From IMG/VR virus record IMGVR_UViG_3300034691_000040, positions 62,001 to 126,000 of that record: a stretch of DNA of 64,000 bases; one strand, given 5' to 3'. The position numbers and the translations under genes were made by a program. Of the stretch, positions 1 to 64,000 are shown piece after piece (positions within the stretch are counted from its first letter, which is position 1; each line of letters opens with the position of its first letter). This stretch comes from a virus. A model generated the notes under the pieces. It was given only the letters and a program-made list of their open reading frames with translations. It was not told the DNA's origin and did not search any database.

Positions 1-1
1 T

Positions 2-394
2 CATGACACGCTCGACATCACCAAGGCGTTGTCAGATGAATCCATCAGCGCGTACATGGAGCTGTCACAGACCTTCGTTATCCTACTGGATGCGAAGTCG
101 ATGTACTACAGCCTTGATGAAGTGGAGCAGACCGATCTGCCAGGTCGTTACTACACCTATTCGAGACCTTCCGTTCCATTGCTGCTGGATAATGGGTTCC
201 TGGCTGAGTATGTAGCAATACCGGAAAATGGTACATGGGTCTTGGCTATTGATAACGGCTATAACTACAACTATTACGGTCAGACCAAGCCGTCAGAGTC
301 CAATGATTATATCCCAGACGCCGAGGTGTCGAATAAACCATTTCAGTACTGCCGTGGGTGGCTGCTTGAAATGGGGAGTGAATACCTAGGCTAA
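2..394 (+). CDS. Unknown protein, C-terminal part (5' end outside window)
   Basis: The reading frame is open from the first bases of the window and ends with TAG-free coding up to a TAA near base 394, so this is the 3' end of a longer gene; the visible part is about 130 residues. It is rich in Tyr, Asn and Asp, with aromatic strings such as NYNYYGQ, and has no signal peptide or clear motif. A TTG at base 29 could start a shorter protein, but the frame continues upstream without a stop, so a truncated longer gene is preferred. It ends just before a strong palindrome shared with the convergent spike operon. Its position opposite the PAAR and spike genes suggests a virion protein, but this is inference only. 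Confidence 0.6.
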   Translation, partial: HDTLDITKALSDESISAYMELSQTFVILLDAKSMYYSLDEVEQTDLPGRYYTYSRPSVPLLLDNGFLAEYVAIPENGTWVLAIDNGYNYNYYGQTKPSESNDYIPDAEVSNKPFQYCRGWLLEMGSEYLG

Positions 395-397
395 CCG

Positions 398-431
398 CAT
401 AGCGCCGCAGGCCATTGCCTGCGGCGCTATG
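398..431. terminator. CATA/TATG hairpin at convergent junction
   Basis: A 15-bp perfect stem starts with CATAGCGCC and closes with GGCGCTATG around a CATT loop. It lies between the ends of two converging genes and can act on both strands. It belongs to the eight-member hairpin family described in the findings. Confidence 0.75.
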
Positions 432-436
432 CTGCA

Positions 437-703
437 TTAGCTACTGCAATTGAACCATGGCTGTCCATCAGTGACGTCACCGCATGTCGCAGCATTACCG
501 GCGATACAAACGGGGATTCCATTGATTTTAAAGAAGGTCGATCCTTGAGCCATCTTAGGTCCTTGGTGAGGACCATTGCCGTGAGAGGCAACCGTATCAC
601 CCAACACAGATACTAACGCACCAATCGCCTTGCAGAAGGTCTGACCCCCACCTTGCTGCAGACCCCCGGCTGAGTTAAGCCCAACTAATGCAACACCTGG
701 CAT
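437..703 (-). CDS. PAAR-domain tail spike tip protein
   Basis: This 88-residue protein matches the PAAR family, small cone-shaped proteins that cap the central spike of contractile tails and type VI secretion systems and sharpen it for membrane piercing. Visible family features are VSVLGDT, the glycine/histidine run HGNGPHQGP, and FKINGIPVCIAGNAATCGD near residues 58-76, which match the repeating beta-turn pattern with metal-binding His/Cys positions. A start ATG at 703 is preceded by AAGGAGG at good spacing. It lies ten bases downstream of the spike gene on the same strand, the expected partner, so the two are probably co-transcribed. Length is normal for a stand-alone PAAR protein. Confidence 0.85.
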   Translation of the reverse strand: MPGVALVGLNSAGGLQQGGGQTFCKAIGALVSVLGDTVASHGNGPHQGPKMAQGSTFFKINGIPVCIAGNAATCGDVTDGQPWFNCSS

Positions 704-712
704 GATGCCTCC

Positions 713-1582
713 TTACCCTTTATTGATATCTACAGTAGGAGAAGTGATAGCGACATTACCAGCATCGGCTTTGTAAGTGCTACCGCCACCGTCGATTAGT
801 ACATCCGTACCTGCGGTGAGCTTAAAACTCTTACCGATATTGACAGTGCCGTTGTTACCCGCAGTGATTTTCAAATCGCGTGTAATGTTAGCGATCAGGT
901 CCTGAGGGGCAAACATCTTGATGTCTTTCTTATCCAGCTTAACAAAGGTACCTTTATCGTTCTGAAGGTGGATAAGGGAAAGAGCGCTGACAAGATTGAT
1001 CAAATTACCGACGTCATCCGTCAGGTTGAATTCACCTTTCTTGGTGTCGAAATACATCTCGTACAAGAACGGTTCACCATCGGACTTAGACGTACAGAAA
1101 GCCAGTCGTTTACTGTGGGTCGAAAACTCAATCCAGTACATGTTTTCAGGAGTGAGTGAATTAGCATTTTCGTCCTGTGTGTTAGAGATACCGATGATGA
1201 TAGTCTCAAGCTTGAACAGGCCATGGTCAAGACCCATGTCTCTCCAGTAGTACTTGTCTTCATCGGCCGCCTGAAGGATCTCGACGCGCACACCTCTTCG
1301 CACATCAGGAGGGGTTAGGCGGTTACTGCATGCGCCAGGTAGCCATTGCGCCTTGATCGTGTTAGTGCCGACGATAGCACCTTTAACTGAAACGCCATCC
1401 TGGTCCTTAGTCTCATACTCCATGACGGTGGCATTTTGAGTCATCTCACCATCGCGCATACCGATCCATTCGGTTGGGATGATTTCAACGTCAGTGCAAA
1501 AACTACCATCGGCATTGGTGATAGGTTTGTTACCATCAATACGACCTTGACCGACTGTGCGGAATACAGATACTTGACTCAT
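713..1582 (-). CDS. Central tail spike protein (OB-fold plus beta-helix type)
   Basis: A 289-residue protein that probably forms the trimeric membrane-piercing spike at the baseplate centre. The last 60 or so residues are short, glycine- and threonine-rich repeats (ITAGNNGTVNIG, LTAGTDVLIDGG, ADAGNVAITSPTVDI), typical of the triple-stranded beta-helix of gp5/VgrG-like spikes; the region before resembles a beta-rich OB-like body. The gene directly precedes a PAAR tip gene, which fits. A longer open frame reaches 1786, but ATG at 1582 has AAGGTG upstream and leaves a normal divergent promoter gap to the next plus-strand gene. No lysozyme domain is visible, so this spike probably carries no enzyme. 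The assignment is by architecture and neighbourhood, not by a named motif. Confidence 0.7.
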   Translation of the reverse strand: MSQVSVFRTVGQGRIDGNKPITNADGSFCTDVEIIPTEWIGMRDGEMTQNATVMEYETKDQDGVSVKGAIVGTNTIKAQWLPGACSNRLTPPDVRRGVRVEILQAADEDKYYWRDMGLDHGLFKLETIIIGISNTQDENANSLTPENMYWIEFSTHSKRLAFCTSKSDGEPFLYEMYFDTKKGEFNLTDDVGNLINLVSALSLIHLQNDKGTFVKLDKKDIKMFAPQDLIANITRDLKITAGNNGTVNIGKSFKLTAGTDVLIDGGGSTYKADAGNVAITSPTVDINKG

Positions 1583-1652
1583 CTCAACACCTTGTAAATA
1601 AAAGTTAACGAAACACACTGATAATACAATGACAATGTGCCGAGTATAAGCC

Positions 1653-4088
1653 ATGTTTTTCGAAGAAATTATCATGAACCAGTGCAACCGTACTGCACTC
1701 AACGGTAAAAACTCGTTCACCATTCGCCCTACCGAAAAAGCCCAAATGGTTCTAGGTACTAACGGTAGTGGCAAGTCTAGCCTCATAGAGATCGGCTTCT
1801 CTCCACTCCCTCCCGAGATTACAGACTTCGACGATGGCGGATCTTTGATTCAAACGGTCTTTCATAAAGGCCATCGTTATCGTCTCGAAAACCACCTCAG
1901 CGGTAAGTGGACGTATTCATTTTCAATCGATGGTGGCGAGAACCTGAATAAGGGGCGTAACGTCACCGCACAGCTGGAGTTGATTAAGCACCACTTGGGT
2001 TGGACAAAAGACCTGCGTGACTTCTTGTTAGGTAAACTTGAATTCACGAAGATGTCCACCGGCCAACGTCGTGATTGGATCGCTAAGTTTTCATCAGTTG
2101 ACTTTGATTACGCATTCGGTCTATACAAAGGATTCCAGAAAGAATACGGTGCGTCTAAAACAGTCGAGAAGTATCTGCGTGACCAGATGGGATTTGCCCG
2201 TAAGGAAACCATCCCGCTTGAAGATTTGGAAGCTATGCGTAAGACAGCGCTTGAGCTGCGTGAAACACTCAAGCTGCTGATGAACGAACCCAAACACTTC
2301 ACCGGCGACGAAGTCAGCACTAAAGAACAAATCCAGTGGCTGATCGATGAAGTGAATCGGTCCACGCATGAGTTCGCATATTCCGAGTATCCTGAAACGC
2401 TTGATGCTAACAGCGTTGATGAATTGCGGGAGATGTCAGCAGGTCTGTTGGCTAGCGTTAACCAACTTACTGGCGAACTCAAAGTAAACGGAGAGCATCT
2501 CGATAAGCTCCGTAGTCGGAAGATGAAAGCCGATAACCTTCTGTCCGTTCCCGTTGACGAACTTCAGAATGAATTGTCTCAGTTACAAGCTGAGATCGTG
2601 GCGTTACCTAAGTCACTGACCGGCTTACACGACAGTTTACTGATTCCTGCCGATCGGCCTATTGCTGAACTGCGCCGGGTGATCAATGAGATCCCAGCGG
2701 TTATGGCTTCTCGTAAAGAGGTGGAGGAGATCAACGAAAAGGTTTACGCTAAGAAAAACCGCGTAGACAAGATCCATGGTCTGCTTGAAGACATTGATCG
2801 TCAAATCATGCACATCCATCGCTGTGCTGAAGTCCAGTGCCCTTCTTGCAATACGTTATTTAAACCCGGTATCGAAGCAGGCAGGCTTGAAGAACTGAAT
2901 GCCAGATACCAGAACGGTCACAATCTAACGGCTGTAGAGCTGACTGAACTTAATGACCTTAACGATAAGCAAAATGCTATTCGTGAAAACATTCGACTGT
3001 ACGACCAGCTTGAAGAACTGAAGATTCAGTACCAGGGTAGTTATCCTGGGCTGTTTACTTATCTGGAACAATCCGGTTGGGCAAAGCTTGGCGCAGGTTT
3101 GGCTGAGAAGACATCCGTGTATTACCGCGATGAGCAATTGGCCCGTAAGCGTGAAAAGCTCAACACGCGCATTAAAGAGATTGAACAAGTCTTCGCAATG
3201 CTGCGTGAAGAGGCGCCGGAGCTTGCAGGTGCGCGTGATGCTTATCTTGAAACAGAGGATGAGTACAACCGCATCTTTAACTCCATCCGTGATCTGAAGC
3301 TTCGCAGGATTCGGGTTGAAACAGTCATTCGAAACCATACCGAATACAGTGAGCGTCTGGACTACTGCAACGAGACCTACGCAAAGCTACGTCAATCGCT
3401 GATTGATTTTGCTAACCACCGTGCTGATACCATGGTGGAAGGACTGATCCGTAAGACACTCGAAACCCTGGGCGTTCATGAACAGGCTATCACAGAAAAT
3501 GAATCCCATGAAACCGTGCTTAAAGATCTGGAGATCAAACACAGTAAATCGCTGATCCAGTTGGAGGCCGCTAAGTGCCTTGTGGACGCGATGTGTCCAA
3601 AGACAGGTCTCATTGCAGAGCAAATCAGTTTGCAGCTCACGGGCATTATCTCGGGCGTCAATGAGATGATTCAGCGAGTATGGGGCTATCCTCTTTACAT
3701 CTCCGCAGGTATGGAGTTTGATGAAGAGCTTAATTACAAGTTCCCACTGACGGTCGATACGAAACAACGCCCCGACATTGCAAATGGCAGCGGTGCGAGT
3801 CTTGACATCATCAATGAAGCCTTCAGACTGACCAGCTATTACTGCATGGACTTGGTTGACTATCCGCTCTACTTGGATGAACTAGGTGCCACGTTCGATG
3901 AAGTCCATCGGCAGAACCTTATTCCCCTGATGAAAGATTTGATCGACAATGATCGTTTCTCTCAAGTGTTGATCATCAGTCACAGCCTCGACGGCCAAAC
4001 GGCGTTCCCTAACTCCGAGACTATTATTTTGGATGACCGGAACATCAACTATCCTCACCAATATAACCGCCATGTGGAGTTCGCATGA
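1653..4088 (+). CDS. Rad50/SbcC-like recombination ATPase (T4 gp46-like)
   Basis: An 811-residue SMC-family ATPase with all hallmark parts. The Walker A loop GTNGSGKSS is at residues 35-43. Long charged helices that should form an antiparallel coiled coil flank a zinc hook CPSC at 396-399. An ABC-signature-like GSGASLD follows near 710, Walker B is PLYLDE ending at 742-743, and an H-loop ISHS follows. Such proteins pair with an Mre11/SbcD nuclease (T4 gp46/gp47) to process DNA ends for recombination-dependent replication. No Mre11-like nuclease gene is seen in this window. The next gene overlaps its stop codon by ATGA, indicating translational coupling. The start has no competing in-frame alternative with a better ribosome site. 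Confidence 0.9.
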   Translation: MFFEEIIMNQCNRTALNGKNSFTIRPTEKAQMVLGTNGSGKSSLIEIGFSPLPPEITDFDDGGSLIQTVFHKGHRYRLENHLSGKWTYSFSIDGGENLNKGRNVTAQLELIKHHLGWTKDLRDFLLGKLEFTKMSTGQRRDWIAKFSSVDFDYAFGLYKGFQKEYGASKTVEKYLRDQMGFARKETIPLEDLEAMRKTALELRETLKLLMNEPKHFTGDEVSTKEQIQWLIDEVNRSTHEFAYSEYPETLDANSVDELREMSAGLLASVNQLTGELKVNGEHLDKLRSRKMKADNLLSVPVDELQNELSQLQAEIVALPKSLTGLHDSLLIPADRPIAELRRVINEIPAVMASRKEVEEINEKVYAKKNRVDKIHGLLEDIDRQIMHIHRCAEVQCPSCNTLFKPGIEAGRLEELNARYQNGHNLTAVELTELNDLNDKQNAIRENIRLYDQLEELKIQYQGSYPGLFTYLEQSGWAKLGAGLAEKTSVYYRDEQLARKREKLNTRIKEIEQVFAMLREEAPELAGARDAYLETEDEYNRIFNSIRDLKLRRIRVETVIRNHTEYSERLDYCNETYAKLRQSLIDFANHRADTMVEGLIRKTLETLGVHEQAITENESHETVLKDLEIKHSKSLIQLEAAKCLVDAMCPKTGLIAEQISLQLTGIISGVNEMIQRVWGYPLYISAGMEFDEELNYKFPLTVDTKQRPDIANGSGASLDIINEAFRLTSYYCMDLVDYPLYLDELGATFDEVHRQNLIPLMKDLIDNDRFSQVLIISHSLDGQTAFPNSETIILDDRNINYPHQYNRHVEFA

Positions 4089-4417
4089 ATAAACGTAAAA
4101 TTGTCATCATTTCACACTGGCAACCTTTGCTTGATCAAATGAAAGATATCATGAGCGACTGCCTTGAGTTGTCTAGTGAGGCTCAACTCGAATCTGCTAA
4201 ATATAAAGTCTTTGGGAACGGCGTAGTCCCCTTTACATTTCATCTTAACCAAGACCAGCCAGAAGTTGGTAGTGTGTTAGAGGTTGGTGGGATTTCTGAC
4301 TACGTCTATTTTCAAGATCCGGTCGATCAGGGGCAAGATATAGTTGAGTTCATAGACCCTCCTGGGTTTGAAAGATTATTGCCTGGGGTATATGAAGTGA
4401 GATCGCGTCCAATCTAA
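4085..4417 (+). CDS. Unknown 110-residue protein
   Basis: Small soluble protein, unrecognised. It begins with KIVIISHWQPLL and is acidic in the second half (DPVDQGQDIVEFIDPPG). Its ATG overlaps the stop of the Rad50-like gene in an ATGA arrangement, so translation is probably coupled and the protein may be made in step with that ATPase. No transmembrane segment or metal-binding pattern is visible. A functional link to the ATPase would be guesswork. Confidence 0.7.
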   Translation: MNKRKIVIISHWQPLLDQMKDIMSDCLELSSEAQLESAKYKVFGNGVVPFTFHLNQDQPEVGSVLEVGGISDYVYFQDPVDQGQDIVEFIDPPGFERLLPGVYEVRSRPI

Positions 4418-4431
4418 AAGATGGAGTTCCC

Positions 4432-4602
4432 ATGATTACTGCAACGACTGTGTTAAACGCATCATTGTTGTCATCGCTCTTTGCCATCTGCGTCGGTTAC
4501 TTGGCCGGAGAGAAGAAATTAGGGGCTGGTTTTTTGGTCTCTGTCATCGTTACTGAGCTGATTGTGACCGCTGTTATTGGCGCGATCTACTGGGGTGCGT
4601 GA
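4432..4602 (+). CDS. Small two-helix membrane protein (56 aa)
   Basis: A short gene with ATG at 4432, a GGAG ribosome site seven bases upstream, and a stop that shares one base with the next start (TGATG). The product has two hydrophobic helices, about residues 6-24 and 33-54, joined by a charged turn GEKKLG. This hairpin topology resembles small holins and other phage inner-membrane proteins, but there is no specific signature. Its neighbours are DNA-metabolism and unknown genes; the candidate spanins lie 2.4 kb away, so a lysis role is only possible. Coding status is supported by the ribosome site and tight packing with both neighbours. Confidence 0.65.
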   Translation: MITATTVLNASLLSSLFAICVGYLAGEKKLGAGFLVSVIVTELIVTAVIGAIYWGA

Positions 4603-4838
4603 TGGATAAGGAAGATTACGCGTTCCCTGAGGATGAGTTCTTCGGGGTCTGTACGGTGTCATCTTTCAGGGATGGAAAGATGTACGTCAGTACAGAGAAT
4701 CAAAAGGTTGGGGTGAATATCCCCGCGGGTGAGAATTGGGACAGTCATTTCAAGAAAGGCGATACGCTCGAAGTGTACATCGCTCCCGATAATTTCACTC
4801 ATTACAAAAAGTATTCGCCAGAAGTAAACGATGATTAA
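4602..4838 (+). CDS. Unknown acidic 78-residue protein
   Basis: The start ATG at 4602 overlaps the stop of the two-helix membrane protein (TGATG), so the two are probably translationally coupled. The product alternates beta-strand-like stretches (GVCTVSSFRDGKMYVST, DTLEVYIAP) and could be a small beta-barrel, with acidic ends (MDKEDYAFPEDE, PEVNDD). No family recognised. It is the last gene of this plus-strand run and stops just before a shared hairpin terminator. Confidence 0.65.
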   Translation: MDKEDYAFPEDEFFGVCTVSSFRDGKMYVSTENQKVGVNIPAGENWDSHFKKGDTLEVYIAPDNFTHYKKYSPEVNDD

Positions 4839-4841
4839 CAG

Positions 4842-4874
4842 CATACACCCCGGTCATTGCGACCGGGGTGTATG
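4842..4874. terminator. CATA/TATG hairpin at convergent junction
   Basis: A 14-bp perfect stem (CATACACCCCGGTC with its complement) closes an ATTGC loop between converging genes. Member of the shared hairpin family. Confidence 0.78.
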
Positions 4875-4889
4875 TCTGCTTCTTTTCTT

Positions 4890-5534
4890 TTACGTACCCG
4901 GCGGCGTACCACCCATGTCAATGATGACCTGCTGCAATTGTTCAATCACCGTAACCAGTTCAGCGTTACTTTGGGTCAGACTTGCGACTTGGTCTTGAAG
5001 GACCAGGACCTTTGCATAATCGGTCGTCCGGTTCTTGATAGCCGCATTGCGCGCTGCCAAGTTCTGTACGTACTGTTCTTGCGTGATCGCATCCGCGGTA
5101 GGTGCGACGCAAAGCATGATGGTTGGCACCACACCAATGTCATCAGAGATAGCCTTGCCGTATGCCGCCATCGCACGGGTGAAGTCGTAGGTGTCGGGAA
5201 GCATACCTAAGTCAGCCGCCATGACCACACGTTGATGCGGCACCACATCCATGTTCGGGTACGAATCGATATACGTGTCTGGCACGTACAAAGGTTTCTG
5301 CGTGTCCGACAGCAGCGTGATAACCGCAGCGCCTGCTACTTTGTCTGCATCGTAATCAGTCGTCGATAACCCAACTGGCGTATATACCAACGCCATCGGG
5401 TCAAGACCCTGACTGATCATTTCCTCAAACGTTCGTTCAGCGCCTACGCGATAAACAATGTTTGCCAGCGCGGTAAACGGGATACGTAAGGAGAAAAGCC
5501 CCTTAGTCCCCAGAGGGGGCGTGATACGTGCCAT
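4890..5534 (-). CDS. Probable baseplate/virion protein with C-terminal coiled coil
   Basis: A 214-residue protein, unrecognised by motif. The N-terminal two thirds look globular; the last 60 residues (AKVLVLQDQVASLTQSNAELV and on) show a heptad pattern typical of a short parallel coiled coil, and it ends with a Pro/Gly tail. The ATG at 5534 has GGGGAG upstream. It is encoded 13 bases downstream of a 439-residue gene on the same strand and near the spike genes, so a baseplate or virion role is likely. This is inference from position; the two genes probably form one late transcript ending at the 4842-4874 hairpin. Confidence 0.65.
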   Translation of the reverse strand: MARITPPLGTKGLFSLRIPFTALANIVYRVGAERTFEEMISQGLDPMALVYTPVGLSTTDYDADKVAGAAVITLLSDTQKPLYVPDTYIDSYPNMDVVPHQRVVMAADLGMLPDTYDFTRAMAAYGKAISDDIGVVPTIMLCVAPTADAITQEQYVQNLAARNAAIKNRTTDYAKVLVLQDQVASLTQSNAELVTVIEQLQQVIIDMGGTPPGT

Positions 5535-5547
5535 GAGTCACTCCCCG

Positions 5548-6867
5548 TCAGACGGTGGTCAATTGATCGACGCTGTACTTGGTAACCACCAGGTAAAGGA
5601 ACTTGTTATAGCTCTTGGCGAGGTAAACGATGCCGTCACGAACTACCCGGTTAAAACCCGCTGGAACGCCTGAGTTCAACGTGAGTTCTTCAGCGTACAT
5701 CAACATTGGATCGAGCACCGTGTTGATGAACACTCGCGTCTTCTCATTCATCATGCCGAAGTCAACATGAGTAGTCGGGACGTTCATGTAGTCAGGGAAA
5801 ACCTGATTGAGCACATTGACAGCGTCACGGTTCTCAGGACCACCTACCACCGCCAGCATCAAGGAGCGAAACTGACTCGGTACGCTTGAGATCACAGCGG
5901 CAATGTGTTCATTGGTGTACTTGACACCTTTACAGGTTTTGTAGCACAACGCCAACGCAGGGACGTGCTGCGCAATCCCAGAGAAGGTGCTGATCTGACG
6001 ATCGCCACCAGGGACCGCTACATTCTGCCACAACGGCGTCATGATGAACTCTGTAGAGGTGAACAGATCTGGAAAGATCGCTGCCCATTCATCGCGGGTA
6101 TGGCTGGAATTCAGCAGGATGTAATCGCGGATAGCTTCTTTGATCGCATCCAGGTTGTTACCAGCAGCGCCGTAGACCAACGAGATCCAGTTGGTATCAA
6201 TCTTCAGCGCTTTGTTGTTGACGTCTTGCCAGGTGAACACGTCGAGACGCTGATAGGTCTCTGGGTATGCTCCGCGAACAGTAGCGATGCGCTCGAACAC
6301 CTCCGATTGGTTGATCGCATCAACCAGAAGCTTGACCGCGTCGTAATCATTGAAGAACTGATCGAGAGGGATCAGTGGAACGATCGGTAGGATTTCGAAT
6401 TCGTCGAACTGGTTAAAGAACGCATCATCCGCAAACCAGATCCGCCAGCTATCGGTTGCCGACTGACCCTTAGGTGCAATCGTGATATACTCCGGACACC
6501 AGAACGTTTTGAACTGGACCATCCTGCCGGAGTCGATGAAATCGAAGGTGTCGCCGAATGCTGTGATGAAGGCTTGTTGAAACACGTCCTTGACTTCAGT
6601 GAACGCATTCAGACGTGCTTGAAGGTACGTCCAGTTAACGGCTTTCAGCGCACTGTTGGCTACGGCATCGGGAACCGGAGTGATGACATCGTTAACTTTG
6701 TAACCGAAGCCTACCAGGACTTCTTCAGGGTAGTCGATCGACACATGCAAGGTGTTTTGTTTGACAAACGTCAGGGATAGCTTTGAAAGCTCACCGACGG
6801 GTGCCACGACGCCTGGCGCGTTATCGGTCAATGCCCCGATATGGGCAAACGCCTTAAATATATTCAC
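5548..6867 (-). CDS. Probable virion structural protein (439 aa)
   Basis: A large soluble protein without recognised motifs, rich in aromatic residues and mixed alpha/beta in appearance (for example FDEFEILPIVPLIPLDQFF and DFGMMNEKTRVFINTVLDPML). Two start codons are possible: GTG at 6876 has its GAGG site directly abutting it, whereas GTG at 6867 has the same site eight bases away, so the shorter form is chosen. The gene is immediately followed by the coiled-coil protein gene and shares its strand with the spike operon. A baseplate or virion component is the best guess. Confidence 0.65.
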   Translation of the reverse strand: MNIFKAFAHIGALTDNAPGVVAPVGELSKLSLTFVKQNTLHVSIDYPEEVLVGFGYKVNDVITPVPDAVANSALKAVNWTYLQARLNAFTEVKDVFQQAFITAFGDTFDFIDSGRMVQFKTFWCPEYITIAPKGQSATDSWRIWFADDAFFNQFDEFEILPIVPLIPLDQFFNDYDAVKLLVDAINQSEVFERIATVRGAYPETYQRLDVFTWQDVNNKALKIDTNWISLVYGAAGNNLDAIKEAIRDYILLNSSHTRDEWAAIFPDLFTSTEFIMTPLWQNVAVPGGDRQISTFSGIAQHVPALALCYKTCKGVKYTNEHIAAVISSVPSQFRSLMLAVVGGPENRDAVNVLNQVFPDYMNVPTTHVDFGMMNEKTRVFINTVLDPMLMYAEELTLNSGVPAGFNRVVRDGIVYLAKSYNKFLYLVVTKYSVDQLTTV

Positions 6868-6977
6868 AAATGACACCTCGGGTGTTTTAGCAATAAAGGT
6901 ATGCGTGCTTAAAGGTGTAAAGACACACTCCGTGTAAGTCTGAAACTATACTATTTCCAAAAGAGAAGGGATTTGCT
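6868..6977. promoter_or_regulatory. Divergent promoter region
   Basis: About 110 bases separate a minus-strand structural operon from the plus-strand lysis/RNase H genes, so it must contain start signals for both strands. An AT-rich ACTATACTATTT block lies just before the plus-strand ribosome site AGAGAAGGG. No match to a host sigma-70 promoter with normal spacing is convincing. Confidence 0.35.
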
Positions 6978-7469
6978 GTGACGATCCTCTTAATCCTAAA
7001 ATCTATCTTTCCTTTTCTGCGAGAATGGTTTCTCAAAGAGAAGGCCCTGCAGGAGATCGTAGCACAGAATAAATTGGCGTGTTTCCTACTTTGCTGCATT
7101 CTGGTTATGTTTATTGTGTTTACCCGAGTGAGCGATTCCGCCAACAAAGTCTTCGATGATCTCAACACTGCCAACCAACAGCTTGGGTTCAATACCACCG
7201 TCATTGCTGATTTACGTGAACGTGTTGTCACACTTGAAGCTGAAAAGAAGCAGTTAATGGAACATGCGCTAGGGAAAGGCCCTGCTCCGAAAGATGTAAC
7301 ACCACCTCCGTCGGAGGCTGTTCCTCAAACACTACAACTCCAGCCTGATCCAGATAAAAATACTAAGAAGGATACTGTAAAAGGTAAGCCTCCAGGCCAG
7401 AGAGCACGTAGAGATGTCGAAGAGAAATCTTTGCGTGAGTATGTCGAAGAGCAGTTAAAGACACTTTAA
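6978..7469 (+). CDS. Candidate inner-membrane spanin (Rz-like) protein
   Basis: A 163-residue protein starting at GTG behind AGAGAAGGG. A single transmembrane helix is evident at about residues 33-49 (LACFLLCCILVMFIVFT), preceded by a short basic cytoplasmic segment. A predicted coiled coil follows at about 50-96 (IADLRERVVTLEAEKKQL), then a Pro/Lys-rich linker and a short charged helix. A membrane anchor followed by a periplasmic coiled coil is the layout of i-spanins, which help disrupt the outer membrane at lysis. The next gene, 18 bases downstream, encodes a lipoprotein, the expected o-spanin partner. The usual nested Rz/Rz1 arrangement is absent; the genes are separate. The role is inferred from topology and pairing. 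Confidence 0.6.
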   Translation: MTILLILKSIFPFLREWFLKEKALQEIVAQNKLACFLLCCILVMFIVFTRVSDSANKVFDDLNTANQQLGFNTTVIADLRERVVTLEAEKKQLMEHALGKGPAPKDVTPPPSEAVPQTLQLQPDPDKNTKKDTVKGKPPGQRARRDVEEKSLREYVEEQLKTL

Positions 7470-7487
7470 CCTTTCCCGGATACAGCC

Positions 7488-7895
7488 ATGAAAAAATATA
7501 AAACTCACTTATTGCTTCAGCTTCCGCTGTTATTGCTGGGCTCGTGCACACCAGTAATTCCAGCGACCAGTATTACTGTTTATACAAACAACGGCGGCCA
7601 GCCTGGGCAGTATCAGGTGCACGATGACCAGGGTGGTGCAATGCCATCACTCCGATCATCGTCAAACGCAACGCCCATTCGTGATTGTGTCACAGCCATT
7701 GATAACGATCTACCCGACCCTGTTGAAATTGGCCTACCTAATCTTTCAAAGATTGAAGGTAAGACAAAGAATGAGCTCAATAAAGCAGTGGTCGATTTAT
7801 TGCTCGCCCACATTAAACTGCAGCGTAATGAAATCACAAGGATGCAAAGAGAACGCAAGTGTCTGATTGCCGAGATACGGTCAAAGCGAGTTTGA
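7488..7895 (+). CDS. Lipoprotein, candidate outer-membrane spanin
   Basis: A 135-residue protein with a clear lipoprotein signal peptide: basic start MKKYK, a leucine-rich core, and lipobox LGSC with the acylated Cys at residue 20. The mature part has a flexible Gly/Gln/Ser segment, then a helical region ending in basic residues (EITRMQRERKCLIAEIRSK). Because it directly follows a membrane-anchored coiled-coil protein, an o-spanin function is suggested. It is longer than most o-spanins and not especially proline-rich, so another periplasmic role, for instance superinfection exclusion, is possible. The signal peptide is solid; the function is inference. Confidence 0.65.
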   Translation: MKKYKTHLLLQLPLLLLGSCTPVIPATSITVYTNNGGQPGQYQVHDDQGGAMPSLRSSSNATPIRDCVTAIDNDLPDPVEIGLPNLSKIEGKTKNELNKAVVDLLLAHIKLQRNEITRMQRERKCLIAEIRSKRV

Positions 7896-7955
7896 TCAAA
7901 AACTACAGAAGTGACCTATCATTTAGACAGTCATTACACTTCAAGGTTTCTTGAC

Positions 7956-9455
7956 ATGACCGACACACCTACAGCAGTTCGAGCAGTTCTGTACTGCGAT
8001 GGCGGGTTTGACCCGCACAGTAAAGTTGGTGGGCGTGGCGTCCACGGTTACACGTATCTTCCGGATCTCCCTAAGAAGGGAACGGGTAACCCTAAGGCAG
8101 TGCCAACTGACAAAGGTTACATGTTTGAAAGTAAAGATCCGGACATTGAAAACTGTGTTGGCAATAAGGTCACGCCGGTAAGCTACATCGATGCATGTTC
8201 CGGCAGACCGCGGTACGAGTGTAACAATGAAGCTGAACTTGATGCGTTCCTGTTAGCGCTGGATTGGCTTACTCGACATGACCACATCGAGCATGTGCAA
8301 ATCATCTCAGATAGCCGTTACGTCGTTCAGGGCTTTAATAACCATTTACGCAAGTGGAAGGCCAAAGGTTGGCTGAACGCTAAGGGCGTACCTCCTCAGT
8401 ATCTGCCCATGTGGCAGAAGGTTCTGGAGATGGCAGACTGGGGTGTTGTCCGTGGGTTGGACCTCAAGCTTAGTTGGGCCAAAGGACATACTGGCGAAAT
8501 GGGTAACACGCGTGCTGACGACCTAGCAACGCGTGGCAAGGTGTTGGGTCAGACTCGTAACCCAGCCGTCATTGAAAACTTTAAAGAGGCTCAAGGGTAT
8601 TGGGGGACTAAAGATTCGCAGGTTCCTCGTATCCTCCAAGCACCTCGCTGGTACTTTTCAACAACGGATCTTGAATACAAACGTGATGACGGATCTCACA
8701 TTTATTACACCGGCTGTCATGGTGGCAAAGATAAAGAAGATGATCTTTTCGGCAAGCCGTATGCCGATAACTTCATGGGTGTGGTTCGGGTAAAAGAACC
8801 TGATCCGGTAATGGAATGCTTGCGTCTGAATGCAATCGCCAAAGATGTAAATCGCATTGGGTTTATCATCATTGGTCACCTCGATGCAATCTTCGCACAG
8901 AAGACGTATAAGGAGTTGACCCAGCACCAGACCACGTTCCTGTATAGCAATCCAAAACGCTTCGATGTCCTTGATGCTAATAAGAAATCCATTCTTGCAG
9001 AGCTGCGGCCAGCAGGTCTCGGATTCCGTGGTGTGAATCAGTGGAGAAGCCTTACCCGTGTACTTGACCGAGTGATTGAAGGAAGTAACGTTTATCGGGT
9101 AACTGATTTAACTGACCTACTTTATGAGGAACAAGGCACCAAAAAGGTGGTTCGTAAACTCAAGTCAATCATATCCCCTGTGACTAAGCATCTTGATGTG
9201 GACGTCGAGTTTAACCTTGAGAGCTCGAAGGATGAGCCAAAGCCGTTCAAGGATAAGGTTCGTTTGATCTTAGGTGGCGACATCCTGACTCGTAACCAGC
9301 TTGCTGCACTTGCAGAAGATGTTAAGTCTGTGAAGGTAGTGACCTGGCGAGATTCGGAAGTAGTGGGTCGTTATGCAACACTGGTCGAACTGAATTCGGG
9401 TGACATTGGACTTTGGGCAAGAACTGAAGCTAATATCTACTACGCGGTCAAGTAA
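7956..9455 (+). CDS. RNase HI with a large uncharacterised C-terminal domain
   Basis: A 499-residue protein. Residues 10-195 are a ribonuclease HI domain that cleaves RNA in RNA-DNA hybrids, useful for primer removal. The catalytic carboxylates are visible: Asp15 in LYCDGGF, Glu94 in NNEAEL, Asp119 in IISDSRYV and Asp188 in GNTRADDLA, together with the conserved His of AKGHTGE. The remaining 300 residues have no motif I recognise; typical RNase HI is only about 155 residues long. The ATG at 7956 follows AAGG at suitable spacing; an in-frame GTG at 7911 is less likely. It sits between the lysis-like genes and an unknown gene in the same strand run. Confidence 0.88.
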   Translation: MTDTPTAVRAVLYCDGGFDPHSKVGGRGVHGYTYLPDLPKKGTGNPKAVPTDKGYMFESKDPDIENCVGNKVTPVSYIDACSGRPRYECNNEAELDAFLLALDWLTRHDHIEHVQIISDSRYVVQGFNNHLRKWKAKGWLNAKGVPPQYLPMWQKVLEMADWGVVRGLDLKLSWAKGHTGEMGNTRADDLATRGKVLGQTRNPAVIENFKEAQGYWGTKDSQVPRILQAPRWYFSTTDLEYKRDDGSHIYYTGCHGGKDKEDDLFGKPYADNFMGVVRVKEPDPVMECLRLNAIAKDVNRIGFIIIGHLDAIFAQKTYKELTQHQTTFLYSNPKRFDVLDANKKSILAELRPAGLGFRGVNQWRSLTRVLDRVIEGSNVYRVTDLTDLLYEEQGTKKVVRKLKSIISPVTKHLDVDVEFNLESSKDEPKPFKDKVRLILGGDILTRNQLAALAEDVKSVKVVTWRDSEVVGRYATLVELNSGDIGLWARTEANIYYAVK

Positions 9456-9481
9456 ACCCACAGGGCCGCAGAGGTCTCGTC

Positions 9482-9880
9482 ATGAGTGCTAAAGCGTTGG
9501 AGGGGGAAGCCTTTGAAACTAAAGCTAACCCCCAGGTAAAACAACTGAGCATGAAGCGGTTGATATTCCTTTCATCGCTGTACTTTAAGATACGCGGCAT
9601 CAAGGACCCGGCCAAGGAGTTGCTTATTGATCTTAATAAGCGCTTTGGTCTGGCCTACCGTGAAAGCTCACTGAAACTCCCAGCTGCAATGAGTAACATC
9701 CTCTGGTTCAGGACGAATGCCAAAGAAGCGTTCGAAACCTACTTAGAGGATGAGTCGCAACTGAATACCCTCGCCTGCGACCTCGTCGGCTGCTGCCCGG
9801 AATGGGCAAGATACGGTGACCAATCGTGTCTCATCAAGGATGCGAAGGCCGTGTTTTCGTACGCCCGTTCAAAACTGTAA
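9482..9880 (+). CDS. Unknown 132-residue protein
   Basis: Soluble, mostly helical protein. It has three cysteines close together (LACDLVGCCPEW) near residues 98-107 and a fourth near the end, but no clear zinc-site spacing. It lies 26 bases after the RNase H gene and ends just before a shared hairpin terminator, so it is probably the last gene of that transcript. Start ATG at 9482 is the first in frame. No family recognised. Confidence 0.65.
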   Translation: MSAKALEGEAFETKANPQVKQLSMKRLIFLSSLYFKIRGIKDPAKELLIDLNKRFGLAYRESSLKLPAAMSNILWFRTNAKEAFETYLEDESQLNTLACDLVGCCPEWARYGDQSCLIKDAKAVFSYARSKL

Positions 9881-9885
9881 TACGG

Positions 9886-9918
9886 CATATACGCCCGGCA
9901 TTGAGCCGGGCGTATATG
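9886..9918. terminator. CATA/TATG hairpin at convergent junction
   Basis: A 14-bp perfect stem (CATATACGCCCGGC with its complement) around an ATTGA loop, between converging genes. Member of the shared hairpin family. Confidence 0.78.
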
Positions 9919-9929
9919 CTGCTACTGAG

Positions 9930-10787
9930 TTACTTACCCGCTTTCTCAATCACGGAGAGGTTCTTCTTCATCGCCTCTACATGCTGAGGTACGATCTCAA
10001 GCAACGCTGCGGCTGCGCTAACCGTGACGCCGAGCTTATAGAACAACTCAGAGAGCTGACTACCCACTTTACCGGATACCGTGTCATCGTGCTTGGCAAG
10101 ATGCTCTTTGAAGCTTGTGGACAAATCAGCGAAGCGGCCCACCATGCCATTTACACTGGACAGGTCGACTTTAGCCAAACGGTCATTCAGCGCATTGGTC
10201 AGTTTGTAAGCGTGCTCCATGTCAGCGTTACGGTCGATCACTTTGGAGGCTTGTGCTTCTGGTGCGTTAGACCCCGTGAAGTACTGCTTAAGCTTACTGA
10301 GGACCTCCAGGCTGACCAAAGGGATCTGACCTTTGAGTTCCTTGATACCGCTCTGAGCAGCCAGACGATCAGGTTCGTTCAGAATCTGTGCCAGACGCGT
10401 GTTGCTCTTTTTCAGCGTGGCTTCCAACTCTTCAACCTGCGGCAGCACGTTCGTGATCAGGTATTCAAGAAACGAAACCCACTTGCCGGTGAACCCAGGG
10501 GCTACATGTACCATAACCAACCGGTTAGTGGCATAAGGGTTTTTGTTAAACGCGATCACAGCCGCGTCGTAATCCAGATGGTTACTACGGTAGTTACCTA
10601 CTTTAAGCCCATTAAGGAATGTAGAAGACCGGTCAACGAATTCGTTGAACTTGGACTTTACGGTGTCGACAAATGGCAGAGCCAAAGATTCAGTGGAAAG
10701 ATCCGAACCCATGCGGCAAATGCTTTCGAGAGAGTTGAGCTCGACATTAGCCAGCTCGTTCATGATGTTCGGGTTAAGTTTGGACAT
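9930..10787 (-). CDS. Helical protein, possible processed virion protein
   Basis: A 285-residue, strongly helical protein (for example VLPQVEELEATLKKSNTRL) of unknown family. The ATG at 10787 is chosen over one at 10829 because GGAGG lies ten bases before it and the upstream ATG has no ribosome site. The N-terminal 40 residues are low in aromatics and include Ser-X-Glu tripeptides (NSLES, LSTES) of the kind cut by phiKZ-type prohead proteases, hinting at a propeptide. This is speculative. It is a single-gene minus-strand unit between two plus-strand runs. Confidence 0.65.
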   Translation of the reverse strand: MSKLNPNIMNELANVELNSLESICRMGSDLSTESLALPFVDTVKSKFNEFVDRSSTFLNGLKVGNYRSNHLDYDAAVIAFNKNPYATNRLVMVHVAPGFTGKWVSFLEYLITNVLPQVEELEATLKKSNTRLAQILNEPDRLAAQSGIKELKGQIPLVSLEVLSKLKQYFTGSNAPEAQASKVIDRNADMEHAYKLTNALNDRLAKVDLSSVNGMVGRFADLSTSFKEHLAKHDDTVSGKVGSQLSELFYKLGVTVSAAAALLEIVPQHVEAMKKNLSVIEKAGK

Positions 10788-10895
10788 GAAGGTGTTGCCT
10801 CCGGCTAATTCAGGGGGTGTAGATTCCATATCAGAACTACTAAGTTACCACTAAACCCTATACTGTGTATTTAAAAATCAGCGGAGCATTTAAAC

Positions 10896-12353
10896 GTGGC
10901 GGTAGCATTCGGAAATCAGTACGACAAGAAGGCTCGGGCGTTTTATCCAATGCCTAACTTGGGCACCATTCTCGACATTTCAGCAGGGTCCTGGGTTCGT
11001 GGCCATAAAGGCCAATGGATTCTCAATGGGGGGTTTGCACAGTTCTGGGGGATCATCGCTGAACCTAACATGTTCAAGTCCACCTTAGCAGCCGCCTGTG
11101 CAGGCGCTGTGATGCGTGCCTTTGACGATTCGATCATGCACGCCCATGACACTGAGTCCAGCATGCAAGCGCGTCGTGTAGAGCGTCTGGTGCGGGAAGC
11201 GATGGCACTGCTGCTGCCGGGTATCGTTGTTCCAGAAGATTTGATCGCCTGCGGTCGTTTGTTCTTCACCAGTTCTGTCGACCTTGACGGCACTGAAATG
11301 ATTAACAACTTGAAAGCGTTTGCTAAAGAACGGTTCAAGAATGAAAAGCAGGTGGCCTACGAGATCATCGACCCGCAGACCGGCAAGCCTTACATGTACT
11401 TCGTTCCAGTGATCGAGTTCACCGACTCCTTCTCCGGACTGAAGACTGAAGGTGCTACCGAGATGCTGGAGAAGAACGATGTGGGTTCTTCCGATAACAA
11501 CATGTTGGCAATGCGCGTCAACAGCGGCAAGAGCCAGATCATCGACCAGGCGCCTGACCTTGTTGCTAAGCATGGCATCTACTGGCTGACCACCGGCCAT
11601 ATCGGTCAGTCGTACCAACTCGATCCTCGTAAGCCTAACGTCAAGCTCCTTAAGGGCATGAAAGGCGATCTGAAGATCAAGCGCATTCCTGAAAACTATT
11701 CGTTCCAGACCGGTAACTGCTACGCGATCACTTATTACTCGCCTTTGATGGGTGATGACAAACGTGCTGAATTCCCATGGTCCCCTGAGTCGGTCGACAT
11801 GACCACTGACCTGTTGGAAATCCGCGTCACGAACTACCGCGGTAAGTTTGGTATCGATAACATCCCTCTGCCTTTGATCATCTCGAAGAAAGAAGGTCTG
11901 CTTCCGTACATGTCCAACTTCTACTACCTGCTGCGTAACGCCGCGCGCTACGGCCTGGTAGGTAACGTGCAACACTACGCTCTGGCTTTGGTGCCAGACG
12001 TGTCGCTGTCCCGTACCAAAGTGCGTCAAAAGCTGCGTGAGTCTTATGCTTTGCAGAACGCTGCTCGCATCCTGATGGAAATGCACTGGGAGATGACCAC
12101 CAGCGTTACCTTCCCGGATGAGCTGCGCTGCGAACCAACGCAACTGTATGAAGAAATCAAGGCCATGGGCTATGATTGGGATTTGCTTCTGAATACTCGG
12201 TACTGGTTCAGTACTGTAGAGCAGGGCGCAAAGACTCCTTATCTGTCCACCCGCGATTTACTGCTGATGCGTGTGAATCAATACCACCCGTACTGGTACC
12301 CAAAAACCCGTAAAGAAATGGGGCTACCCGAGATCGAACTTCAAGGGAGTTAA
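10896..12353 (+). CDS. UvsX/RecA-like recombination ATPase
   Basis: A 485-residue P-loop ATPase. The Walker A-like loop AEPNMFKST at residues 55-63 has Phe in place of the usual Gly before Lys, as T4 UvsX does (SKSFKS). A Walker B-like segment VIEFTDSFSGL has its Asp at about 177, and HIGQSY after IYWLTTG sits where RecA proteins have their sensor. T4 UvsX and relatives form filaments on single-stranded DNA and catalyse strand exchange. The protein is longer than UvsX, with an unfamiliar 200-residue C-terminal part, so a different RecA-fold function is possible. It starts at GTG behind GGAG. It heads a plus-strand run that also encodes a virion-polymerase fragment. Confidence 0.65.
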   Translation: MAVAFGNQYDKKARAFYPMPNLGTILDISAGSWVRGHKGQWILNGGFAQFWGIIAEPNMFKSTLAAACAGAVMRAFDDSIMHAHDTESSMQARRVERLVREAMALLLPGIVVPEDLIACGRLFFTSSVDLDGTEMINNLKAFAKERFKNEKQVAYEIIDPQTGKPYMYFVPVIEFTDSFSGLKTEGATEMLEKNDVGSSDNNMLAMRVNSGKSQIIDQAPDLVAKHGIYWLTTGHIGQSYQLDPRKPNVKLLKGMKGDLKIKRIPENYSFQTGNCYAITYYSPLMGDDKRAEFPWSPESVDMTTDLLEIRVTNYRGKFGIDNIPLPLIISKKEGLLPYMSNFYYLLRNAARYGLVGNVQHYALALVPDVSLSRTKVRQKLRESYALQNAARILMEMHWEMTTSVTFPDELRCEPTQLYEEIKAMGYDWDLLLNTRYWFSTVEQGAKTPYLSTRDLLLMRVNQYHPYWYPKTRKEMGLPEIELQGS

Positions 12354-12383
12354 CCCAAGTAACCGTATAAGGATAAGTCAGTC

Positions 12384-12665
12384 ATGAGTGAACGATCCCT
12401 GGTCGACAAAGTTGCCGATCTACTTGGCAACAGCAGTGCCGCCCGTAAAAATGCTTTCGTGCGTAGCTTCTCAGCGCCTAAAGCAGGTGGCGATGAAGTC
12501 AAGTCACTCAATGACTACTTTCGGGTAGAACTGAGTAAAGTTGAAGCATCCACCATTGATGAGCGCGGTTGCTTGCTCGATGGTATTGCTCCTTCGAAAT
12601 GGCTGCAGTACTTCGAAGCACACGTTCTCCCAACCCTCATTCGGTTCGAGCTTCCAAAGGACTGA
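12384..12665 (+). CDS. Unknown 93-residue protein
   Basis: Small soluble protein between the UvsX-like gene and the RNA polymerase beta fragment, three bases before the latter. The ribosome site AAGGATAA precedes ATG 12384. It contains KVADLLGNSSAARKNAFVRSF near the start and a Trp/Tyr pair (KWLQYF) near the end. No family recognised. Its tight spacing suggests one operon with its neighbours. Confidence 0.65.
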   Translation: MSERSLVDKVADLLGNSSAARKNAFVRSFSAPKAGGDEVKSLNDYFRVELSKVEASTIDERGCLLDGIAPSKWLQYFEAHVLPTLIRFELPKD

Positions 12666-12668
12666 ATC

Positions 12669-13403
12669 ATGAACGAAAAACGCCGTAAGGTTACCGAGTT
12701 CATCCTCAAGAATTTCGACAAGATTCTTCCTGGGGATAAAACGAACTCTGAAAGTCTAAAGGCTGCTTTCGACAAGATGTCTGACAGCGAGTTCGAGGCG
12801 TACATCAAACGCCTTGCGCCCGCTAAGACACCCGATGAAATCAAGCAGCGGTTGTTCCTGCCGTTTTACGTACCCAACCTGCGTCCAAATGGAGTGCGTT
12901 TATCCATTGCCCGTAATTACCAAATTGCGCGTGACCTGGGTCGCAGCATTGAAGAACGGTTGATCATGACCGATGGCGCTACAGGGCTCAAGTACATCAC
13001 ACCACATGCTTATCCGGTTTATGATTTGCAGGTGCGTCGTCAAGCACAGACCGGTAGCAAGAAGCGTTCGATCCCTGAGCACCACCAGCGTCTCGATGAC
13101 CTGACCGACCAACCGACTGTGGACTCAAAAGGCAGTCGTATCTCTTCACCTGAGTTCGGGTCTCTGATCCAGAAGCGTCTGGACAATACCGTTATTGAAC
13201 TGACACACGTTCGTGGCGGTAACGCGTTGGCAGCTCGTGAGTTCACGCGGGCACTGGTGGAAGATGGTGAGGTTAACCTTTCGCAATTGGAAGGGTTGGG
13301 TATTGCTCGTTCGACTAAGACCTTGTCGACGTTCCTGAACACTATGCTGATCGGTAATAACCTCGATCCGTCAACAAAGGTTCCAGATGATGCAAGAAAA
13401 TAA
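12669..13403 (+). CDS. Virion RNA polymerase beta subunit, C-terminal fragment (gp149-like)
   Basis: This 244-residue protein reads like the last part of bacterial RpoB. Residues about 30-75 resemble the RpoB segment SDEEVMRLAENL..PVFDG (here SDSEFEAYIKRL..VPNLRPNG). TDGATGLKY near 100 matches YDGRTGEQF. A following TDQPTVDSKG..PEFGSL matches TQQPLGGKA..RFGEMEVWAL, the clamp region. The large beta protein at 28188 stops just after the point where this fragment should begin, so the two complement each other. phiKZ has the same division (gp178 and gp149). It should be part of the packaged, rifampicin-resistant multisubunit polymerase that transcribes early genes. The match was made by eye, so a profile comparison should confirm it. 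Confidence 0.68.
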   Translation: MNEKRRKVTEFILKNFDKILPGDKTNSESLKAAFDKMSDSEFEAYIKRLAPAKTPDEIKQRLFLPFYVPNLRPNGVRLSIARNYQIARDLGRSIEERLIMTDGATGLKYITPHAYPVYDLQVRRQAQTGSKKRSIPEHHQRLDDLTDQPTVDSKGSRISSPEFGSLIQKRLDNTVIELTHVRGGNALAAREFTRALVEDGEVNLSQLEGLGIARSTKTLSTFLNTMLIGNNLDPSTKVPDDARK

Positions 13404-13887
13404 AGGCAATGATTTTTTTGTGGAGTTGGCGAAAGATGTAGCATTGCGCTACGCAATCCACGATGAGGCTGAGCAGAAGGTCCGGTCGATTTACATTGAA
13501 TGCGCCAAGGTCGTTAACTGGCAAGCAAACATGAGTTCGGACAAGGCTGCCGATGAGGTACTGAACCACCTGCAAGTGCATGGCGATAAAGCAAGTATGG
13601 TTATTAACATGACCAGCAGCTTCATGTTCAGGGCGGGGATTACCGCATTTCAACAACGCCTAGAGCTGGCTACCCTGCTCGCTGAAAGCGTCTCTTGGCC
13701 GCGTGATGTAAAAGAGTTCGGGGCGGTTCAGGCACGGTTGACGACTACGGCTGAAAATGCCCGTAACACGTTTACCGGCAGTCCATGGATGATGTTCCTG
13801 TACCTGCTCAGCATGGGCGATGTCATTCAAGCGTTGGATGCCGCGCGTGTGAAATCAAAAGCTCCCGCTCCAAAACCAGCTACTTAA
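13387..13887 (+). CDS. Unknown 166-residue helical protein
   Basis: Starts inside the end of the beta C-terminal gene (17-base overlap), indicating coupled translation. The product is helical and alanine-rich, ending in a KSKAPAPKPAT tail that is probably flexible. An FTGSPWMMFLYLLSM segment is hydrophobic but short and may be a buried helix rather than a membrane span. No family recognised. A second ATG three bases downstream is equally plausible as start. Confidence 0.65.
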   Translation: MMQENKGNDFFVELAKDVALRYAIHDEAEQKVRSIYIECAKVVNWQANMSSDKAADEVLNHLQVHGDKASMVINMTSSFMFRAGITAFQQRLELATLLAESVSWPRDVKEFGAVQARLTTTAENARNTFTGSPWMMFLYLLSMGDVIQALDAARVKSKAPAPKPAT

Positions 13888-13896
13888 GGTCCAACC

Positions 13897-14661
13897 ATGA
13901 AACAACATGCTATCATTGATGTTAACATGTTGGCCGATACACGACTTGGAGCCGTCAGGCGCATTGACGAAACAATCGCTAATGTGCTTGGCGCTTCCAA
14001 CGTTTACCGCGACCGACATCATGACAACTTTGATCTCCTGACGAATGGTCAAATTGACCGTCAGGAGTATCAAAGCCTTTATGCCAAACAAGAGGCAGAT
14101 ACGCTAGGCGCTTCGAAGATGACAGAGTTTGTCTATTACCTTCGAAAAGACATGGTGGATGCCAGCAACCGCATGGAGCGCGGCGCTGGCATCACTTCGG
14201 TTACGATCGATATCAACCTCTTTCCGTACACCGAACTGACCGACACTGAGATCAAAATCTTCGTCCGTGCAGTCAGACGGTACTTCCCGCACAACATCAC
14301 GGTCAATGCAATCAACGTCCCATGGGCCGAGCTCACTCCTGAAATCGTTGCACGTACCTACGACATGATTGCCATTTACAACCACGAGGATTGGTTAATC
14401 CCGAATGAGAAAGCGCTTATTGCAAGACGCCTTCCTAACGTGGTCATGCTGACGCCAACGATTGCAACCAGCGGGGAGCTTCCTGAAAAGAATCCTGATG
14501 TGGAAAACCCATTCAGTGCACGGTCAATGGTGTTGGTGAAGTTTATCGCCCTCACATATATCCCGACCGCATGGGCTTGTCACAACCCCATCATTCATCA
14601 GGAGATACAAAATCAGAAACATCGAGCGAAGACTCCCCCGAATCCCGCTCCCCAGGTTTGA
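13897..14661 (+). CDS. Unknown 254-residue protein
   Basis: Mixed alpha/beta protein with strands such as SVTIDINLF and NITVNAINV and a loop AIYNHEDWLIPNEKALI, giving the impression of a Rossmann-like fold without a nucleotide motif. The last 71 bases overlap, tail to tail, the minus-strand gene that follows, and the C-terminal tail (QNQKHRAKTPPNPAPQV) is basic and proline-rich, suggesting the 3' end was extended into the neighbour. ATG 13897 lies ten bases after the previous stop with a weak GGTCC site. No function assigned. Confidence 0.65.
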   Translation: MKQHAIIDVNMLADTRLGAVRRIDETIANVLGASNVYRDRHHDNFDLLTNGQIDRQEYQSLYAKQEADTLGASKMTEFVYYLRKDMVDASNRMERGAGITSVTIDINLFPYTELTDTEIKIFVRAVRRYFPHNITVNAINVPWAELTPEIVARTYDMIAIYNHEDWLIPNEKALIARRLPNVVMLTPTIATSGELPEKNPDVENPFSARSMVLVKFIALTYIPTAWACHNPIIHQEIQNQKHRAKTPPNPAPQV

Positions 14662-15067
14662 AGCTCACTTCCGGTGGGACGTAACCTTCTGGCAGGATTG
14701 AACTGATACGCTCGCCGGTGATTTCACGCTCCTCGCCAACCGCAAGAAATGGATCACGCCCACCGAACATTTCGCGAATCTCGCGAACAGCTTTGATGGC
14801 CTCAGCCCCATTGTCGCCAATCTTTTCTTCAATATCGAGCTTACGGGTTGTGAGTGCGGATTGGTCCATGCCGTTTAACAGCATGATCAGATCACCCATC
14901 TTGTCAGGGATCTGCGTACCACCGACTGTGAGCTTCTCTGTGGCCATGTACCGCATTTGCTGCGTGAATCTGACCACTGCCATCGGATCGGTGTCGCGTT
15001 CAGTAAACCCGGCTACAGGCGCTGTAGTCACACCAGGGATGCGGGGTAGTTCGTCAAAGTTGCTCAT
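14591..15067 (-). CDS. Unknown acidic 158-residue protein
   Basis: ATG at 15067 with AGAGAGG seven bases upstream begins MSNFDELPRIPG; a longer frame to 15214 lacks such a site. The protein is acidic at both ends, with a central charged helical region (KLDIEEKIGDNGAEAIKAVREI) and a Ser/Asp/Glu-rich C-terminal tail. It overlaps the preceding plus-strand gene by 71 bases tail to tail, the only convergent pair in this window with no hairpin between the genes. Function unknown; a scaffold-like or head-accessory role could be imagined from composition but is not supported. Confidence 0.62.
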   Translation of the reverse strand: MSNFDELPRIPGVTTAPVAGFTERDTDPMAVVRFTQQMRYMATEKLTVGGTQIPDKMGDLIMLLNGMDQSALTTRKLDIEEKIGDNGAEAIKAVREIREMFGGRDPFLAVGEEREITGERISSILPEGYVPPEVSFKPGERDSGESSLDVSDFVSPDE

Positions 15068-15104
15068 TTCGATACCTCTCTTTAATCCCTTCGTTGGAGG
15101 GGGC

Positions 15105-15614
15105 ATGTTTAAACAATTGTGGACTCGGCTTTTTAAAAGACCGGTGGTGGAACCTGTAACAGAACCTTTGTCTGATGATCCTTGGGTCAGAAGTAAACAA
15201 CTCTCTGATCCCATTTATACACTAGACTTGGCTGAACTAAATGCAGACCACTTAGACCTCAAAGTCCAAGTGTGTAGCGATAACGTCTACGAGTTACTGG
15301 CGTGGCTGGAAATCTCTATACGATGCATTGAAACAGAAGGGGATGTCACAGAAGAGTGGAAGTTGGATCAAAGGCAGCGTGAGGCAATATGGCTTGTGGA
15401 CTACTACTTCCACGATAAGACGGGGTATTGGGCACCGCAGGTTGTGTGGATTCAAGTGCTCGAAAAGATCCGAATCATACATCATCTACTTGAGACTAAG
15501 GACATAAACTTTGGTCATCTTTACCATCGTTACATGGTCAAGCACCTGACTGTTGTTATCAGGGATGCCATCAGTGTAATGGAACTTTCACTCACGCTCA
15601 GCAACAAATCCTAA
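15105..15614 (+). CDS. Unknown 169-residue protein
   Basis: ATG 15105 lies just after TTGGAGGGGG, a strong ribosome site; the open frame upstream of it overlaps the divergent gene and is rejected. The protein starts with a basic amphipathic segment (MFKQLWTRLFKRP), then acidic linkers, and is helical thereafter with many Tyr, Trp and His (HHLLETKDINFGHLYHRYM). It could be peripherally membrane-bound. No family recognised. Only 37 bases separate it from the divergent gene, so their promoters must overlap. Confidence 0.65.
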   Translation: MFKQLWTRLFKRPVVEPVTEPLSDDPWVRSKQLSDPIYTLDLAELNADHLDLKVQVCSDNVYELLAWLEISIRCIETEGDVTEEWKLDQRQREAIWLVDYYFHDKTGYWAPQVVWIQVLEKIRIIHHLLETKDINFGHLYHRYMVKHLTVVIRDAISVMELSLTLSNKS

Positions 15615-15668
15615 AGTCAAGCCATCAGATACCTGTAAGCTTGCACACGCATTAAAGGATAATACGCC

Positions 15669-16139
15669 ATGACAAGACGCAGTCGGTCTACACGATCTAC
15701 GTTTCGAGAGTTGCTTCAAGATAATACCAAGAAGATGGACAAGAGTGAAAACATCCCCGCTCACTTAGTACGGGACATGTTGCTCACCCATGGTATCTCA
15801 CCTGCCCAGTGGGACAAGATGGCGGATCAGTATTACCGAAAGGTTAACGCTAATTCCAAAAATGAAGTCGACCTGCTCAAAGTCACTCATGACAAGAGCA
15901 ACATGGCCAAAGCTTTGGCTAAAGACACCTTACCTTGGAGACGGTGTGAATCAACCATCCAGATCCTAGGTCCTGTCAGTTATAAAGTGAGTATTGAACT
16001 TACTTTCGCTAACGGTGTCACGTACAAGCACGAAGTGTTCAAACGCAACAAGTACTACGAGCCTGATGCGGTTGAAGGTGACGAAGACGAACAGGCTGAA
16101 GATATCGAAGATGAGCCGAAGGAAAATGACGATGAATAA
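15669..16139 (+). CDS. Unknown protein with acidic C-terminal tail (156 aa)
   Basis: Starts at ATG 15669 behind AAAGGATAA. The N-terminus is very basic (MTRRSRSTRSTFREL) and the C-terminus very acidic (a run of Glu/Asp from about residue 130), a charge polarity seen in DNA-mimic or nucleic-acid chaperone-like proteins, though no motif is present. Between them KVSIELTFANGVTYKHEVF suggests a beta hairpin. It overlaps the next gene by eight bases, so the two are probably co-translated. Function unknown. Confidence 0.65.
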   Translation: MTRRSRSTRSTFRELLQDNTKKMDKSENIPAHLVRDMLLTHGISPAQWDKMADQYYRKVNANSKNEVDLLKVTHDKSNMAKALAKDTLPWRRCESTIQILGPVSYKVSIELTFANGVTYKHEVFKRNKYYEPDAVEGDEDEQAEDIEDEPKENDDE

Positions 16140-16605
16140 GCCAGCCCTGCCAGATCCTACATTGGACGGAGTTGACCATATCCGCATCGACCTTAATGCC
16201 ACCAGTCGGTTAGGTCGCAAGCTTCCCCTGTTAGCTGATGTACGGGTTACTCACCCTAAGCATGGTATCTTCCGCACAGCCCAGGGTTTGTGGGAGTACC
16301 TGAAGGTTGAGAAAGATCTCGAAGAACTCAAAGCGGCAACTGGGTTTGAAGCAAAGAAGATCAGCAGTCGACATACACCCAAGTGGAGCAAACGGTTTAA
16401 AGAAGATGTAAAGACCGCGATGGTTTCGAAGATTGAAGACAACATCGAGATCTACGTCGCCTTCGCAGAAAGCTCGTTACCGTTTCGTTATTACCACATG
16501 CAGCGCAATCGTAAAATCATTGAGCCTAAAGAAACACTGTGGCTCACTGAGTGGCTCGAAGAGTATCGGGCTGAAGTAAAAGCACGAATCAGTAAAGTTA
16601 AGTAA
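16132..16605 (+). CDS. Unknown basic 157-residue protein
   Basis: ATG 16132 is preferred because GAAGGA lies eight bases before it; another ATG at 16126 is too close to that site. The product is rich in Lys, Arg, Trp and Tyr (KHGIFRTAQGLWEYL, SRHTPKWSKRFKEDVK, FRYYHMQRNRK), suggesting a nucleic-acid-binding protein. No named domain seen. It overlaps the end of the acidic-tailed gene and is followed by a strong terminator, so it closes this operon. Confidence 0.65.
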   Translation: MNKPALPDPTLDGVDHIRIDLNATSRLGRKLPLLADVRVTHPKHGIFRTAQGLWEYLKVEKDLEELKAATGFEAKKISSRHTPKWSKRFKEDVKTAMVSKIEDNIEIYVAFAESSLPFRYYHMQRNRKIIEPKETLWLTEWLEEYRAEVKARISKVK

Positions 16606-16612
16606 GCGTTAG

Positions 16613-16657
16613 CGCCGACCGGGGAAACCTGGTCGGCGTATGCCGCATTCTTTTTTT
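16613..16657 (+). terminator. Rho-independent-like terminator
   Basis: An 11-bp GC-rich stem (CGCCGACC with its complement plus inner pairs) with a GAAA tetraloop is followed by GTATGCCGCATTC and a run of seven T. The T run is 12 bases from the stem, longer than usual for the host enzyme. Confidence 0.7.
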
Positions 16658-16691
16658 GTTTATCATGTGAACGTTACTGAGGATTTAGGTG

Positions 16692-17699
16692 ATGGCTAGT
16701 CGTTTGGCAGGAACCGTATTTCAAACCAATGGTCGTGAGGCCATGTTGGCTCAAGATGCCTATGGTATCTCCAACCAACAAACCAAGAACACCGTATTCG
16801 ATTCACTGAAAGGAGTTTATTCGGAGGGTATTTCAGGACTCCAAACAAACCCATCGTCCATCAAGCAACTGACCCAACTGATCCTGAGTTCTAAAAACGG
16901 TAATGTCGATAAGGCAGACATGCTTGACAGAGCCCTTAGCGCTATGGGTTCGTCACTTCCTGCGCTTATCGGCAGTATCGCAGGTGGGGTTAAGAACCAA
17001 CTGGCCGGTGCGGCAGGTACTCTGATCGGACCTGGTGCCGAAAAGGCTGTAAACGTTGTTTACGGGAACCTTGGGAAGATTGTTAAAGTTGCAACCGTCA
17101 ATGACCTGAGTGGTCTGGCTGACGTTCTTAACGAACTGACGGGTAACAGCGAATTGATGAAGGTCATCAACATCGAAGCGGAAGCTGCGGTGCTCGGTGG
17201 TCTGATGGGGATGTTGATTCAATACGACATTCCTGGTCTTCTCGATGACGTCGCTAACATGGCAGGTAGCTCAGAGTCTTTGAAGCTGGCTTACCAGTAC
17301 GTCTCTACAGACTCAATCGTCGGAACCGACCTTGCGACCATCAACCGGGTGATTGATAAGATTGGCCTGGCTGCGTATTTGGAAGTAAACCCAAATCCTA
17401 TCAACACGATCTTGTCCGGATTCTATTTCGGTACGGGCGATACCGTCGACACATACCCGACTAAGCGTGCATTATTGATCAGTACGCTGAATCGTATTGA
17501 CCCTCATTGGGAGGAGTACAATCGTAACGGTGTCTACGTCAAGAACCTGAGTGCCTTTTCAGTCGCCAGCACTGACGCTAAAACCCTGCTTAACTTAGCG
17601 GAGCCTGAATCGATCCTTTCAATGATCGCCCCATCGTTCTTAGCCTCTAGCGTATCACAAGTCATCAAAGCGCTTTATCCTGACGCTTACGTTACCTGA
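16692..17699 (+). CDS. Probable virion structural protein (335 aa)
   Basis: Starts at ATG 16692 behind GAGGA; a GTG three bases earlier is possible. The protein is low in charge and rich in Gly, Ala, Ser and Leu, with a hydrophobic stretch around residues 95-125 (SLPALIGSIAGGVKNQLAGAAGTLIGPG) and further amphipathic helices. It is encoded alone, tail to tail with the large minus-strand tape-measure operon, and in phiKZ-like phages this neighbourhood encodes virion proteins. No enzymatic motif is visible. The structural role is inferred from context. Confidence 0.62.
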   Translation: MASRLAGTVFQTNGREAMLAQDAYGISNQQTKNTVFDSLKGVYSEGISGLQTNPSSIKQLTQLILSSKNGNVDKADMLDRALSAMGSSLPALIGSIAGGVKNQLAGAAGTLIGPGAEKAVNVVYGNLGKIVKVATVNDLSGLADVLNELTGNSELMKVINIEAEAAVLGGLMGMLIQYDIPGLLDDVANMAGSSESLKLAYQYVSTDSIVGTDLATINRVIDKIGLAAYLEVNPNPINTILSGFYFGTGDTVDTYPTKRALLISTLNRIDPHWEEYNRNGVYVKNLSAFSVASTDAKTLLNLAEPESILSMIAPSFLASSVSQVIKALYPDAYVT

Positions 17700-17702
17700 C
17701 AG

Positions 17703-17735
17703 CATAGAGCCCGGCCGCAATGGCCGGGCTCTATG
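17703..17735. terminator. CATA/TATG hairpin at convergent junction
   Basis: A perfect 14-bp stem (CATAGAGCCCGGCC with its complement) around a GCAAT loop. It is nearly identical to the hairpin at 52226-52258, differing by one compensated base pair. Confidence 0.8.
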
Positions 17736-17738
17736 ACG

Positions 17739-19703
17739 CTATGGTCTATCTGTAGGGCGAGATACCGCTTTCACGATATCACCGATCATGCCATTCATCA
17801 AACCACTCACAACACGGTCTGGAGACTTCCATTGGTTATACTGCGCTCTTGCCTTAGCCATGTTCAACTGCCACTTGCGTGTGCTGTTAATCATGCTGTT
17901 AAGCGGTAAGCCGCCCAAGGTCGCCATGTAGTCCGTATATTTGTTATCTTCGCTGTAGGTGGATTTGGAAATAGCGTTGACGGCTGTGGTAGCCGTGTCA
18001 GTACTAACACCTACAAGTTCAAGTGCTGCGGTTGTAGCGCCTTGCAGACCACTGAACGCTGGGTTAATCGGCATACTCATAATCGTAGACAAGTCTACGA
18101 TCGTAACATGCACATCAATGCCCAGTACGTGACCACCTTGCTTCCAACCCACGTCACCCACACCACGTTCGATTGTCAGTGATTCAACCATGCCTTCACG
18201 GATCAACGTGTGACCTTGGTTAAACACTTCCAGCAAAGGAGGGCCGTCGTAGGACGCCATACCCGTAGCGCGAGGCAACGACATGGCCATAATGCCACCC
18301 AGCGGAATGAACAGGTTCTTCAACCGTACCCAATCATCACCTGCCCAAGACCGCAGTGGGATAGTGAACGAGGTTCTGTTCAAGTCAGCCGAAGATGACT
18401 CGTACATCTTTTGGATGTCAGCGAAGGAGTTACCCGCCAAAGCAACCAGACCTTCCAACTGGGCAGACTCAAGGATGCCTTTAGCGACGTTAGAGATCGC
18501 AGATACTGCAGCGCCCATGAAACCTGCCACGTTGCCATCCGCCAAGTTAAACCGAGCCATCCGCGCTTTAGAACTCATCGCGTTGATTTCAGTCTTGATA
18601 GATGGTTCAGTGGTCTGGTTGTTAAACGAGTCACTGTTGGTGGGTGTGAAGTTTACACGTAGGGTAACGAAGTCAGCGCCCATGTGACGTTCTGACTGAA
18701 ATGACTCACCCGCCTTCTCCCACCAGCCTTGGTCGTTGTTCTCATCCGGATAGATTTCCGACTTTGACGAATTCTTCGCTTCGTACTTGCCGAGGAACGC
18801 GCTGTAGATGCGTTCGTAATCCGCCATCGACGCACCTGGGTCATCAAGACTGATCAGTTGCGTGTCGACACTGTCAAAGACAATGCGGTTGAACTCATCA
18901 GCGCGTTTTGCAGGATCGCCCGTCAGGTTGTTCAGCGCATCATCCATCTTGTCCCGGTACCGGTTTGCGAGACGCTGAGGTTTTGTCGACATGCGGAAAA
19001 CATCAATCCCGCCATCGGTCATTACCACACCGTCATTAAGCACCCGGTTCATAGAGCCAACGTCAGCTTTATTCGGAACGGAACCTGGATCAAAATAACG
19101 TTTTTGCATGTCGTTTGTAAAGTGAGGAGACAGACCCAAGTTCACAAACATGCCGTTTACAAAACCACTGTACGCCAACCAGTACGAGTACATGGCAGGT
19201 TTCAAGTAGTAGTACTTCGATCGTGGCATGCCGACGAAGAACTTAAACATGCTGCCGGCCAGAATGAATGGCTGCAAAGGAATGGTGCCTATGAAACCTG
19301 CAACCTTACCGATGTTAAACCACACATCTGGTGCCCGACCAGTACGTGCCATCGAGCCAGCATGGATGTTGTAGAAGTTACCGAAGAAGTTGGTCAGTGA
19401 GTTAAACTGAGGGACCCCGCAACGGATGTGAACCAGTTGGGAGTTATCGTCAAGGATTTCACTGTACCACCGACCCATGGGTTCAGATCGGGCAAAAATG
19501 GAGGGGTGGCTAATATCACAGTTCTCTGTGAATTGCGACAGTGGGTTGATCGCCCAATGACCACCCAAGGTTGTATCGATAAACTTTCTGGACGATGATG
19601 TCCGGAACCTTCGGTTGTTATCCACCGAGTCAGACAACGAACTAGGGGGTGCTAAAAAGGCATGGCCCGCCCAACTCTTGTCTAGCACGTATTGACGCGC
19701 CAT
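17739..19703 (-). CDS. Probable virion structural protein (654 aa), next to tape measure
   Basis: ATG at 19703 has AAGAGGAG six bases upstream and begins MARQYVLDKSWAGHAF; the extension to 19751 is rejected. The protein has hydrophobic patches near residues 150-220 (KVAGFIGTIPLQPFILAGSMFKFFVG, SYWLAYSGFVNGMFVNLG) and in the C-terminal third (GFMGAAVSAISNVAKGIL), otherwise a mixed fold. It is transcribed immediately downstream of the 2227-residue transglycosylase protein and presumably acts with it in the tail or DNA-ejection apparatus. No enzymatic motif recognised. Its place beside a gp181-like gene matches the phiKZ gene order. Confidence 0.68.
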   Translation of the reverse strand: MARQYVLDKSWAGHAFLAPPSSLSDSVDNNRRFRTSSSRKFIDTTLGGHWAINPLSQFTENCDISHPSIFARSEPMGRWYSEILDDNSQLVHIRCGVPQFNSLTNFFGNFYNIHAGSMARTGRAPDVWFNIGKVAGFIGTIPLQPFILAGSMFKFFVGMPRSKYYYLKPAMYSYWLAYSGFVNGMFVNLGLSPHFTNDMQKRYFDPGSVPNKADVGSMNRVLNDGVVMTDGGIDVFRMSTKPQRLANRYRDKMDDALNNLTGDPAKRADEFNRIVFDSVDTQLISLDDPGASMADYERIYSAFLGKYEAKNSSKSEIYPDENNDQGWWEKAGESFQSERHMGADFVTLRVNFTPTNSDSFNNQTTEPSIKTEINAMSSKARMARFNLADGNVAGFMGAAVSAISNVAKGILESAQLEGLVALAGNSFADIQKMYESSSADLNRTSFTIPLRSWAGDDWVRLKNLFIPLGGIMAMSLPRATGMASYDGPPLLEVFNQGHTLIREGMVESLTIERGVGDVGWKQGGHVLGIDVHVTIVDLSTIMSMPINPAFSGLQGATTAALELVGVSTDTATTAVNAISKSTYSEDNKYTDYMATLGGLPLNSMINSTRKWQLNMAKARAQYNQWKSPDRVVSGLMNGMIGDIVKAVSRPTDRP

Positions 19704-19761
19704 AGCGAACTCCTCTTGGGTTAAGCGAAAGAGGTGGGGGCGGTTTCCCACCCCCGTGTCC

Positions 19762-22700
19762 TCAGGTTACAGCCCCGGTACGTCTTGTGTTGATGGGCTC
19801 TTTGCGTGCAGGTTCGAACTGGCTTGGCTCAGGTGCCTGCTTTCCAGACCCGGAACTTTTATTGATCATTTCAATCAACTGGTTCCGAATGTCAAGGATG
19901 TTGGTGTCCATCGACTGCAGTGCCGTCAACTGTTGCTGCATCAGAACGCTAACGCTCTCCGCAGATTCAGCTTGCTGTTTGTAGTTCTTATCCACAGTGT
20001 CCTTTGCAACCGCCCGTGTAGCTGACGGAGTTGGGGCACTCTGCGGAGGAGCTTGAAACGAAGGCGCCGCTGTACCATTATCGAAGTCACCCGCTGGCGT
20101 AGCTTGAGCCCCACCAAACGCACCGGCTCCAGGAGCTGCACCATTTACCTCTGCCGCTACATCAGACGGGACAGGGGCGCCGCTAGCTGCAGTCGGGGTA
20201 GACGCCGCAGGACTGCCCGACGCACCACCATTTGCTGCTGCTGCCGCATCACTTGCAGCAACGGCCGCACCTGCGGAAGTCGGACCGCCGCCATCTGAAC
20301 CATCACTGGCAGTTGCACCAGACGACATGATTGGCAATCCATTAGCATCGGTTTTAACACCAATACCACCCTGTGGTGCTTTTTCCGCACCAATACCGGC
20401 TTTCTTACGGCCGATCTGGATACGACGCTGGAGTTCCTGCTTGACCTCACCAACTGTCCGCATCCGCCCACCTTCCATGAAGACAGATTGGTTGTTTCTG
20501 ATCGCCGCATCGCTAACGTACCCAGCTGCGGATTCGTTATTAGGTGCTGGCAAGAATCGCTTCGCACCACCGAGACCCAAGAAGTGAGCTGCGTAAAGGT
20601 CGACGTCGCTGACGTTACCGCCAAGCATGCCAGTGAGCCCTTCGTAGTTCTCTTTCAGGTAGCACGCACCCAAGATGGCGTTAGCACGAGGATCGGACGG
20701 CGGGGTGTTTGGAGCAATGCCGTACGTATCGCCGTACTTGGTCAGCATGTCACTCCAGGTACCCGATACGAATTGGAACAAACCAAACGCGATACCCGAA
20801 GAAGCAGTAGGGTCCATCCCGGATTCTACCGCTGCGACGTTGAGTGCAATCTCCGGATCGAAGCCAACCATGTTAGCCGCTTGAGTGATGATCGGACCCA
20901 TGGCTTCCACACCTTTGCCGGTGTTATTAGGGAGCGAGTTAATATCGCCACCTGTACCACCGCCTGGATGTTTCACCTGCGTCCCTGCCGGACCGTTCAT
21001 CAACATGGCACCGGTGCCATAACCGACCGACTGACCTTTAGCCCCACCCGCTACTGCGCCTTGACCATAGATCTTAGCGTAGTTGCCGAGAGTAGGACCT
21101 GACTGGTTTACCCCGGAACCTGAAGCGTTTGCACGCTGGTTACCGAGCGCTGTGTTAGTCAGCGTTTTGCCGTAGTCATTAGGGTCTTGGTTCTTCTGAG
21201 CCTCCATCCCTTTAACGTCGAGTACTTTAGCGGTGTCTTCCCTGTCCAACGCATCGATGTAAGCTTTGGTAGCACCTGCCATCGATTCAAGCATCTCACC
21301 CGGCCATGGCGTATTACCCACTTTCCAGACTGTGGTTTCACCCATCGGTGTATCAACAACTGTGCGGGTCATTTCATCCAGCACTTGACGCATGGCTGGT
21401 CCAGTCAAGTTTCTCGCAGCATCTTTAGCGTCACCGTTATAACGACGGCGTACAGAGATAGCGTATTGCAGGAAGGCGGGAAGGAAACGGAACCTTACCC
21501 ACTTCTGCACGTCGGCGCGCTCGTTTTCATTAGACGGCTTGAAGATGTCGATTACTCGGGCTTCAAGGTCATCCGTGTTACCATTGAGCGTTGCCTTACT
21601 GGTCCCCATGTAGGTGAGGACAGGCCAGTAGATCTCTTCCACTTTCTGAAGCTGGATACACTTGGAAAGTTTCATCTCCTTTATACCGTACGTGATGTAA
21701 CGCACAGCGGTTGGGATATCGAGACTTGTCTGGATGTTAGCCGCGGATGCAACCCCGGCAGTGCCCATTGACATACGACCGGTACGTAAGGTTTGCTTAA
21801 TAATCAAACCGCGAGCGATTTGGTTAGCGTCCCCTGTACCACCTGGCGTAACCGCAACCGTTGCGGCCTGGATTACACCGGCTGGGTTACCGAGACCAAC
21901 GGCCATATCCGTTCTGGCCTTTTTCTCATCGTTAGCGGTTTTACGTTTACCCTTCACCATTTTAATAGCGCTGTCGACATCATCCGCGTCTTCAGTCAAA
22001 TCGCCATCAAAAGGAGAGGTCGCCAAGTCATTGTACATGGACTGCATGCCGGTGGCGTCAACAATGCCGAGGAAGGCGTCCAGATCACTGTCACCTATGC
22101 CTGTGTCGACACTTGTGAGATCTGTGGTCTTCCGGATGCGCAGCATGGCAGCGCAGTGAGCCAAGTAGACGGGTTTGAAGCGGTTCTGAATCCAGCTGAA
22201 GAGTTTATTCCTTCTCCCTTCATCTGTCGCGTCAAAGAGTTCAAGAATCGAATTCAGTTCCATCTTGCTTGGATCAAGCTGTGGGTTTCCGCTACTGTCT
22301 ACAACCGTACCCCGTCTCACGTTCCCTTCCAGCTGGATCATGGCGTTGACACGTTTTTCATCAGTTGGGTTAACACCGTACTGAGTCATCCGAAGATAGA
22401 TCAGCGGGTATTCTTTAGCCTGTTCTGATTTGTAGTACTTGTAACCACCATACGCAACCGCACCGACGGCAAGAGCACCGAGCACCACAGGTGCTGTCAG
22501 AAGACTGGCAAGACCAACAGCCGCTTCGGTAACGAATGGAGCGGCTACAGTAGCTGCGGCCCAGGCTCCTCGCCCTAACCAACTACCCGCTTTAAGCAAT
22601 GAGGCACCGCCCGGTACCTTCCGCATAAGTCCGCCAGCTTTTCCTTTTAGCCAACCGCCAGCCCTAGCAAGCTTCCCTACCTTACCAGCTTTGCCAGCTT

Positions 22701-25700
22701 TCCCTTTACCTCCCTTGCCGGCGTCTGCGATATCTGCAATATCGCCAGCATTTTCCAACATGCCGTTTTCACCAGCTTCTTCGGTCGTCTCTCTGAGCTC
22801 TTCCAGCTTCTCATCGAGATTCTTGTTCATTTTCTTGATGGCGTCAACAATGCTCTCAGCGCCTTCCATAGCGCCTGCGCCTACAGCGCCAGCTTTTGCA
22901 GCCAGCTTGTCTTTACGGCGTTTGAGGATGTCCTGCCACGACCAATCACGAGTACCGTCACCATCGTTATCACCGTGGACACCTTCCTGGTCCCAACGGG
23001 ATTTCATGAACTCAAGAATCTGAATCTGCGTCTGAAGCTGATGGCTACCGATCTCTACAGCAGCGAGCGACATTTCGTCATCAAGCATCCCAACGGCACC
23101 GTTTTTGAAACGACCCATTACGAAGTTCTTAATGCCGCGGCCAATACCACCGACCATTTTAGCGATTCCTTTATAGAACCCCATGGCCTTTTGACCGTAC
23201 CACTTAGCCGCCTTACCTGCCATGATCGCAGTACGTGCCGACATGCTGATCAGCCCACTACCAACGGTGTACAGCAGCGACCCATTGACGGTGTAAAACG
23301 ATTTGTACTTATCAATCTCATCCTGAGAAACGATTTCCTTACGGTTACCCTCATCGTCCATCTCGTAGACTGGACCTTTGATATCCTTAAGGGTTGTGAT
23401 CACAGCGCCAGTGGCAGTGCGGTACGCCCCTTTCTTCATGAGGACCGAACGGATACGAGGCTCAGTGTCACCTGGCAGGTATGCGTCGAACTGAGTGAAC
23501 TGGTCAAGCACCACCCGTCCGACCGCTTTGCCAACTTTCCACATCGTGCCGTAAGTGCCGCTGATGTAAGCTTTTGCACCACGGGCTAACAAACCACCCG
23601 CTGAAAGACTGAGGTGTGAGAAATAACCAGCCAGGGATTCACCAGTGCCGCTATAAAGGCCAGCATCGATATCTTCCTGAGTCAGTACCACCTCATTGGT
23701 CCGAACGTCCTTAACGGGACCTGTGATGTCTTTAAGCTTAGTGATCACTTTCTTGCTGTCGATATCGAAGTAGTAACCCTTACGAATATCGCGAGCCAGC
23801 ATGATCGGAATGTCATCACCAGCCTTGTGGATGTCGCTGATGCCAAAACCATCCAGAGCTTTGAATGGGAACTTAGCCGCACCCCACACGGCTTTAGCTG
23901 CCTCACTTGACCCACCGAAGATAGCGCCGTAACTAAACTTCAAATACTTGCCAAACATACTCCCTGCTTTAAAAAGAGTATTCTTAGCAGCACGGGCAGT
24001 ACCACCGGCACCTTCACGGATACTCGCATCGTACCACCGGCGCTTGATCTCAGCGATTTGTTCAGCGATGGCATCGTCCATGCTACCGCCACCACCTCCG
24101 GCATCTGGAGCGCCATCGGGACCTGGCGCTCCACCGCCACCACCGCCTTTACTACCGGCGTTAGGGATTAGCTGAGCAATCAGTTCAAGCAACTGACTAC
24201 TCTGCCCACTCAGCCCAATGATGGCATCCAAGCGAGAATGGGTTCCTTCGTCCTTCACGTTGAGGATTTCAGGCCATTCGATCTGAACGGCTGGAGTGCC
24301 ATTGGAAGGACCCGAAGGTTTACCAACAATAGACCGGCCGAGGTTACGGGTGAGTGGTTGATTGAAGACGTCAAGACCATTGTTATTAGCGCCGGTGCGA
24401 AGCTTCTCTTCCTCATCCGCAAGTTTTTTCTTTTTAGCCACCATGAGTACACGCCACTGTTCTGGCGTCATGGCTTTCTTAAGCTTCTCCTCATCTTTAG
24501 GGTCGAAGTCATCGGTGCTGTTAAGAATGAGGTCATAAACCTTATCAAGGTCGATCACATCACCGCTGCCATTGAATCGACTCAGACCCAGCTCGCGCCA
24601 AGTCCTACGACCAACCACGCCAGATAGCTTATCCATCCGCGTACCAAACTCTGGCAAACGGGATTGGATTTCAGAAAACCTGTCACTTACATCGAGACGG
24701 TGTTTTTTGGTTTCCTGAGACTGATCCATTTGATCGCCAGACGGAGACAGTCCAAACTTATTGGCGAAGAACTCGATCAGTTCATTGGCAATATCTTCAG
24801 GTTCATTCTTCCACGTTTCGATTTTAACGTAACGGGCTGGTACGAACCTGTGTGCGTTAGCCATGTCTTTCATCAAGGCGCGACGTAGAGCTTTCTTCGC
24901 GTCCAGCGAAAGATCACTTGCACCCATTTGACGAAGCAGACCATCGACGCTTTGACGAAGTGCGTCACCACCACCTTCCAACAGAGCGTTTTTGACGTGC
25001 TGTTGATTCAGGGTTGACCGGTTAACAAAACCGCCGGAGTAATGACTGTACGCAACCTCTTCATGGTCCTCGCCAGTCACCAGCACTTTCAAAGACCTGT
25101 CCATGCTGGCCATGAGACCAGGCATGATGTCAGTCACGGACTTGTAAAACAGATTGTCCATGTACGCAGGTTTATCAAGATCGGTGATCGCCGTGCCTTT
25201 AATGGAACTGGTAGCTGAATAGGTATCCAGCATGCCTTTAAGCGATTCTTCAGCAAGCCCTACCCAGTCAGACCGAGTCCCTTCCGACTTAGCGTATTCG
25301 TTCAACCGTTGTGGAATAGACGACAGGATATCGCGCAGGGTGTTATCGCCCTTTGCCATGTGCTTGTTGTTTTTAATGTTTACGCCATAACGGTCAGACA
25401 GCAGACTGATCAGGTACTCAACGCCTTGGGCCGCGGCTTGACCTGCGAACTGACCCAACATGTCACCAACCATGTGACTCTTAGACATGCCAGGCATGTC
25501 CATGTCCTTAAACATACTGAACGCGTTTAGACCGGCCCCTAATGCATTGCTGGCGTTATCCTTCATCCCGCCAAAGTACTTGGTGGTGAAGTTGTTTACA
25601 GAGTCAATAGCACCACTGGCGAGTTTAGTCGACAGTTGCTGCTTCAACACCTCACCATGCGTCATCTTGGCGAAGTCAGGCAGTGCCGTGTTCTCAAGGA

Positions 25701-26445
25701 TCTTTTCAAACTGCTGCTGGCTTTTGGAGAAGTGCTCTCTTTGCAGAGCAAACATCTTCATGTTAACGTCGAGTTGACGATAACCAATTTCCAGATTCTT
25801 CTGATGGTATTTGATCAGGACATTATCCTGATACCCTACCAACCGGCCAATGTCACGACCAATGGAAGTTTGGACATGCATGTCCAGTTCAAAACGTTTC
25901 TGATCACGGATGTCACGAGCGGCACCAGCGTACGTGTCTTGCAACTGCGCTGCGGACTGGGCTTTGAACATAGCGCCCAAACCCGACAGGTTACCCTCTA
26001 ATTCGCTGGGCGAAGAACCGCCGTACGAAGAGCCCGAATCAGAGTCCTGAATAGCGTCTCGTGCACTTTTAGGCAGAAACCGCATAAGCAGACTTTTATC
26101 TTTATCGGCGCCAGCCTTAAGCTTTCTAAGGTATGGATCAAGCTCCGACTTGTTATCTTTCAGAATACTGGCAATACCGCGATCCACGGCATCGTATGTA
26201 TTGAGGGCCTGAGTATAACCCTTCGGAAGTACTCCGGACAGCATACGCCGCACAAAACTGCGGTCGATAAGTCTGTCTTTAGACGTCTTTAAAAAACTCT
26301 CCGCTCCCGCATGAAAAGGCGTACGGGTACCTTTTTTCTTTGACTTCCCCGCTCCGTCGCCAAAGGCGTCGAAATCCATGTCTCCAAAGTCGAGCTCATC
26401 GAAGTCTGGTGGCTTGGGGAGATCATGGTCATCTTTTTTAGCCAT
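19762..26445 (-). CDS. Giant tail/tape-measure-like protein with lytic transglycosylase domain (gp181-like)
   Basis: A 2227-residue protein, almost the length recalled for phiKZ gp181. Residues about 1855-1990 form an SLT-type lytic transglycosylase, with catalytic Glu1874 in AVESGMDP followed by GLFQFVSGTW; it would cut peptidoglycan as the tail penetrates. The N-terminal 130 residues are charged. Long helical and Gly-rich regions follow (GSKGGGGGGAPGPDGA near 770). A hydrophobic stretch lies near 1300-1340. An Ala/Pro/Ser-rich, probably disordered tail of about 200 residues ends in a helical segment. Two internal duplications are visible, near 880 and 1000, and near 1350 and 1580 (see findings). 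Expected in the virion, where it acts as tape measure and enzyme. Confidence 0.85.
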   Translation of the reverse strand: MAKKDDHDLPKPPDFDELDFGDMDFDAFGDGAGKSKKKGTRTPFHAGAESFLKTSKDRLIDRSFVRRMLSGVLPKGYTQALNTYDAVDRGIASILKDNKSELDPYLRKLKAGADKDKSLLMRFLPKSARDAIQDSDSGSSYGGSSPSELEGNLSGLGAMFKAQSAAQLQDTYAGAARDIRDQKRFELDMHVQTSIGRDIGRLVGYQDNVLIKYHQKNLEIGYRQLDVNMKMFALQREHFSKSQQQFEKILENTALPDFAKMTHGEVLKQQLSTKLASGAIDSVNNFTTKYFGGMKDNASNALGAGLNAFSMFKDMDMPGMSKSHMVGDMLGQFAGQAAAQGVEYLISLLSDRYGVNIKNNKHMAKGDNTLRDILSSIPQRLNEYAKSEGTRSDWVGLAEESLKGMLDTYSATSSIKGTAITDLDKPAYMDNLFYKSVTDIMPGLMASMDRSLKVLVTGEDHEEVAYSHYSGGFVNRSTLNQQHVKNALLEGGGDALRQSVDGLLRQMGASDLSLDAKKALRRALMKDMANAHRFVPARYVKIETWKNEPEDIANELIEFFANKFGLSPSGDQMDQSQETKKHRLDVSDRFSEIQSRLPEFGTRMDKLSGVVGRRTWRELGLSRFNGSGDVIDLDKVYDLILNSTDDFDPKDEEKLKKAMTPEQWRVLMVAKKKKLADEEEKLRTGANNNGLDVFNQPLTRNLGRSIVGKPSGPSNGTPAVQIEWPEILNVKDEGTHSRLDAIIGLSGQSSQLLELIAQLIPNAGSKGGGGGGAPGPDGAPDAGGGGGSMDDAIAEQIAEIKRRWYDASIREGAGGTARAAKNTLFKAGSMFGKYLKFSYGAIFGGSSEAAKAVWGAAKFPFKALDGFGISDIHKAGDDIPIMLARDIRKGYYFDIDSKKVITKLKDITGPVKDVRTNEVVLTQEDIDAGLYSGTGESLAGYFSHLSLSAGGLLARGAKAYISGTYGTMWKVGKAVGRVVLDQFTQFDAYLPGDTEPRIRSVLMKKGAYRTATGAVITTLKDIKGPVYEMDDEGNRKEIVSQDEIDKYKSFYTVNGSLLYTVGSGLISMSARTAIMAGKAAKWYGQKAMGFYKGIAKMVGGIGRGIKNFVMGRFKNGAVGMLDDEMSLAAVEIGSHQLQTQIQILEFMKSRWDQEGVHGDNDGDGTRDWSWQDILKRRKDKLAAKAGAVGAGAMEGAESIVDAIKKMNKNLDEKLEELRETTEEAGENGMLENAGDIADIADAGKGGKGKAGKAGKVGKLARAGGWLKGKAGGLMRKVPGGASLLKAGSWLGRGAWAAATVAAPFVTEAAVGLASLLTAPVVLGALAVGAVAYGGYKYYKSEQAKEYPLIYLRMTQYGVNPTDEKRVNAMIQLEGNVRRGTVVDSSGNPQLDPSKMELNSILELFDATDEGRRNKLFSWIQNRFKPVYLAHCAAMLRIRKTTDLTSVDTGIGDSDLDAFLGIVDATGMQSMYNDLATSPFDGDLTEDADDVDSAIKMVKGKRKTANDEKKARTDMAVGLGNPAGVIQAATVAVTPGGTGDANQIARGLIIKQTLRTGRMSMGTAGVASAANIQTSLDIPTAVRYITYGIKEMKLSKCIQLQKVEEIYWPVLTYMGTSKATLNGNTDDLEARVIDIFKPSNENERADVQKWVRFRFLPAFLQYAISVRRRYNGDAKDAARNLTGPAMRQVLDEMTRTVVDTPMGETTVWKVGNTPWPGEMLESMAGATKAYIDALDREDTAKVLDVKGMEAQKNQDPNDYGKTLTNTALGNQRANASGSGVNQSGPTLGNYAKIYGQGAVAGGAKGQSVGYGTGAMLMNGPAGTQVKHPGGGTGGDINSLPNNTGKGVEAMGPIITQAANMVGFDPEIALNVAAVESGMDPTASSGIAFGLFQFVSGTWSDMLTKYGDTYGIAPNTPPSDPRANAILGACYLKENYEGLTGMLGGNVSDVDLYAAHFLGLGGAKRFLPAPNNESAAGYVSDAAIRNNQSVFMEGGRMRTVGEVKQELQRRIQIGRKKAGIGAEKAPQGGIGVKTDANGLPIMSSGATASDGSDGGGPTSAGAAVAASDAAAAANGGASGSPAASTPTAASGAPVPSDVAAEVNGAAPGAGAFGGAQATPAGDFDNGTAAPSFQAPPQSAPTPSATRAVAKDTVDKNYKQQAESAESVSVLMQQQLTALQSMDTNILDIRNQLIEMINKSSGSGKQAPEPSQFEPARKEPINTRRTGAVT

Positions 26446-26510
26446 TACGTCTCACTCAACATAAAGGGTGGCTATATGGGTCATACCACTTCGACACAGG
26501 GACATTGTCC

Positions 26511-28181
26511 ATGAAAACCGATGTCTTACCCGCACTGATCTGGATTCTCCACACGGAGGACAGTGACTTAGCGCATCTTGCGCCGATCACCCGTTTGGAC
26601 ATTACTGAAGGTGCCAGCACCAACTTCCACGATGATGGGTTGTTCTCCACCCGCATCTTTGGACCAGTGGGTTCTGTTCAGCGGGACGAAGTCTTTGCTA
26701 AGCTTAAGTTAAACGTCCGGGTTCTACACCCGAAGATTTATAGAGACCTCATTAACCTCAAGGCTCTTTATAAGGAGATTCTTGAAGGTTCTCGGACTGC
26801 CAAGTTCAATGACGTCGAAGGGGACTTCTATCCAAGCGTTGATGCCGATGCTGAAACAGGTTATGCGTTCTTTATGTTCCACCTGGATAAGCTCAAGCTC
26901 AAACGCACTGAATCCCCAGCCCGTAACGAACGCATTGATTTCCTTGAACGCTGGTGGCATCGTAAGACGCTAACCAACCTGCCGGTCATGCCAGCAGGAC
27001 TTCGAGACATTGAAATCGGTGAAGATGGTCGTTGGACAAAGCATGAAATCAATGACTTCTATTTCCGGGTCATGTACACCGCTTTGAACATCGCTCAAAA
27101 CCGTGACACTGAAAACGTCATCTACGATAGCCCTCGGTTGCTGTTAACCAAAGCTATCTATGAAATCTATTCTTACGTCGAACGCATCATTGGCGGTAAG
27201 AGTGGGTTCATCCGTGATAAGTGGGCGTCACGCCGTGTGCTCTACGGTACCCGTAACGTTCTGACATCCATGGAGACGTCGGGTTACAGCTTGGAGTCCC
27301 CTAACGTACCGGCATTTGATGCGACCGTTCTAGGGACCTTCCAGGCGGCTGTAGCACTGGCGCCAGTTGTGGTCTTCTGGATGAGGACTGGGTATCTGTC
27401 CAAGATCATGACGGCAGGTGATGGCGATGTGATGCTGGTGAACACCAAGACGCTCAAACCTGAGTGGACTTCGTTATCGCCCACCATGCGAGATCGCTGG
27501 ACAACCTTCGACGGACTGAGGGAAGTCATTAACAGCCTGGTCGACATCGAAGCACGACATCGTCCTGTGATGATTGGCGACCATTACCTGTCGCTGGTCT
27601 ATAACGGTGAAGGTGTCTTCCGTGTTTTCGACGACATTGACGACCTACCAGAAAACTTCGATCGTAAAGATGTGCACCCAATGACATTGATCGAACTGAT
27701 CTACTTGTCGGGTTATTCCAAATGGGTCAAGTACTTCCTTGACGTGGTTCGTTATCCGATCAATGGTGATGACTCCACTTACCCTTCACGGATGCACGTC
27801 AAGACCACTTCTGTGGGCGAGATCCGTCGTGAGCTGGACACTGGCTGGATGCCACTTGAGGGCGATGAGTACTTGGCGGTTGAGTACCCCAACTATACTC
27901 TGCGCGGCTATCACGATTCTGAGTCACCTGCTCCAAGTCGCCTTGTAGGTCTGGGTGCTGACTTTGACGGCGATACAGGTTCTGGTACAGCTGTCATGAC
28001 GAACGATGCTTTAAGAGAAACAGAGAAATATCTTTCGACGCGTGAAGCCTGGGTAAAACCATCGGGTGAACCGCGTGCTCAGATTGACTACGATACTGCT
28101 GACTTTGTGATCAAGAATCTGACTGGACGGTTCAATCACGTTAAGCAGGCAAGTCACAAGGCATTAGCTCAAAAGGGGTAA
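26511..28181 (+). CDS. Virion RNA polymerase beta' subunit, N-terminal fragment (gp180-like)
   Basis: A 556-residue protein carrying the hallmark of multisubunit RNA polymerases: GADFDGDTGSG, with Asp484, Asp486 and Asp488 holding the catalytic magnesium. The N-terminal part includes a region like the beta' clamp/lid. The sequence around 220-245 (RDKWASRRVLYGTRNVLT) and 430-450 (SRMHVKTTSVGEIRR) is like the conserved beta' core before the active site. phiKZ divides beta' into gp180 (N-terminal, catalytic) and gp80; no gp80-like partner is seen in this window. ATG 26511 has AGGGA eight bases upstream. It lies divergent from the giant tail gene and six bases before the beta gene, so both are translated together for packaging. 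Confidence 0.88.
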   Translation: MKTDVLPALIWILHTEDSDLAHLAPITRLDITEGASTNFHDDGLFSTRIFGPVGSVQRDEVFAKLKLNVRVLHPKIYRDLINLKALYKEILEGSRTAKFNDVEGDFYPSVDADAETGYAFFMFHLDKLKLKRTESPARNERIDFLERWWHRKTLTNLPVMPAGLRDIEIGEDGRWTKHEINDFYFRVMYTALNIAQNRDTENVIYDSPRLLLTKAIYEIYSYVERIIGGKSGFIRDKWASRRVLYGTRNVLTSMETSGYSLESPNVPAFDATVLGTFQAAVALAPVVVFWMRTGYLSKIMTAGDGDVMLVNTKTLKPEWTSLSPTMRDRWTTFDGLREVINSLVDIEARHRPVMIGDHYLSLVYNGEGVFRVFDDIDDLPENFDRKDVHPMTLIELIYLSGYSKWVKYFLDVVRYPINGDDSTYPSRMHVKTTSVGEIRRELDTGWMPLEGDEYLAVEYPNYTLRGYHDSESPAPSRLVGLGADFDGDTGSGTAVMTNDALRETEKYLSTREAWVKPSGEPRAQIDYDTADFVIKNLTGRFNHVKQASHKALAQKG

Positions 28182-28187
28182 TGATTC

Positions 28188-31100
28188 ATGGCCGAATTAT
28201 TGGCTTACGACAGATACCGACTGCGCTTCACATTGTGGAAGACCAGTCAGTTGCAAGCGCCAGTCGTTTATCCGATTGCCCGTCTGCAGTTACCGAAGAT
28301 GTCTGTCCTGCACTTTGCTCCAGCCGATGGTGTCACCATGGGTCCGCAAATCAGCGACCCATTGATGCGCTCAGTCCCTGGCGTGATCTACATCGATCAC
28401 GTCAAGCAGTATGGTCAGCCTGAAGGCAACCCGATCCGCACGTTCAGTCAGGCTGACACGCTGATCACGCAGTTTCGTCAACGTAACCGGGCCTTCCGTC
28501 CTTTAAGGAAGTTAGACCGCCTGGAGACAGACCAGCGTACGCTGGTGGTTTACAACTATGCCCTGCTGAGCCACATGGTTCGGTACGCTACATCGTTCAG
28601 GGCTGGCTGGTACATGTGGCGGAACGTGTACGCTGAAGTGATGAACAATATCAATGCTCTCTGCGAAGAGAGTCAGCGACATCATTTCATCGAACTGCCT
28701 TTGCCTGAAGTAATGCCTGGGCTGGGTACCTTGCGTACGTTCTCGACGCGTCAAACTGCTGACGTACTGAACAGTCTGCGCGATGATGGCTCTAAGCAAG
28801 TTGCTGACCTGTTTGTCTGGGCTGGTAAGTTGCGTGAAAACAGTCTGCTCAGTAAGATCAAGCCTGAAAACTACCCGAAGGTAAACATCATCATTCGCCG
28901 ACTCAATGGCTTTGTGGTGGTTAACCTTGGCTGGTTGGACGGTCTGCGTAAATCAGACGATCCTGCAGTAAAGAACAAAGGCGTGTCTTACGACCCAGCC
29001 ATGTTCCAGCTTCTGCTGCTGAAGTTTCTGACCACACTGCATCAAGCAACATCCCCTATCGAAACCGACCTCAAAAACGAGGTGGTTGAAGAACCTGTAG
29101 TTGAGGTGGATGTTGATGGCGTTGGCTTGGACGACCTTGAGCTGACAGCGGAGTATGACGAACTTCCACCGTCTGATGAATTGGACGATGATGACGTCAC
29201 GATTGCAGCGCTTGAAAAAGAGCTGGAAGAGTTGGATCTGCTGAAGCAGCGCGCTATTGATGAAGCAATCCAGTACGATGAAGATGGCGAGAAGCTTGAA
29301 ACCAAAGCAATCGACATCAACATGCTGGCAGCAGATAAAGCCGCTAAGACGACAGGTTCGCCTATTGTCGATAAGGCTAATGAACTGGCAGGCAAAGGAC
29401 TGCTGACGGCGGCCGAACATCGCCGACTGGAACGCATCTCCGGTATCTTCAAAACCCTACCTAACCCGTTCGGTGGCGAAGGCACTCTGGTTGACGCGAT
29501 CGAGATCCCTCAAGAAGATATCGAGATCAAACCAACCGTATTGGCCGATGCCAGCACACTCATCGACAAATCGTTGGCTGTCTCGAAGACCGACACGTTT
29601 GAACGCCAGTACCTTGAAAAGGTGTTGCGTAAAGACATCGTTCGGTGTGTTGCTGCTATCCAGAAAGCTCCGGTGGCGATCACCAGCTACTCGATCAACC
29701 GCTTGACGGATGCCAGTAACGATCAGGAGATCCACTCGTTTAAAATCACTCCCGCTGTTGGTGAGTCGTCTACGGTGTCGTTCCCACTTCCGGTTGTAAA
29801 GCCAGATGGGTCGTTTCTGTATAACGGCACTAAGTACCGGATGCGTAAGCAACGTGTGGATTTGCCAATCCGTAAGTTGTCACCAGTACAAGTGGGGCTG
29901 AGCAGTTATTACGGCAAGGTCTTTATTGAGCGTTCTGAACGTAAGAACTTCAACTACGAAAAGTGGTTCATGGGTCAGCTGATTATCAAGGCGCTCGATC
30001 CTGAAGATCCAAACGTTGGTAAGGCCATGCTCAGTACAGTGGCCGATTACCTGATTGATGTGCCAAAGATGTACACGTCGATCTCTGAACGCATCATGTC
30101 GATGGTTTGCGGAAAGAACCAGCTGTGGTTTGATCACAAGCGTCGGGTTGAGAAGTTCAAGTACACCGCTGAACAACTGGCCTTTGAAAAGAAAGGTTGG
30201 GCACTATGTGGACAAAATGATCAGGGCCAAGCTTTGATCATGGACATCAACAACATGATCTACCGAATCGTCCCAGACAAACAGGGCGGTAGTCTTCAGG
30301 AAGTCGGTACGATCAATGACCTGACCGGCATCACCGAAGACACGGGAACGCCGATCAGCGCGATTGAAGTCAAAGTGTATTCCAAGAACATCCCCATGGG
30401 TTTGGTTCTGGCTTACCTCCTGGGCTTTAATAAGCTGCTGGACTTGCTCAAAGTAAAACCTCGTCGTGTGTTGGCGGGTGCTCGCTTGAATCTTGAGCCG
30501 CACGAATACGCCATTCGGTTTGTTGATGAGTCGTTGGTCTTCAGCCGTAAGGACATCGTTCCATCGCTGATCCTGTCAGGTTTCAATCTGGCTAAGGATG
30601 CTGTCCGTAACTACAGTGGTGCAATGTTCGATGGCAAGGATGTCTACAGTGCGATCTTTGATCGGTCCGGCATTGGTTCCAGGTTCCTGCGTGAGTTGGA
30701 TTCGTTGGACACCATGTTTGTCGACCCTATCACGGAAGATCTGCTGAAATGGATGAAGGAGCCAACTGAGTTCACGGGTCTGTTGGTTCGGGCTACGGAG
30801 ATGTTGGTTAACGCCAAGGTCGACGAAGCACGTAAGGATAAAGATGGTGTGGTAGAACTGCTCGAACGTGTGCGTGGCTATGAGCGTATTGCTGGGATGG
30901 TGTATGAAAACCTGTCCAAGCGTGTGCGTGAATACAACGCCCGTGCTTCAAGTGGCCGTGCCAGCATCAAGATGAATCCGAACGATCCGATCAACATGCT
31001 GATCAAGGACCCTACCACTTCGCCTGTCAACAACATCAACCCAATTCACGCTCTGCGCGAACGGGAAGTGATCACCTTTGGTGGTCGTGGTGGTCGTAGC

Positions 31101-32456
31101 CGTCGGGCGATGGTGGCAAGGACTCGTTTGTACAAACGCACTGACATGGGCCTGATCACTGAAGGTACCGTGGACAGTGGCGACGTGGGCATCATCGCTT
31201 ACATGCCGCAGAACGCTAACCTGACAACAGTGCGTGGTACCGTTCGCCAATACAATCCGAAAACCGATGGTGCTGCTACTATCATGTCGACTCCAGCTTT
31301 GCTGGGCGTAGGCGCTGATGGTGACGATCCAAAACGTATCGGGTTTAGTGCTATCCAGCATGGTCACGGTATTGCCACTGAGAACTATGAAGTGGCTCCT
31401 GGCTTGACTGAAATGGAAGCGATGATTGCTTCGCGGTCAGGCCCTGAGTTCGCTCAGGTTGCAAGCGGTAAAGGCAAGGTTACTGAAATCGGTCCTCAGC
31501 ACATTGCGGTTGAATACGCAAATGGTGAAATCTTCCGTGCTCCATTGGGAATGATCCACACCAACGCTGAAGGTACGCTGTATCCAAACACACTGGTTAC
31601 CGGTCTTGTTGTCGGCGATACAGTGGAACAGTTTGATGTACTGACCTATAATCCGGGCTTCTTTAAAGTGAGTCCGTTTAATCCTCGGCGTGTAAACTAC
31701 GCTGGGTCATGTTTGGCGCGTGTTGCCATCCGTGAGGCCACGTATACGTTGGAAGACTCCTGCTCTCTTTCTGAAGCATTCGCTCGCCGAATGGTCACGA
31801 AGGTAGCGAAGCCTAAACCCGTCAATGTCGACTTCCATGATGAAATCGTGGGGCTGGTAAAAGTAGGTCAACGGGTGGATCTTGATACAACGCTATGTAG
31901 CATCGAGGGTAGCGTTTCCTCAGCCGCAGGGTTGTTTGACGATTCCAACATCGATACGCTTAAACTGTTCACCCCGTCCGCACCTAAAGCTAAAACTGTC
32001 GGAGTCGTGTCTAAGATCGAAGTCTTCTACAATGGCGACATTGAAGACATGTCTGAGTCTCTGCAGGTCATCGTGGCTGAATCCGAAAAGGGTCGTCGTC
32101 GATTGGCTAAAGCGTTGGGTGAGGAATACACGTCGGGGTTTGTGGGACGTAATGTGCGAAAGGAAGGGACTAACCTTGAGCCACATCGGGCGATGATCTT
32201 GGTTTACATCGACGCCGAAGTCCCAATGGGTATTGCTGACAAGCTGGTAATTGGTAATCAGATGAAGTCGGTGGTCGGCGCTGTACTCTTTGGTGAGAAC
32301 CAAACTGAGTCAGGCGGTCAGGTCGATATTGTCTTTGGTGCTCTTTCTGCGATAAACCGTATTGTGACTGGGTTGTTTACGGGCGGCTCACTCAACACAG
32401 TGGTGCGGGTTATCGGCGAAGAAGCGTTTGCCATGTATTTCGAAGATGCTGCTTAA
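28188..32456 (+). CDS. Virion RNA polymerase beta subunit, large N-terminal/central part (gp178-like)
   Basis: A 1422-residue beta-like chain. NPIHALREREVITFGGRGG from residue 951 mirrors the RpoB fork-loop sequence NPLSELTHKRRLSALGPGG, followed by a segment corresponding to the RpoB ETPEG region. ADKLVIGNQMK with Asp1351-Lys1352 matches GDKMAGRHGNK, which contacts the nascent RNA. GGQVDIVFGALSAINR then matches VDIVLNPLGVPSR. The chain stops about where RpoB's C-terminal clamp begins; that piece appears to be encoded at 12669. Residues about 295-385 are a very acidic, coiled-coil-prone insertion. The start ATG is six bases after beta', behind AAGGGG. Together these subunits would form the injected early-gene polymerase. 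Confidence 0.85.
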   Translation: MAELLAYDRYRLRFTLWKTSQLQAPVVYPIARLQLPKMSVLHFAPADGVTMGPQISDPLMRSVPGVIYIDHVKQYGQPEGNPIRTFSQADTLITQFRQRNRAFRPLRKLDRLETDQRTLVVYNYALLSHMVRYATSFRAGWYMWRNVYAEVMNNINALCEESQRHHFIELPLPEVMPGLGTLRTFSTRQTADVLNSLRDDGSKQVADLFVWAGKLRENSLLSKIKPENYPKVNIIIRRLNGFVVVNLGWLDGLRKSDDPAVKNKGVSYDPAMFQLLLLKFLTTLHQATSPIETDLKNEVVEEPVVEVDVDGVGLDDLELTAEYDELPPSDELDDDDVTIAALEKELEELDLLKQRAIDEAIQYDEDGEKLETKAIDINMLAADKAAKTTGSPIVDKANELAGKGLLTAAEHRRLERISGIFKTLPNPFGGEGTLVDAIEIPQEDIEIKPTVLADASTLIDKSLAVSKTDTFERQYLEKVLRKDIVRCVAAIQKAPVAITSYSINRLTDASNDQEIHSFKITPAVGESSTVSFPLPVVKPDGSFLYNGTKYRMRKQRVDLPIRKLSPVQVGLSSYYGKVFIERSERKNFNYEKWFMGQLIIKALDPEDPNVGKAMLSTVADYLIDVPKMYTSISERIMSMVCGKNQLWFDHKRRVEKFKYTAEQLAFEKKGWALCGQNDQGQALIMDINNMIYRIVPDKQGGSLQEVGTINDLTGITEDTGTPISAIEVKVYSKNIPMGLVLAYLLGFNKLLDLLKVKPRRVLAGARLNLEPHEYAIRFVDESLVFSRKDIVPSLILSGFNLAKDAVRNYSGAMFDGKDVYSAIFDRSGIGSRFLRELDSLDTMFVDPITEDLLKWMKEPTEFTGLLVRATEMLVNAKVDEARKDKDGVVELLERVRGYERIAGMVYENLSKRVREYNARASSGRASIKMNPNDPINMLIKDPTTSPVNNINPIHALREREVITFGGRGGRSRRAMVARTRLYKRTDMGLITEGTVDSGDVGIIAYMPQNANLTTVRGTVRQYNPKTDGAATIMSTPALLGVGADGDDPKRIGFSAIQHGHGIATENYEVAPGLTEMEAMIASRSGPEFAQVASGKGKVTEIGPQHIAVEYANGEIFRAPLGMIHTNAEGTLYPNTLVTGLVVGDTVEQFDVLTYNPGFFKVSPFNPRRVNYAGSCLARVAIREATYTLEDSCSLSEAFARRMVTKVAKPKPVNVDFHDEIVGLVKVGQRVDLDTTLCSIEGSVSSAAGLFDDSNIDTLKLFTPSAPKAKTVGVVSKIEVFYNGDIEDMSESLQVIVAESEKGRRRLAKALGEEYTSGFVGRNVRKEGTNLEPHRAMILVYIDAEVPMGIADKLVIGNQMKSVVGAVLFGENQTESGGQVDIVFGALSAINRIVTGLFTGGSLNTVVRVIGEEAFAMYFEDAA

Positions 32457-32469
32457 TTAACCCCCGTGC

Positions 32470-32496
32470 CCCACCTCCAGTTCTGCTGGGGGTGGG
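32470..32496 (+). terminator. Hairpin after the beta gene
   Basis: An 11-bp stem with one G-T pair (CCCACCTCCAG with CTGGGGGTGGG) around TTCTG lies 14 bases after the polymerase beta gene. No T run follows, so it may be a processing or attenuation site rather than a full stop. Confidence 0.5.
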
Positions 32497-32521
32497 TGTA
32501 TGTACACTTGAGGAATGATTG

Positions 32522-32716
32522 ATGACACCCACCGAGTTGAATAACCTGCCGATCCTTGCGACGGCTGTCCAGCTGGTCAGCGAAATCGCTTTGAACGTGG
32601 TTGGTAATGACATTGCCTCGGAAGTCGGAGGCCAAAAGATTACTCAAGCTTCCGTCAAGATCCTGGCGGCGACGATGATCAACAAAACCCTGACCGAGAA
32701 AATCAGCCATGCTTGA
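32522..32716 (+). CDS. Unknown 64-residue protein
   Basis: ATG 32522 has GAGGA seven bases upstream and is preferred to an in-frame TTG at 32519. The protein is a simple helical chain (LPILATAVQLVSEIALNVVG, then SVKILAATMINKTL), amphipathic and lacking Cys or aromatic clusters. It overlaps the following structural gene by eight bases, so translation is coupled, and it follows the polymerase genes. A small virion-assembly accessory is plausible but unproven. Confidence 0.6.
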   Translation: MTPTELNNLPILATAVQLVSEIALNVVGNDIASEVGGQKITQASVKILAATMINKTLTEKISHA

Positions 32717-34100
32717 CCCGAATGCTGTCACAGCTGTAATTGCGGTGAACCAATCGATCTCCGCCAAGGGTGCACATCTTGACACACTGCCAGACACTGC
32801 GCTGGCCATGCTTGTGCGCGAAATGCCAACCACCGCCATCAAGGCTGAAGAAACCGATTATGCTGCTGCCGGTGCGATTCTGACAGACCTGTCGCGTGGT
32901 GAAGATCACGCAGCGGTGTTGCAACGCATCGTAGGTTTGGGCAGTGACTCCGTGCGCCGCACTTTGTCATTTGCACGCAATACCGTCATGCCGCACATTT
33001 ATCGTGTCATCGAAGCCTACACCGCCGAAATGACCAAGAACACCAACGTGGCAATGCCATTTGACGTCAAGCGTCATTTCGCACACGATGCGGCCAAAAC
33101 CTCCATCGCCATGAACTTCCTGGATCGTTGGGAACACGCCCCGGCGGTGACACCAGTTGCCAATGTTGATCTGGGCATGTATACCCCTGATGAGATACTG
33201 AACCTCGTCAAGATCAGCAATGATGGCGACTACAATGAGCACATCGAAACACTGCTCACTGAAGATGGTGGCCGTGGCCTGAAACAGTTGAGCGACATGC
33301 TCAAAGGCATCATGCCTGTTACCGCAGTGGATCACCATTTCCAACTGCCTGCTGCCGTCCTGCTGCAAAGCATCATCGGTACGCCTAAACCAGGCGTGGG
33401 CATGACGCTGACTGCGTACACAGCCGCTGTGAGCTCGATGGCTAACTACGCTGCCAAGAACGCGATGGCTGCATTGGGTCGTCTGAAAAACCAGCGTGTG
33501 GATCAGGCCCTGTATCACGGCATCTTCCAACACGACGCCAAAACCATTCCGGTGGTGGGCGAGGTTTACAACGACCTGCTGGAAAAAGGTTTCAGCATCG
33601 ACATGCTGTTCGGTAACGAACTGCTGGGGCGTAAGTACCAAGGGGCTGCGCTGCTGCAACCTGAAGCCATGGCCGAAATGACCGAAGTGTACAACCGCGA
33701 TCGCGCCATTCGCCAAACTGCACACAACCTGGACCGTCAGCGCATGAGCCGCCAGGCTATCCTGGATGTGCTGCGCACTGACCAACAGGCTATTGCGACC
33801 GCTGGCGAGTTCACCGTCGCTGACGACTCCGCTGATAAATCGTGGGCACGTCTGAAAGGGTTCATTGACAGCCTCACCGTCAATAACACCTGGTACAGCT
33901 ACGAGCCTTCTTCGATGATCGCAGCAACCATCTGCGCCGTCTGGTACGCGCACAGCGATGCTCACCGCATCATCGACATCATGTTCGAGCAAGGCAAAGC
34001 CAACCCTGACATGCCGCCTTCCGAACAAGCCACGATGGCCTCTCTTCAGTATATCTCTGAATGGGTCGCCAGCCAGATCGGCGTCGCTTCGAAAAACTAA
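32709..34100 (+). CDS. Probable virion structural protein (463 aa)
   Basis: A large, mostly helical, Ala-rich protein with evenly distributed charge and no catalytic motif. It lies between the virion polymerase beta gene and the prohead protease, a neighbourhood that in phiKZ encodes virion proteins (gp177/gp176 region). Codon choice is biased towards GC-ending codons (CTG, ATC, GCC) more than its neighbours, suggesting high expression. It is translationally coupled to the small upstream gene. Role in head or neck is inferred from position only. Confidence 0.65.
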   Translation: MLDPNAVTAVIAVNQSISAKGAHLDTLPDTALAMLVREMPTTAIKAEETDYAAAGAILTDLSRGEDHAAVLQRIVGLGSDSVRRTLSFARNTVMPHIYRVIEAYTAEMTKNTNVAMPFDVKRHFAHDAAKTSIAMNFLDRWEHAPAVTPVANVDLGMYTPDEILNLVKISNDGDYNEHIETLLTEDGGRGLKQLSDMLKGIMPVTAVDHHFQLPAAVLLQSIIGTPKPGVGMTLTAYTAAVSSMANYAAKNAMAALGRLKNQRVDQALYHGIFQHDAKTIPVVGEVYNDLLEKGFSIDMLFGNELLGRKYQGAALLQPEAMAEMTEVYNRDRAIRQTAHNLDRQRMSRQAILDVLRTDQQAIATAGEFTVADDSADKSWARLKGFIDSLTVNNTWYSYEPSSMIAATICAVWYAHSDAHRIIDIMFEQGKANPDMPPSEQATMASLQYISEWVASQIGVASKN

Positions 34101-34119
34101 GTGATCTAAGGATACCACA

Positions 34120-34842
34120 ATGAATTCATCGGCCTACAGGCGGGATAAGCAACGTGTAGATGCTTGCCTTAAAAAGGTGGGTGATACGCTGGTAGCGCTG
34201 GAGCCGGTGCGTATACAGATCCCTGAGCGGTTTACCGAACGGGATCTGGCTATCATTGAGGATGTCTCGTACATCCTCGGGTTCCTTGCCATTATCACTG
34301 AAGACAACGTTTACGCATCATCGACTGTGACAGGCATGTTGCGCACCGAGCCAGACCGTATCGGTAAGGTGGTCGTGGATGATCAGTCTTACATCGAGCT
34401 CTTTTACGACAAGGGGTCGAAAGTCTTTGCCAGCACTAAGATCGTAACTGTGGATAACTTGGTGCATCCTGTCTATACAGAGATGTTAGGTAAGGGGAAC
34501 ATTCCTTGGTATCACGGTTACGAAGATATCTGTCAGATGTTTTACGACACCGGGAAGTATAACGGTGTTACGTTGGGTGCCGATCTTGCGCTGTGGGAAT
34601 ACCTGGGTGCGTGCCTGTGCCGTAACCCAGATAACCCACGTCAGTACTATCGCCACAGACCCAACATCAAACAGTCATTACTGACAGTGCCACCTTACAT
34701 CGTGTCGCTGCGTAACGTGGCTTTCGGCGCTACCAACTTTAGCTCGAAGCTTGGCGGCTCTTACTTCGATCCAGGTATGACCAGTTTGCTGGCCCACCCA
34801 TCTGAACGTGCAGAGCGTGTCGAGAACTTCTTAAGACAATGA
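34120..34842 (+). CDS. Probable virion-associated protein (240 aa)
   Basis: Starts at ATG 34120 behind TAAGGATA. Mixed alpha/beta protein with conserved-looking aromatic segments (NIPWYHGYEDICQMFYDTGKY) and a cysteine pair ACLCRNP near residue 165. It precedes the prohead protease gene by 11 bases and belongs to the same transcript as the polymerase subunits. By position it corresponds to the phiKZ gp176 place, a gene of unknown role. No domain recognised. Confidence 0.65.
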   Translation: MNSSAYRRDKQRVDACLKKVGDTLVALEPVRIQIPERFTERDLAIIEDVSYILGFLAIITEDNVYASSTVTGMLRTEPDRIGKVVVDDQSYIELFYDKGSKVFASTKIVTVDNLVHPVYTEMLGKGNIPWYHGYEDICQMFYDTGKYNGVTLGADLALWEYLGACLCRNPDNPRQYYRHRPNIKQSLLTVPPYIVSLRNVAFGATNFSSKLGGSYFDPGMTSLLAHPSERAERVENFLRQ

Positions 34843-34853
34843 GGTCTTGAATC

Positions 34854-35648
34854 ATGGCAGGCGTAGCTCTGCAACAACCCTTTGCCTCCTACAGCAACAT
34901 TGTGTTGAGCGGCAGTGGTAAACAAGGTATTTTGAAAAAGTTGGATGGTGGTTACTACGAAATCATCCTCGGTGCTCTGGCGGCTTACGGTAACGGCAAT
35001 TGGCTGTACGATGAAGCGTCTGGTCGTCAGTACATGGAAAACGACCGTGAGTTCCTGGCTGAGCTGCGCGGTGGGCGTATCAAAGGTGAGTGGGGTCATC
35101 CTCGCCGCCCTCAGGGCATGTCTGACCAAGACTGGTTTGTGCGTATCAACGAAATCTACGAAGACAATACCTGCGTAGCGTTCCGCGATATCTCCCTGTC
35201 GATGGATCTGATCAAGGACGATAAAGGTCGTCGTGTGGTTGGCATCATCGGTCAGATCAAACCGTCGGGTAAACAAGCGCGTTCGTTCCAGGATATGCTT
35301 GAGAACCCTGACGAAGATACCCCGTTCTCGATACGTTGCTTTGCTCGTAAAGATTTCCGCACGATGCACAAGCACATCAACAAGATCGTGACCTGGGATT
35401 ACGTCACCCAGCCCGGCATTGCAGTAGCGTCGAAGTATAACACCCCAAGTCTTGAATCCAAGCATGACATCAGTCACATGCTGGATGAAGCCGAGTTCAG
35501 CCTCACTCGCTTGAAAGATGGCTTTACCGATCCAGCAAACGAAGCCAGCTTCGAAAGCAATCGCCCTCACATCCAACTGATTGACCGGATGATTGAGACT
35601 GAACGCACCGCTGGTAAGATCTGGGTCCCTAACTCCCTTCAGTGGTAA
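34854..35648 (+). CDS. Prohead maturation protease (gp175-like)
   Basis: A 264-residue protein with the look of the phage prohead/herpesvirus assemblin serine protease fold. GEWGHPRRP has the likely catalytic His82, and TPFSIRCFA has Ser159 in the family's S-x-R context; RDISLSMD and VVGIIGQIKPSG lie between as the expected strands. Such enzymes cut scaffold and inner-head proteins during maturation; the phiKZ enzyme gp175 cuts after Glu in S/A/G-X-E sequences. Two paralogous proteins rich in such tripeptides are encoded directly downstream, consistent with substrates. T4 gp21 is the best-known relative in function. The residue assignments are by eye. Confidence 0.78.
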   Translation: MAGVALQQPFASYSNIVLSGSGKQGILKKLDGGYYEIILGALAAYGNGNWLYDEASGRQYMENDREFLAELRGGRIKGEWGHPRRPQGMSDQDWFVRINEIYEDNTCVAFRDISLSMDLIKDDKGRRVVGIIGQIKPSGKQARSFQDMLENPDEDTPFSIRCFARKDFRTMHKHINKIVTWDYVTQPGIAVASKYNTPSLESKHDISHMLDEAEFSLTRLKDGFTDPANEASFESNRPHIQLIDRMIETERTAGKIWVPNSLQW

Positions 35649-35675
35649 CACTGTTAATTAACAAGGATAACGTAC

Positions 35676-37061
35676 ATGTCGACTGCTATTGCAAAGGCGC
35701 TGCAGGGTCTCGCTCTTGAATCGGGTGAGGTAGTTGAGGACGCCGTTGGCGAGTTTCATGATTCGCTTGGTGAGTTGCTGGTTTCTGAAAGCCAAGTGGC
35801 TCAAGAACCCACCATTACCGATCAGGTAAATGATGCGGCTAAAGCATCTGACGTAACTGAGCAGCTCGATGAGCTGGCTGTGCGTGCTGACGAAGTGGCC
35901 GCTATCGAAAGTCCGGCTGTTGCCCAAGTGGCAGTGGAGTCGCTGCATCGTGAATTCAAAACGATCATGCGCGCTAACCAGCTGCCGTTTGAAGCCAGTT
36001 CGTTCGAATCGGTTTACAGCATCGAAGGTCAGGCAAAAGGCCTGGGTCAGGATGCTCGCCGTGTAGCCGGCTACAGCCGCAGCGTGGCTGCCGAATTACG
36101 TGGTCACAGCCAAGAGGCTGGCACCATTGTTCAGACGATCCGCCGCGACGCCAGTCGTTTGATAGAGGCTAACGGTGTACTGACACGCGCTATTCCAGCG
36201 GTGCAGCATATTTCGGAAAGCCTGAAAGAACACCCAGTGAGGATCAATCATTCCGGTTCTGCACTGTTTCTGACTGTAGACGGAAAACCTGCACTCAATG
36301 CAAAAACCGCCGTTGATCAAGAAGTGGCGCAATTGCATAAACTGCACGATGCGATCGTCGAAGCATTCCAGGTGGTATTGGCCGGGGCGCATGCGTTTGA
36401 AGCCAACCCCCATGCCACAATTGAAAGCCTGTTACCCGCCAGTAAGTTTGCCAAACTCAATGATTTTGCGCAACATCATCACTTCATGGGTAACCGCACC
36501 ATCGTCGGTATGCCGAGTAAGGGCCTCCCTGTTCTCAAGTTCCACCGCATCAATGAGAACAAGCTCCAGGGTTGGAATGCGACCAAGGCTGTTGCCTGGA
36601 TGCCATTGGCTGCGTTTGGTTGGGGATTCCTGGCGGGTGCTGCGATCTATATCGGCGGGCTTGTAACTGGTGGCCTGATTCCAGCGATTGCGGCGACTTC
36701 GGTTGTTTATAATTCCGTCGTGGCCGGCTACGTGGCCGGTGGTATTAAAAGCGGCGTAGACAGTTATAACAAAAACGTCAACATGACGGATGACAAGTCA
36801 GCGGCCAGCAGCAACGATTTTATCAAAATGCTGCAAGAGTTGCAGGGGCTCACTAAACTGACCTCACTTAACCTGCCAGATGGTGAGGTTATGGACATCC
36901 TCGATAAAGTGCATAAAGCAGGCGGACCTAGTTCCACTTACGGTGCCTTCGAAGATGTCATCGGTTACATCGCCACGGCCGTCGACTGCCTATACGAACA
37001 AGCGCTGTATGACGTTATCGAAGGTTCGAAGATCGCAGCTCAGGTCACCAAGAAATTATAA
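35676..37061 (+). CDS. Head/inner-body protein, paralogue 1 (461 aa)
   Basis: Starts at ATG 35676 behind ACAAGGATAA. The first 110 residues are acidic and begin LALESGEVVED, nearly the same as the neighbour's LAIESGEVDSD; they contain Ser/Ala-X-Glu tripeptides (for example AIE, and SFES near 107) that fit phiKZ-type protease sites, so this is probably a cleaved propeptide. A Gly/Ala-rich hydrophobic segment lies at about residues 305-360 (FLAGAAIYIGGLVTGGLIPAIAATS). Placement straight after the prohead protease suggests an abundant head or inner-body protein. Identity with a named phiKZ inner-body protein is not established. Confidence 0.68.
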   Translation: MSTAIAKALQGLALESGEVVEDAVGEFHDSLGELLVSESQVAQEPTITDQVNDAAKASDVTEQLDELAVRADEVAAIESPAVAQVAVESLHREFKTIMRANQLPFEASSFESVYSIEGQAKGLGQDARRVAGYSRSVAAELRGHSQEAGTIVQTIRRDASRLIEANGVLTRAIPAVQHISESLKEHPVRINHSGSALFLTVDGKPALNAKTAVDQEVAQLHKLHDAIVEAFQVVLAGAHAFEANPHATIESLLPASKFAKLNDFAQHHHFMGNRTIVGMPSKGLPVLKFHRINENKLQGWNATKAVAWMPLAAFGWGFLAGAAIYIGGLVTGGLIPAIAATSVVYNSVVAGYVAGGIKSGVDSYNKNVNMTDDKSAASSNDFIKMLQELQGLTKLTSLNLPDGEVMDILDKVHKAGGPSSTYGAFEDVIGYIATAVDCLYEQALYDVIEGSKIAAQVTKKL

Positions 37062-37073
37062 GTGAGGTGAGTG

Positions 37074-38513
37074 ATGAGCGCTATGGACCAACTGATGAAA
37101 GACCTCGCTATTGAAAGTGGTGAGGTGGATTCTGATGTAAATCCAGGCGTGGCTGAGTCGTATGCGTTGGTGGAGTCGTTCTCAGACGAGGACACTCCCA
37201 CCATCGCTCAACATGTTGACGCGGTTGAACAGGTAAATACAGTTGCCGATCTGGTTGATGAAATCAGCCTCTCGTGCGACCAGCCCGACCTGAGCATTGA
37301 AACGCGACAGTACTTGTTTGACTCTGCACGCCGGCAGTTCCGAACAATTGCATTGGCGTATGGTCTCCAAGCGTCTGTAGAGTCGCTGGAGGCTAAGACC
37401 GACTACGAGCTACCCAACGAGCTGTCTAAACTCGCAGGTACGCTTAGACGCAATGCTGAAGCCCAGGCGGATTATTCGTCTGAAGGTATATTGAGTTGGC
37501 TGCGTCGTGACGCGGCTAAACTTGAACGGGCGTATCAAGTTCTGGAGAGTGCGACTAAGAAGATTAAGAATCGTCTTGGTAAAGCACCATTGCCGTCTAA
37601 CGATGGTGATCATGAATTCCGTGGGTCTCCATCCAGCCGAAAGGCTGATGACCTCATCGTGATCACGTCCGGCGCCCTTCGCGAGTTCTTGTTTAAGGGC
37701 CATGGTCAGCTGTCAGATCTTGAAAAGGCAATCAAGGATGAGTCTGCCGATCTGCACGCGCTGCACGCAGCTACCGATAACGCATTGGGTGTGCTCAAAG
37801 CCAATGCTAAACGCCTTGCTGAAGATCCTGAGTCGGCCAACGTCATCGCAGCGTCCAAATGGGCTAAACCAGTAAACGCTGCTAAGACGAACAAAGCTGC
37901 GCTGATGGGTAACTTCTCGATCCGTTCTAAAGATCCTGAAGGCAACCCTATCCTCGTTGACAAGATGGTCAGGATGAACGACACGCCGTCATCTTTGTGG
38001 AATGAGCTGAAGAAGTCTTTCAGCTCTATGTCTCCGGAGATGATTACCATTGTAGGGGCTGGTGCTTTGGCCATTGGGTCTCTTGCTATCAAGCATCCGA
38101 TTGCCCCTATACTTGCTCCTCGCATGGCAGGTGCCGCAGTGGTAGCCGGTGGTAAGTTGGCAATGGGCGCGGTCGTTGGGTCTAAAGAACCTGAGACTTT
38201 GAAACGTCCCGTCACCATCAGCAACGAAGAGTTCAAGTCCACGCTGGATACGGTTATCCAGAAGTACGCTCGGTTTACCAGCTATGAGCATGATGGCGAT
38301 GGGGTCATGGACGATCTCAAGAAAGCTCTTGTAGCAGGCAAGGCGGCACGTATGGACCCAGAGGACTACAAGACTCTGGAAATGGTTGTAAAAGCTCACC
38401 GTGAGTCTCTGGGGCGCTTGGCGGCTATATCTGAAGCTATCTTTCAACAAGCTACGTACACCGTGCATCAAATGGCGGCAGTTTCGATCAGCGTTCTCGG
38501 CAAGTTGAAATAA
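37074..38513 (+). CDS. Head/inner-body protein, paralogue 2 (479 aa)
   Basis: ATG 37074 follows GAGGTGA; a GTG three bases earlier is less likely. It shares its start pattern (LAIESGEVDSD), the acidic N-terminal region ending in a helical Arg-rich segment, and a central Gly/Ala hydrophobic stretch (AGALAIGSLAIKHPIAPIL, VVAGGKLAMGAVVG) with the preceding gene, so the two arose by duplication. Probable protease sites SLEA and SVES lie near residue 105. It ends just before a shared CATA/TATG hairpin. Likely processed in the prohead by the upstream protease. Confidence 0.68.
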   Translation: MSAMDQLMKDLAIESGEVDSDVNPGVAESYALVESFSDEDTPTIAQHVDAVEQVNTVADLVDEISLSCDQPDLSIETRQYLFDSARRQFRTIALAYGLQASVESLEAKTDYELPNELSKLAGTLRRNAEAQADYSSEGILSWLRRDAAKLERAYQVLESATKKIKNRLGKAPLPSNDGDHEFRGSPSSRKADDLIVITSGALREFLFKGHGQLSDLEKAIKDESADLHALHAATDNALGVLKANAKRLAEDPESANVIAASKWAKPVNAAKTNKAALMGNFSIRSKDPEGNPILVDKMVRMNDTPSSLWNELKKSFSSMSPEMITIVGAGALAIGSLAIKHPIAPILAPRMAGAAVVAGGKLAMGAVVGSKEPETLKRPVTISNEEFKSTLDTVIQKYARFTSYEHDGDGVMDDLKKALVAGKAARMDPEDYKTLEMVVKAHRESLGRLAAISEAIFQQATYTVHQMAAVSISVLGKLK

Positions 38514-38517
38514 CAAA

Positions 38518-38548
38518 CATACAGCTCGGCGCAATGCCGAGCTGTATG
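38518..38548 (+). terminator. CATA/TATG hairpin after head operon
   Basis: A perfect 13-bp stem (CATACAGCTCGGC with its complement) with loop GCAAT. It separates the head operon from the small-gene cassette on the same strand. An AACTTTTTTAT stretch follows 18 bases later. Confidence 0.75.
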
Positions 38549-38555
38549 CCGTATA

Positions 38556-38586
38556 AATTCGATTTAACTTTTTTATAGTAACACAT
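38556..38586 (+). promoter_or_regulatory. Bipartite promoter-like motif, copy 1
   Basis: AATTCGAT is followed, 21 bases start to start, by AGTAACACAT, 60 bases before the next gene. The same two blocks with identical spacing recur at 38917-38947. Confidence 0.5.
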
Positions 38587-38636
38587 CATTCCAGTGAATC
38601 GCCCCCACATCTAGCATCGTTCTTTGGAGAACTCAC

Positions 38637-38915
38637 ATGCGAATTGAATTAGCAGCAAAGTTTGTCGGCTACGCAGCTGGTGCTTACATCACCTACCGTC
38701 TTTCACGGATGTTGTTTGAAGCGTCGATGGATGCTTACGTGAAAGAACAGAAAGCTAAAGCTGTCAAAGCACCTGGGGTCGAACAGTTCATCGACGATCT
38801 GGATATCTACGCAGAGCACATCTCTAAACGTATCGGTATCCTGAAAATGCGACTGTCCCGCAATCTGATTACTTTGGATCAATACAACGCTGAGCTGCTC
38901 TTGCTCGCGGTGTAA
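38637..38915 (+). CDS. Unknown 92-residue protein
   Basis: ATG 38637 behind TTTGGAGAA. The first 20 residues are moderately hydrophobic (AAKFVGYAAGAYITYRL) and could be a membrane or surface anchor; the rest is a charged helix with VKAPGVEQFIDDLD and a repeating Leu/Ile pattern. It opens a cassette of six small, well-spaced genes with strong codon bias. No family recognised. Confidence 0.65.
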   Translation: MRIELAAKFVGYAAGAYITYRLSRMLFEASMDAYVKEQKAKAVKAPGVEQFIDDLDIYAEHISKRIGILKMRLSRNLITLDQYNAELLLLAV

Positions 38916-38916
38916 T

Positions 38917-38947
38917 AATTCGATCTAAAAAATCTACAGTAATACAT
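38917..38947 (+). promoter_or_regulatory. Bipartite promoter-like motif, copy 2
   Basis: AATTCGAT and AGTAATACAT with the same 21-base spacing as copy 1, starting 54 bases (second block) before ATG 38992. Confidence 0.5.
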
Positions 38948-38991
38948 GACCTCCATACACAAACACAACCCATGCTCCAGGAGAGCTTACC

Positions 38992-39480
38992 ATGACTATC
39001 AAAACTGCACACGAAACCTTCCTCGAAACCTTCAACTTCATCGCTGAAGGTAAGCGTGATCACGATCACGCAGTTCCATTCAAATCTGAGTGGGATAACG
39101 GCACAGGTTACTACAACGGTGCCTGCACCGACGATCTGAACCTGCCCATCGGTTCCCGCTTCTGCTCCACTTCGCTGAACAATCGCAAGATCATCGGCGT
39201 TGTCACGCCGGTTGGTAACGCGGTGTTCTTCGAACGTTGCACTGCCGGTGAGAACGGCGTGATCGTCACCAACAAACCGCATTGCCTGAGCAGCCTGTGG
39301 TACGACGGTTCGCAAAGTGCTGAAACCATCGACCGCATCATGGGTTCAGCGCGTGGCTTCAACAAGAACATCGGCTCCACTCTGCGCGGTGTCGTTCTGG
39401 AAGTTGTCACCAACGCCGAACGTTTGAACGCAGTTAAAGCTCAAGCGAAAGGCTGCACCGTCACCGTCATCGAAGACTGA
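38992..39480 (+). CDS. Unknown 162-residue protein, probably abundant
   Basis: ATG 38992 behind CAGGAGAG. Codon use is almost entirely the preferred set (AAC, ATC, GGT, CTG, GAA), which points to very high expression. The protein is a mixed alpha/beta chain with an N-terminal His/Asp-rich part (GKRDHDHAVPF), several Gly-Asn turns and three cysteines (GAC, RFCST, ERCTAG). No signal peptide, no known motif. It has its own promoter-like motif and sits alone between gaps, so it is probably transcribed as one gene. Confidence 0.65.
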   Translation: MTIKTAHETFLETFNFIAEGKRDHDHAVPFKSEWDNGTGYYNGACTDDLNLPIGSRFCSTSLNNRKIIGVVTPVGNAVFFERCTAGENGVIVTNKPHCLSSLWYDGSQSAETIDRIMGSARGFNKNIGSTLRGVVLEVVTNAERLNAVKAQAKGCTVTVIED

Positions 39481-39514
39481 TCCCCGCAATGCCCGAAGTA
39501 ACACAAACCTTTTT

Positions 39515-39523
39515 AGCAACACA
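39515..39523 (+). promoter_or_regulatory. AGYAAYACA motif, copy 3
   Basis: AGCAACACA preceded by CCTTTTT, 42 bases before ATG 39557. A second AGTAACACA lies 18 bases upstream. It resembles the second half of the bipartite motif. Confidence 0.4.
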
Positions 39524-39556
39524 CCCACTCAATACAAATCTGTTAGGAGCTACACC

Positions 39557-39814
39557 ATGTCGACTGAAATCACTACTGCTGGCGTTGTTGTTGGCGAAGT
39601 TCTGAAGAACGCTTCCGTTGTTACCAAGCTGAAAGACGTTGCCAACGCCCATCCGATCACCGCAGCCGTCGCCGGCGTCGTGGTGCTGGGTCTGGCTACC
39701 TGGGGTTCGTACAAACTGCTGACCGGCCTCATCGGCCGCGCGCCAGCTGAGAAAGTAATCCTGGTACAAGCAGTTTCTCCAGCAGCACCAGCAGCTCCTG
39801 CCGCTGGCGCGTAA
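39557..39814 (+). CDS. Small single-span membrane protein (85 aa)
   Basis: ATG 39557 behind TTAGGAG. One clear transmembrane helix at about residues 35-57 (ITAAVAGVVVLGLATWGSYKLL) is flanked by an N-terminal charged helix and a C-terminal Ala/Pro-rich tail (VSPAAPAAPAAGA). The preferred-codon bias matches the neighbouring small genes. Followed by a textbook terminator, so it is probably a one-gene transcript. Function unknown; a role in host-membrane remodelling or lysis timing cannot be judged. Confidence 0.65.
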   Translation: MSTEITTAGVVVGEVLKNASVVTKLKDVANAHPITAAVAGVVVLGLATWGSYKLLTGLIGRAPAEKVILVQAVSPAAPAAPAAGA

Positions 39815-39823
39815 CACCATGAC

Positions 39824-39867
39824 GAGCCAGCCCTCAGGGGCTGGCTCACTACTCTTCTCTTTTTTTT
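39824..39867 (+). terminator. Rho-independent terminator
   Basis: A 10-bp perfect stem GAGCCAGCCC/GGGCTGGCTC around TCAG, followed after 12 bases by eight T. Confidence 0.8.
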
Positions 39868-40010
39868 GTATGACTCAAACTTTAAGCACTCACACATTAC
39901 GATAGTGCTATACACAAATCTGTTCTAATCAGGCCAACTGAGTAACAACTTACACGAGCAACACGTTCTGTGTTCACACCCACCACATTAACGCACTAAG
40001 GATTCAACTC
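39868..40010 (+). promoter_or_regulatory. Leader with AGYAAYACA motif, copy 4
   Basis: A 143-base AT-rich leader. It contains TATACACAAATCTGTT, close to TACAAATCTGTT upstream of the previous gene, and AGCAACACG at 39957-39965, 54 bases before the next ATG. Probable promoter region. Confidence 0.4.
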
Positions 40011-40472
40011 ATGTCGTCCAAAGAAATCTCCCCACGGATTCGCGAAATTGCTGATGCACTGAAAGTCGGCGCCAGTGTCGATTCCGATACCGGCCTGGCC
40101 GTACTGACCGCCGCTCCTGATGTCTTCGCCCAATACCTCGCCACCGGCATCACCCTGGACACCGTCCTGCAAGTGCACGACGCTGGCATCGAATACGCTG
40201 AAGCCACCACCCTGGCCCACGGCGAGCTGCAACAAGACGCCATGGTCAAGAACCCTGAGCTGCAGAAAGGTCAGACCACCGTCAAGTTCGGCCATCACCA
40301 GATCGAATCGACCTACCGTCGCAAAGCTTCCGGCGTTGCCATGGGCAAGCCATGGGAAAAGTTCGGCATCGCTACCACCGACGTGCTGATCGCCTCCGGC
40401 CGCAAGAAAGGCGGCTACAACACCGTAGTTGGCTACCTGGGCGACGAAGCGGCCAAAGTCTTCGCTAACTAA
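40011..40472 (+). CDS. Unknown 153-residue protein, probably abundant
   Basis: ATG 40011 behind TAAGGATT. Strong preferred-codon bias (GCC, CTG, ACC, GGC), the most pronounced in this window. The protein is acidic-helical at the start, then VKFGHHQIESTYRRKASG and a Gly/Lys-rich part (ASGRKKGGYNTVVGYLGD) near the end. The pattern of basic C-terminal loops might bind nucleic acid. No family recognised. It has a private leader and a hairpin after it, so it is probably a single-gene, high-output transcript. Confidence 0.65.
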   Translation: MSSKEISPRIREIADALKVGASVDSDTGLAVLTAAPDVFAQYLATGITLDTVLQVHDAGIEYAEATTLAHGELQQDAMVKNPELQKGQTTVKFGHHQIESTYRRKASGVAMGKPWEKFGIATTDVLIASGRKKGGYNTVVGYLGDEAAKVFAN

Positions 40473-40487
40473 GCGCCGGCTTGATTG

Positions 40488-40518
40488 ATATACAGCCGGG
40501 GTAATTCCCGGCTGTATG
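40488..40518 (+). terminator. CATA/TATG-type hairpin
   Basis: A stem TATACAGCCGGG with TCCCGGCTGTAT around TAAT, followed by TTTATTTTTAG. The left boundary is TATA rather than CATA. Member of the shared family. Confidence 0.65.
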
Positions 40519-40546
40519 CCGTCTCTTTATTTTTAGAGGGTTTGTA

Positions 40547-41176
40547 ATGGCTATCTTGATTACAGTGGATACCGAGGAAGAGAAACAACAGGTACTGGAA
40601 GCCTCACGTCACTTCCACGACTCCAACATCGACACAGATATCCCCATGGTCAACACCCTGTCTCATCTGCACATGGCCGCTCATCTGGTAGTCGTTAACC
40701 CAAGCGATGAGCTGAAAGATAAACGCACTGCCGAGCTTCTCCTGCATTTCCGTGGAGGTGTGCAGGAAGACGATGCAAAGCCAATGGTTGGATCTCTTGA
40801 CAATGTAGATTGGAGCAAGATCGCCAACCTACAGTCGACAAAACCAAACGTGCTGATAGTCACCGATGACATTGGCAAGGGTAATGCGTTCGCCAAGCAG
40901 AAGTTTCCTGATCTCGAAGTTCTGCTCATCAACCCCTTTCTAAAACTCGACGGGTATGAGCAAGAAAAGGTTATTCTTTTGGTCATCCCTGAAGAAGATG
41001 TTCGGACGTTTAAAGGGACTTACGTTTCAGAAGAAAAGAAAATTGAATGGTTTAAAGCCTCAATCTTCCATTACGAGGTTGGGATTCTGAATCGTTATAT
41101 TTCTTCCCTAACCGTACCCTATTTCAACCACTGCTGCGTATTGGTAGCTGGTAAAGAAGATTCATTCGCCCTCTAA
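40547..41176 (+). CDS. Unknown 209-residue protein
   Basis: ATG 40547 behind GAGGGTT. The layout alternates strands and helices (AAHLVVVNPSDE, PNVLIVTDDIGKGNAF, KVILLVIPEEDV), resembling a Rossmann-like or toprim-like alpha/beta domain, but no catalytic set is clear. It is followed by a 105-residue gene after 14 bases and probably shares its transcript. Codon bias is weaker than in the preceding small genes. No family recognised. Confidence 0.65.
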   Translation: MAILITVDTEEEKQQVLEASRHFHDSNIDTDIPMVNTLSHLHMAAHLVVVNPSDELKDKRTAELLLHFRGGVQEDDAKPMVGSLDNVDWSKIANLQSTKPNVLIVTDDIGKGNAFAKQKFPDLEVLLINPFLKLDGYEQEKVILLVIPEEDVRTFKGTYVSEEKKIEWFKASIFHYEVGILNRYISSLTVPYFNHCCVLVAGKEDSFAL

Positions 41177-41190
41177 CAAGGATTACGCCC

Positions 41191-41508
41191 ATGTCCCGTC
41201 AATCTCGTTACGATGCATCCTTTCCCGCCCTGGAGAAACGCATCTTAGAAACCTTAGGAATCTCTGTGGTGTTCCGCCTTGATCCTACAGCCGAAGTGTT
41301 TGCAGACCAGCGCGAAATCATCGCTGCGCTGAAAGGCAGCCACACCGTGTCGATTGCACGCAAAAAGCTTATCACGCTTCTGGCTAATGGTGGCTTCGGC
41401 CATCGTGGTCAAGCAAACAACTGGATTCTTAATGCCAACCACATCGTGTTTATCGGTACCGATGGCCGGCAACACGGTGGTGGTCAGGCTCTTTGGTCCG
41501 GCATCTAA
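41191..41508 (+). CDS. Unknown 105-residue protein
   Basis: ATG 41191 behind AACAAGGATT. Begins with a helical region ending in SVVFRLDPTAEVF, then a basic helix (SIARKKLITLLANGGFGHRGQ) and a short Gly-rich C-terminus. The helix-turn pattern near residues 45-70 could bind DNA, but no canonical helix-turn-helix is visible. Two terminators follow, one for each strand's transcript. No family recognised. Confidence 0.62.
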   Translation: MSRQSRYDASFPALEKRILETLGISVVFRLDPTAEVFADQREIIAALKGSHTVSIARKKLITLLANGGFGHRGQANNWILNANHIVFIGTDGRQHGGGQALWSGI

Positions 41509-41526
41509 CCCAAACTGAAACAGATA

Positions 41527-41565
41527 CCAGAGCTTCGGCTCTGGTGTTACCTCTTTCTTTTTTTT
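41527..41565 (+). terminator. Rho-independent terminator with TTCG loop
   Basis: CCAGAGC-TTCG-GCTCTGG, a very stable tetraloop hairpin, followed after 13 bases by eight T. Confidence 0.85.
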
Positions 41566-41577
41566 GTCCGATTACGG

Positions 41578-41608
41578 CATAACGCCCGGCATTGCGCCGG
41601 GCTTTATG
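41578..41608. terminator. CATA/TATG hairpin at convergent junction
   Basis: Stem CATAACGCCCGGC / GCCGGGCTTTATG with one mismatch, loop ATTGC; serves the end of the minus-strand tail tube gene. Confidence 0.75.
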
Positions 41609-41618
41609 TTTGTTCGTG

Positions 41619-42488
41619 TTACGGCGAGATCTGGGTACGCTTGAGCTGGCTGATTTGTTCGTGGAAACCGGTTTGAATGGAAGCCACGTTCGAATCTACA
41701 GCTTTCACGAAGTTCGGCTGGTACTGTGGATCGATGTTGCCGACACGTGCAGCGTCCATGAACCCCTTCGCCAGCAGGTCTACCGCGTAACCCACTTTCT
41801 GATACCCAGTCCAGGTCAGGTTGTAGGTTACGGTTTCACCATCACCCTGGAGGACTTTCTGCGAGGTGTTCTCGCCGATGTCGTCACGAGGCCAGAAGTT
41901 GGTGATGAGGTAGGCGTTCTGAGGCGTCATCCACAGGCGATCCGGTTCGTAGAACAGGATGGTGCCGCCGTACATGTCAGCCAGGTGGTCAGTAAACGAA
42001 CTGTTCACCCCGGACAACAGTGGATGGATCACGTCCGGGTCGCCGATGGTGTAGCGAACCATGTCTTCCAGGAAGCGGATGACTGGCTTGCCGTATTTCT
42101 CGACGATGGTCGAACTGACCTGCGAACGTGCGCGCGATACGCGACCTGGTGTACTGAAGACCTCACCCGAGTTACCGATTTGGGTATCTTGCGCCGACAC
42201 GTTCAGTGTGCGGTTCAGACCACCCCAACCTTGCATCCAGGTTTCGATCAACATCTTGTACGCAGCAACGTATGCTGCGCCGTTCGGCATCAGAGCCAAA
42301 GCCGTCGGTGCCTGAATCACTTTGGCAATGAGGTTTGGCTTGATGAAATCCGTCATCGACGGATAGAACGCCATGTCATGCAAGTACCCGTTAGGGCCTT
42401 GTACAGCAAGGTTGGTCACAGGGCTTTGAGCGCGAGCGCCGTAGGCCTTGTTCGTCAAGCTGTCTTTATAACGGGTTGTGCTGCTCAT
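41619..42488 (-). CDS. Tail tube protein (gp30-like)
   Basis: A 289-residue protein, close to the usual length of phiKZ-type tail tubes. Its start overlaps the stop of the sheath gene by ATGA, the classical sheath-tube arrangement of contractile phages, and this pairing is the main reason for the call. The sequence is a beta-rich, low-cysteine virion protein (for example YLHDMAFYPSMTDFIKPNLI and VTYNLTWTGYQKVGYAVDLL). Tube subunits stack as hexameric rings inside the sheath to conduct DNA. Coupled translation would keep the two in step. It ends before a shared hairpin terminator. Confidence 0.82.
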   Translation of the reverse strand: MSSTTRYKDSLTNKAYGARAQSPVTNLAVQGPNGYLHDMAFYPSMTDFIKPNLIAKVIQAPTALALMPNGAAYVAAYKMLIETWMQGWGGLNRTLNVSAQDTQIGNSGEVFSTPGRVSRARSQVSSTIVEKYGKPVIRFLEDMVRYTIGDPDVIHPLLSGVNSSFTDHLADMYGGTILFYEPDRLWMTPQNAYLITNFWPRDDIGENTSQKVLQGDGETVTYNLTWTGYQKVGYAVDLLAKGFMDAARVGNIDPQYQPNFVKAVDSNVASIQTGFHEQISQLKRTQISP

Positions 42489-44563
42489 GCTTCACCCTCC
42501 GAAGCGTTACGGCGGCGTTGGGCGATGATCTGAAGACGTTCAACAGTCTTCATGTTCTGACCAGCCATGCCGATGTCCAAATGCCACGAGAAACCACCGG
42601 AATCATCCGCGTTGTAATACGCGTTTGGTGTGATGTCAACACGACCGTCATACTTGCCAGTTGTTTTCTCAGTGACCTTGGCGTTCACGTCGTCCAGGAA
42701 CACGTCGTCCGGAGTTTCGTCATCGCCAGCCTGCTCGCGCCACACGATGTTACCGATGCGGGTCAAGTTGCAAGCGATCACTACGTTCAGGTACGAGTGA
42801 AGGATCGAGGTGTGGTTTTCGTGAATCGACTGCACGCCAGGCCAGAACAGACGGCTCATGTCGTAGCCGATAGCCAGGTTCAGACCGTTGTTCCAGTCTG
42901 GGTTGCGGGCTTCGTCGGTACGGAACCGCACGTTGTGATCACGATAACGGGTGATGGTCGTTTTCTCGCCCTTGCCGAAGCTGTAGGTCGATTTCATTTC
43001 ACCGTCTTCAGCGCCCAGATACTTGGCGCCCAGGATCAGCAGATATTCCATGAACGGAACCAGGCCGTCATAGTCATCGTTGATCAGGTAGCCGGCGTTA
43101 CCGGTGAAGCACACGCGAGTGGTCGGAGTGCCGGAGTCAGTGCTTTCCACCAGGCTACGGAACGTCGAGCGAAGCGTGATACCGATCGAGGCATCTTCTT
43201 CAGGCGTGTTCAGACGCTTCAGCACGTCTTGGGTGCAGATGTGAGGCATGACGTCAGGACGCAGGTTATGGAACGCTGCGAACTTCAGTTTGGTCGCCAC
43301 CGGGAAACCCGAGTCGAACACGGAGTCATACGGCATCAACGCGATCGACGCATATGGCACGTCGGACGCACTGAGATCGGACAACAGGGTATCAACAACC
43401 TGGTTGTATGCCTCAGTGCTTGTATCGCCATCAGCACCGCCCACCATGTAATGGTTGGACGATTCGCCGAACATCAGGCCGCCTTTATCAGGACCTTCAA
43501 CCGACAACGTGTGGTACGGGTTACCGTTGATGTCAACGCCGGTGAGGAAGTTGATCATGTCAGGTGTGGTTGGGGTGGTGTTCCCCAGGTGCGCGTCTTC
43601 AGCCGCAGCGATCAGAGTCAACATCTCGGTGATCGAAGCGTTATAGACGTGCAGCTTTTCCAACGGGCCAAAAGCAGTGAAGGTCAGCGGGTCGGTGGAC
43701 TCGTACGCCGGGATGATCACCTTGTCGGCCGAATATTGCAGCCCGGTGCTTTTGTTAATGGTGCCTTTCTTGAACGTGAAGTCAATAGTGGCCGCGTTGT
43801 TGATCGTACGGATCTGTGTAGCGGTCGATGCCGAATCAGCACGTTGAACGAACTGCATGGTGTACACGTACGAACCAACAGCGGCATGCACGGTTTCATC
43901 GGCCGGGATGCTGGAGTTGATAGTACGAGCGATCAGACGACTGCCGAGGTTGTTACCTTTGTCGCCTTCGAACCGAGCTGCTTCGTCCATTACTGGATAA
44001 AGAGCCGATACCGCGCCGTCGATGCTGGACACCAGGGTGCCAACACTTTTTGCAGCCGCGCCGAAAGTCGATTCGTTAGTCGTGGCATCCGGAAGGATGT
44101 CGAGCTTGCGATGTTGCACGCGGAAACCCAGAGCGGTAGCACCGGTAGGGATTTTATTCCCTTGAGCGTCGTACTTCAGGCTGTTGTCAGCATTACGTTC
44201 ATACAGCGGGATCTGGTCAGCAACCAGGTCTACTGCGAAACGAGCGTGAGCCTGTTTAGCGCCCGGCATTTTCATGCGGACGGTCAGAGCCTTACCGGTG
44301 TTCGACAATTGCGAACGCAGGAACAGCGACTGGTGGTTGAACCACTTGGACAGAGGCTGCAAAGTTTCTGCGCCGTAGTACGTGGTGACGGCGGCCGTGT
44401 CGACATAACGAGCACGATCGTATTCACCCCACGGGGCGTTTACCAGGAGCAACGGCAAACGAATCGGGAGGCTTTCTGCTGGTGCCACGATCGGCACTGG
44501 CGTGTCATCTTTGATGCCCTTGTTAATCACACGAGGCAATGAACTGCTCGTTGGTACGGTCAT
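42485..44563 (-). CDS. Tail sheath protein (gp29-like)
   Basis: A 692-residue protein, matching the roughly 695-residue phiKZ sheath gp29. ATG at 44563 has GGGAG eight bases upstream; the longer frame to 44602 is rejected. It begins MTVPTSSSLPRVINKG with PIRLPLLLVNAPWGEYDRARYV, which recalls the N-terminal linker region of contractile sheaths. The C-terminal part (RFRTDEARNPDWNNGLNLAIGYDMSRLFWPGVQSI) has the dense aromatic packing of the conserved sheath core. Followed, with a four-base overlap, by the tube gene. Contraction of this sheath drives the tube and spike through the envelope. Confidence 0.85.
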   Translation of the reverse strand: MTVPTSSSLPRVINKGIKDDTPVPIVAPAESLPIRLPLLLVNAPWGEYDRARYVDTAAVTTYYGAETLQPLSKWFNHQSLFLRSQLSNTGKALTVRMKMPGAKQAHARFAVDLVADQIPLYERNADNSLKYDAQGNKIPTGATALGFRVQHRKLDILPDATTNESTFGAAAKSVGTLVSSIDGAVSALYPVMDEAARFEGDKGNNLGSRLIARTINSSIPADETVHAAVGSYVYTMQFVQRADSASTATQIRTINNAATIDFTFKKGTINKSTGLQYSADKVIIPAYESTDPLTFTAFGPLEKLHVYNASITEMLTLIAAAEDAHLGNTTPTTPDMINFLTGVDINGNPYHTLSVEGPDKGGLMFGESSNHYMVGGADGDTSTEAYNQVVDTLLSDLSASDVPYASIALMPYDSVFDSGFPVATKLKFAAFHNLRPDVMPHICTQDVLKRLNTPEEDASIGITLRSTFRSLVESTDSGTPTTRVCFTGNAGYLINDDYDGLVPFMEYLLILGAKYLGAEDGEMKSTYSFGKGEKTTITRYRDHNVRFRTDEARNPDWNNGLNLAIGYDMSRLFWPGVQSIHENHTSILHSYLNVVIACNLTRIGNIVWREQAGDDETPDDVFLDDVNAKVTEKTTGKYDGRVDITPNAYYNADDSGGFSWHLDIGMAGQNMKTVERLQIIAQRRRNASEGEA

Positions 44564-44706
44564 GGTGTTACTCCCGAGTGGATTCTGCGCAGAACCTTTC
44601 AAGGATGGTATGGTTAGCTGTCTCCCAGCGGAGTCAGCATACTATTTTGTTTTTTACAGGGTGTCTTTGGTAATTATTTATTTCGTGTATATAGGAGACA
44701 AGAGCA
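44564..44706. promoter_or_regulatory. Divergent region between sheath and structural operon
   Basis: A 143-base AT-rich gap must start late transcripts in both directions: sheath-tube leftwards and the structural-terminase operon rightwards. It holds CATACTATTTTG and TGTATATAGGAGA; ACTATTT also occurs in the divergent region at 6.9 kb. No convincing host promoter is seen. Confidence 0.35.
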
Positions 44707-45606
44707 ATGTTCGAAACCCCATACCAGACGACCCCATGCGTCAGATTCGTCATGGATAAAACCCACGCAGCTATTCGCCGTTTGGAAATCGAGGATCAGT
44801 TACTCACACTGGACGGATCAGTGACTGGCGTTAAAGCCGTCCCTCCAGGCGAGCAAGGCTTTCCTCCCTTCGGCCAACCCATTACCTCTAAGCAAATTGC
44901 TTCACTTCAAGCACCCTGTGTTATCGACGGCCGTCAGCTGTTTCGCAATGATGGACGACCTGTCTTACAAAACGTTGTTGACCACGCGATTTTGAACGCT
45001 GACCTTACCACCCTTTGGTTCCGTGACGGTGCGCCGTTTCGAAAAGACCTCTTGAACCTAGGTGCATTCCCCATCAAAGTATTCTCTAACTGGATGGGTA
45101 ATCGGATCGCGCTGGGTCTGTCACTGGACTTCGGTCAAGCCAGTATCGTCAAAGCGATGATCTGCGTTTACTACATCCAGATGTGTACACCTTTGTCAGA
45201 TCATCCTACCGCCGATGAGATCGAACGTCTCATTATTCGTGCTGCTCGCTCCATTCCAGGCGTAGATGCCAATACATTGCAGAACGTATTGGGTGAGATT
45301 CCTAAGCTCACAGACCTGAAAAGTTTTGTGGATTGGGTTCACGAAAAACTTGATACACCTCGCGCCGAACAACTCAACATCGGTTTCATTTATACGGCGT
45401 TGGGATTCAGCTGGGGCGTGCAGTATCGTGAAATGGTTGCCATCGCTTTGGAATACCCACCTACCTTTATTGCACTTCTTTTCTCCTCGGTAAATGACCG
45501 TGGTTTCAAGAAGACCAGTTTGGGTAAGGTGGTTGAGAACCTTGTCTCGCGTGGCGACGACCAGGAATTTATCAAGAACGTGAATCACCTTATCGGCCGG
45601 AGATAA
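44707..45606 (+). CDS. Probable virion structural protein (299 aa)
   Basis: First gene of a plus-strand operon running to the terminase. ATG 44707 behind TAGGAGA. Mostly helical C-terminal half (NIGFIYTALGFSWGVQYREMV) and a beta-rich N-terminal half. In phiKZ the genes between terminase (gp25) and sheath (gp29) encode structural proteins, and this corresponds to the position of gp28. No enzymatic motif. Spacing to the next gene is only three bases. Confidence 0.65.
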   Translation: MFETPYQTTPCVRFVMDKTHAAIRRLEIEDQLLTLDGSVTGVKAVPPGEQGFPPFGQPITSKQIASLQAPCVIDGRQLFRNDGRPVLQNVVDHAILNADLTTLWFRDGAPFRKDLLNLGAFPIKVFSNWMGNRIALGLSLDFGQASIVKAMICVYYIQMCTPLSDHPTADEIERLIIRAARSIPGVDANTLQNVLGEIPKLTDLKSFVDWVHEKLDTPRAEQLNIGFIYTALGFSWGVQYREMVAIALEYPPTFIALLFSSVNDRGFKKTSLGKVVENLVSRGDDQEFIKNVNHLIGRR

Positions 45607-45609
45607 TCA

Positions 45610-48234
45610 ATGGTCAGTTCAACCGACTTTTTGGTAGACGACGCGTATCGTCGAGTCTGGTGCAGCCCTGAACAAGACCGTCAGAAAATCGTCGGTCCTA
45701 AGCGCTTCAGTAAACGCCAGGGTGAGATCGGTAATGTAAAGATCGGCATGCGTCAGTACAACATGCCGACCACTGGGCAGTGGTATCACTTGTTCATGAT
45801 TGGGGATCTGCTGCCTGAACAAGTCGGCATGAACACCATCGTGGATAAGTGGGTGATGGTGCAAGGGCATTGCAATGCAACCTCACTGCTAGTCAACCTT
45901 TATACTGACAAAGGACTACACATTCCTTTGCACAGGGCGTACTTTCTGTATACCCGTACTGGCGCATTGATCTTGGCCATTCTGGACAGTCCGAAGATTG
46001 CTCATTTCGGCCTGGTGCAGCCGTGGATCAGGTGGCGCAGCAACGCGTGGTTCGACAGTGGCGCTGTTCCAAAGAACGGTGGTATTGAAATCAATGGCCT
46101 CTCGCCAAAAACAGAAGCTGAGTTTTATCAGTTCCAGGCAACCTACCGCGCAGCACAGGCGAAGATTGGGTATACCTGGGCTTTTGTAAACGGGGTAAGG
46201 GTCAAGGATCTGAACCTGACTACGCTTGCTTTAGGCGACTACGTGGAGTTTGTACGCGATGCTTCAGTTAAGGAAGTACTGGAGATTCCGGTCAAGGATC
46301 TCAAAAGTTTCGATAGTATCCTGGATAATCGAGGAAAGTATCTATTGCCTCGTCCGGGTCTGGGCAGTGTCATTGATTACGCTGATGACATTGACGTCTA
46401 CGTTCTGAACTATTCGCTACCCGCCAAGTTCACGGGTTTTTACTACAACCAGAACCAGATTGATGCCGTGCGTAACGTCACCCATCGTGACTTCGCTATT
46501 GCTCAAATGTATTTGAGAAAGGGTATCGAGGAATACTGGCAGTGGAGCTACTTGAGCGATTTGCGGATTGAAGTGATCGTCAGACACAGCGGCTGGATTC
46601 GGGAATTGGTCGATGAGGCTCATCGAATCAAAGAGTTGTTTAAGCTGGATGAAGATGAGCGGCTAAAGGTCATGTTGACCTCAGTAGCTGGCGTCGACGT
46701 ATGGCGTGCCGATAACCTTGAAAACAGCGCTTATCCTGCGATCATGCGTGCAGAAGATGGCAAGATCACTCGCCAGATGGCAGAAGATGCTTACGGCTAT
46801 AATGCCATGAGTCGTCTGATCGGTGATACGCCTTTCAAACTTGCTGTCAGTGAGAAGTGGGTGAAGTTACCCTTTGGCCTGATCGGTACGGCTACCGTTT
46901 ACGAGTATGACCAGGCTGGGTTGTTGACAGGCTGGTACCTGCACGATAACTCCATCGAATACCCTGTGCGTAACACTTCGACGCGTTATATCGAAGCGTA
47001 CAGTGGTAAAGGTGGTCTTGGTCTGAGCACGGTCTACGATACGAAAACCGTACCCTTGGAATTTGGTGTTGATTACAGGTTCTACATCTGCAACATCGCC
47101 AATGGCGTATCGCTGAACAACTGGACCGACTGCACAGGTGACCTGACCAAGTACTCGATCGCCAACGGTGTTGTCACATGGGGGGTTGATTTAAAGACCC
47201 ATCACGTAGCCGTCAAGAACAGCAAGGACTTCCTGTCCTACTCGTTTGATGTCAATTACCGAGATGACCTGCTGGCATTCTCTGTGAACGTTAACGAGAT
47301 CAAAGTGGGCACTACCCCAGCACCTGGGATCATGGATATCCCACCAGGTGAGTTTGATCTGTTCATGAACCAACATGGTCTTGTCGAAGGAATCGACTAC
47401 TACGTTGAATGGCCGATGATCTGCGTGTGTGCTAAGCAGTACATGGTCGATGGTCCGATCCAGGAGTTCGTGGCTCGCGGAAGAGGGTTCCCTCACAAGG
47501 ACCTATCCCGGTACGTTCCTAAAGACTTTGGCTTTGTGAAGTACGGCGAACTCAGCCACAATGGCCGGTTTAATGTGCGTGACGATAAAGTGACGCGTAT
47601 TGAGATTGGCGGTGCGATGTATAGCCGTGATGAAGTCGGGTTTACGGAAGATGGGACCACGGTGGCGGTCGATGTGCGTAATGGCACGCCGTACCGTATC
47701 ACCCACCCCATCATTCCAATGCAGGGACTGGCGGTCAAGGATACCTACACATTGCTGGCTGAAGCTGAGGCGACTGACCAAGCGGTGGAGGACTACCTGA
47801 CAATGCTGCTGCCGGAACCCGTAGAGTCATTGCCTGACGCGATCATCAACGGTTGGTACCCGGTCTTCAGCCCGTTTGCAACAAAGCTTATCTTTGACAT
47901 GCTCAACGGCATCTTGCCGATGGATGAGTTTAAGGATGAGTATTCCAAAGACTGGCTGAAACAGCGACTGATTGGTTATACGTGGATCTTGCCATTCGAT
48001 CCAACGCTTAAAAACGTTGACACCAATTACGTCATCATTCATCCGCATCCTGAAAATGGTGTGATTGAATTGAATGTGTACCAGTACCGGCTTTTGGAAA
48101 GGGCCATCGATGTGTTTTTGGGTGGTGGTATCGAACTTAACCGTCGGTTGGTTATCGTCGAGGAAGGGTTCGAGCACTATCAGGAAGATCACCCTCATCC
48201 TCACCGCACCTGGGCTGAGTTGGGGCTTTCTTAA
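45610..48234 (+). CDS. Large virion structural protein (874 aa)
   Basis: ATG 45610 follows the previous stop by three bases, with CGGAGATAA inside the end of that gene. The protein has many Tyr/Trp and beta-rich repeats (for example KDFLSYSFDVNYRDDLLAFSVNVN), consistent with a large tail or baseplate component such as a wedge or fibre-attachment protein. No catalytic motif seen. Corresponds by position to phiKZ gp27. Followed by a GGGAGG-type hairpin before the next gene. Confidence 0.65.
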   Translation: MVSSTDFLVDDAYRRVWCSPEQDRQKIVGPKRFSKRQGEIGNVKIGMRQYNMPTTGQWYHLFMIGDLLPEQVGMNTIVDKWVMVQGHCNATSLLVNLYTDKGLHIPLHRAYFLYTRTGALILAILDSPKIAHFGLVQPWIRWRSNAWFDSGAVPKNGGIEINGLSPKTEAEFYQFQATYRAAQAKIGYTWAFVNGVRVKDLNLTTLALGDYVEFVRDASVKEVLEIPVKDLKSFDSILDNRGKYLLPRPGLGSVIDYADDIDVYVLNYSLPAKFTGFYYNQNQIDAVRNVTHRDFAIAQMYLRKGIEEYWQWSYLSDLRIEVIVRHSGWIRELVDEAHRIKELFKLDEDERLKVMLTSVAGVDVWRADNLENSAYPAIMRAEDGKITRQMAEDAYGYNAMSRLIGDTPFKLAVSEKWVKLPFGLIGTATVYEYDQAGLLTGWYLHDNSIEYPVRNTSTRYIEAYSGKGGLGLSTVYDTKTVPLEFGVDYRFYICNIANGVSLNNWTDCTGDLTKYSIANGVVTWGVDLKTHHVAVKNSKDFLSYSFDVNYRDDLLAFSVNVNEIKVGTTPAPGIMDIPPGEFDLFMNQHGLVEGIDYYVEWPMICVCAKQYMVDGPIQEFVARGRGFPHKDLSRYVPKDFGFVKYGELSHNGRFNVRDDKVTRIEIGGAMYSRDEVGFTEDGTTVAVDVRNGTPYRITHPIIPMQGLAVKDTYTLLAEAEATDQAVEDYLTMLLPEPVESLPDAIINGWYPVFSPFATKLIFDMLNGILPMDEFKDEYSKDWLKQRLIGYTWILPFDPTLKNVDTNYVIIHPHPENGVIELNVYQYRLLERAIDVFLGGGIELNRRLVIVEEGFEHYQEDHPHPHRTWAELGLS

Positions 48235-48240
48235 ATCCGC

Positions 48241-48260
48241 ATGGGAGGGTAACCTCCCAT
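48241..48260 (+). other. GGGAGG/CCTCCC hairpin with GTAA loop
   Basis: ATGGGAGG-GTAA-CCTCCCAT, an 8-bp perfect stem closed by a GNRA tetraloop, 20 bases before the next start. It hides a perfect ribosome-site-like GGGAGG. A near copy occurs at 50008-50031. Confidence 0.65.
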
Positions 48261-48279
48261 CGTACCGAGTCAAACAAAC

Positions 48280-49998
48280 ATGGCTGATATTAAAAAGCTG
48301 CTGAGTAACGGCGACACGGTCATCATTCCTGATCGCGCCAACACTGTGCTCAATTTGCAAGATTTGTACAAGTATCGGCTGGTAGATAGCGGTGCTGAAA
48401 TCATCCGCGGGGCGGGCAATCTCGTTCCTAAACAGGACGATTTGATTTACGACTACTCGATCGGCTTGATGCGCGCTGCACGAGTCGATGAATCCGATTA
48501 TCACGTTGACTTGGTTGGTTGGAAGATGCCAAGTAATTCTGGCAGCGTCGATGGTCAAGACGAACTGTTGGGTGAAGGTCCTGGTTCTCAGAGTGAAAGC
48601 TATCGCGTCATGGTCGACACGCGTAAGTTCCCCTACACTTTGGATATCAACTCACGGATGCGGGCTTACTCCGATACCGCCAAAGAGATCCGGGTATTCA
48701 GAGGGTCTGATCCATCTCCAACCGGCGAGATCATTTCGGCTAACTACGACCCAGCTACCAAAGAGTATCTGGGCGACGCTATCCCAATGAAGCTGGTGGG
48801 TACAGTTGAGGTGAACAACCTCGGCATCATGGCGCCTGTATCGGGTTACACAACCGCCGAGTTGAAGAATGGTGCTCCAGTTACAGTGGTGACGTACAAC
48901 ACCGCGGGTTCGCCAATCGACATTGCCCGCATGTTGGTCCACTTGACAAACGTGGTCCGCCATCCTGACGATTACTCGAAACGCGTTAAGTCGATTGAGC
49001 TCATCAGCCCGTATCTGTCTAAGACAGAGCCTGGTGTATTGGAAGTGCCGATTGACGCCACTGTGGCTACGCTGTCGCTGCGCGCAATGGTAACGTATAC
49101 CAACGGCCTGACAAGCATTCAAGACGTCGTAGACGAGAACGCAAACGGCAAGTTCAAATTGCTGAGTCTGATGTACTGGTCTCCACAGATTCCGGGTGAC
49201 GAACAGACGCTTGAACTGATCTACGAACTGTCTGAAGGTGAGGAATACTCCTACCTTCAAGGTGAAACTGCCAATGGTGCAGTTCGTGTTCCGTACAAGA
49301 TCCGCGCCGTCGCCAAAGACCCAGCGTTCACTCTGAAGCTGTTCTCCTACCCTGTTTGGAAGAACTCAACTCAGGGCTATGTGCTGGAGCACTGGATCTG
49401 TGACCTGGCTCGACAAGTGACTCGCCGGGCACCTGCTGCCGCTGTATCGTTGGTTGATGGTTTTGGTGCATTCGATGGCCTTGACTACCTGACCAATCAG
49501 CGTATCCGTTTCGGTGTCGATCTGTCGGTTGTCGATCCTGCGTACGCCGGTCACACGTTTGCCCAGTTGGTGCAGATCTCGCTGCTGCGTGATGCAGGAA
49601 TCGCAGGCACGACTAACTGGAAGATCAAGTTCTCCGGCAACCAGGCCAATTGGTATGGTGATTCCCTGCAAGCCAGTGTGACTGCAGCGGGCTCAGGTCT
49701 GTCCACCATCAACGTGGGTAACGACCTGGGCGATCAAGCCACCTGGTTTGATAAAGTCTATTACAACAGCGCTCCTTTGTACGATATCCAAACTGAAAAC
49801 AAAGCGCCTGAACCGACCCACTTTGTGGTCGTCACTAAAACACGGGAGTTTGAATTCCCTGTGTCGCAGTGGAACCAGAACTTGACGTTCGTTAACGATT
49901 TGACCGAAGGTCAGGTTGTTTACCTTAAATGGATCAAACGTACGTTTAACTCGGTTCTGCAACTGGGCGTGAGTGGTTTGATCGTTCACGGGGTTTAA
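48280..49998 (+). CDS. Probable virion structural protein (572 aa)
   Basis: ATG 48280. A beta-rich protein with long extended segments (YRVMVDTRKFPYTLDIN, LVGTVEVNNLGIMAPVSGY) and Gly-Asn turns typical of phage tail or baseplate proteins. Corresponds in position to phiKZ gp26, immediately before the terminase. The upstream hairpin covers the only obvious GGGAGG sequence, and no separate ribosome site is strong, so translation may depend on that structure opening or on readthrough of ribosomes from the previous gene. Function unassigned. Confidence 0.65.
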   Translation: MADIKKLLSNGDTVIIPDRANTVLNLQDLYKYRLVDSGAEIIRGAGNLVPKQDDLIYDYSIGLMRAARVDESDYHVDLVGWKMPSNSGSVDGQDELLGEGPGSQSESYRVMVDTRKFPYTLDINSRMRAYSDTAKEIRVFRGSDPSPTGEIISANYDPATKEYLGDAIPMKLVGTVEVNNLGIMAPVSGYTTAELKNGAPVTVVTYNTAGSPIDIARMLVHLTNVVRHPDDYSKRVKSIELISPYLSKTEPGVLEVPIDATVATLSLRAMVTYTNGLTSIQDVVDENANGKFKLLSLMYWSPQIPGDEQTLELIYELSEGEEYSYLQGETANGAVRVPYKIRAVAKDPAFTLKLFSYPVWKNSTQGYVLEHWICDLARQVTRRAPAAAVSLVDGFGAFDGLDYLTNQRIRFGVDLSVVDPAYAGHTFAQLVQISLLRDAGIAGTTNWKIKFSGNQANWYGDSLQASVTAAGSGLSTINVGNDLGDQATWFDKVYYNSAPLYDIQTENKAPEPTHFVVVTKTREFEFPVSQWNQNLTFVNDLTEGQVVYLKWIKRTFNSVLQLGVSGLIVHGV

Positions 49999-50007
49999 AT
50001 GTCTCAG

Positions 50008-50031
50008 CCATGGGAGGGTGACCTCCCATGG
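50008..50031 (+). other. GGGAGG/CCTCCC hairpin with GTGA loop
   Basis: CCATGGGAGG-GTGA-CCTCCCATGG, a 10-bp perfect stem with GNRA loop, 25 bases before the terminase ATG. Compare 48241-48260. Confidence 0.68.
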
Positions 50032-50056
50032 TCGTTACTATGCCGCAGGAGCATTC

Positions 50057-52222
50057 ATGGCAATTCTTTATAAAAAGGATTGGGAGAAATACCCAACCGC
50101 TGTTGCAAACGTTTATTCAGCAAACGAATCTTGGGTCCAAATGGCGTTTAAGCTTAAAGCCATGGGGGTACAGAACTGGGAGTGGTCTCTTGCTTTAATC
50201 CAACCGCAGTTGGTGGGTGTTGATATCTGGTCTACCGAACTGACCCTCAATCAGAAAATCATGATTCTGAACGAGTGTGAATGGAACCCATGGTTCGTAT
50301 TACGCGAAGTCATGCGGGTCCCTGCTAAGTCAGGTGGCGGTACTGGATACTTGGGGGCAAACCGGGGTAACCTGGCATTGTTCTGGTGTTTCTTTAACTC
50401 ATTCATGGTCTATCTGCAACAGATCCGTCAGACGGGTAAATCCCTGAACGTACGTATCCTGGTTGTGGCATGGCACACCTTCTGGGCTCGTGGCGCTCAA
50501 CACATCCTCTTCACCAAGAGTGACTTGCGGGTTGAAGAGATCAAGGAATACAAACTGATCCGTAGTTTCATTCCTTCATGGATGTGGGAATCACACCCTA
50601 AAGATTCCGATAACCAAACAGCCTTTACAACACTGTCACGCGGTAATAGCACCAAAACTTACATCCCTACCATGGAAGAAGAGAACGCCAACAAAGTGGG
50701 GCGTGGTACAACCCCTACTCTGGTGACGACGGACGAAGGTCCCTTCTTGAAGCACGCCAGGATCTCCGTTGTATCGCTCCTGTCTGCCACGGGTGCGTCG
50801 TTTCGTGAGGCTGAAGCAAAAGGCGCCATGTTTGGTGTTATCTTTACAACAACGGCGGGTGACTTGTCGACGGAGTCCGGTAAGTACTTCTACAACAAGA
50901 TCAAACGTCTGTCGATGCACTTCTCTGAGTTTCTGTACGATAGCGCTAACCGTGAAGAGGCCATTGCTATCATCTTGGCTAACGGCGCTCGTGAAGAACC
51001 TCGTGTGGACATTACCTTCAGTCACCGTCAACTCGGCATTGAAGATGATGACCTGCGTAAAATGATTGCACGGGCATCGGGTGAGATCGACCAGACCAAA
51101 CGTGACTACCTGAACCAATGGACATTCGGTAGTGCGGCTAACCCAATTCCGCCTCAGATCCTTGAGCAGATCCGTCGTGGTATTAACGATCAGGTGATCA
51201 GTCAACAAGACGCCAAGAACTACTTTAGTATCAGGTTCCACCTACCACCTAGTGAAGTCGCCAAACGTCACAGCGTCCTTGGGATGGATACCTCGAACGC
51301 CATTGGTCGAGATGCTATCTCCGGTATCCTGACCGATGTGGAGACGGGTGAAACGCTTGCAGCTTGGACAGTGAGTGAATCCAACCTCAGTATCTTCACC
51401 ATGTGGCTGGCTGGGCTGTTTGAACTCTGGCCTTTGATGACCATGGTTCCTGAAGCTAAATCATCCTGGGATGGTATCCGTGACCGTTTGCTGATCGAAC
51501 TGCCTCTGCGTGGCATTGACCCTGGTCGTCGTATTTACAGCCGGGTAGTCGACGATTCTGAAAACAGCGATATGGACCGTCGTCGTTACAGGGAATACTC
51601 TCAGGGGTCGCCTTCTGAGCGTAAGTACGCACCGTTCCGTAATCAGTTTGGTTTCCCTACATCGTCTTCTTTGCGGGACACGCTGTACGGGGAAATCTTG
51701 CGTGAGGCTACACGTCATGGTCCAACGTTAATCCGTGACCAGTTGCTGGTGGATGAGCTGTCGAGTCTTGTAATGAAACGTGGCCGTATTGACCACGCTG
51801 CATCCGGGCACGATGACCATGTAATCTCATGGCTGATGAATCAATGGTTCTTGCGCTATGCCCGTAACTACGATCACTACGGTATCTCTTCGAGGTCTGT
51901 GTTGTCGAGGTTGCGTCAAGCGGCTATTGCGCACGATCCAAAAGAAACATCGAAACTGATGCGTCAGGAAAAGATCAAGCGTCAAATCGTTGAACTTGAA
52001 GAACGGATGGAAAATGCTAAGTCGGCTATGGAAGCGGCTTACTACAGCAACCGTTTGAAATCTATTCGTTCTGAATTGGTTGAAGACGATAGCGTTCCGA
52101 TCGACAGTGTGGATAGCGCAGCAGAACGTGGACGTGAGTCCCGGATCAGCAACGCGAAAGAGAAATACCGCGGTGGTTCTCTGGCAGAGCAAATCCGCCA
52201 GGGCATCAATACTCGCAGATAA
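50057..52222 (+). CDS. Terminase large subunit (gp25-like)
   Basis: A 721-residue DNA-packaging motor. The ATPase half has a Walker A-like QTGKS at residues 125-129, Walker B TLVTTDE with Asp226-Glu227, and a coupling motif FTTTAG near 263-268. The nuclease half shows VLGMDTSN (Asp near 411, RNase H-like first acid) and GHDDHV near 585 (metal-binding acids). This is the domain order of T4 gp17-type terminases: ATPase translocating DNA into the prohead, then nuclease cutting it. ATG 50057 with AGGAG is chosen over an upstream in-frame ATG. A shared hairpin terminator follows the stop codon. No small terminase is evident here, as in other phiKZ-like phages. Confidence 0.9.
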   Translation: MAILYKKDWEKYPTAVANVYSANESWVQMAFKLKAMGVQNWEWSLALIQPQLVGVDIWSTELTLNQKIMILNECEWNPWFVLREVMRVPAKSGGGTGYLGANRGNLALFWCFFNSFMVYLQQIRQTGKSLNVRILVVAWHTFWARGAQHILFTKSDLRVEEIKEYKLIRSFIPSWMWESHPKDSDNQTAFTTLSRGNSTKTYIPTMEEENANKVGRGTTPTLVTTDEGPFLKHARISVVSLLSATGASFREAEAKGAMFGVIFTTTAGDLSTESGKYFYNKIKRLSMHFSEFLYDSANREEAIAIILANGAREEPRVDITFSHRQLGIEDDDLRKMIARASGEIDQTKRDYLNQWTFGSAANPIPPQILEQIRRGINDQVISQQDAKNYFSIRFHLPPSEVAKRHSVLGMDTSNAIGRDAISGILTDVETGETLAAWTVSESNLSIFTMWLAGLFELWPLMTMVPEAKSSWDGIRDRLLIELPLRGIDPGRRIYSRVVDDSENSDMDRRRYREYSQGSPSERKYAPFRNQFGFPTSSSLRDTLYGEILREATRHGPTLIRDQLLVDELSSLVMKRGRIDHAASGHDDHVISWLMNQWFLRYARNYDHYGISSRSVLSRLRQAAIAHDPKETSKLMRQEKIKRQIVELEERMENAKSAMEAAYYSNRLKSIRSELVEDDSVPIDSVDSAAERGRESRISNAKEKYRGGSLAEQIRQGINTRR

Positions 52223-52225
52223 CAG

Positions 52226-52258
52226 CATAGAGCCCGGTCGCAATGACCGGGCTCTATG
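52226..52258. terminator. CATA/TATG hairpin at convergent junction
   Basis: A 14-bp perfect stem (CATAGAGCCCGGTC with its complement) around GCAAT; near twin of 17703-17735 with a compensated pair change. Confidence 0.8.
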
Positions 52259-52263
52259 TCGCT

Positions 52264-53484
52264 TCATGCACGCCAGCGGTGCATTGTCCAGGTACGCATC
52301 AGGATGTAGAGTAAGACCGCATTACGCACAGCCTTGATCAGCACATCGTTCTTTGATCGGATGGCATTAGACACAACACCTTCTGTCAACTCACGCAATT
52401 CCATGATCATTGGGTTGGTTGTACGACTTGCCTGATACAAAGCTTTCATCTTACGCAGCAAGCCAGGAACGTCGCTCTTGGATTGCATGGTCGTAGGGTT
52501 TTTCGCTAAGTAGTCAAAGGCATGCTGCAAAACCAGCTCACAGATGCGTGTAACGCGTTTGTCAGCGCGAACGGATGAGTTCTCGGACATGTACGTCAAT
52601 GTGGTTACTAAAGCGCTACGCGGCATTGTAGTGACCGCGCTGGCAATAAGGTCCACCATCTCAGGGATGATGAAACTGTTCTTATCGGGCACTGTGTCCA
52701 AGATGTAACGAATGTACTTGCTGGACAGTCGACTTTTGTCACGGATCTTTAACTCACCATCAAGTTCAATAGTAGAGCCGGAGTTCCTGATTTGTAACTC
52801 AGGGGAGTTCTTAACCATCTCGAACACATCACGCACGTTCTTGATGATGTCCTTGATACGTCCCTGAATATCGTTGGACATGTAATCGATTTTGTCAGTG
52901 AACGAAATCAGGTTCTTATAATGCAACCCGCCTTTTCTGACAATGTCATCCGCCCGTTGCCGAAGCAGACCACCCCAGGTGCCGGCAACCTTCAAACCAA
53001 ACCGATTGTTCAATGCAGCGTACGTTGCCTCTGCAATAGCCAGGTCGGCATCATATTTAAAGAAGTGGGTCATGATCGACGTCATGTGCTTATACTGCAA
53101 TACCAGCGCCGATTCAAACGCACCGTGCTGGCGATCCTCCTCGTTAAGCTTATCGCTGATGAGGAACCTGTGGATCATGTACAAACACGACATGTTGAAG
53201 ACATCAGACGAAACGTGACGGTGGGTCACTACTTCAGGAAGTGCATGAAGCTCATCCTCCAAGTAATGCTCATCAACTTCCATCACTTCGTCAAACCATC
53301 GGTTGCGATCCTCATCTTTAAACCGAATAGGATGGACCCCCATGAGGTTCCCGCCAAAGAACGCAATGTGGGATTCGTTTTTAGTAGCAAACCGCTGTTC
53401 GTATTCCTCAACTTTTTTGAGTAGTTTCTTGTCAAAGACTAGATGGGAACAGTGGCGATCAAATACGCTTTTGATGGTATCCAT
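52264..53484 (-). CDS. Unknown 406-residue protein
   Basis: A single minus-strand gene opposite the terminase operon. The protein is helical throughout, with many charged residues and two His/Met-rich parts (HRHVSSDVFNMSCLYMIHRFL, YKHMTSIMTHFFKY). No catalytic motif. It starts at ATG 53484 after a weak AGATACT site. In phiKZ-like phages the gene beyond the terminase is also an unknown. It could be an early or middle protein given its isolation from the virion operons. Function not assigned. Confidence 0.65.
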   Translation of the reverse strand: MDTIKSVFDRHCSHLVFDKKLLKKVEEYEQRFATKNESHIAFFGGNLMGVHPIRFKDEDRNRWFDEVMEVDEHYLEDELHALPEVVTHRHVSSDVFNMSCLYMIHRFLISDKLNEEDRQHGAFESALVLQYKHMTSIMTHFFKYDADLAIAEATYAALNNRFGLKVAGTWGGLLRQRADDIVRKGGLHYKNLISFTDKIDYMSNDIQGRIKDIIKNVRDVFEMVKNSPELQIRNSGSTIELDGELKIRDKSRLSSKYIRYILDTVPDKNSFIIPEMVDLIASAVTTMPRSALVTTLTYMSENSSVRADKRVTRICELVLQHAFDYLAKNPTTMQSKSDVPGLLRKMKALYQASRTTNPMIMELRELTEGVVSNAIRSKNDVLIKAVRNAVLLYILMRTWTMHRWRA

Positions 53485-53544
53485 TAGTATCTCGGCTATA
53501 GAAGAGGCCTACTGGTGCTCACAAGATAGAGTTAAAAACAACTG

Positions 53545-53554
53545 AGCAATACAT
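53545..53554 (+). promoter_or_regulatory. AGYAAYACA motif, copy 5
   Basis: AGCAATACAT lies 43 bases before ATG 53588, in the gap divergent from the 406-residue gene. Same core and distance as the motifs in the 38.5-40 kb cassette. Confidence 0.4.
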
Positions 53555-53587
53555 AATCGATGGGTAACCTACGCAGGAGACTGTACC

Positions 53588-53776
53588 ATGATGGCTGTAA
53601 GAATACAGGTGGGTGAGCAACACAGGCTCCGTAATGGAGAAGATGAGGATTGCGATAAGTGTGATTGCAAGGCCGTTGTACGACTTACTGAAGCTACCCC
53701 TAACGGAGCTACTTACGGGTTTTATTGCAAGGATTGTCTTGAAGATGTAACCGAGAAACAAAAACAAACTTCTTAA
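53588..53776 (+). CDS. Small zinc-ribbon-like protein (62 aa)
   Basis: ATG 53588 behind GCAGGAG. The 62-residue product has CDKCDC near residues 22-27 and CKDC near 47-50, an arrangement of two cysteine knuckles typical of a zinc ribbon, with VVRLTEATPNGATYGFY strands between. Such mini-proteins often bind nucleic acids or regulators, but no particular family can be named. It leads the plus-strand run of small genes from 53.6 kb. Confidence 0.65.
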   Translation: MMAVRIQVGEQHRLRNGEDEDCDKCDCKAVVRLTEATPNGATYGFYCKDCLEDVTEKQKQTS

Positions 53777-53797
53777 ATAGTAAAGGGAAATTGTATC

Positions 53798-54454
53798 ATG
53801 ACTGGTGTAACCGAACGTAAAGGCTCTATTCATTGCCGATCCTCGTTTTCCATCGTCAAGCACATGCTGGCTGATTGTGCGCAATCCTTCCGCTCTGATA
53901 TTGCTGGAACCGATGAGCGTTTCAAAGACCTTGGCTACGACGCAGTACCTATCACTGACATCGAATACGAACAACAAATGGTCAAAGCCATCGGCGAAGA
54001 CCAGGTATCGGCCGAGGAGTTCACTCGAATGCTGCGAGGCGAACACAGCCCAATCGTCATGGGTTTGTCAACGCCTCGTGTCACCGCTGTGGTCGAATGT
54101 GAAGAACCTACGACCGACTATCAGAAGAAAGTGGCTGACGACACTGGCCGTGTAACTGTCGGCTTGTACTACATGCCGTTACAAACCTGGTCCGATACTG
54201 ATTCCCTGCTTACTTACTTTGGCATTCTCAACGGCTTGTCGCCTAAAGAGTTTGCTAAAGAGAAGCAGTGCGAACTGTATCAAACAATGCTCGATAAAGC
54301 CATTCAGTTGTTCATCGCTGAAGATCGCGCATTTGCGGTACAGCTGAAACGCCGTGGCTGTTGCCCAAACTGGATGGCAAAGAAGCCAACCACTGATACA
54401 CAAATGGCAATCACATTGCCAAGCGGTAACCGAGTTGTATTTGACGATTTCTAG
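53798..54454 (+). CDS. Unknown 218-residue protein
   Basis: ATG 53798 behind AAAGGGAAA. Mixed fold; the first 120 residues are acidic, later PLQTWSDTDSLLTYFGILNG and a Cys-containing LKRRGCCPNWMAKKP near residue 185. No recognised motif. It follows the zinc-ribbon gene by 21 bases and precedes another small gene by 15, so it probably shares their transcript. Confidence 0.65.
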   Translation: MTGVTERKGSIHCRSSFSIVKHMLADCAQSFRSDIAGTDERFKDLGYDAVPITDIEYEQQMVKAIGEDQVSAEEFTRMLRGEHSPIVMGLSTPRVTAVVECEEPTTDYQKKVADDTGRVTVGLYYMPLQTWSDTDSLLTYFGILNGLSPKEFAKEKQCELYQTMLDKAIQLFIAEDRAFAVQLKRRGCCPNWMAKKPTTDTQMAITLPSGNRVVFDDF

Positions 54455-54469
54455 AAGAGAGAAGGCATC

Positions 54470-54934
54470 ATGGAAAGCTTAATTATTGCGGGCTTCACAC
54501 TACAGGAACAAGTGGTGGGACAGCCGGTTGCCTCGGGGGTGTTAACCAAACCTGGGGTCATTGTGATGCGGGATATCGAAACAGGGCTTTATGCTGTCTC
54601 GGATACTCCAGATCTGAAGTGGGCGTTGAACATGCTCACTCAAGGCCAGAACTTTAACAAAGTCTTTGTTCACAAGTACCATGAAGACGTGGCAAAGAAA
54701 GTGCGGGTCTGGTACCTGCAGATCAAACAAACTGGTTTGTCGAAAGACTTCCAGCTGACGCGCAATCATTGCCGCATCGCACTGTTGGGTGAGCTTGCAC
54801 CACCCGGTCAGAATGAAGGTGTGTTTAACAAAGTCAAGGCACTGAACGCTAAGAACCCTAAAGCGTACGAGCACCTTGTCCGGCACATTCACAATCTACC
54901 TGCCCGCATGGAGCGCGCTCATGCCCAATATTGA
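54470..54934 (+). CDS. Unknown 154-residue protein
   Basis: ATG 54470 behind AGAGAAGG. Begins with beta-like segments (IIAGFTLQEQVV, GVIVMRDIETGLYAV) and continues with helices. The middle contains KWALNMLTQGQNFNKVFVHKYH. It overlaps the next gene by 14 bases, implying coupled translation. It resembles small GIY-YIG-like proteins only superficially (GLYAV, then HKYH and LTRNHC); the needed GIY and YIG motifs are not present, so that idea is dropped. Function unknown. Confidence 0.62.
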   Translation: MESLIIAGFTLQEQVVGQPVASGVLTKPGVIVMRDIETGLYAVSDTPDLKWALNMLTQGQNFNKVFVHKYHEDVAKKVRVWYLQIKQTGLSKDFQLTRNHCRIALLGELAPPGQNEGVFNKVKALNAKNPKAYEHLVRHIHNLPARMERAHAQY

Positions 54935-55289
54935 TAAAGACATGCTCATCTTCCCTCGTAACTTTGACAAGGGGCGGTTGAAACCAGAGGATGCTTCCGG
55001 GTATGAGTTCACACCGGAGGACTCTGTTATTATCGGACAGTACCTGCTGTTCCTCAAGGGGAAGGTCTACGTTCCGGTAGTCGTCATGTACCGTTGGCTT
55101 GGCGAGTTGTTTGAAAAGCTGCCGCATATTGATCGGACTGTGCTTTATCGAATGGCTGGTGAAGTAATGGGGTATCACGGCTGGCGGCCGATGCTTCATC
55201 GTAAATGCACGTACGAGTTCAATCAGAACCGCCGGCACAAGCAGTACCGCGCCACGAAAGACAAGCGCGCTAAAACCGAACACGCCTAA
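54921..55289 (+). CDS. Unknown basic 122-residue protein
   Basis: ATG 54921 lies inside the previous gene behind GGAGCG. The protein has a VYVPVVVMYRWLGELF segment (buried helix or strand) and a strongly basic C-terminus (NRRHKQYRATKDKRAKTEHA), which suggests nucleic-acid contact. No family recognised. It ends 30 bases before the next gene of the same run. Confidence 0.62.
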   Translation: MPNIDKDMLIFPRNFDKGRLKPEDASGYEFTPEDSVIIGQYLLFLKGKVYVPVVVMYRWLGELFEKLPHIDRTVLYRMAGEVMGYHGWRPMLHRKCTYEFNQNRRHKQYRATKDKRAKTEHA

Positions 55290-55319
55290 CATCCTACCTT
55301 TTGAACATGGAGCAACACC

Positions 55320-56042
55320 GTGAAATATTTGTCCGAAGCTGACCGTAAACTTTTCCAACAACACCGCGCCTGGGAACAGCGCCCTCTGACCAAGTCGGAG
55401 CGTGTGATTACTGAAGCGCTGGTCTTCAGCAAGATGACCAACACCTCTGACGACGAACATTTCGTCATGAAAGAGTTGATCCACAATACCTTCGGCCATA
55501 TGTTCGAGCGCCGTAACCTCATCATCGCCGCCCTGAAAGATCCAGTGGCGATGGATAAAGTACTGGCTCTGTATCCGTACGTGCTGTCGGCGTACCTGCA
55601 CGCCAATACGCCAGAAACTGGCATGTTGTCTGCAGCATTGCGTGGCGTCAATGATGAGCAGATGGGTCACATGAAGACCTGGTTCAATAACTTCATCGGC
55701 GCTATGTCGATGATTCCCAAGTTTGAAATCCCGTACCTCGTGTACAACGGCCAGGGTCCGGATCGCCCGAACAACAACACACGTAGCCCAGAAAACAAGC
55801 AGGAGGCGCTCTGGGGTGTTGCGGTTAACCCAACCGCGCAGAAAACGTTTACCGAGCTGTTCGGTTATCGGAAGGCCCATTACTTCAAGTGGATCTTCGA
55901 TTGTAAGCTGCACAAGGATAAAGCCTTCGCAGCTCAAGTCGAGATCGATATCGACGAAGTCAGCTATCCTGGCCTGCAACACATCCCAACCGTCGTGGTC
56001 AACTACCGCGGTCACAAGGCGACGTTCTTCACCGCGGGGTAA
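55320..56042 (+). CDS. Unknown 240-residue protein
   Basis: Starts at GTG 55320 behind TGGAGC. Helical N-terminal two thirds with many His and Met, then a Pro/Asn-rich loop (PDRPNNNTRSPENKQ) and a beta-rich C-terminus (PTVVVNYRGHKATFF). Codon use is biased to preferred codons, suggesting good expression. No enzymatic motif recognised. Part of the 53.6-57.6 kb gene run. Confidence 0.65.
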   Translation: MKYLSEADRKLFQQHRAWEQRPLTKSERVITEALVFSKMTNTSDDEHFVMKELIHNTFGHMFERRNLIIAALKDPVAMDKVLALYPYVLSAYLHANTPETGMLSAALRGVNDEQMGHMKTWFNNFIGAMSMIPKFEIPYLVYNGQGPDRPNNNTRSPENKQEALWGVAVNPTAQKTFTELFGYRKAHYFKWIFDCKLHKDKAFAAQVEIDIDEVSYPGLQHIPTVVVNYRGHKATFFTAG

Positions 56043-56125
56043 TTCCCTTGAAGTACATCCTGTTTAGCATCATCCAAACCATCACCAGCTCGAATGCTGT
56101 TTCAAACAGTCAGGAAAGTAGGCTG

Positions 56126-56272
56126 ATGGAAAACGAGGGAGGATGTAAGACATTGCAGGAGCTCATGATTCCTCAACCTTCTTCTTCCTCAGCTCGCAAA
56201 TTGGTATACGTTTCCACTGTTAAAGGTAACGTTACCACCCACACCGTAATTTGTTCGCCACTACGCGATTAA
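56126..56272 (+). CDS. Small uncertain gene (48 aa, or 74 aa from TTG)
   Basis: A short open frame. ATG 56126 has AGGA ten bases and TAGG three bases upstream; an in-frame TTG at 56048 would give 74 residues with a hydrophobic start (MKYILFSIIQTI). The product is Ser/Thr-rich (QPSSSSARKLVYVSTVKGNV) and its coding potential is weaker than that of its neighbours. It fills an otherwise empty 230-base gap and stops ten bases before the next gene. Confidence 0.4.
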   Translation: MENEGGCKTLQELMIPQPSSSSARKLVYVSTVKGNVTTHTVICSPLRD

Positions 56273-56282
56273 GGATTCAAGC

Positions 56283-57296
56283 ATGTACCCAATTGGTAAC
56301 GTAAAACAAAACGGTCTGTTCGCACTGGGCGGTCAGGTTCTTCGCGCTTTGAAGGATTTCAACTTCTACGTTGAATATGCGCTGTTCGTCAACAACACTC
56401 CGGACTTCACCCAGGAGTCTGTAAAGCTCTGGGTTGAAACGCTGGGTTCCCTTCTGGAACGCACCGAGGAAAATGTGAACGAGTACCACTCGCTCACTGA
56501 TCGTCAACAGCAGGATGTCGATTTCAACTTCAACGGCGAGCGTATGCCGACCGTCGCGGCGCTGGAGTTTGTCCAGAAGGTGTTTCCGAACATTGCCGAC
56601 TTCATCGACCCGTACCAGATCGCCACAATCGCCAGCCATCTGGACATGGTCCTCACCCTCGGTTCTGTTCACGAACTGCTGACGGCCCTGGCTACCCAGG
56701 AATGCCCGAACCCGCAGATCATGACCAATGCGCTCAGCGAACTGGTCATCGCCATCAACCTCCCGCTGATGGAAGAAGAACAAAAGCGCATCATCGCTGA
56801 GCATGGCTACGCTATCTCACCAGTGTGCGGTGAGAAGGCGAACTACGCGTTCACCCTCTCCGGCGATACTGCGTTCGGTACCGAACTGCTGTGCGTGCAA
56901 GGTAAGGCTGATCCTGATCTGATCTGCTCCCTGATGGGTTGCGTGATCGCACTGATCCAGGAAGGTAAGCAGGTCCTGGAGATCGACGACACCATCGCTA
57001 CGATGAAAGATGGCAGCGTGATGCGCTACCTCTTGATCAAGGCTGATCCAATCCTCGCTATCGCCGAGTTGGGCGAGTTGGGCTCTATCAAGGCCGGCAG
57101 CCCGCTGGTGCAGCTGGTAGTCGCTGACATCAACAACCTCCTGCCTGGCGAAGAAGGTTACGACAGCGTGAACTTCTATCAGCCGGTGTTTGAGCTGAAA
57201 GAAGAAACTGCTGGCGAGGTCCAGGAAGAAGACATCGTCGAATCGGCTGAGTCCATCGTTGCGCGCGCAGCAGCTGAAGCGGGCAAAGATGTCTGA
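56283..57296 (+). CDS. Protein with C-terminal DUF4262-like domain (337 aa)
   Basis: ATG 56283 behind TAAGGATT. The first 160 residues are helical and unfamiliar. Residues about 165-270 resemble DUF4262: an HGYAISPV opening, YAFTLSG-type strand, then TELLCVQG and a helix-plus-Gly pattern before KQVLEID. That family is widespread in bacteria and of unknown function. The C-terminal 40 residues are a Glu/Ala-rich tail. Strong preferred-codon bias. It overlaps the next gene by eight bases. The DUF assignment is by eye. Confidence 0.6.
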   Translation: MYPIGNVKQNGLFALGGQVLRALKDFNFYVEYALFVNNTPDFTQESVKLWVETLGSLLERTEENVNEYHSLTDRQQQDVDFNFNGERMPTVAALEFVQKVFPNIADFIDPYQIATIASHLDMVLTLGSVHELLTALATQECPNPQIMTNALSELVIAINLPLMEEEQKRIIAEHGYAISPVCGEKANYAFTLSGDTAFGTELLCVQGKADPDLICSLMGCVIALIQEGKQVLEIDDTIATMKDGSVMRYLLIKADPILAIAELGELGSIKAGSPLVQLVVADINNLLPGEEGYDSVNFYQPVFELKEETAGEVQEEDIVESAESIVARAAAEAGKDV

Positions 57297-57579
57297 GGAA
57301 GTTTTCTCACGAGAACATCCTGTCGCCAGTCAGCTCATTTGGGCAAACTCCAGTGAGCTGACATCGGTCCAGCTTTTAGTCCCAGTCGTCGATAAGTGGA
57401 AGCTTGTTGAAGAAGGTACGGAAGAGGGTTCGATCGCAGCAGTCAGTCAAATAACCGGTGTGCGTCTGCCTTTCACGCCTGGTGTGGTGAAGAAACAAAA
57501 CCTGAAGATCGGTGACATCGTGGAAGTGCGCGAAGGTCCTGAACGTAAGGATGACGTGGTGTCGGTTATTCGGAGCTAA
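57289..57579 (+). CDS. Unknown 96-residue beta-rich protein
   Basis: ATG 57289 lies within the end of the DUF4262-like gene (eight-base overlap); an upstream in-frame start is inside that gene and rejected. The sequence alternates strands and turns (SVQLLVPVVDKWKLVEEG, VKKQNLKIGDIVEVREG), as in a small OB- or SH3-like barrel. No family recognised. It is followed by a hairpin terminator and probably ends the transcript begun at 53.6 kb. Confidence 0.65.
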   Translation: MSEEVFSREHPVASQLIWANSSELTSVQLLVPVVDKWKLVEEGTEEGSIAAVSQITGVRLPFTPGVVKKQNLKIGDIVEVREGPERKDDVVSVIRS

Positions 57580-57584
57580 AGCTA

Positions 57585-57627
57585 AGGCACGGTCCTCAGG
57601 GATCGTGCTTTATGCCCTTTTCATTTT
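57585..57627 (+). terminator. Hairpin terminator
   Basis: A 9-bp stem with one G-T pair (GCACGGTCC/GGATCGTGC) around TCAG, followed by TTTATGCCCTTTTCATTTT. Confidence 0.65.
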
Positions 57628-57645
57628 AAGACCTAAGGAGGTCAC

Positions 57646-57738
57646 ATGCTCTCTTTTATTGGCGGTATCGTACTGGTAATCCTGGCGCTGCGTGGCTTGG
57701 TTGCATTCATTGGAGATTTCAGCCGGAGTAAGAACTAA
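57646..57738 (+). CDS. 30-residue membrane peptide
   Basis: ATG 57646 sits five bases after a perfect AAGGAGGT ribosome site. The product MLSFIGGIVLVILALRGLVA and ten more residues is a single transmembrane helix followed by a basic tail (SRSKN). Its stop shares one base with the next start (TAATG), so it is both efficiently translated and coupled to that gene. It may be a regulatory leader-like peptide or a small membrane effector. Below the usual gene-calling limit. Confidence 0.6.
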   Translation: MLSFIGGIVLVILALRGLVAFIGDFSRSKN

Positions 57739-58196
57739 TGCCTACTCCGCTGACCAACGCTGAAGCTTACTTAAAGTTGATGTCTGGCTTTTCCATCATC
57801 AGCAATGGCGCGTACACCTACGTAGTTGATGGCGAATACGACCATTGCTACTACATGGCTTACGGTACTTATCCAGGCTGCTTGCGAGGTGGTGAAACGC
57901 CGGCACATACCGATGAACACTGGCTGAACCAGTCGTGGTCTCGGGTCTCCACTATAGAGATCATAATCCGTAATGGCTGGTTTCCAAGCGAAGCCGGTAA
58001 TACAATGGCTGATAGTATCCGGGCGCGCGAACGGGCAGGGGGTCATGTAGTCCCAAGCTTTGAAGACATGATCTCTTACGCGCTGGATAACGGCACGCCA
58101 AGCCATCTGCTGAAAGACCCAATGACCAGCGGTCCGTACTGGAAAGAATATTTCGTGATGAAGGGATTGTATCCCGCGGAGAAAGACAATGCCTGA
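57738..58196 (+). CDS. Unknown 152-residue protein
   Basis: Starts by TAATG overlap with the 30-residue peptide. Features a Tyr/His/Cys-rich segment (GEYDHCYYMAYGTYPGC), a TDEHWLNQSW loop and a helical C-terminus. The clustered His, Cys and Asp could hold a metal, but no known motif fits. It overlaps the next gene by eight bases. Function unknown. Confidence 0.65.
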   Translation: MPTPLTNAEAYLKLMSGFSIISNGAYTYVVDGEYDHCYYMAYGTYPGCLRGGETPAHTDEHWLNQSWSRVSTIEIIIRNGWFPSEAGNTMADSIRARERAGGHVVPSFEDMISYALDNGTPSHLLKDPMTSGPYWKEYFVMKGLYPAEKDNA

Positions 58197-58425
58197 AGAA
58201 GAAAGCAAGTACCCTATCGGTGATGCCGGTGAAAACTTCCAACCTGATGCAATGGAAGACTTCGATCGCCGCGTACAGTCTGGCGAGTTCGCCAAGCTTA
58301 CCATGGACGAAATCCGTCGCGTCTACGTGAACGAAGAAATCGACTTCGTGCAACACCAGGAAGAGATGGAAATGCTCGAAGAGCAGAATCGTCGTGAAGA
58401 ACAAGAGTCCGACCAGGACGACTAA
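58189..58425 (+). CDS. Unknown very acidic 78-residue protein
   Basis: ATG 58189 overlaps the previous stop by eight bases. Nearly one third of residues are Asp or Glu, especially in the C-terminal helix (VQHQEEMEMLEEQNRREEQES). Such composition suits a small DNA-mimic or inhibitor protein, but also simple scaffolds. No family recognised. A strong TTCG-loop terminator follows. Confidence 0.65.
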   Translation: MPEEESKYPIGDAGENFQPDAMEDFDRRVQSGEFAKLTMDEIRRVYVNEEIDFVQHQEEMEMLEEQNRREEQESDQDD

Positions 58426-58438
58426 CCAACCTTTACGG

Positions 58439-58477
58439 ACGGGCGTCTTCGGACGCCTGTTCTTATGTTTCTTTTTT
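58439..58477 (+). terminator. Rho-independent terminator with TTCG loop
   Basis: A 9-bp stem (ACGGGCGTC/GACGCCTGT, one G-T pair) around TTCG, followed after 11 bases by six T. Confidence 0.75.
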
Positions 58478-58496
58478 ATTACCTTAGGGGTATGTC

Positions 58497-59315
58497 ATGA
58501 TTGGATTCACTAAAGAGCAGCTGTTCGAATTCATGCGCGAACGTCCGCGTGATGTTGATTCGCACGATCTTAAGCCTTTCTTCCTGGCCACATTGCTGGA
58601 TAATGCGGTCAAGAACAGCGGTGGTTCTTTCACGATCAGCAGTTCGCGTGGTAATTCTTCTGGCAAACAGTATCCGGTTACTGGTTTCTCCGCAGTGATC
58701 GTGAAAGAAGAAAGAAAGCCAGAGGGTTATCAGCTCAATGTGCAAGTAGACGACATTGACCTGAGTGGCCTGGCTGGGTTCTTCAGCAATTACCGCGGTG
58801 GGTTCGTTGTGGACACGCCTATGTCCGAGTTCGTGCAAGATCGTCAGGATCAGCGACGGGACCACAGAAATGACACGTTCGAATTCAACATTACTGCACA
58901 GCTTTTGCTACTGCCGTTGTTGATCGAATTCGAAGTGCTCTGGGCGGAATATTGGCTTGCGGGCATGGGTTACAAAACCTCCGAGGCTAAAAAACTGACT
59001 GAACATCAGATCTATTTCCTCGACCGCGATAACGACGGTGCGCCTTGGTCGTTTGGTGAACCAGTTATGCTTGTAAAGCAGATCGATGGCGTCCATATCG
59101 AGCACGGGAGTATTTGCGACTGCTATACGTCCGACAATCGTTGGTTCCATAGCTCTAACCTGTATACAGTCGATCAGTTGCTGACCATTCGCAGTCAGCC
59201 ATTTCGCAGTGCTTCGCGTCCTGATCGTGACCGCACTCCGCCACCGCCAATCTTCAATCAAGTCATCGGTGCCTATAAAGCAGCTGTAGCGGTCAAAGAA
59301 GGACCAAAAGAATGA
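58497..59315 (+). CDS. Unknown 272-residue protein
   Basis: ATG 58497 behind TTAGGGG. Mixed alpha/beta, with HDLKPFFLATLLDNAVKNSGGSF near the start, a central FNITAQLLLLPLLIEFEVLWAEYWL helix and a Pro-rich C-terminus (RDRTPPPPIFNQ). The stop overlaps the next start by ATGA. No motif recognised; an anti-host role cannot be judged from sequence. Confidence 0.65.
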   Translation: MIGFTKEQLFEFMRERPRDVDSHDLKPFFLATLLDNAVKNSGGSFTISSSRGNSSGKQYPVTGFSAVIVKEERKPEGYQLNVQVDDIDLSGLAGFFSNYRGGFVVDTPMSEFVQDRQDQRRDHRNDTFEFNITAQLLLLPLLIEFEVLWAEYWLAGMGYKTSEAKKLTEHQIYFLDRDNDGAPWSFGEPVMLVKQIDGVHIEHGSICDCYTSDNRWFHSSNLYTVDQLLTIRSQPFRSASRPDRDRTPPPPIFNQVIGAYKAAVAVKEGPKE

Positions 59316-59719
59316 AGCATTGTAAATACCGCATTACCAACCTCACGGACGGTAATGTCATTCAAAACTACAACTTCGTTCCAGCGCGGAATGATTTTGA
59401 TATCCTCATCTTTACAGAAAAGGAGTACGCGGGGAAGATGGAAGAAACCCCCGACGATGAGGAGCTGCATGTTTATTCTGTTCTGCAAGCTATCCTCAAT
59501 AGCCTCTGTAAGATGTCTGATCTCACGACTACGCGGTTTAAGATCGAACTGGTGGGCGATGTAGAGGATTACGATCATCGTGCCTTTGCGACGCTCTGCC
59601 GTAACTTCCTAGACAGTTGTCACGATTCCGGTACGTTCCCGCCATCGATGTATACAACCAGTCGAGAAGACAACTGCTTTTATCTTGGCATGGCGCAAGT
59701 ACGGCCAACGCTTCACTAA
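59312..59719 (+). CDS. Unknown 135-residue protein
   Basis: Start overlaps the previous stop (ATGA). Begins MKHCKYRITNLTDGNV, with an acidic centre (KMEETPDDEELHVYS) and a C-terminal region with Cys residues (TLCRNFLDSCHDSG, DNCFYLG). No recognised family. Closely linked to its upstream neighbour and probably translated with it. Confidence 0.65.
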   Translation: MKHCKYRITNLTDGNVIQNYNFVPARNDFDILIFTEKEYAGKMEETPDDEELHVYSVLQAILNSLCKMSDLTTTRFKIELVGDVEDYDHRAFATLCRNFLDSCHDSGTFPPSMYTTSREDNCFYLGMAQVRPTLH

Positions 59720-59737
59720 GACCTAAGGGGGTCAGTC

Positions 59738-60571
59738 GTGTTTAAGAAGATCATTGCTTTCTTTAAGCAAAAGCTTGAGGAAGAACGTACGCACAAAGAA
59801 GAGATGAAAAAACGTGATCGGGTTTGTTCTGATCTTCACCGCATGCATTATTCACGGCATTACCACCACAGCTTCATTAAGGTGACGGCTGGCGGAGTTA
59901 CAGGCGGTGAGTGTTTAGAGGGCATTGTTTGTTATGCCGACCCACACAACTCAATCATCGATATCTTGACCCCGAGTGGGCTTGTGACCCACCTAGATTT
60001 GATGGAGCGTGAATACTCGGTTGTCTGGAATTATCAACGTGAGGACGTGGTTCACTACAACGAGGATAACTGGGTTAACTATCAGGCATGGTGTGACCGT
60101 ATAGGTGAGCTGGACGAAGCGGCCGGATTGGCGCTGTTTACGAACAAAGCCGGTGGTGTTAATACCCAACCGCTGTTCTGGCCGGAGAACTACGCCGAAT
60201 TGGAAATGCCACGGACTAGGTGGCATGTTTACATTGTCGGCTATAACGCAACCCCCATCAAAACGCTTGAAGAGTTGAAAAATATCTATGCGGAGCTCAA
60301 GCGTAAATCCCTGGCGCCCGTCAGAGAGTGGTACGACGTCAAGTTCCTTAATTCAAGAGCCCACCCTGAGTTGGCAGTAAGGCTTGGCGGTTTGGTTAAA
60401 CACAAAAATGGCACAGGTTCTAAGTTGGCTATCATGAAGTCTGAAGATGGCATTTGCGTAAGCGGTGGCATCGTGTATGACCGTATAGCGCTCAACCTGG
60501 ATACGGATAAGTTCGAATTGATCATGTCCTATCACTATCGTGAAGTGGGGGATCTGAGCGACCTGGGGTAG
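59738..60571 (+). CDS. Unknown 277-residue protein
   Basis: Starts at GTG 59738 behind AAGGGGGT. A basic N-terminal helix (FKKIIAFFKQKLEEERTHKEEMKKRD) is followed by a beta-rich body with many Trp, Tyr and His (SRHYHHSFIKVTAGG, VNYQAWCDRIGELDEAAGL). The N-terminal helix is amphipathic and may touch a membrane or nucleic acid. No family recognised. Confidence 0.65.
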   Translation: MFKKIIAFFKQKLEEERTHKEEMKKRDRVCSDLHRMHYSRHYHHSFIKVTAGGVTGGECLEGIVCYADPHNSIIDILTPSGLVTHLDLMEREYSVVWNYQREDVVHYNEDNWVNYQAWCDRIGELDEAAGLALFTNKAGGVNTQPLFWPENYAELEMPRTRWHVYIVGYNATPIKTLEELKNIYAELKRKSLAPVREWYDVKFLNSRAHPELAVRLGGLVKHKNGTGSKLAIMKSEDGICVSGGIVYDRIALNLDTDKFELIMSYHYREVGDLSDLG

Positions 60572-60601
60572 TTCTAAATCAATTTATAAGAGGACGTATA
60601 G

Positions 60602-60988
60602 ATGAGCAATCGTGAAGTGCTGATCATTGCACAAAAGCAAGAAGACCTGGATCATGTAAAGGCCGCGTATCCAGAAATGGATTTCAAGGACATTACTGAA
60701 CTGCTGGATATCTCAAAATACGCTGGGCTGACCAGGGTGGGTGTTTCTCGTGAGTTGTCGGAGGCGATGCCGATCGAGACACATCGCCGCGTTATGGCAA
60801 TCATGCCCAAGCGGGAATCGGAATTGGATGATGCATGGAAACAGCGCACGCTGTGCCACCAGATTCTATCTGCCGTAGCGTGTGGGTTTGATCAAGTCGT
60901 CAGTCTGACACCTGAAGACTCTCTGGTCTACAAAGAATACGCTGAGCATGTAAAGAATCCCGAACCCGCCAACGATGCGAAACTGTAA
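60602..60988 (+). CDS. Unknown 128-residue protein
   Basis: ATG 60602 behind AAGAGGA. Opens with a Rossmann-like strand (REVLIIAQKQEDLDHVKAAYPEM) similar in style to nucleotide-binding or receiver-like folds, then helices and a second strand MAIMPKRESELDDAW. The acidic cluster expected of a receiver domain is not complete. Function unknown. Followed by the structured 60.99-61.1 kb leader. Confidence 0.65.
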   Translation: MSNREVLIIAQKQEDLDHVKAAYPEMDFKDITELLDISKYAGLTRVGVSRELSEAMPIETHRRVMAIMPKRESELDDAWKQRTLCHQILSAVACGFDQVVSLTPEDSLVYKEYAEHVKNPEPANDAKL

Positions 60989-60990
60989 TA

Positions 60991-61085
60991 CGAGGCATCA
61001 ATACAAGACTCTAGTCTGAGTCGCCTCATGGCAACGCCTCACAAGGATGTGAGTAATAACCGGTGCGTAGTTAACGCTGCGCACC
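60991..61085 (+). ncRNA. Structured leader of the 61110 gene
   Basis: Three or four hairpins fill this gap. GAGGC (60992) can pair with GCCTC at 61023 and encloses GACTC/GAGTC. CTCAC/GTGAG lies at 61038-61053. A 9-bp stem GGTGCGTAG/CTGCGCACC around TTAACG lies at 61062-61085. CGCCTCA occurs twice (61022, 61035), giving two alternative partners for GAGGC. No T run follows. It is called an RNA element only because of this structure; it could be the 5' leader of the next mRNA or a processed small RNA. Confidence 0.45.
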
Positions 61086-61109
61086 ACTCTATCAATCAAC
61101 GAGGGAATT

Positions 61110-61364
61110 ATGAGTAAATGTAAAAACAAAAACAACAGAGTCAATCAGGCACCGACTATAAAGCCTGTGTGGTATAAGCGATTGAAGCCAAGCCGTAAGA
61201 CCGTCAATAAATGGGTCAAGTGGTTCTTGCAATCAGTCAAACTGGAACTCAACTTCGGAGAGATGTTCAAGTGGATCTTCTTCAGCATGGTCTGGATGAC
61301 GTTCTTCCCCAACTCTGCCACTCAGTTGGAACAAGTCGCAAAACTTGTCTCAGCCTTCTTGTAA
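61110..61364 (+). CDS. Unknown basic protein with C-terminal hydrophobic helix (84 aa)
   Basis: ATG 61110 behind GAGGGAA. The N-terminal half is strongly basic (MSKCKNKNNRVNQ, WYKRLKPSRKTVNKWVKWF); the C-terminal half has a hydrophobic aromatic segment (MFKWIFFSMVWMTFFP) and an amphipathic end. It resembles small phage membrane-active proteins such as holin-like or anti-holin proteins, but there is no specific signature. Follows a structured leader and precedes a strong terminator, so it is probably controlled as a unit. Confidence 0.6.
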   Translation: MSKCKNKNNRVNQAPTIKPVWYKRLKPSRKTVNKWVKWFLQSVKLELNFGEMFKWIFFSMVWMTFFPNSATQLEQVAKLVSAFL

Positions 61365-61381
61365 CGTATCAAACATGACGC

Positions 61382-61421
61382 CCCAGCTTCGGCTGGGCTT
61401 TATGTCATCTTTCTTTTTTTT
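61382..61421 (+). terminator. Rho-independent terminator with TTCG loop
   Basis: CCCAGC-TTCG-GCTGGG followed after 16 bases by eight T. Confidence 0.75.
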
Positions 61422-61422
61422 G

Positions 61423-61850
61423 TACTAAACTACACGCCTGTGTATCTTATGTTCGCCACCTAATACTTCTTGAGGAAGGGGAGGAAGGGGGTGGATTTTA
61501 CGGAGTAAAATCCGGGGGTAGGTAGGGAAGGAGTAAGACGCATCCGCAGAGAGTCGAGCGAAGCGATGATGAACAAGGATATCTTTAGTCGACGAAGTCG
61601 ACTAGGGAAGTTATTTTTAACATGATTAACAGATCCTATTTTCCAAGATAAAGAATTAGTTAACAATGGACTGGGAGAATACCCAGTCCCTTATGACGCA
61701 ATAGATCAAAGATACCATCAAAAGAACAAGAGAAGGGAGGTCTTCAACCTCCCGCTTTTATAGAGCAGATCAAGAACAGAATAAGGAAGGAGGTTTACAA
61801 CCTCCACTTTTACAAACCAATGAGATGTTAACTTAATAGGAATCTTTCCG
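61423..61850 (+). other. Non-coding region with five hairpins
   Basis: No credible gene in 430 bases; both strands lack a frame with a ribosome site. It begins with a purine-rich GA/G stretch (61470-61545) and holds five separate perfect stems, at 61493-61513, 61586-61604, 61668-61689, 61735-61753 and 61789-61805. The last two lie in an imperfect tandem duplication of about 55 bases and end with CTTTTA or ACTTTTA. Candidate for small RNAs or a long structured leader of the 61851 gene; see findings. Confidence 0.5.
61735..61805 (+). repeat. Imperfect tandem repeat with GGAGG/CCTCC hairpins
   Basis: Two units starting near AAGAACA (61722 and 61772) share AAGG, a GGAGGT...ACCTCC hairpin and a TTTTA tail. 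The loops (CTTCA and TAC) and flanks differ, while both stems remain perfectly paired. Confidence 0.55.
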
Positions 61851-62429
61851 ATGGAAGCTTATTCGAAATTCTTGGGTGATGTATTTAATGCATCATCTTT
61901 GTCTGTTGAAGTTAAGTCTAAAGGTAAGTCTTTGAGTAAAGACGAAAGCAATGCCTTTGACGATTCTGAAGAAGAAGGTGATGGTATTCGTCTTGCCAGT
62001 GAACCTGGCCTACGTGAGCAGGGTAATGTCATGATTGACATCAACTCTACCTCCAGTCAGTACCAAGACACTCTCCACTACGTGGCAGAGTCTTTGCGTA
62101 AGAATGGATACAAGGTACGTCTTCGGTACGAAGGCATCGACATGAGCCTTGAGAGTGTGTCTGACGGCATCATGCCGGGGAACATGTCACTCAATGGTAA
62201 TAACGCAGTGAACAACGTGATGAACGGTGTTTACGTACCTGATTTCAAAGACACTGACTTGTTCAAGCAAGTGACAGTGATCCAACCACAAGACCACGCA
62301 CCAGAAAATAAAGATGGTGTATTGTTCATGGTTGATGACGGTAATGGTGAGATGAGTAACTACCTGAAGGATGAAGGGTATCAGGTAGCCAGTGATGCTG
62401 AAACATTGGAACTCCTGCTTTCGGCATAA
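61851..62429 (+). CDS. Unknown acidic 192-residue protein
   Basis: ATG 61851 behind ATAGGAA. The N-terminal 55 residues are Ser/Lys/Glu-rich and probably disordered (SKGKSLSKDESNAFDDSEEEGDG); the rest is mixed alpha/beta (GYKVRLRYEGIDMSLESV, VLFMVDDGNGEMSNYL). FNASSLSVEV near residue 12 and SLES near 100 contain protease-like S-X-E tripeptides, but there is no other link to the head. It follows the structured non-coding region, which would be its leader. Family unknown. Confidence 0.65.
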   Translation: MEAYSKFLGDVFNASSLSVEVKSKGKSLSKDESNAFDDSEEEGDGIRLASEPGLREQGNVMIDINSTSSQYQDTLHYVAESLRKNGYKVRLRYEGIDMSLESVSDGIMPGNMSLNGNNAVNNVMNGVYVPDFKDTDLFKQVTVIQPQDHAPENKDGVLFMVDDGNGEMSNYLKDEGYQVASDAETLELLLSA

Positions 62430-62443
62430 TGCGGCATAAAGAC

Positions 62444-62463
62444 CGACGTGGGAAACCACGTCG
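62444..62463 (+). terminator. Hairpin with GAAA tetraloop
   Basis: CGACGTGG-GAAA-CCACGTCG, a perfect 8-bp stem at the convergent junction; no T run. It lacks the CATA/TATG frame of the other junctions but has the GAAA loop of the 16613 terminator. Confidence 0.6.
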
Positions 62464-62531
62464 ATCCTCTGCAATCTAATTGTAAATCCATACCGTCATA
62501 CATTACTGTATTGTAGGACAGTGCCCTTGTT

Positions 62532-63368
62532 CTATAGACGTGGTTTGCCACCAAGGTTGAGTTTGATGATCTTGCGGTATTTGTCCACATCCTGAATGAT
62601 AGCGAGCTTAGCCCATTTCACGTCAACGAATTCGTTGTACATGGTGGTGGCATCAGCATAGCTGTCAATGATCTCACGGATACGACCCAGGGTTGCACCA
62701 CTGCGGATGAAACCTTCATCAAGGTCGATGATGAGTGTGTTGTAGACATGTGACTTAACTGCCAACACAACCATCTCAGCAAAGTCCCGGTAATAAGGTT
62801 GCTTGATGTCATTGAAGTTGGGTTCGTGACTGACCGTACATCGTACTGCCGCATCGCCCATCACTTGGTTTGAGTCATTGACCAAGATGGTGTTGTGGTT
62901 AAGCAACTGCACGTAAGACGTACCCATCATTGCCACGCCATTGGTGGCTCTGATGATGTTGCGCACATCTTTAAGCATACCGGAACTGCGTGAGTCAAAC
63001 CCAGTGGCAGTCGATCCAGTCAATGCCTGAGTCAGACCGTAGATCAGTTCATGCACAGTACTGATCTTTCGGTTACCCAATACGCTAGGAGGAAAACGAT
63101 AAATGATGTTCCAGCTGTCGACATACTCTCGTTCAGCTTGACGCATCGGCAATAAGACTTCGGTACCCCCCACCAAATTAACATCAATGGCTACACGACC
63201 TTCGATGACCAGCTCGCGGATCTTCTCATCCAGCGAGATAGCGTCAACGTTATCGAAATAACGATCCTGACGCGTAGGGTCGTATCGTTTAGCAGAAAAA
63301 GCTTGGTTTAAAACTTCCCTTGGGATCTCGCGAAGAACCCGCTGGATTGCAACCGTAATCGGCGTCAT
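62532..63368 (-). CDS. Unknown 278-residue protein, probably virion-associated
   Basis: ATG at 63368 with GGGAG upstream. Mixed alpha/beta, begins MTPITVAIQRVLREIPREVLNQAF, with beta segments (YNTLIIDLDEGFIRSG) and a basic C-terminus (KIIKLNLGGKPRL). It is transcribed divergently from the tubulin-like gene. Size and style fit a conserved virion or assembly protein, but no motif is recognised and the call rests on context alone. Confidence 0.6.
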   Translation of the reverse strand: MTPITVAIQRVLREIPREVLNQAFSAKRYDPTRQDRYFDNVDAISLDEKIRELVIEGRVAIDVNLVGGTEVLLPMRQAEREYVDSWNIIYRFPPSVLGNRKISTVHELIYGLTQALTGSTATGFDSRSSGMLKDVRNIIRATNGVAMMGTSYVQLLNHNTILVNDSNQVMGDAAVRCTVSHEPNFNDIKQPYYRDFAEMVVLAVKSHVYNTLIIDLDEGFIRSGATLGRIREIIDSYADATTMYNEFVDVKWAKLAIIQDVDKYRKIIKLNLGGKPRL

Positions 63369-63428
63369 AACTCGTTACTCCCGACACACCACTATTTATT
63401 CATATCAGCAAAGAAAGGAACTGAAACA
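63369..63428. promoter_or_regulatory. Divergent promoter region of the tubulin-like gene
   Basis: A 60-base gap between divergent starts; includes CACTATTTATTCATAT and the plus-strand ribosome site AAAGGAA. ACTATTT also appears in the divergent gaps at 6.9 and 44.6 kb. Confidence 0.35.
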
Positions 63429-64000
63429 ATGACAACTGGTAACCTGATCCAAGCCCAAACTCGCACCGTAATGTTCTATGCGTGTGGCGGCCCTGGTAGC
63501 AACCTGCTCCGTTCCCATCGTCAGGATACTCCGCTTCACACCGAATCCATGGCCGAAGAGAAATACTGCTACATCGACACCAGCTTCGCCAACCTCGCCG
63601 GCGTCAACCTGGAAGACACCTTCGTTCTGGAAGGCCTGGACGGTAGCGGTTCCGACCGCCCGCGTAACGCAAAGGCTATTAAAGCCGCCACGCCCGCCAT
63701 CATGAACAAGTTCAAACCGGGTGATGTCAATATCGTAGCGTTCGGCGCCGATGGTGGTACTGGCTCAGTGGCCGGCCCAATCCTCGTTGAAGAACTCCTG
63801 TCCAAGGGCAAGAAAGTATTTCTGATCGTCAGCGGTGGTCACAACACCCTCAAGGCCACGGCAAACACTATTGCCACACTGACCGGCCTTGAATCCGTCA
63901 TCGGGCGAGTTAACCGCCCAGTCGTCATGATGTATCGTGAAAACGATTTGACCAAAACGAATGCCGACAATAACGTCGTGGCGCTGATGACAATGTCCGC
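63429..64000 (+). CDS. Tubulin/FtsZ-like protein (PhuZ-like), truncated by window end
   Basis: The frame is open from ATG 63429 to the last base; about 190 residues are visible. The N-terminal strand-loop FYACGGPGSNLL corresponds to the T1 nucleotide loop. LEGLDGSGSDR near residue 70 corresponds to the T3 region. FGADGGTGSVAGP near 109-121 matches the tubulin/FtsZ signature loop T4 (GGGTGSG type) with Asp in the second position. PhuZ proteins of phiKZ-like phages (phiKZ gp39) form GTP-driven filaments that centre the phage nucleus and move capsids. It is divergent from an unknown gene and appears highly codon-biased. The C-terminal half, including the T7 loop, is outside the window. Confidence 0.82.
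   Translation, partial: MTTGNLIQAQTRTVMFYACGGPGSNLLRSHRQDTPLHTESMAEEKYCYIDTSFANLAGVNLEDTFVLEGLDGSGSDRPRNAKAIKAATPAIMNKFKPGDVNIVAFGADGGTGSVAGPILVEELLSKGKKVFLIVSGGHNTLKATANTIATLTGLESVIGRVNRPVVMMYRENDLTKTNADNNVVALMTMS

Follow-up and report, generated by a model that had tools for sequence, protein, structure and literature searches.

What kind of element occupies a gap of about 430 nt that encodes no protein and yet is dense in perfect stems? The window analysed here is a stretch of 64,000 nt, bases 62001-126000 of a 126,847-bp IMG/VR virus record, and its genes, which include those for a multisubunit RNA polymerase beta subunit, a giant tail protein and the large terminase, are a set typical of phiKZ-like jumbo phages. 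The gap lies directly upstream of a gene that starts at position 61851, and its plus strand contains no open reading frame of 40 amino acids.

The five perfect stems described for this gap in an earlier reading of the letters alone (the original prediction) are exact, at 61493-61513, 61586-61604, 61668-61689, 61735-61753 and 61789-61805, and their density is far above that of the rest of the window. Five stems of at least 7 bp fall within 486 nt here, against a mean of 0.45 per 486-nt tile of the window, and the only tiles of this size with three or more such stems are the two that overlap the gap region. The RNA fold of the region is 3.5 sd better than those of dinucleotide shuffles, and none of 100 shuffles equalled it. 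A purine-rich run noted at the same time also holds up, as no purine tract of 18 nt or more other than GAGGAAGGGGAGGAAGGGGG exists on either strand of the whole 126,847-bp record. No Rfam family scored above its curated threshold for the region, and the low-threshold matches look like noise. The imperfect tandem repeat that had been pointed out is real, with a unit of ~53 nt (61731-61819), but it is lineage-specific, with one copy in the closest relative, L002, and none in some other relatives; the duplication is secondary and lies outside the conserved part. Three features had been missed: the TATG at 61448-61451, the GNA loops and the way the purine arms mirror each other. The element spans about 61448-61696, and the features in and around it are as follows.

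61382-61421, plus strand: upstream intrinsic terminator, a UUCG-type hairpin followed by TTTATGTC and a T-run, with equivalents in relatives; predicted from its sequence to close the preceding transcript.
61448-61451, plus strand: TATG, agreeing with the late (nvRNAP) promoter motif of phiKZ; +1 predicted at G61451.
61472-61491, plus strand: 5' purine arm, strictly purine; predicted purine strand of the duplex within a triplex.
61493-61513, plus strand: central hairpin of 9 bp with a C-GGA-G triloop.
61514-61533, plus strand: 3' arm (G/A/T), mirroring the 5' arm and predicted to be the third strand.
61555-61568, plus strand: mini-hairpin C-GA-GC-GAA-GC-GA-T-G, with tandem G.A oppositions, a covarying 2-bp stem and a GNA triloop.
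61586-61604, plus strand: terminal hairpin of 8 bp with a C-GAA-G triloop.
61605-61666, plus strand: A+T-rich stretch past the structured core (A+T of 0.77 in two 30-nt bins past the core); candidate unwinding region.
61668-61696, plus strand: terminator-like hairpin with CTTATG after it, where a ~240-nt transcription unit is predicted to end.
61735-61753, plus strand: first hairpin of the tandem unit, lineage-specific and terminator-like; single copy in L002.
61789-61805, plus strand: second hairpin of the tandem unit, an exact stem and terminator-like.

DNA and protein searches of a phage collection returned no matches in cultured phages for the gap region or the 61851 protein. The conserved neighbour gene at 62532-63368 (phrog_3179; homologue PHIKZ042) did identify relatives, first L002 (87% identity) and L003 (61%) and then 80 loci. 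Both L002 and L003 have a gap of ~410-450 nt upstream of a homologue of the 61851 gene, and it contains the same stems in altered sequence. A descriptor scan located the core in all loci with a neighbour gene identity of at least about 37%, except for L038 and L040, which carry versions with short mirror arms only, and L036-type duplicates that had already been counted. The element is also present in an unannotated gap of the cultured Pseudomonas phage pPa_SNUABM_DT01 (DT01; MW735835.1, about 119,576-119,976), and five records (L151, L153, L162, L164 and L165) came from scanning for the hairpin tip, giving a total of about 30 related phage records, some of which are possibly the same phage. 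Each of seven records from the DNA search has a single copy, as do the records that the covariance model matched. The gene downstream of the element belongs to a conserved family in group A; several unrelated genes occupy this position in group B, where the form of the element is retained. The group A model gave no convincing match in distant relatives, among them phiKZ, 201phi2-1, Goslar, EaH1 and FLC9, and a group A motif scan yielded no additional members. Since group B members such as DT01 escaped the same model too, the lack of matches in distant relatives is weak evidence of absence. On our best explanation this is a DNA-structure element that selection keeps in one clade of phiKZ-like jumbo phages.

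The 20-nt purine arms on either side of the first stem (61493-61513) are mirror images of one another. Read outward from the central hairpin, the 5' arm of the window is GGGGGAAGGAGGGGAAGGAG and the 3' arm GGGGGTAGGTAGGGAAGGAG. The L030 arms both run GGG, 2 nt, GG, 1 nt, GG; in L035 the 1-nt spacer becomes 2 nt on both sides; and in L042 31 positions are matched in register. We compared the arms of 17 non-redundant members, placing the arm ends at the outermost G-run, beyond which there are a few T/A oppositions. Because the members are related the resulting counts are not independent events, but 364 of the 366 opposed positions obey a simple code (5'/3'): G/G at 226, A/A at 81, A/T at 53 with the A on the 5' arm, and C/T at 4, the two remaining positions being G/A. 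The 5' arm has C at only those four positions and T at none, and T is found in the 3' arm only, facing A or C, so that the A/T asymmetry is 53:0. Agreement between a member's own arms was 0.994, compared with a mean of 0.702 and a maximum of 0.923 after arms were swapped within clades, and none of 20,000 such permutations reached the observed value. A strict mirror descriptor run over both strands of 2.54 Mb matched at element loci only. The five records found by their hairpin tip served as a holdout, and all have mirror arms; L158, an unrelated viral contig that shares the tip, has none. G-runs are equal in length in 97% of opposed cases and in 25% of neighbouring ones, which favours a ladder that is matched position by position.

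The original prediction held that a lack of stem conservation in relatives would count against it; the stems are conserved, with compensating changes. The core stems show 40 double-changed cells in the alignments (26 in group A, 14 in group B) and no one-sided (G-U) changes. Their covariation score was reached by none of 500 shuffles and collapses on a shift of one column. No G-U intermediates were present in the 34 pairs examined; their absence fits DNA hairpins better than RNA, but the sample is small. G.T wobbles are found in 0 of 167 element pairs versus 22 of 256 terminator pairs, a contrast that is biased by the trimming of element stems at Watson-Crick ends, and for this reason we rely instead on the alignment counts of double and one-sided changes. 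Almost every core hairpin tip is a GNA or GNNA loop, the exception being C-ATA-G in L039; a few core loops are closed by pairs other than G-C, and the central hairpin of group B has a tip of the same type as the 61555-61568 mini-hairpin. The only perfect C-GNA-G triloop hairpins of at least 6 bp on either strand of the 64-kb window are the two in the element. GNA and GNNA loops form extraordinarily stable mini-hairpins in single-stranded DNA (PMC4686876), and the same loop rule is required for the extrusion of N4 promoter hairpins at physiological supercoiling (PMC4496689). The tip motif alone is unspecific, as it also occurs in bacterial repeats and in L158.

The code of the arms, G.G:C, A.A:T and T.A:T, is the pattern expected of an antiparallel purine-motif DNA triplex. 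The oppositions of C and T would correspond to T.CG triplets, a tolerated exception in purine-motif triplexes. In this motif the triplets A(T)AT and GGC are antiparallel, one strand is purine, and T is allowed in the third strand only (PMC4666352); the 53:0 restriction of T to the 3' arm is this third-strand rule. The arms combine a mirror repeat, a near all-purine sequence for the predicted duplex strand and G, A and T in the predicted third strand, as in purine-motif H-DNA. Positional identity between antiparallel arms does not arise from Watson-Crick pairing or from a dimeric protein site, as the latter gives inverted repeats. Together the mirror arms, the GNA loops and the lack of G-U changes point to folded DNA. 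On these patterns we consider it probable, with some reserve, that the arms form an intramolecular purine-motif triplex (*H-DNA). Against this, L038 and L040 have short mirror arms only, and physiological K+ favours G-quadruplexes over antiparallel triplexes (PMC9473520).

All members have TATG at an equivalent position, which in the window is 21 nt upstream of the 5' arm. TATG is the late promoter motif of phiKZ, with its G as the start site; TATG alone is insufficient as a promoter (PMC4666361). Downstream of the core most members have a terminator-like hairpin, its tail T-rich or containing TATG. Judged by these motifs the element region is probably transcribed, and its apparent transcription unit makes a small RNA possible.

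We propose that the phage RNA polymerase starting at TATG, or the negative supercoiling behind a polymerase, would open the locus. The 5' arm would remain paired to the template strand, while the 3' arm would fold back around the central hairpin and sit in the major groove as the third strand. The non-template strand, to which the 3' arm belongs, would also extrude the downstream mini-hairpins. Opposite the 3' arm, the template strand would either be free or be held by nascent purine-rich RNA as an R-loop or H-loop, the latter being the name given to an R:R-Y structure with an RNA-DNA hybrid (PMC6356060). The open site could then act as an origin of replication that depends on transcription, as at T4 oriF, where a promoter is combined with an A+T-rich unwinding region and an R-loop (PMC3016281). 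Our best explanation of the locus as a whole is a transcription-activated non-B DNA element that is a candidate R-loop origin, and we judge it about as apt to be wrong as right. The origin role, which is suggested by the likeness to T4 oriF, the single copy, the position in a non-coding gap and the A+T-rich stretch, is put forward tentatively, by analogy. GC skew in three long relatives gave no clean origin signal, and as the group A model did not find the element in phiKZ and other distant relatives it would not be a universal origin of the family. The most specific form of the proposal, a class of regulatory DNA in which a promoter-switched, mini-hairpin-capped purine triplex kept by compensatory mirror evolution is the start of jumbo-phage replication, we hold to be unlikely. 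Among the roles offered in the original prediction, a site for replication or packaging proteins is the closest to a folded-DNA reading, with the packaging half of that option rated low.

The main rival to a DNA structure is a structured phage non-coding RNA of ~240 nt that would start at TATG, end at the 61668-61696 hairpin and act in trans or as a scaffold, its G-rich arms forming an RNA quadruplex or binding protein. The promoter-like and terminator-like ends of the members and the covarying stems would be expected of such an RNA, and phiKZ is reported to express non-coding RNAs (PMC13282480). Against it, no antiparallel RNA fold with mirror pairing is known, and RNA is reported to be unable to form purine-motif triplexes (work cited by PMC4666352). 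The absence of G-U intermediates, the lack of an Rfam match and the GNA tips, which contrast with the UUCG loops of several upstream terminators in the same phages, also argue against an RNA, and we regard it as somewhat unlikely. A G-quadruplex, in which two copies of the hairpin (from two genomes, or one of DNA and one of RNA) zip together through their G-runs or the element folds on itself, is favoured by the many G-runs of 2-5 and by K+ (PMC9473520). A hairpin dimer would also require opposed runs to be equal in length, and the quadruplex option of ViennaRNA improves the fold of the window, but the same option leaves the folds of L002 and L003 unchanged. Single G's and A/T positions are matched as well as the runs are, and the 53:0 T rule is not predicted, which makes a quadruplex improbable. 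Its single-molecule form needs four equal tracts, and a four-tract intramolecular G-quadruplex, our first model, was rejected on run lengths (neighbours 25%, opposed 97%).

A packaging (pac) site, or another DNA-processing site recognised by a terminase or nuclease, would suit a single-copy, non-coding element, and the large-terminase gene is ~9 kb away (50018-52222). Such a site leaves the promoter motif and the mirror code unexplained. Counting further against it, we know of no packaging recognition motif in this phage family, and we consider it quite improbable. The suggestion that the gap is a long 5' leader controlling the 61851 gene found no support. In group A the element does lie directly upstream of the 61851 family, but its form is kept before unrelated genes in group B, a terminator-like hairpin stands between element and gene, and its ends resemble those of a transcription unit of its own; a leader is very improbable.

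In decades of study H-DNA has mostly been treated as repeats arising by chance or as a cause of instability, and to our knowledge direct evidence of selection maintaining an H-DNA fold is scarce. The folded-DNA element proposed here shares with purine-motif H-DNA the mirror purine strand, the G.G:C/A.A:T/T.A:T code and a pyrimidine strand supplied by the complementary DNA. It differs in that a hairpin parts its halves, its arms are not simple repeats, and its symmetry is kept by co-changing substitutions across ~30 phage records. The TMECO/BoxC intrastrand triplex repeats of bacteria are likewise intergenic and have purine-motif triplex potential, but they are abundant and have their three strands, a C-rich one among them, on a single DNA strand (PMC4666352), whereas the element is single-copy where tested and has no conserved C-rich complement of its arms on the same strand. 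The N4 virion RNA polymerase promoters also have C-GNA-G triloop hairpins able to extrude from supercoiled DNA (PMC4496689). N4 has several such promoters, however, while the element is one site with its hairpins on the non-template strand, downstream of TATG. An N4 vRNAP-type promoter was rejected, as it requires a hairpin centred ~11 nt upstream of the start and the element hairpins begin ~40 nt downstream of the predicted start. T4 oriF and oriG, which are R-loop origins, have a phage promoter, a region apt for a persistent R-loop and an A+T-rich stretch (PMC3016281), to which the promoter motif, the candidate R-loop region and the A+T-rich stretch of the element would correspond, but they are not known for triplex or mini-hairpin structure. 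The building blocks of the element are already known. Within the limited scope of the open-access literature searched, we found no phage element with mirror symmetry maintained by compensation and no description of a replication origin for nucleus-forming jumbo phages. Two strands changing together under a triplet code are to a triplex what compensatory base pairs are to an RNA. If the reading is correct, a cultured phage would offer a naturally occurring triplex open to genetics, and nucleus-forming jumbo phages a candidate site of replication or transcription control.

Several related arrangements were seen elsewhere. The tip ATGACGAACGnAGTGAGGAAT is present in 25 stretches of cellular genomes (L172-L196), in repeat-like hairpins, where ~0.5 would be estimated by chance. 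The assemblies concerned, often with several copies each, include Omnitrophota, Nitrospirota, Ancylomarina and Methanocellales. These multicopy bacterial and archaeal repeats share the tip GACGAACGnAGTGAGGA with the element and differ from it in lacking mirror purine arms and in occurring in several copies in some assemblies; they presumably resemble REP/RAYT elements. The more distant L051, L061 and L054 have either G6-TTT-G6 beside AAAGCGAAGCTTT mini-hairpins or G5 runs with several GAGCGAAGCGA tips nearby, and are possibly degenerate or parallel versions of the element. In phiKZ (L019, 13505-13559) a hairpin of G6-G7 runs directly follows TATTATG between gp37 and gp38, and 201phi2-1 (L024, 17790-17975) has a like hairpin after TATTATG at a nearby place, both without mirror symmetry. 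Many phiKZ-like phages have terminator-like hairpins followed by T(T)TATGNNG, with the TATG overlapping the terminator tail. Such sites occur in the window at 61382-61409 and 61668-61696, and also in L011, L021, L023 and L026; the overlap possibly represents a terminator-promoter overlap or a special termination signal.
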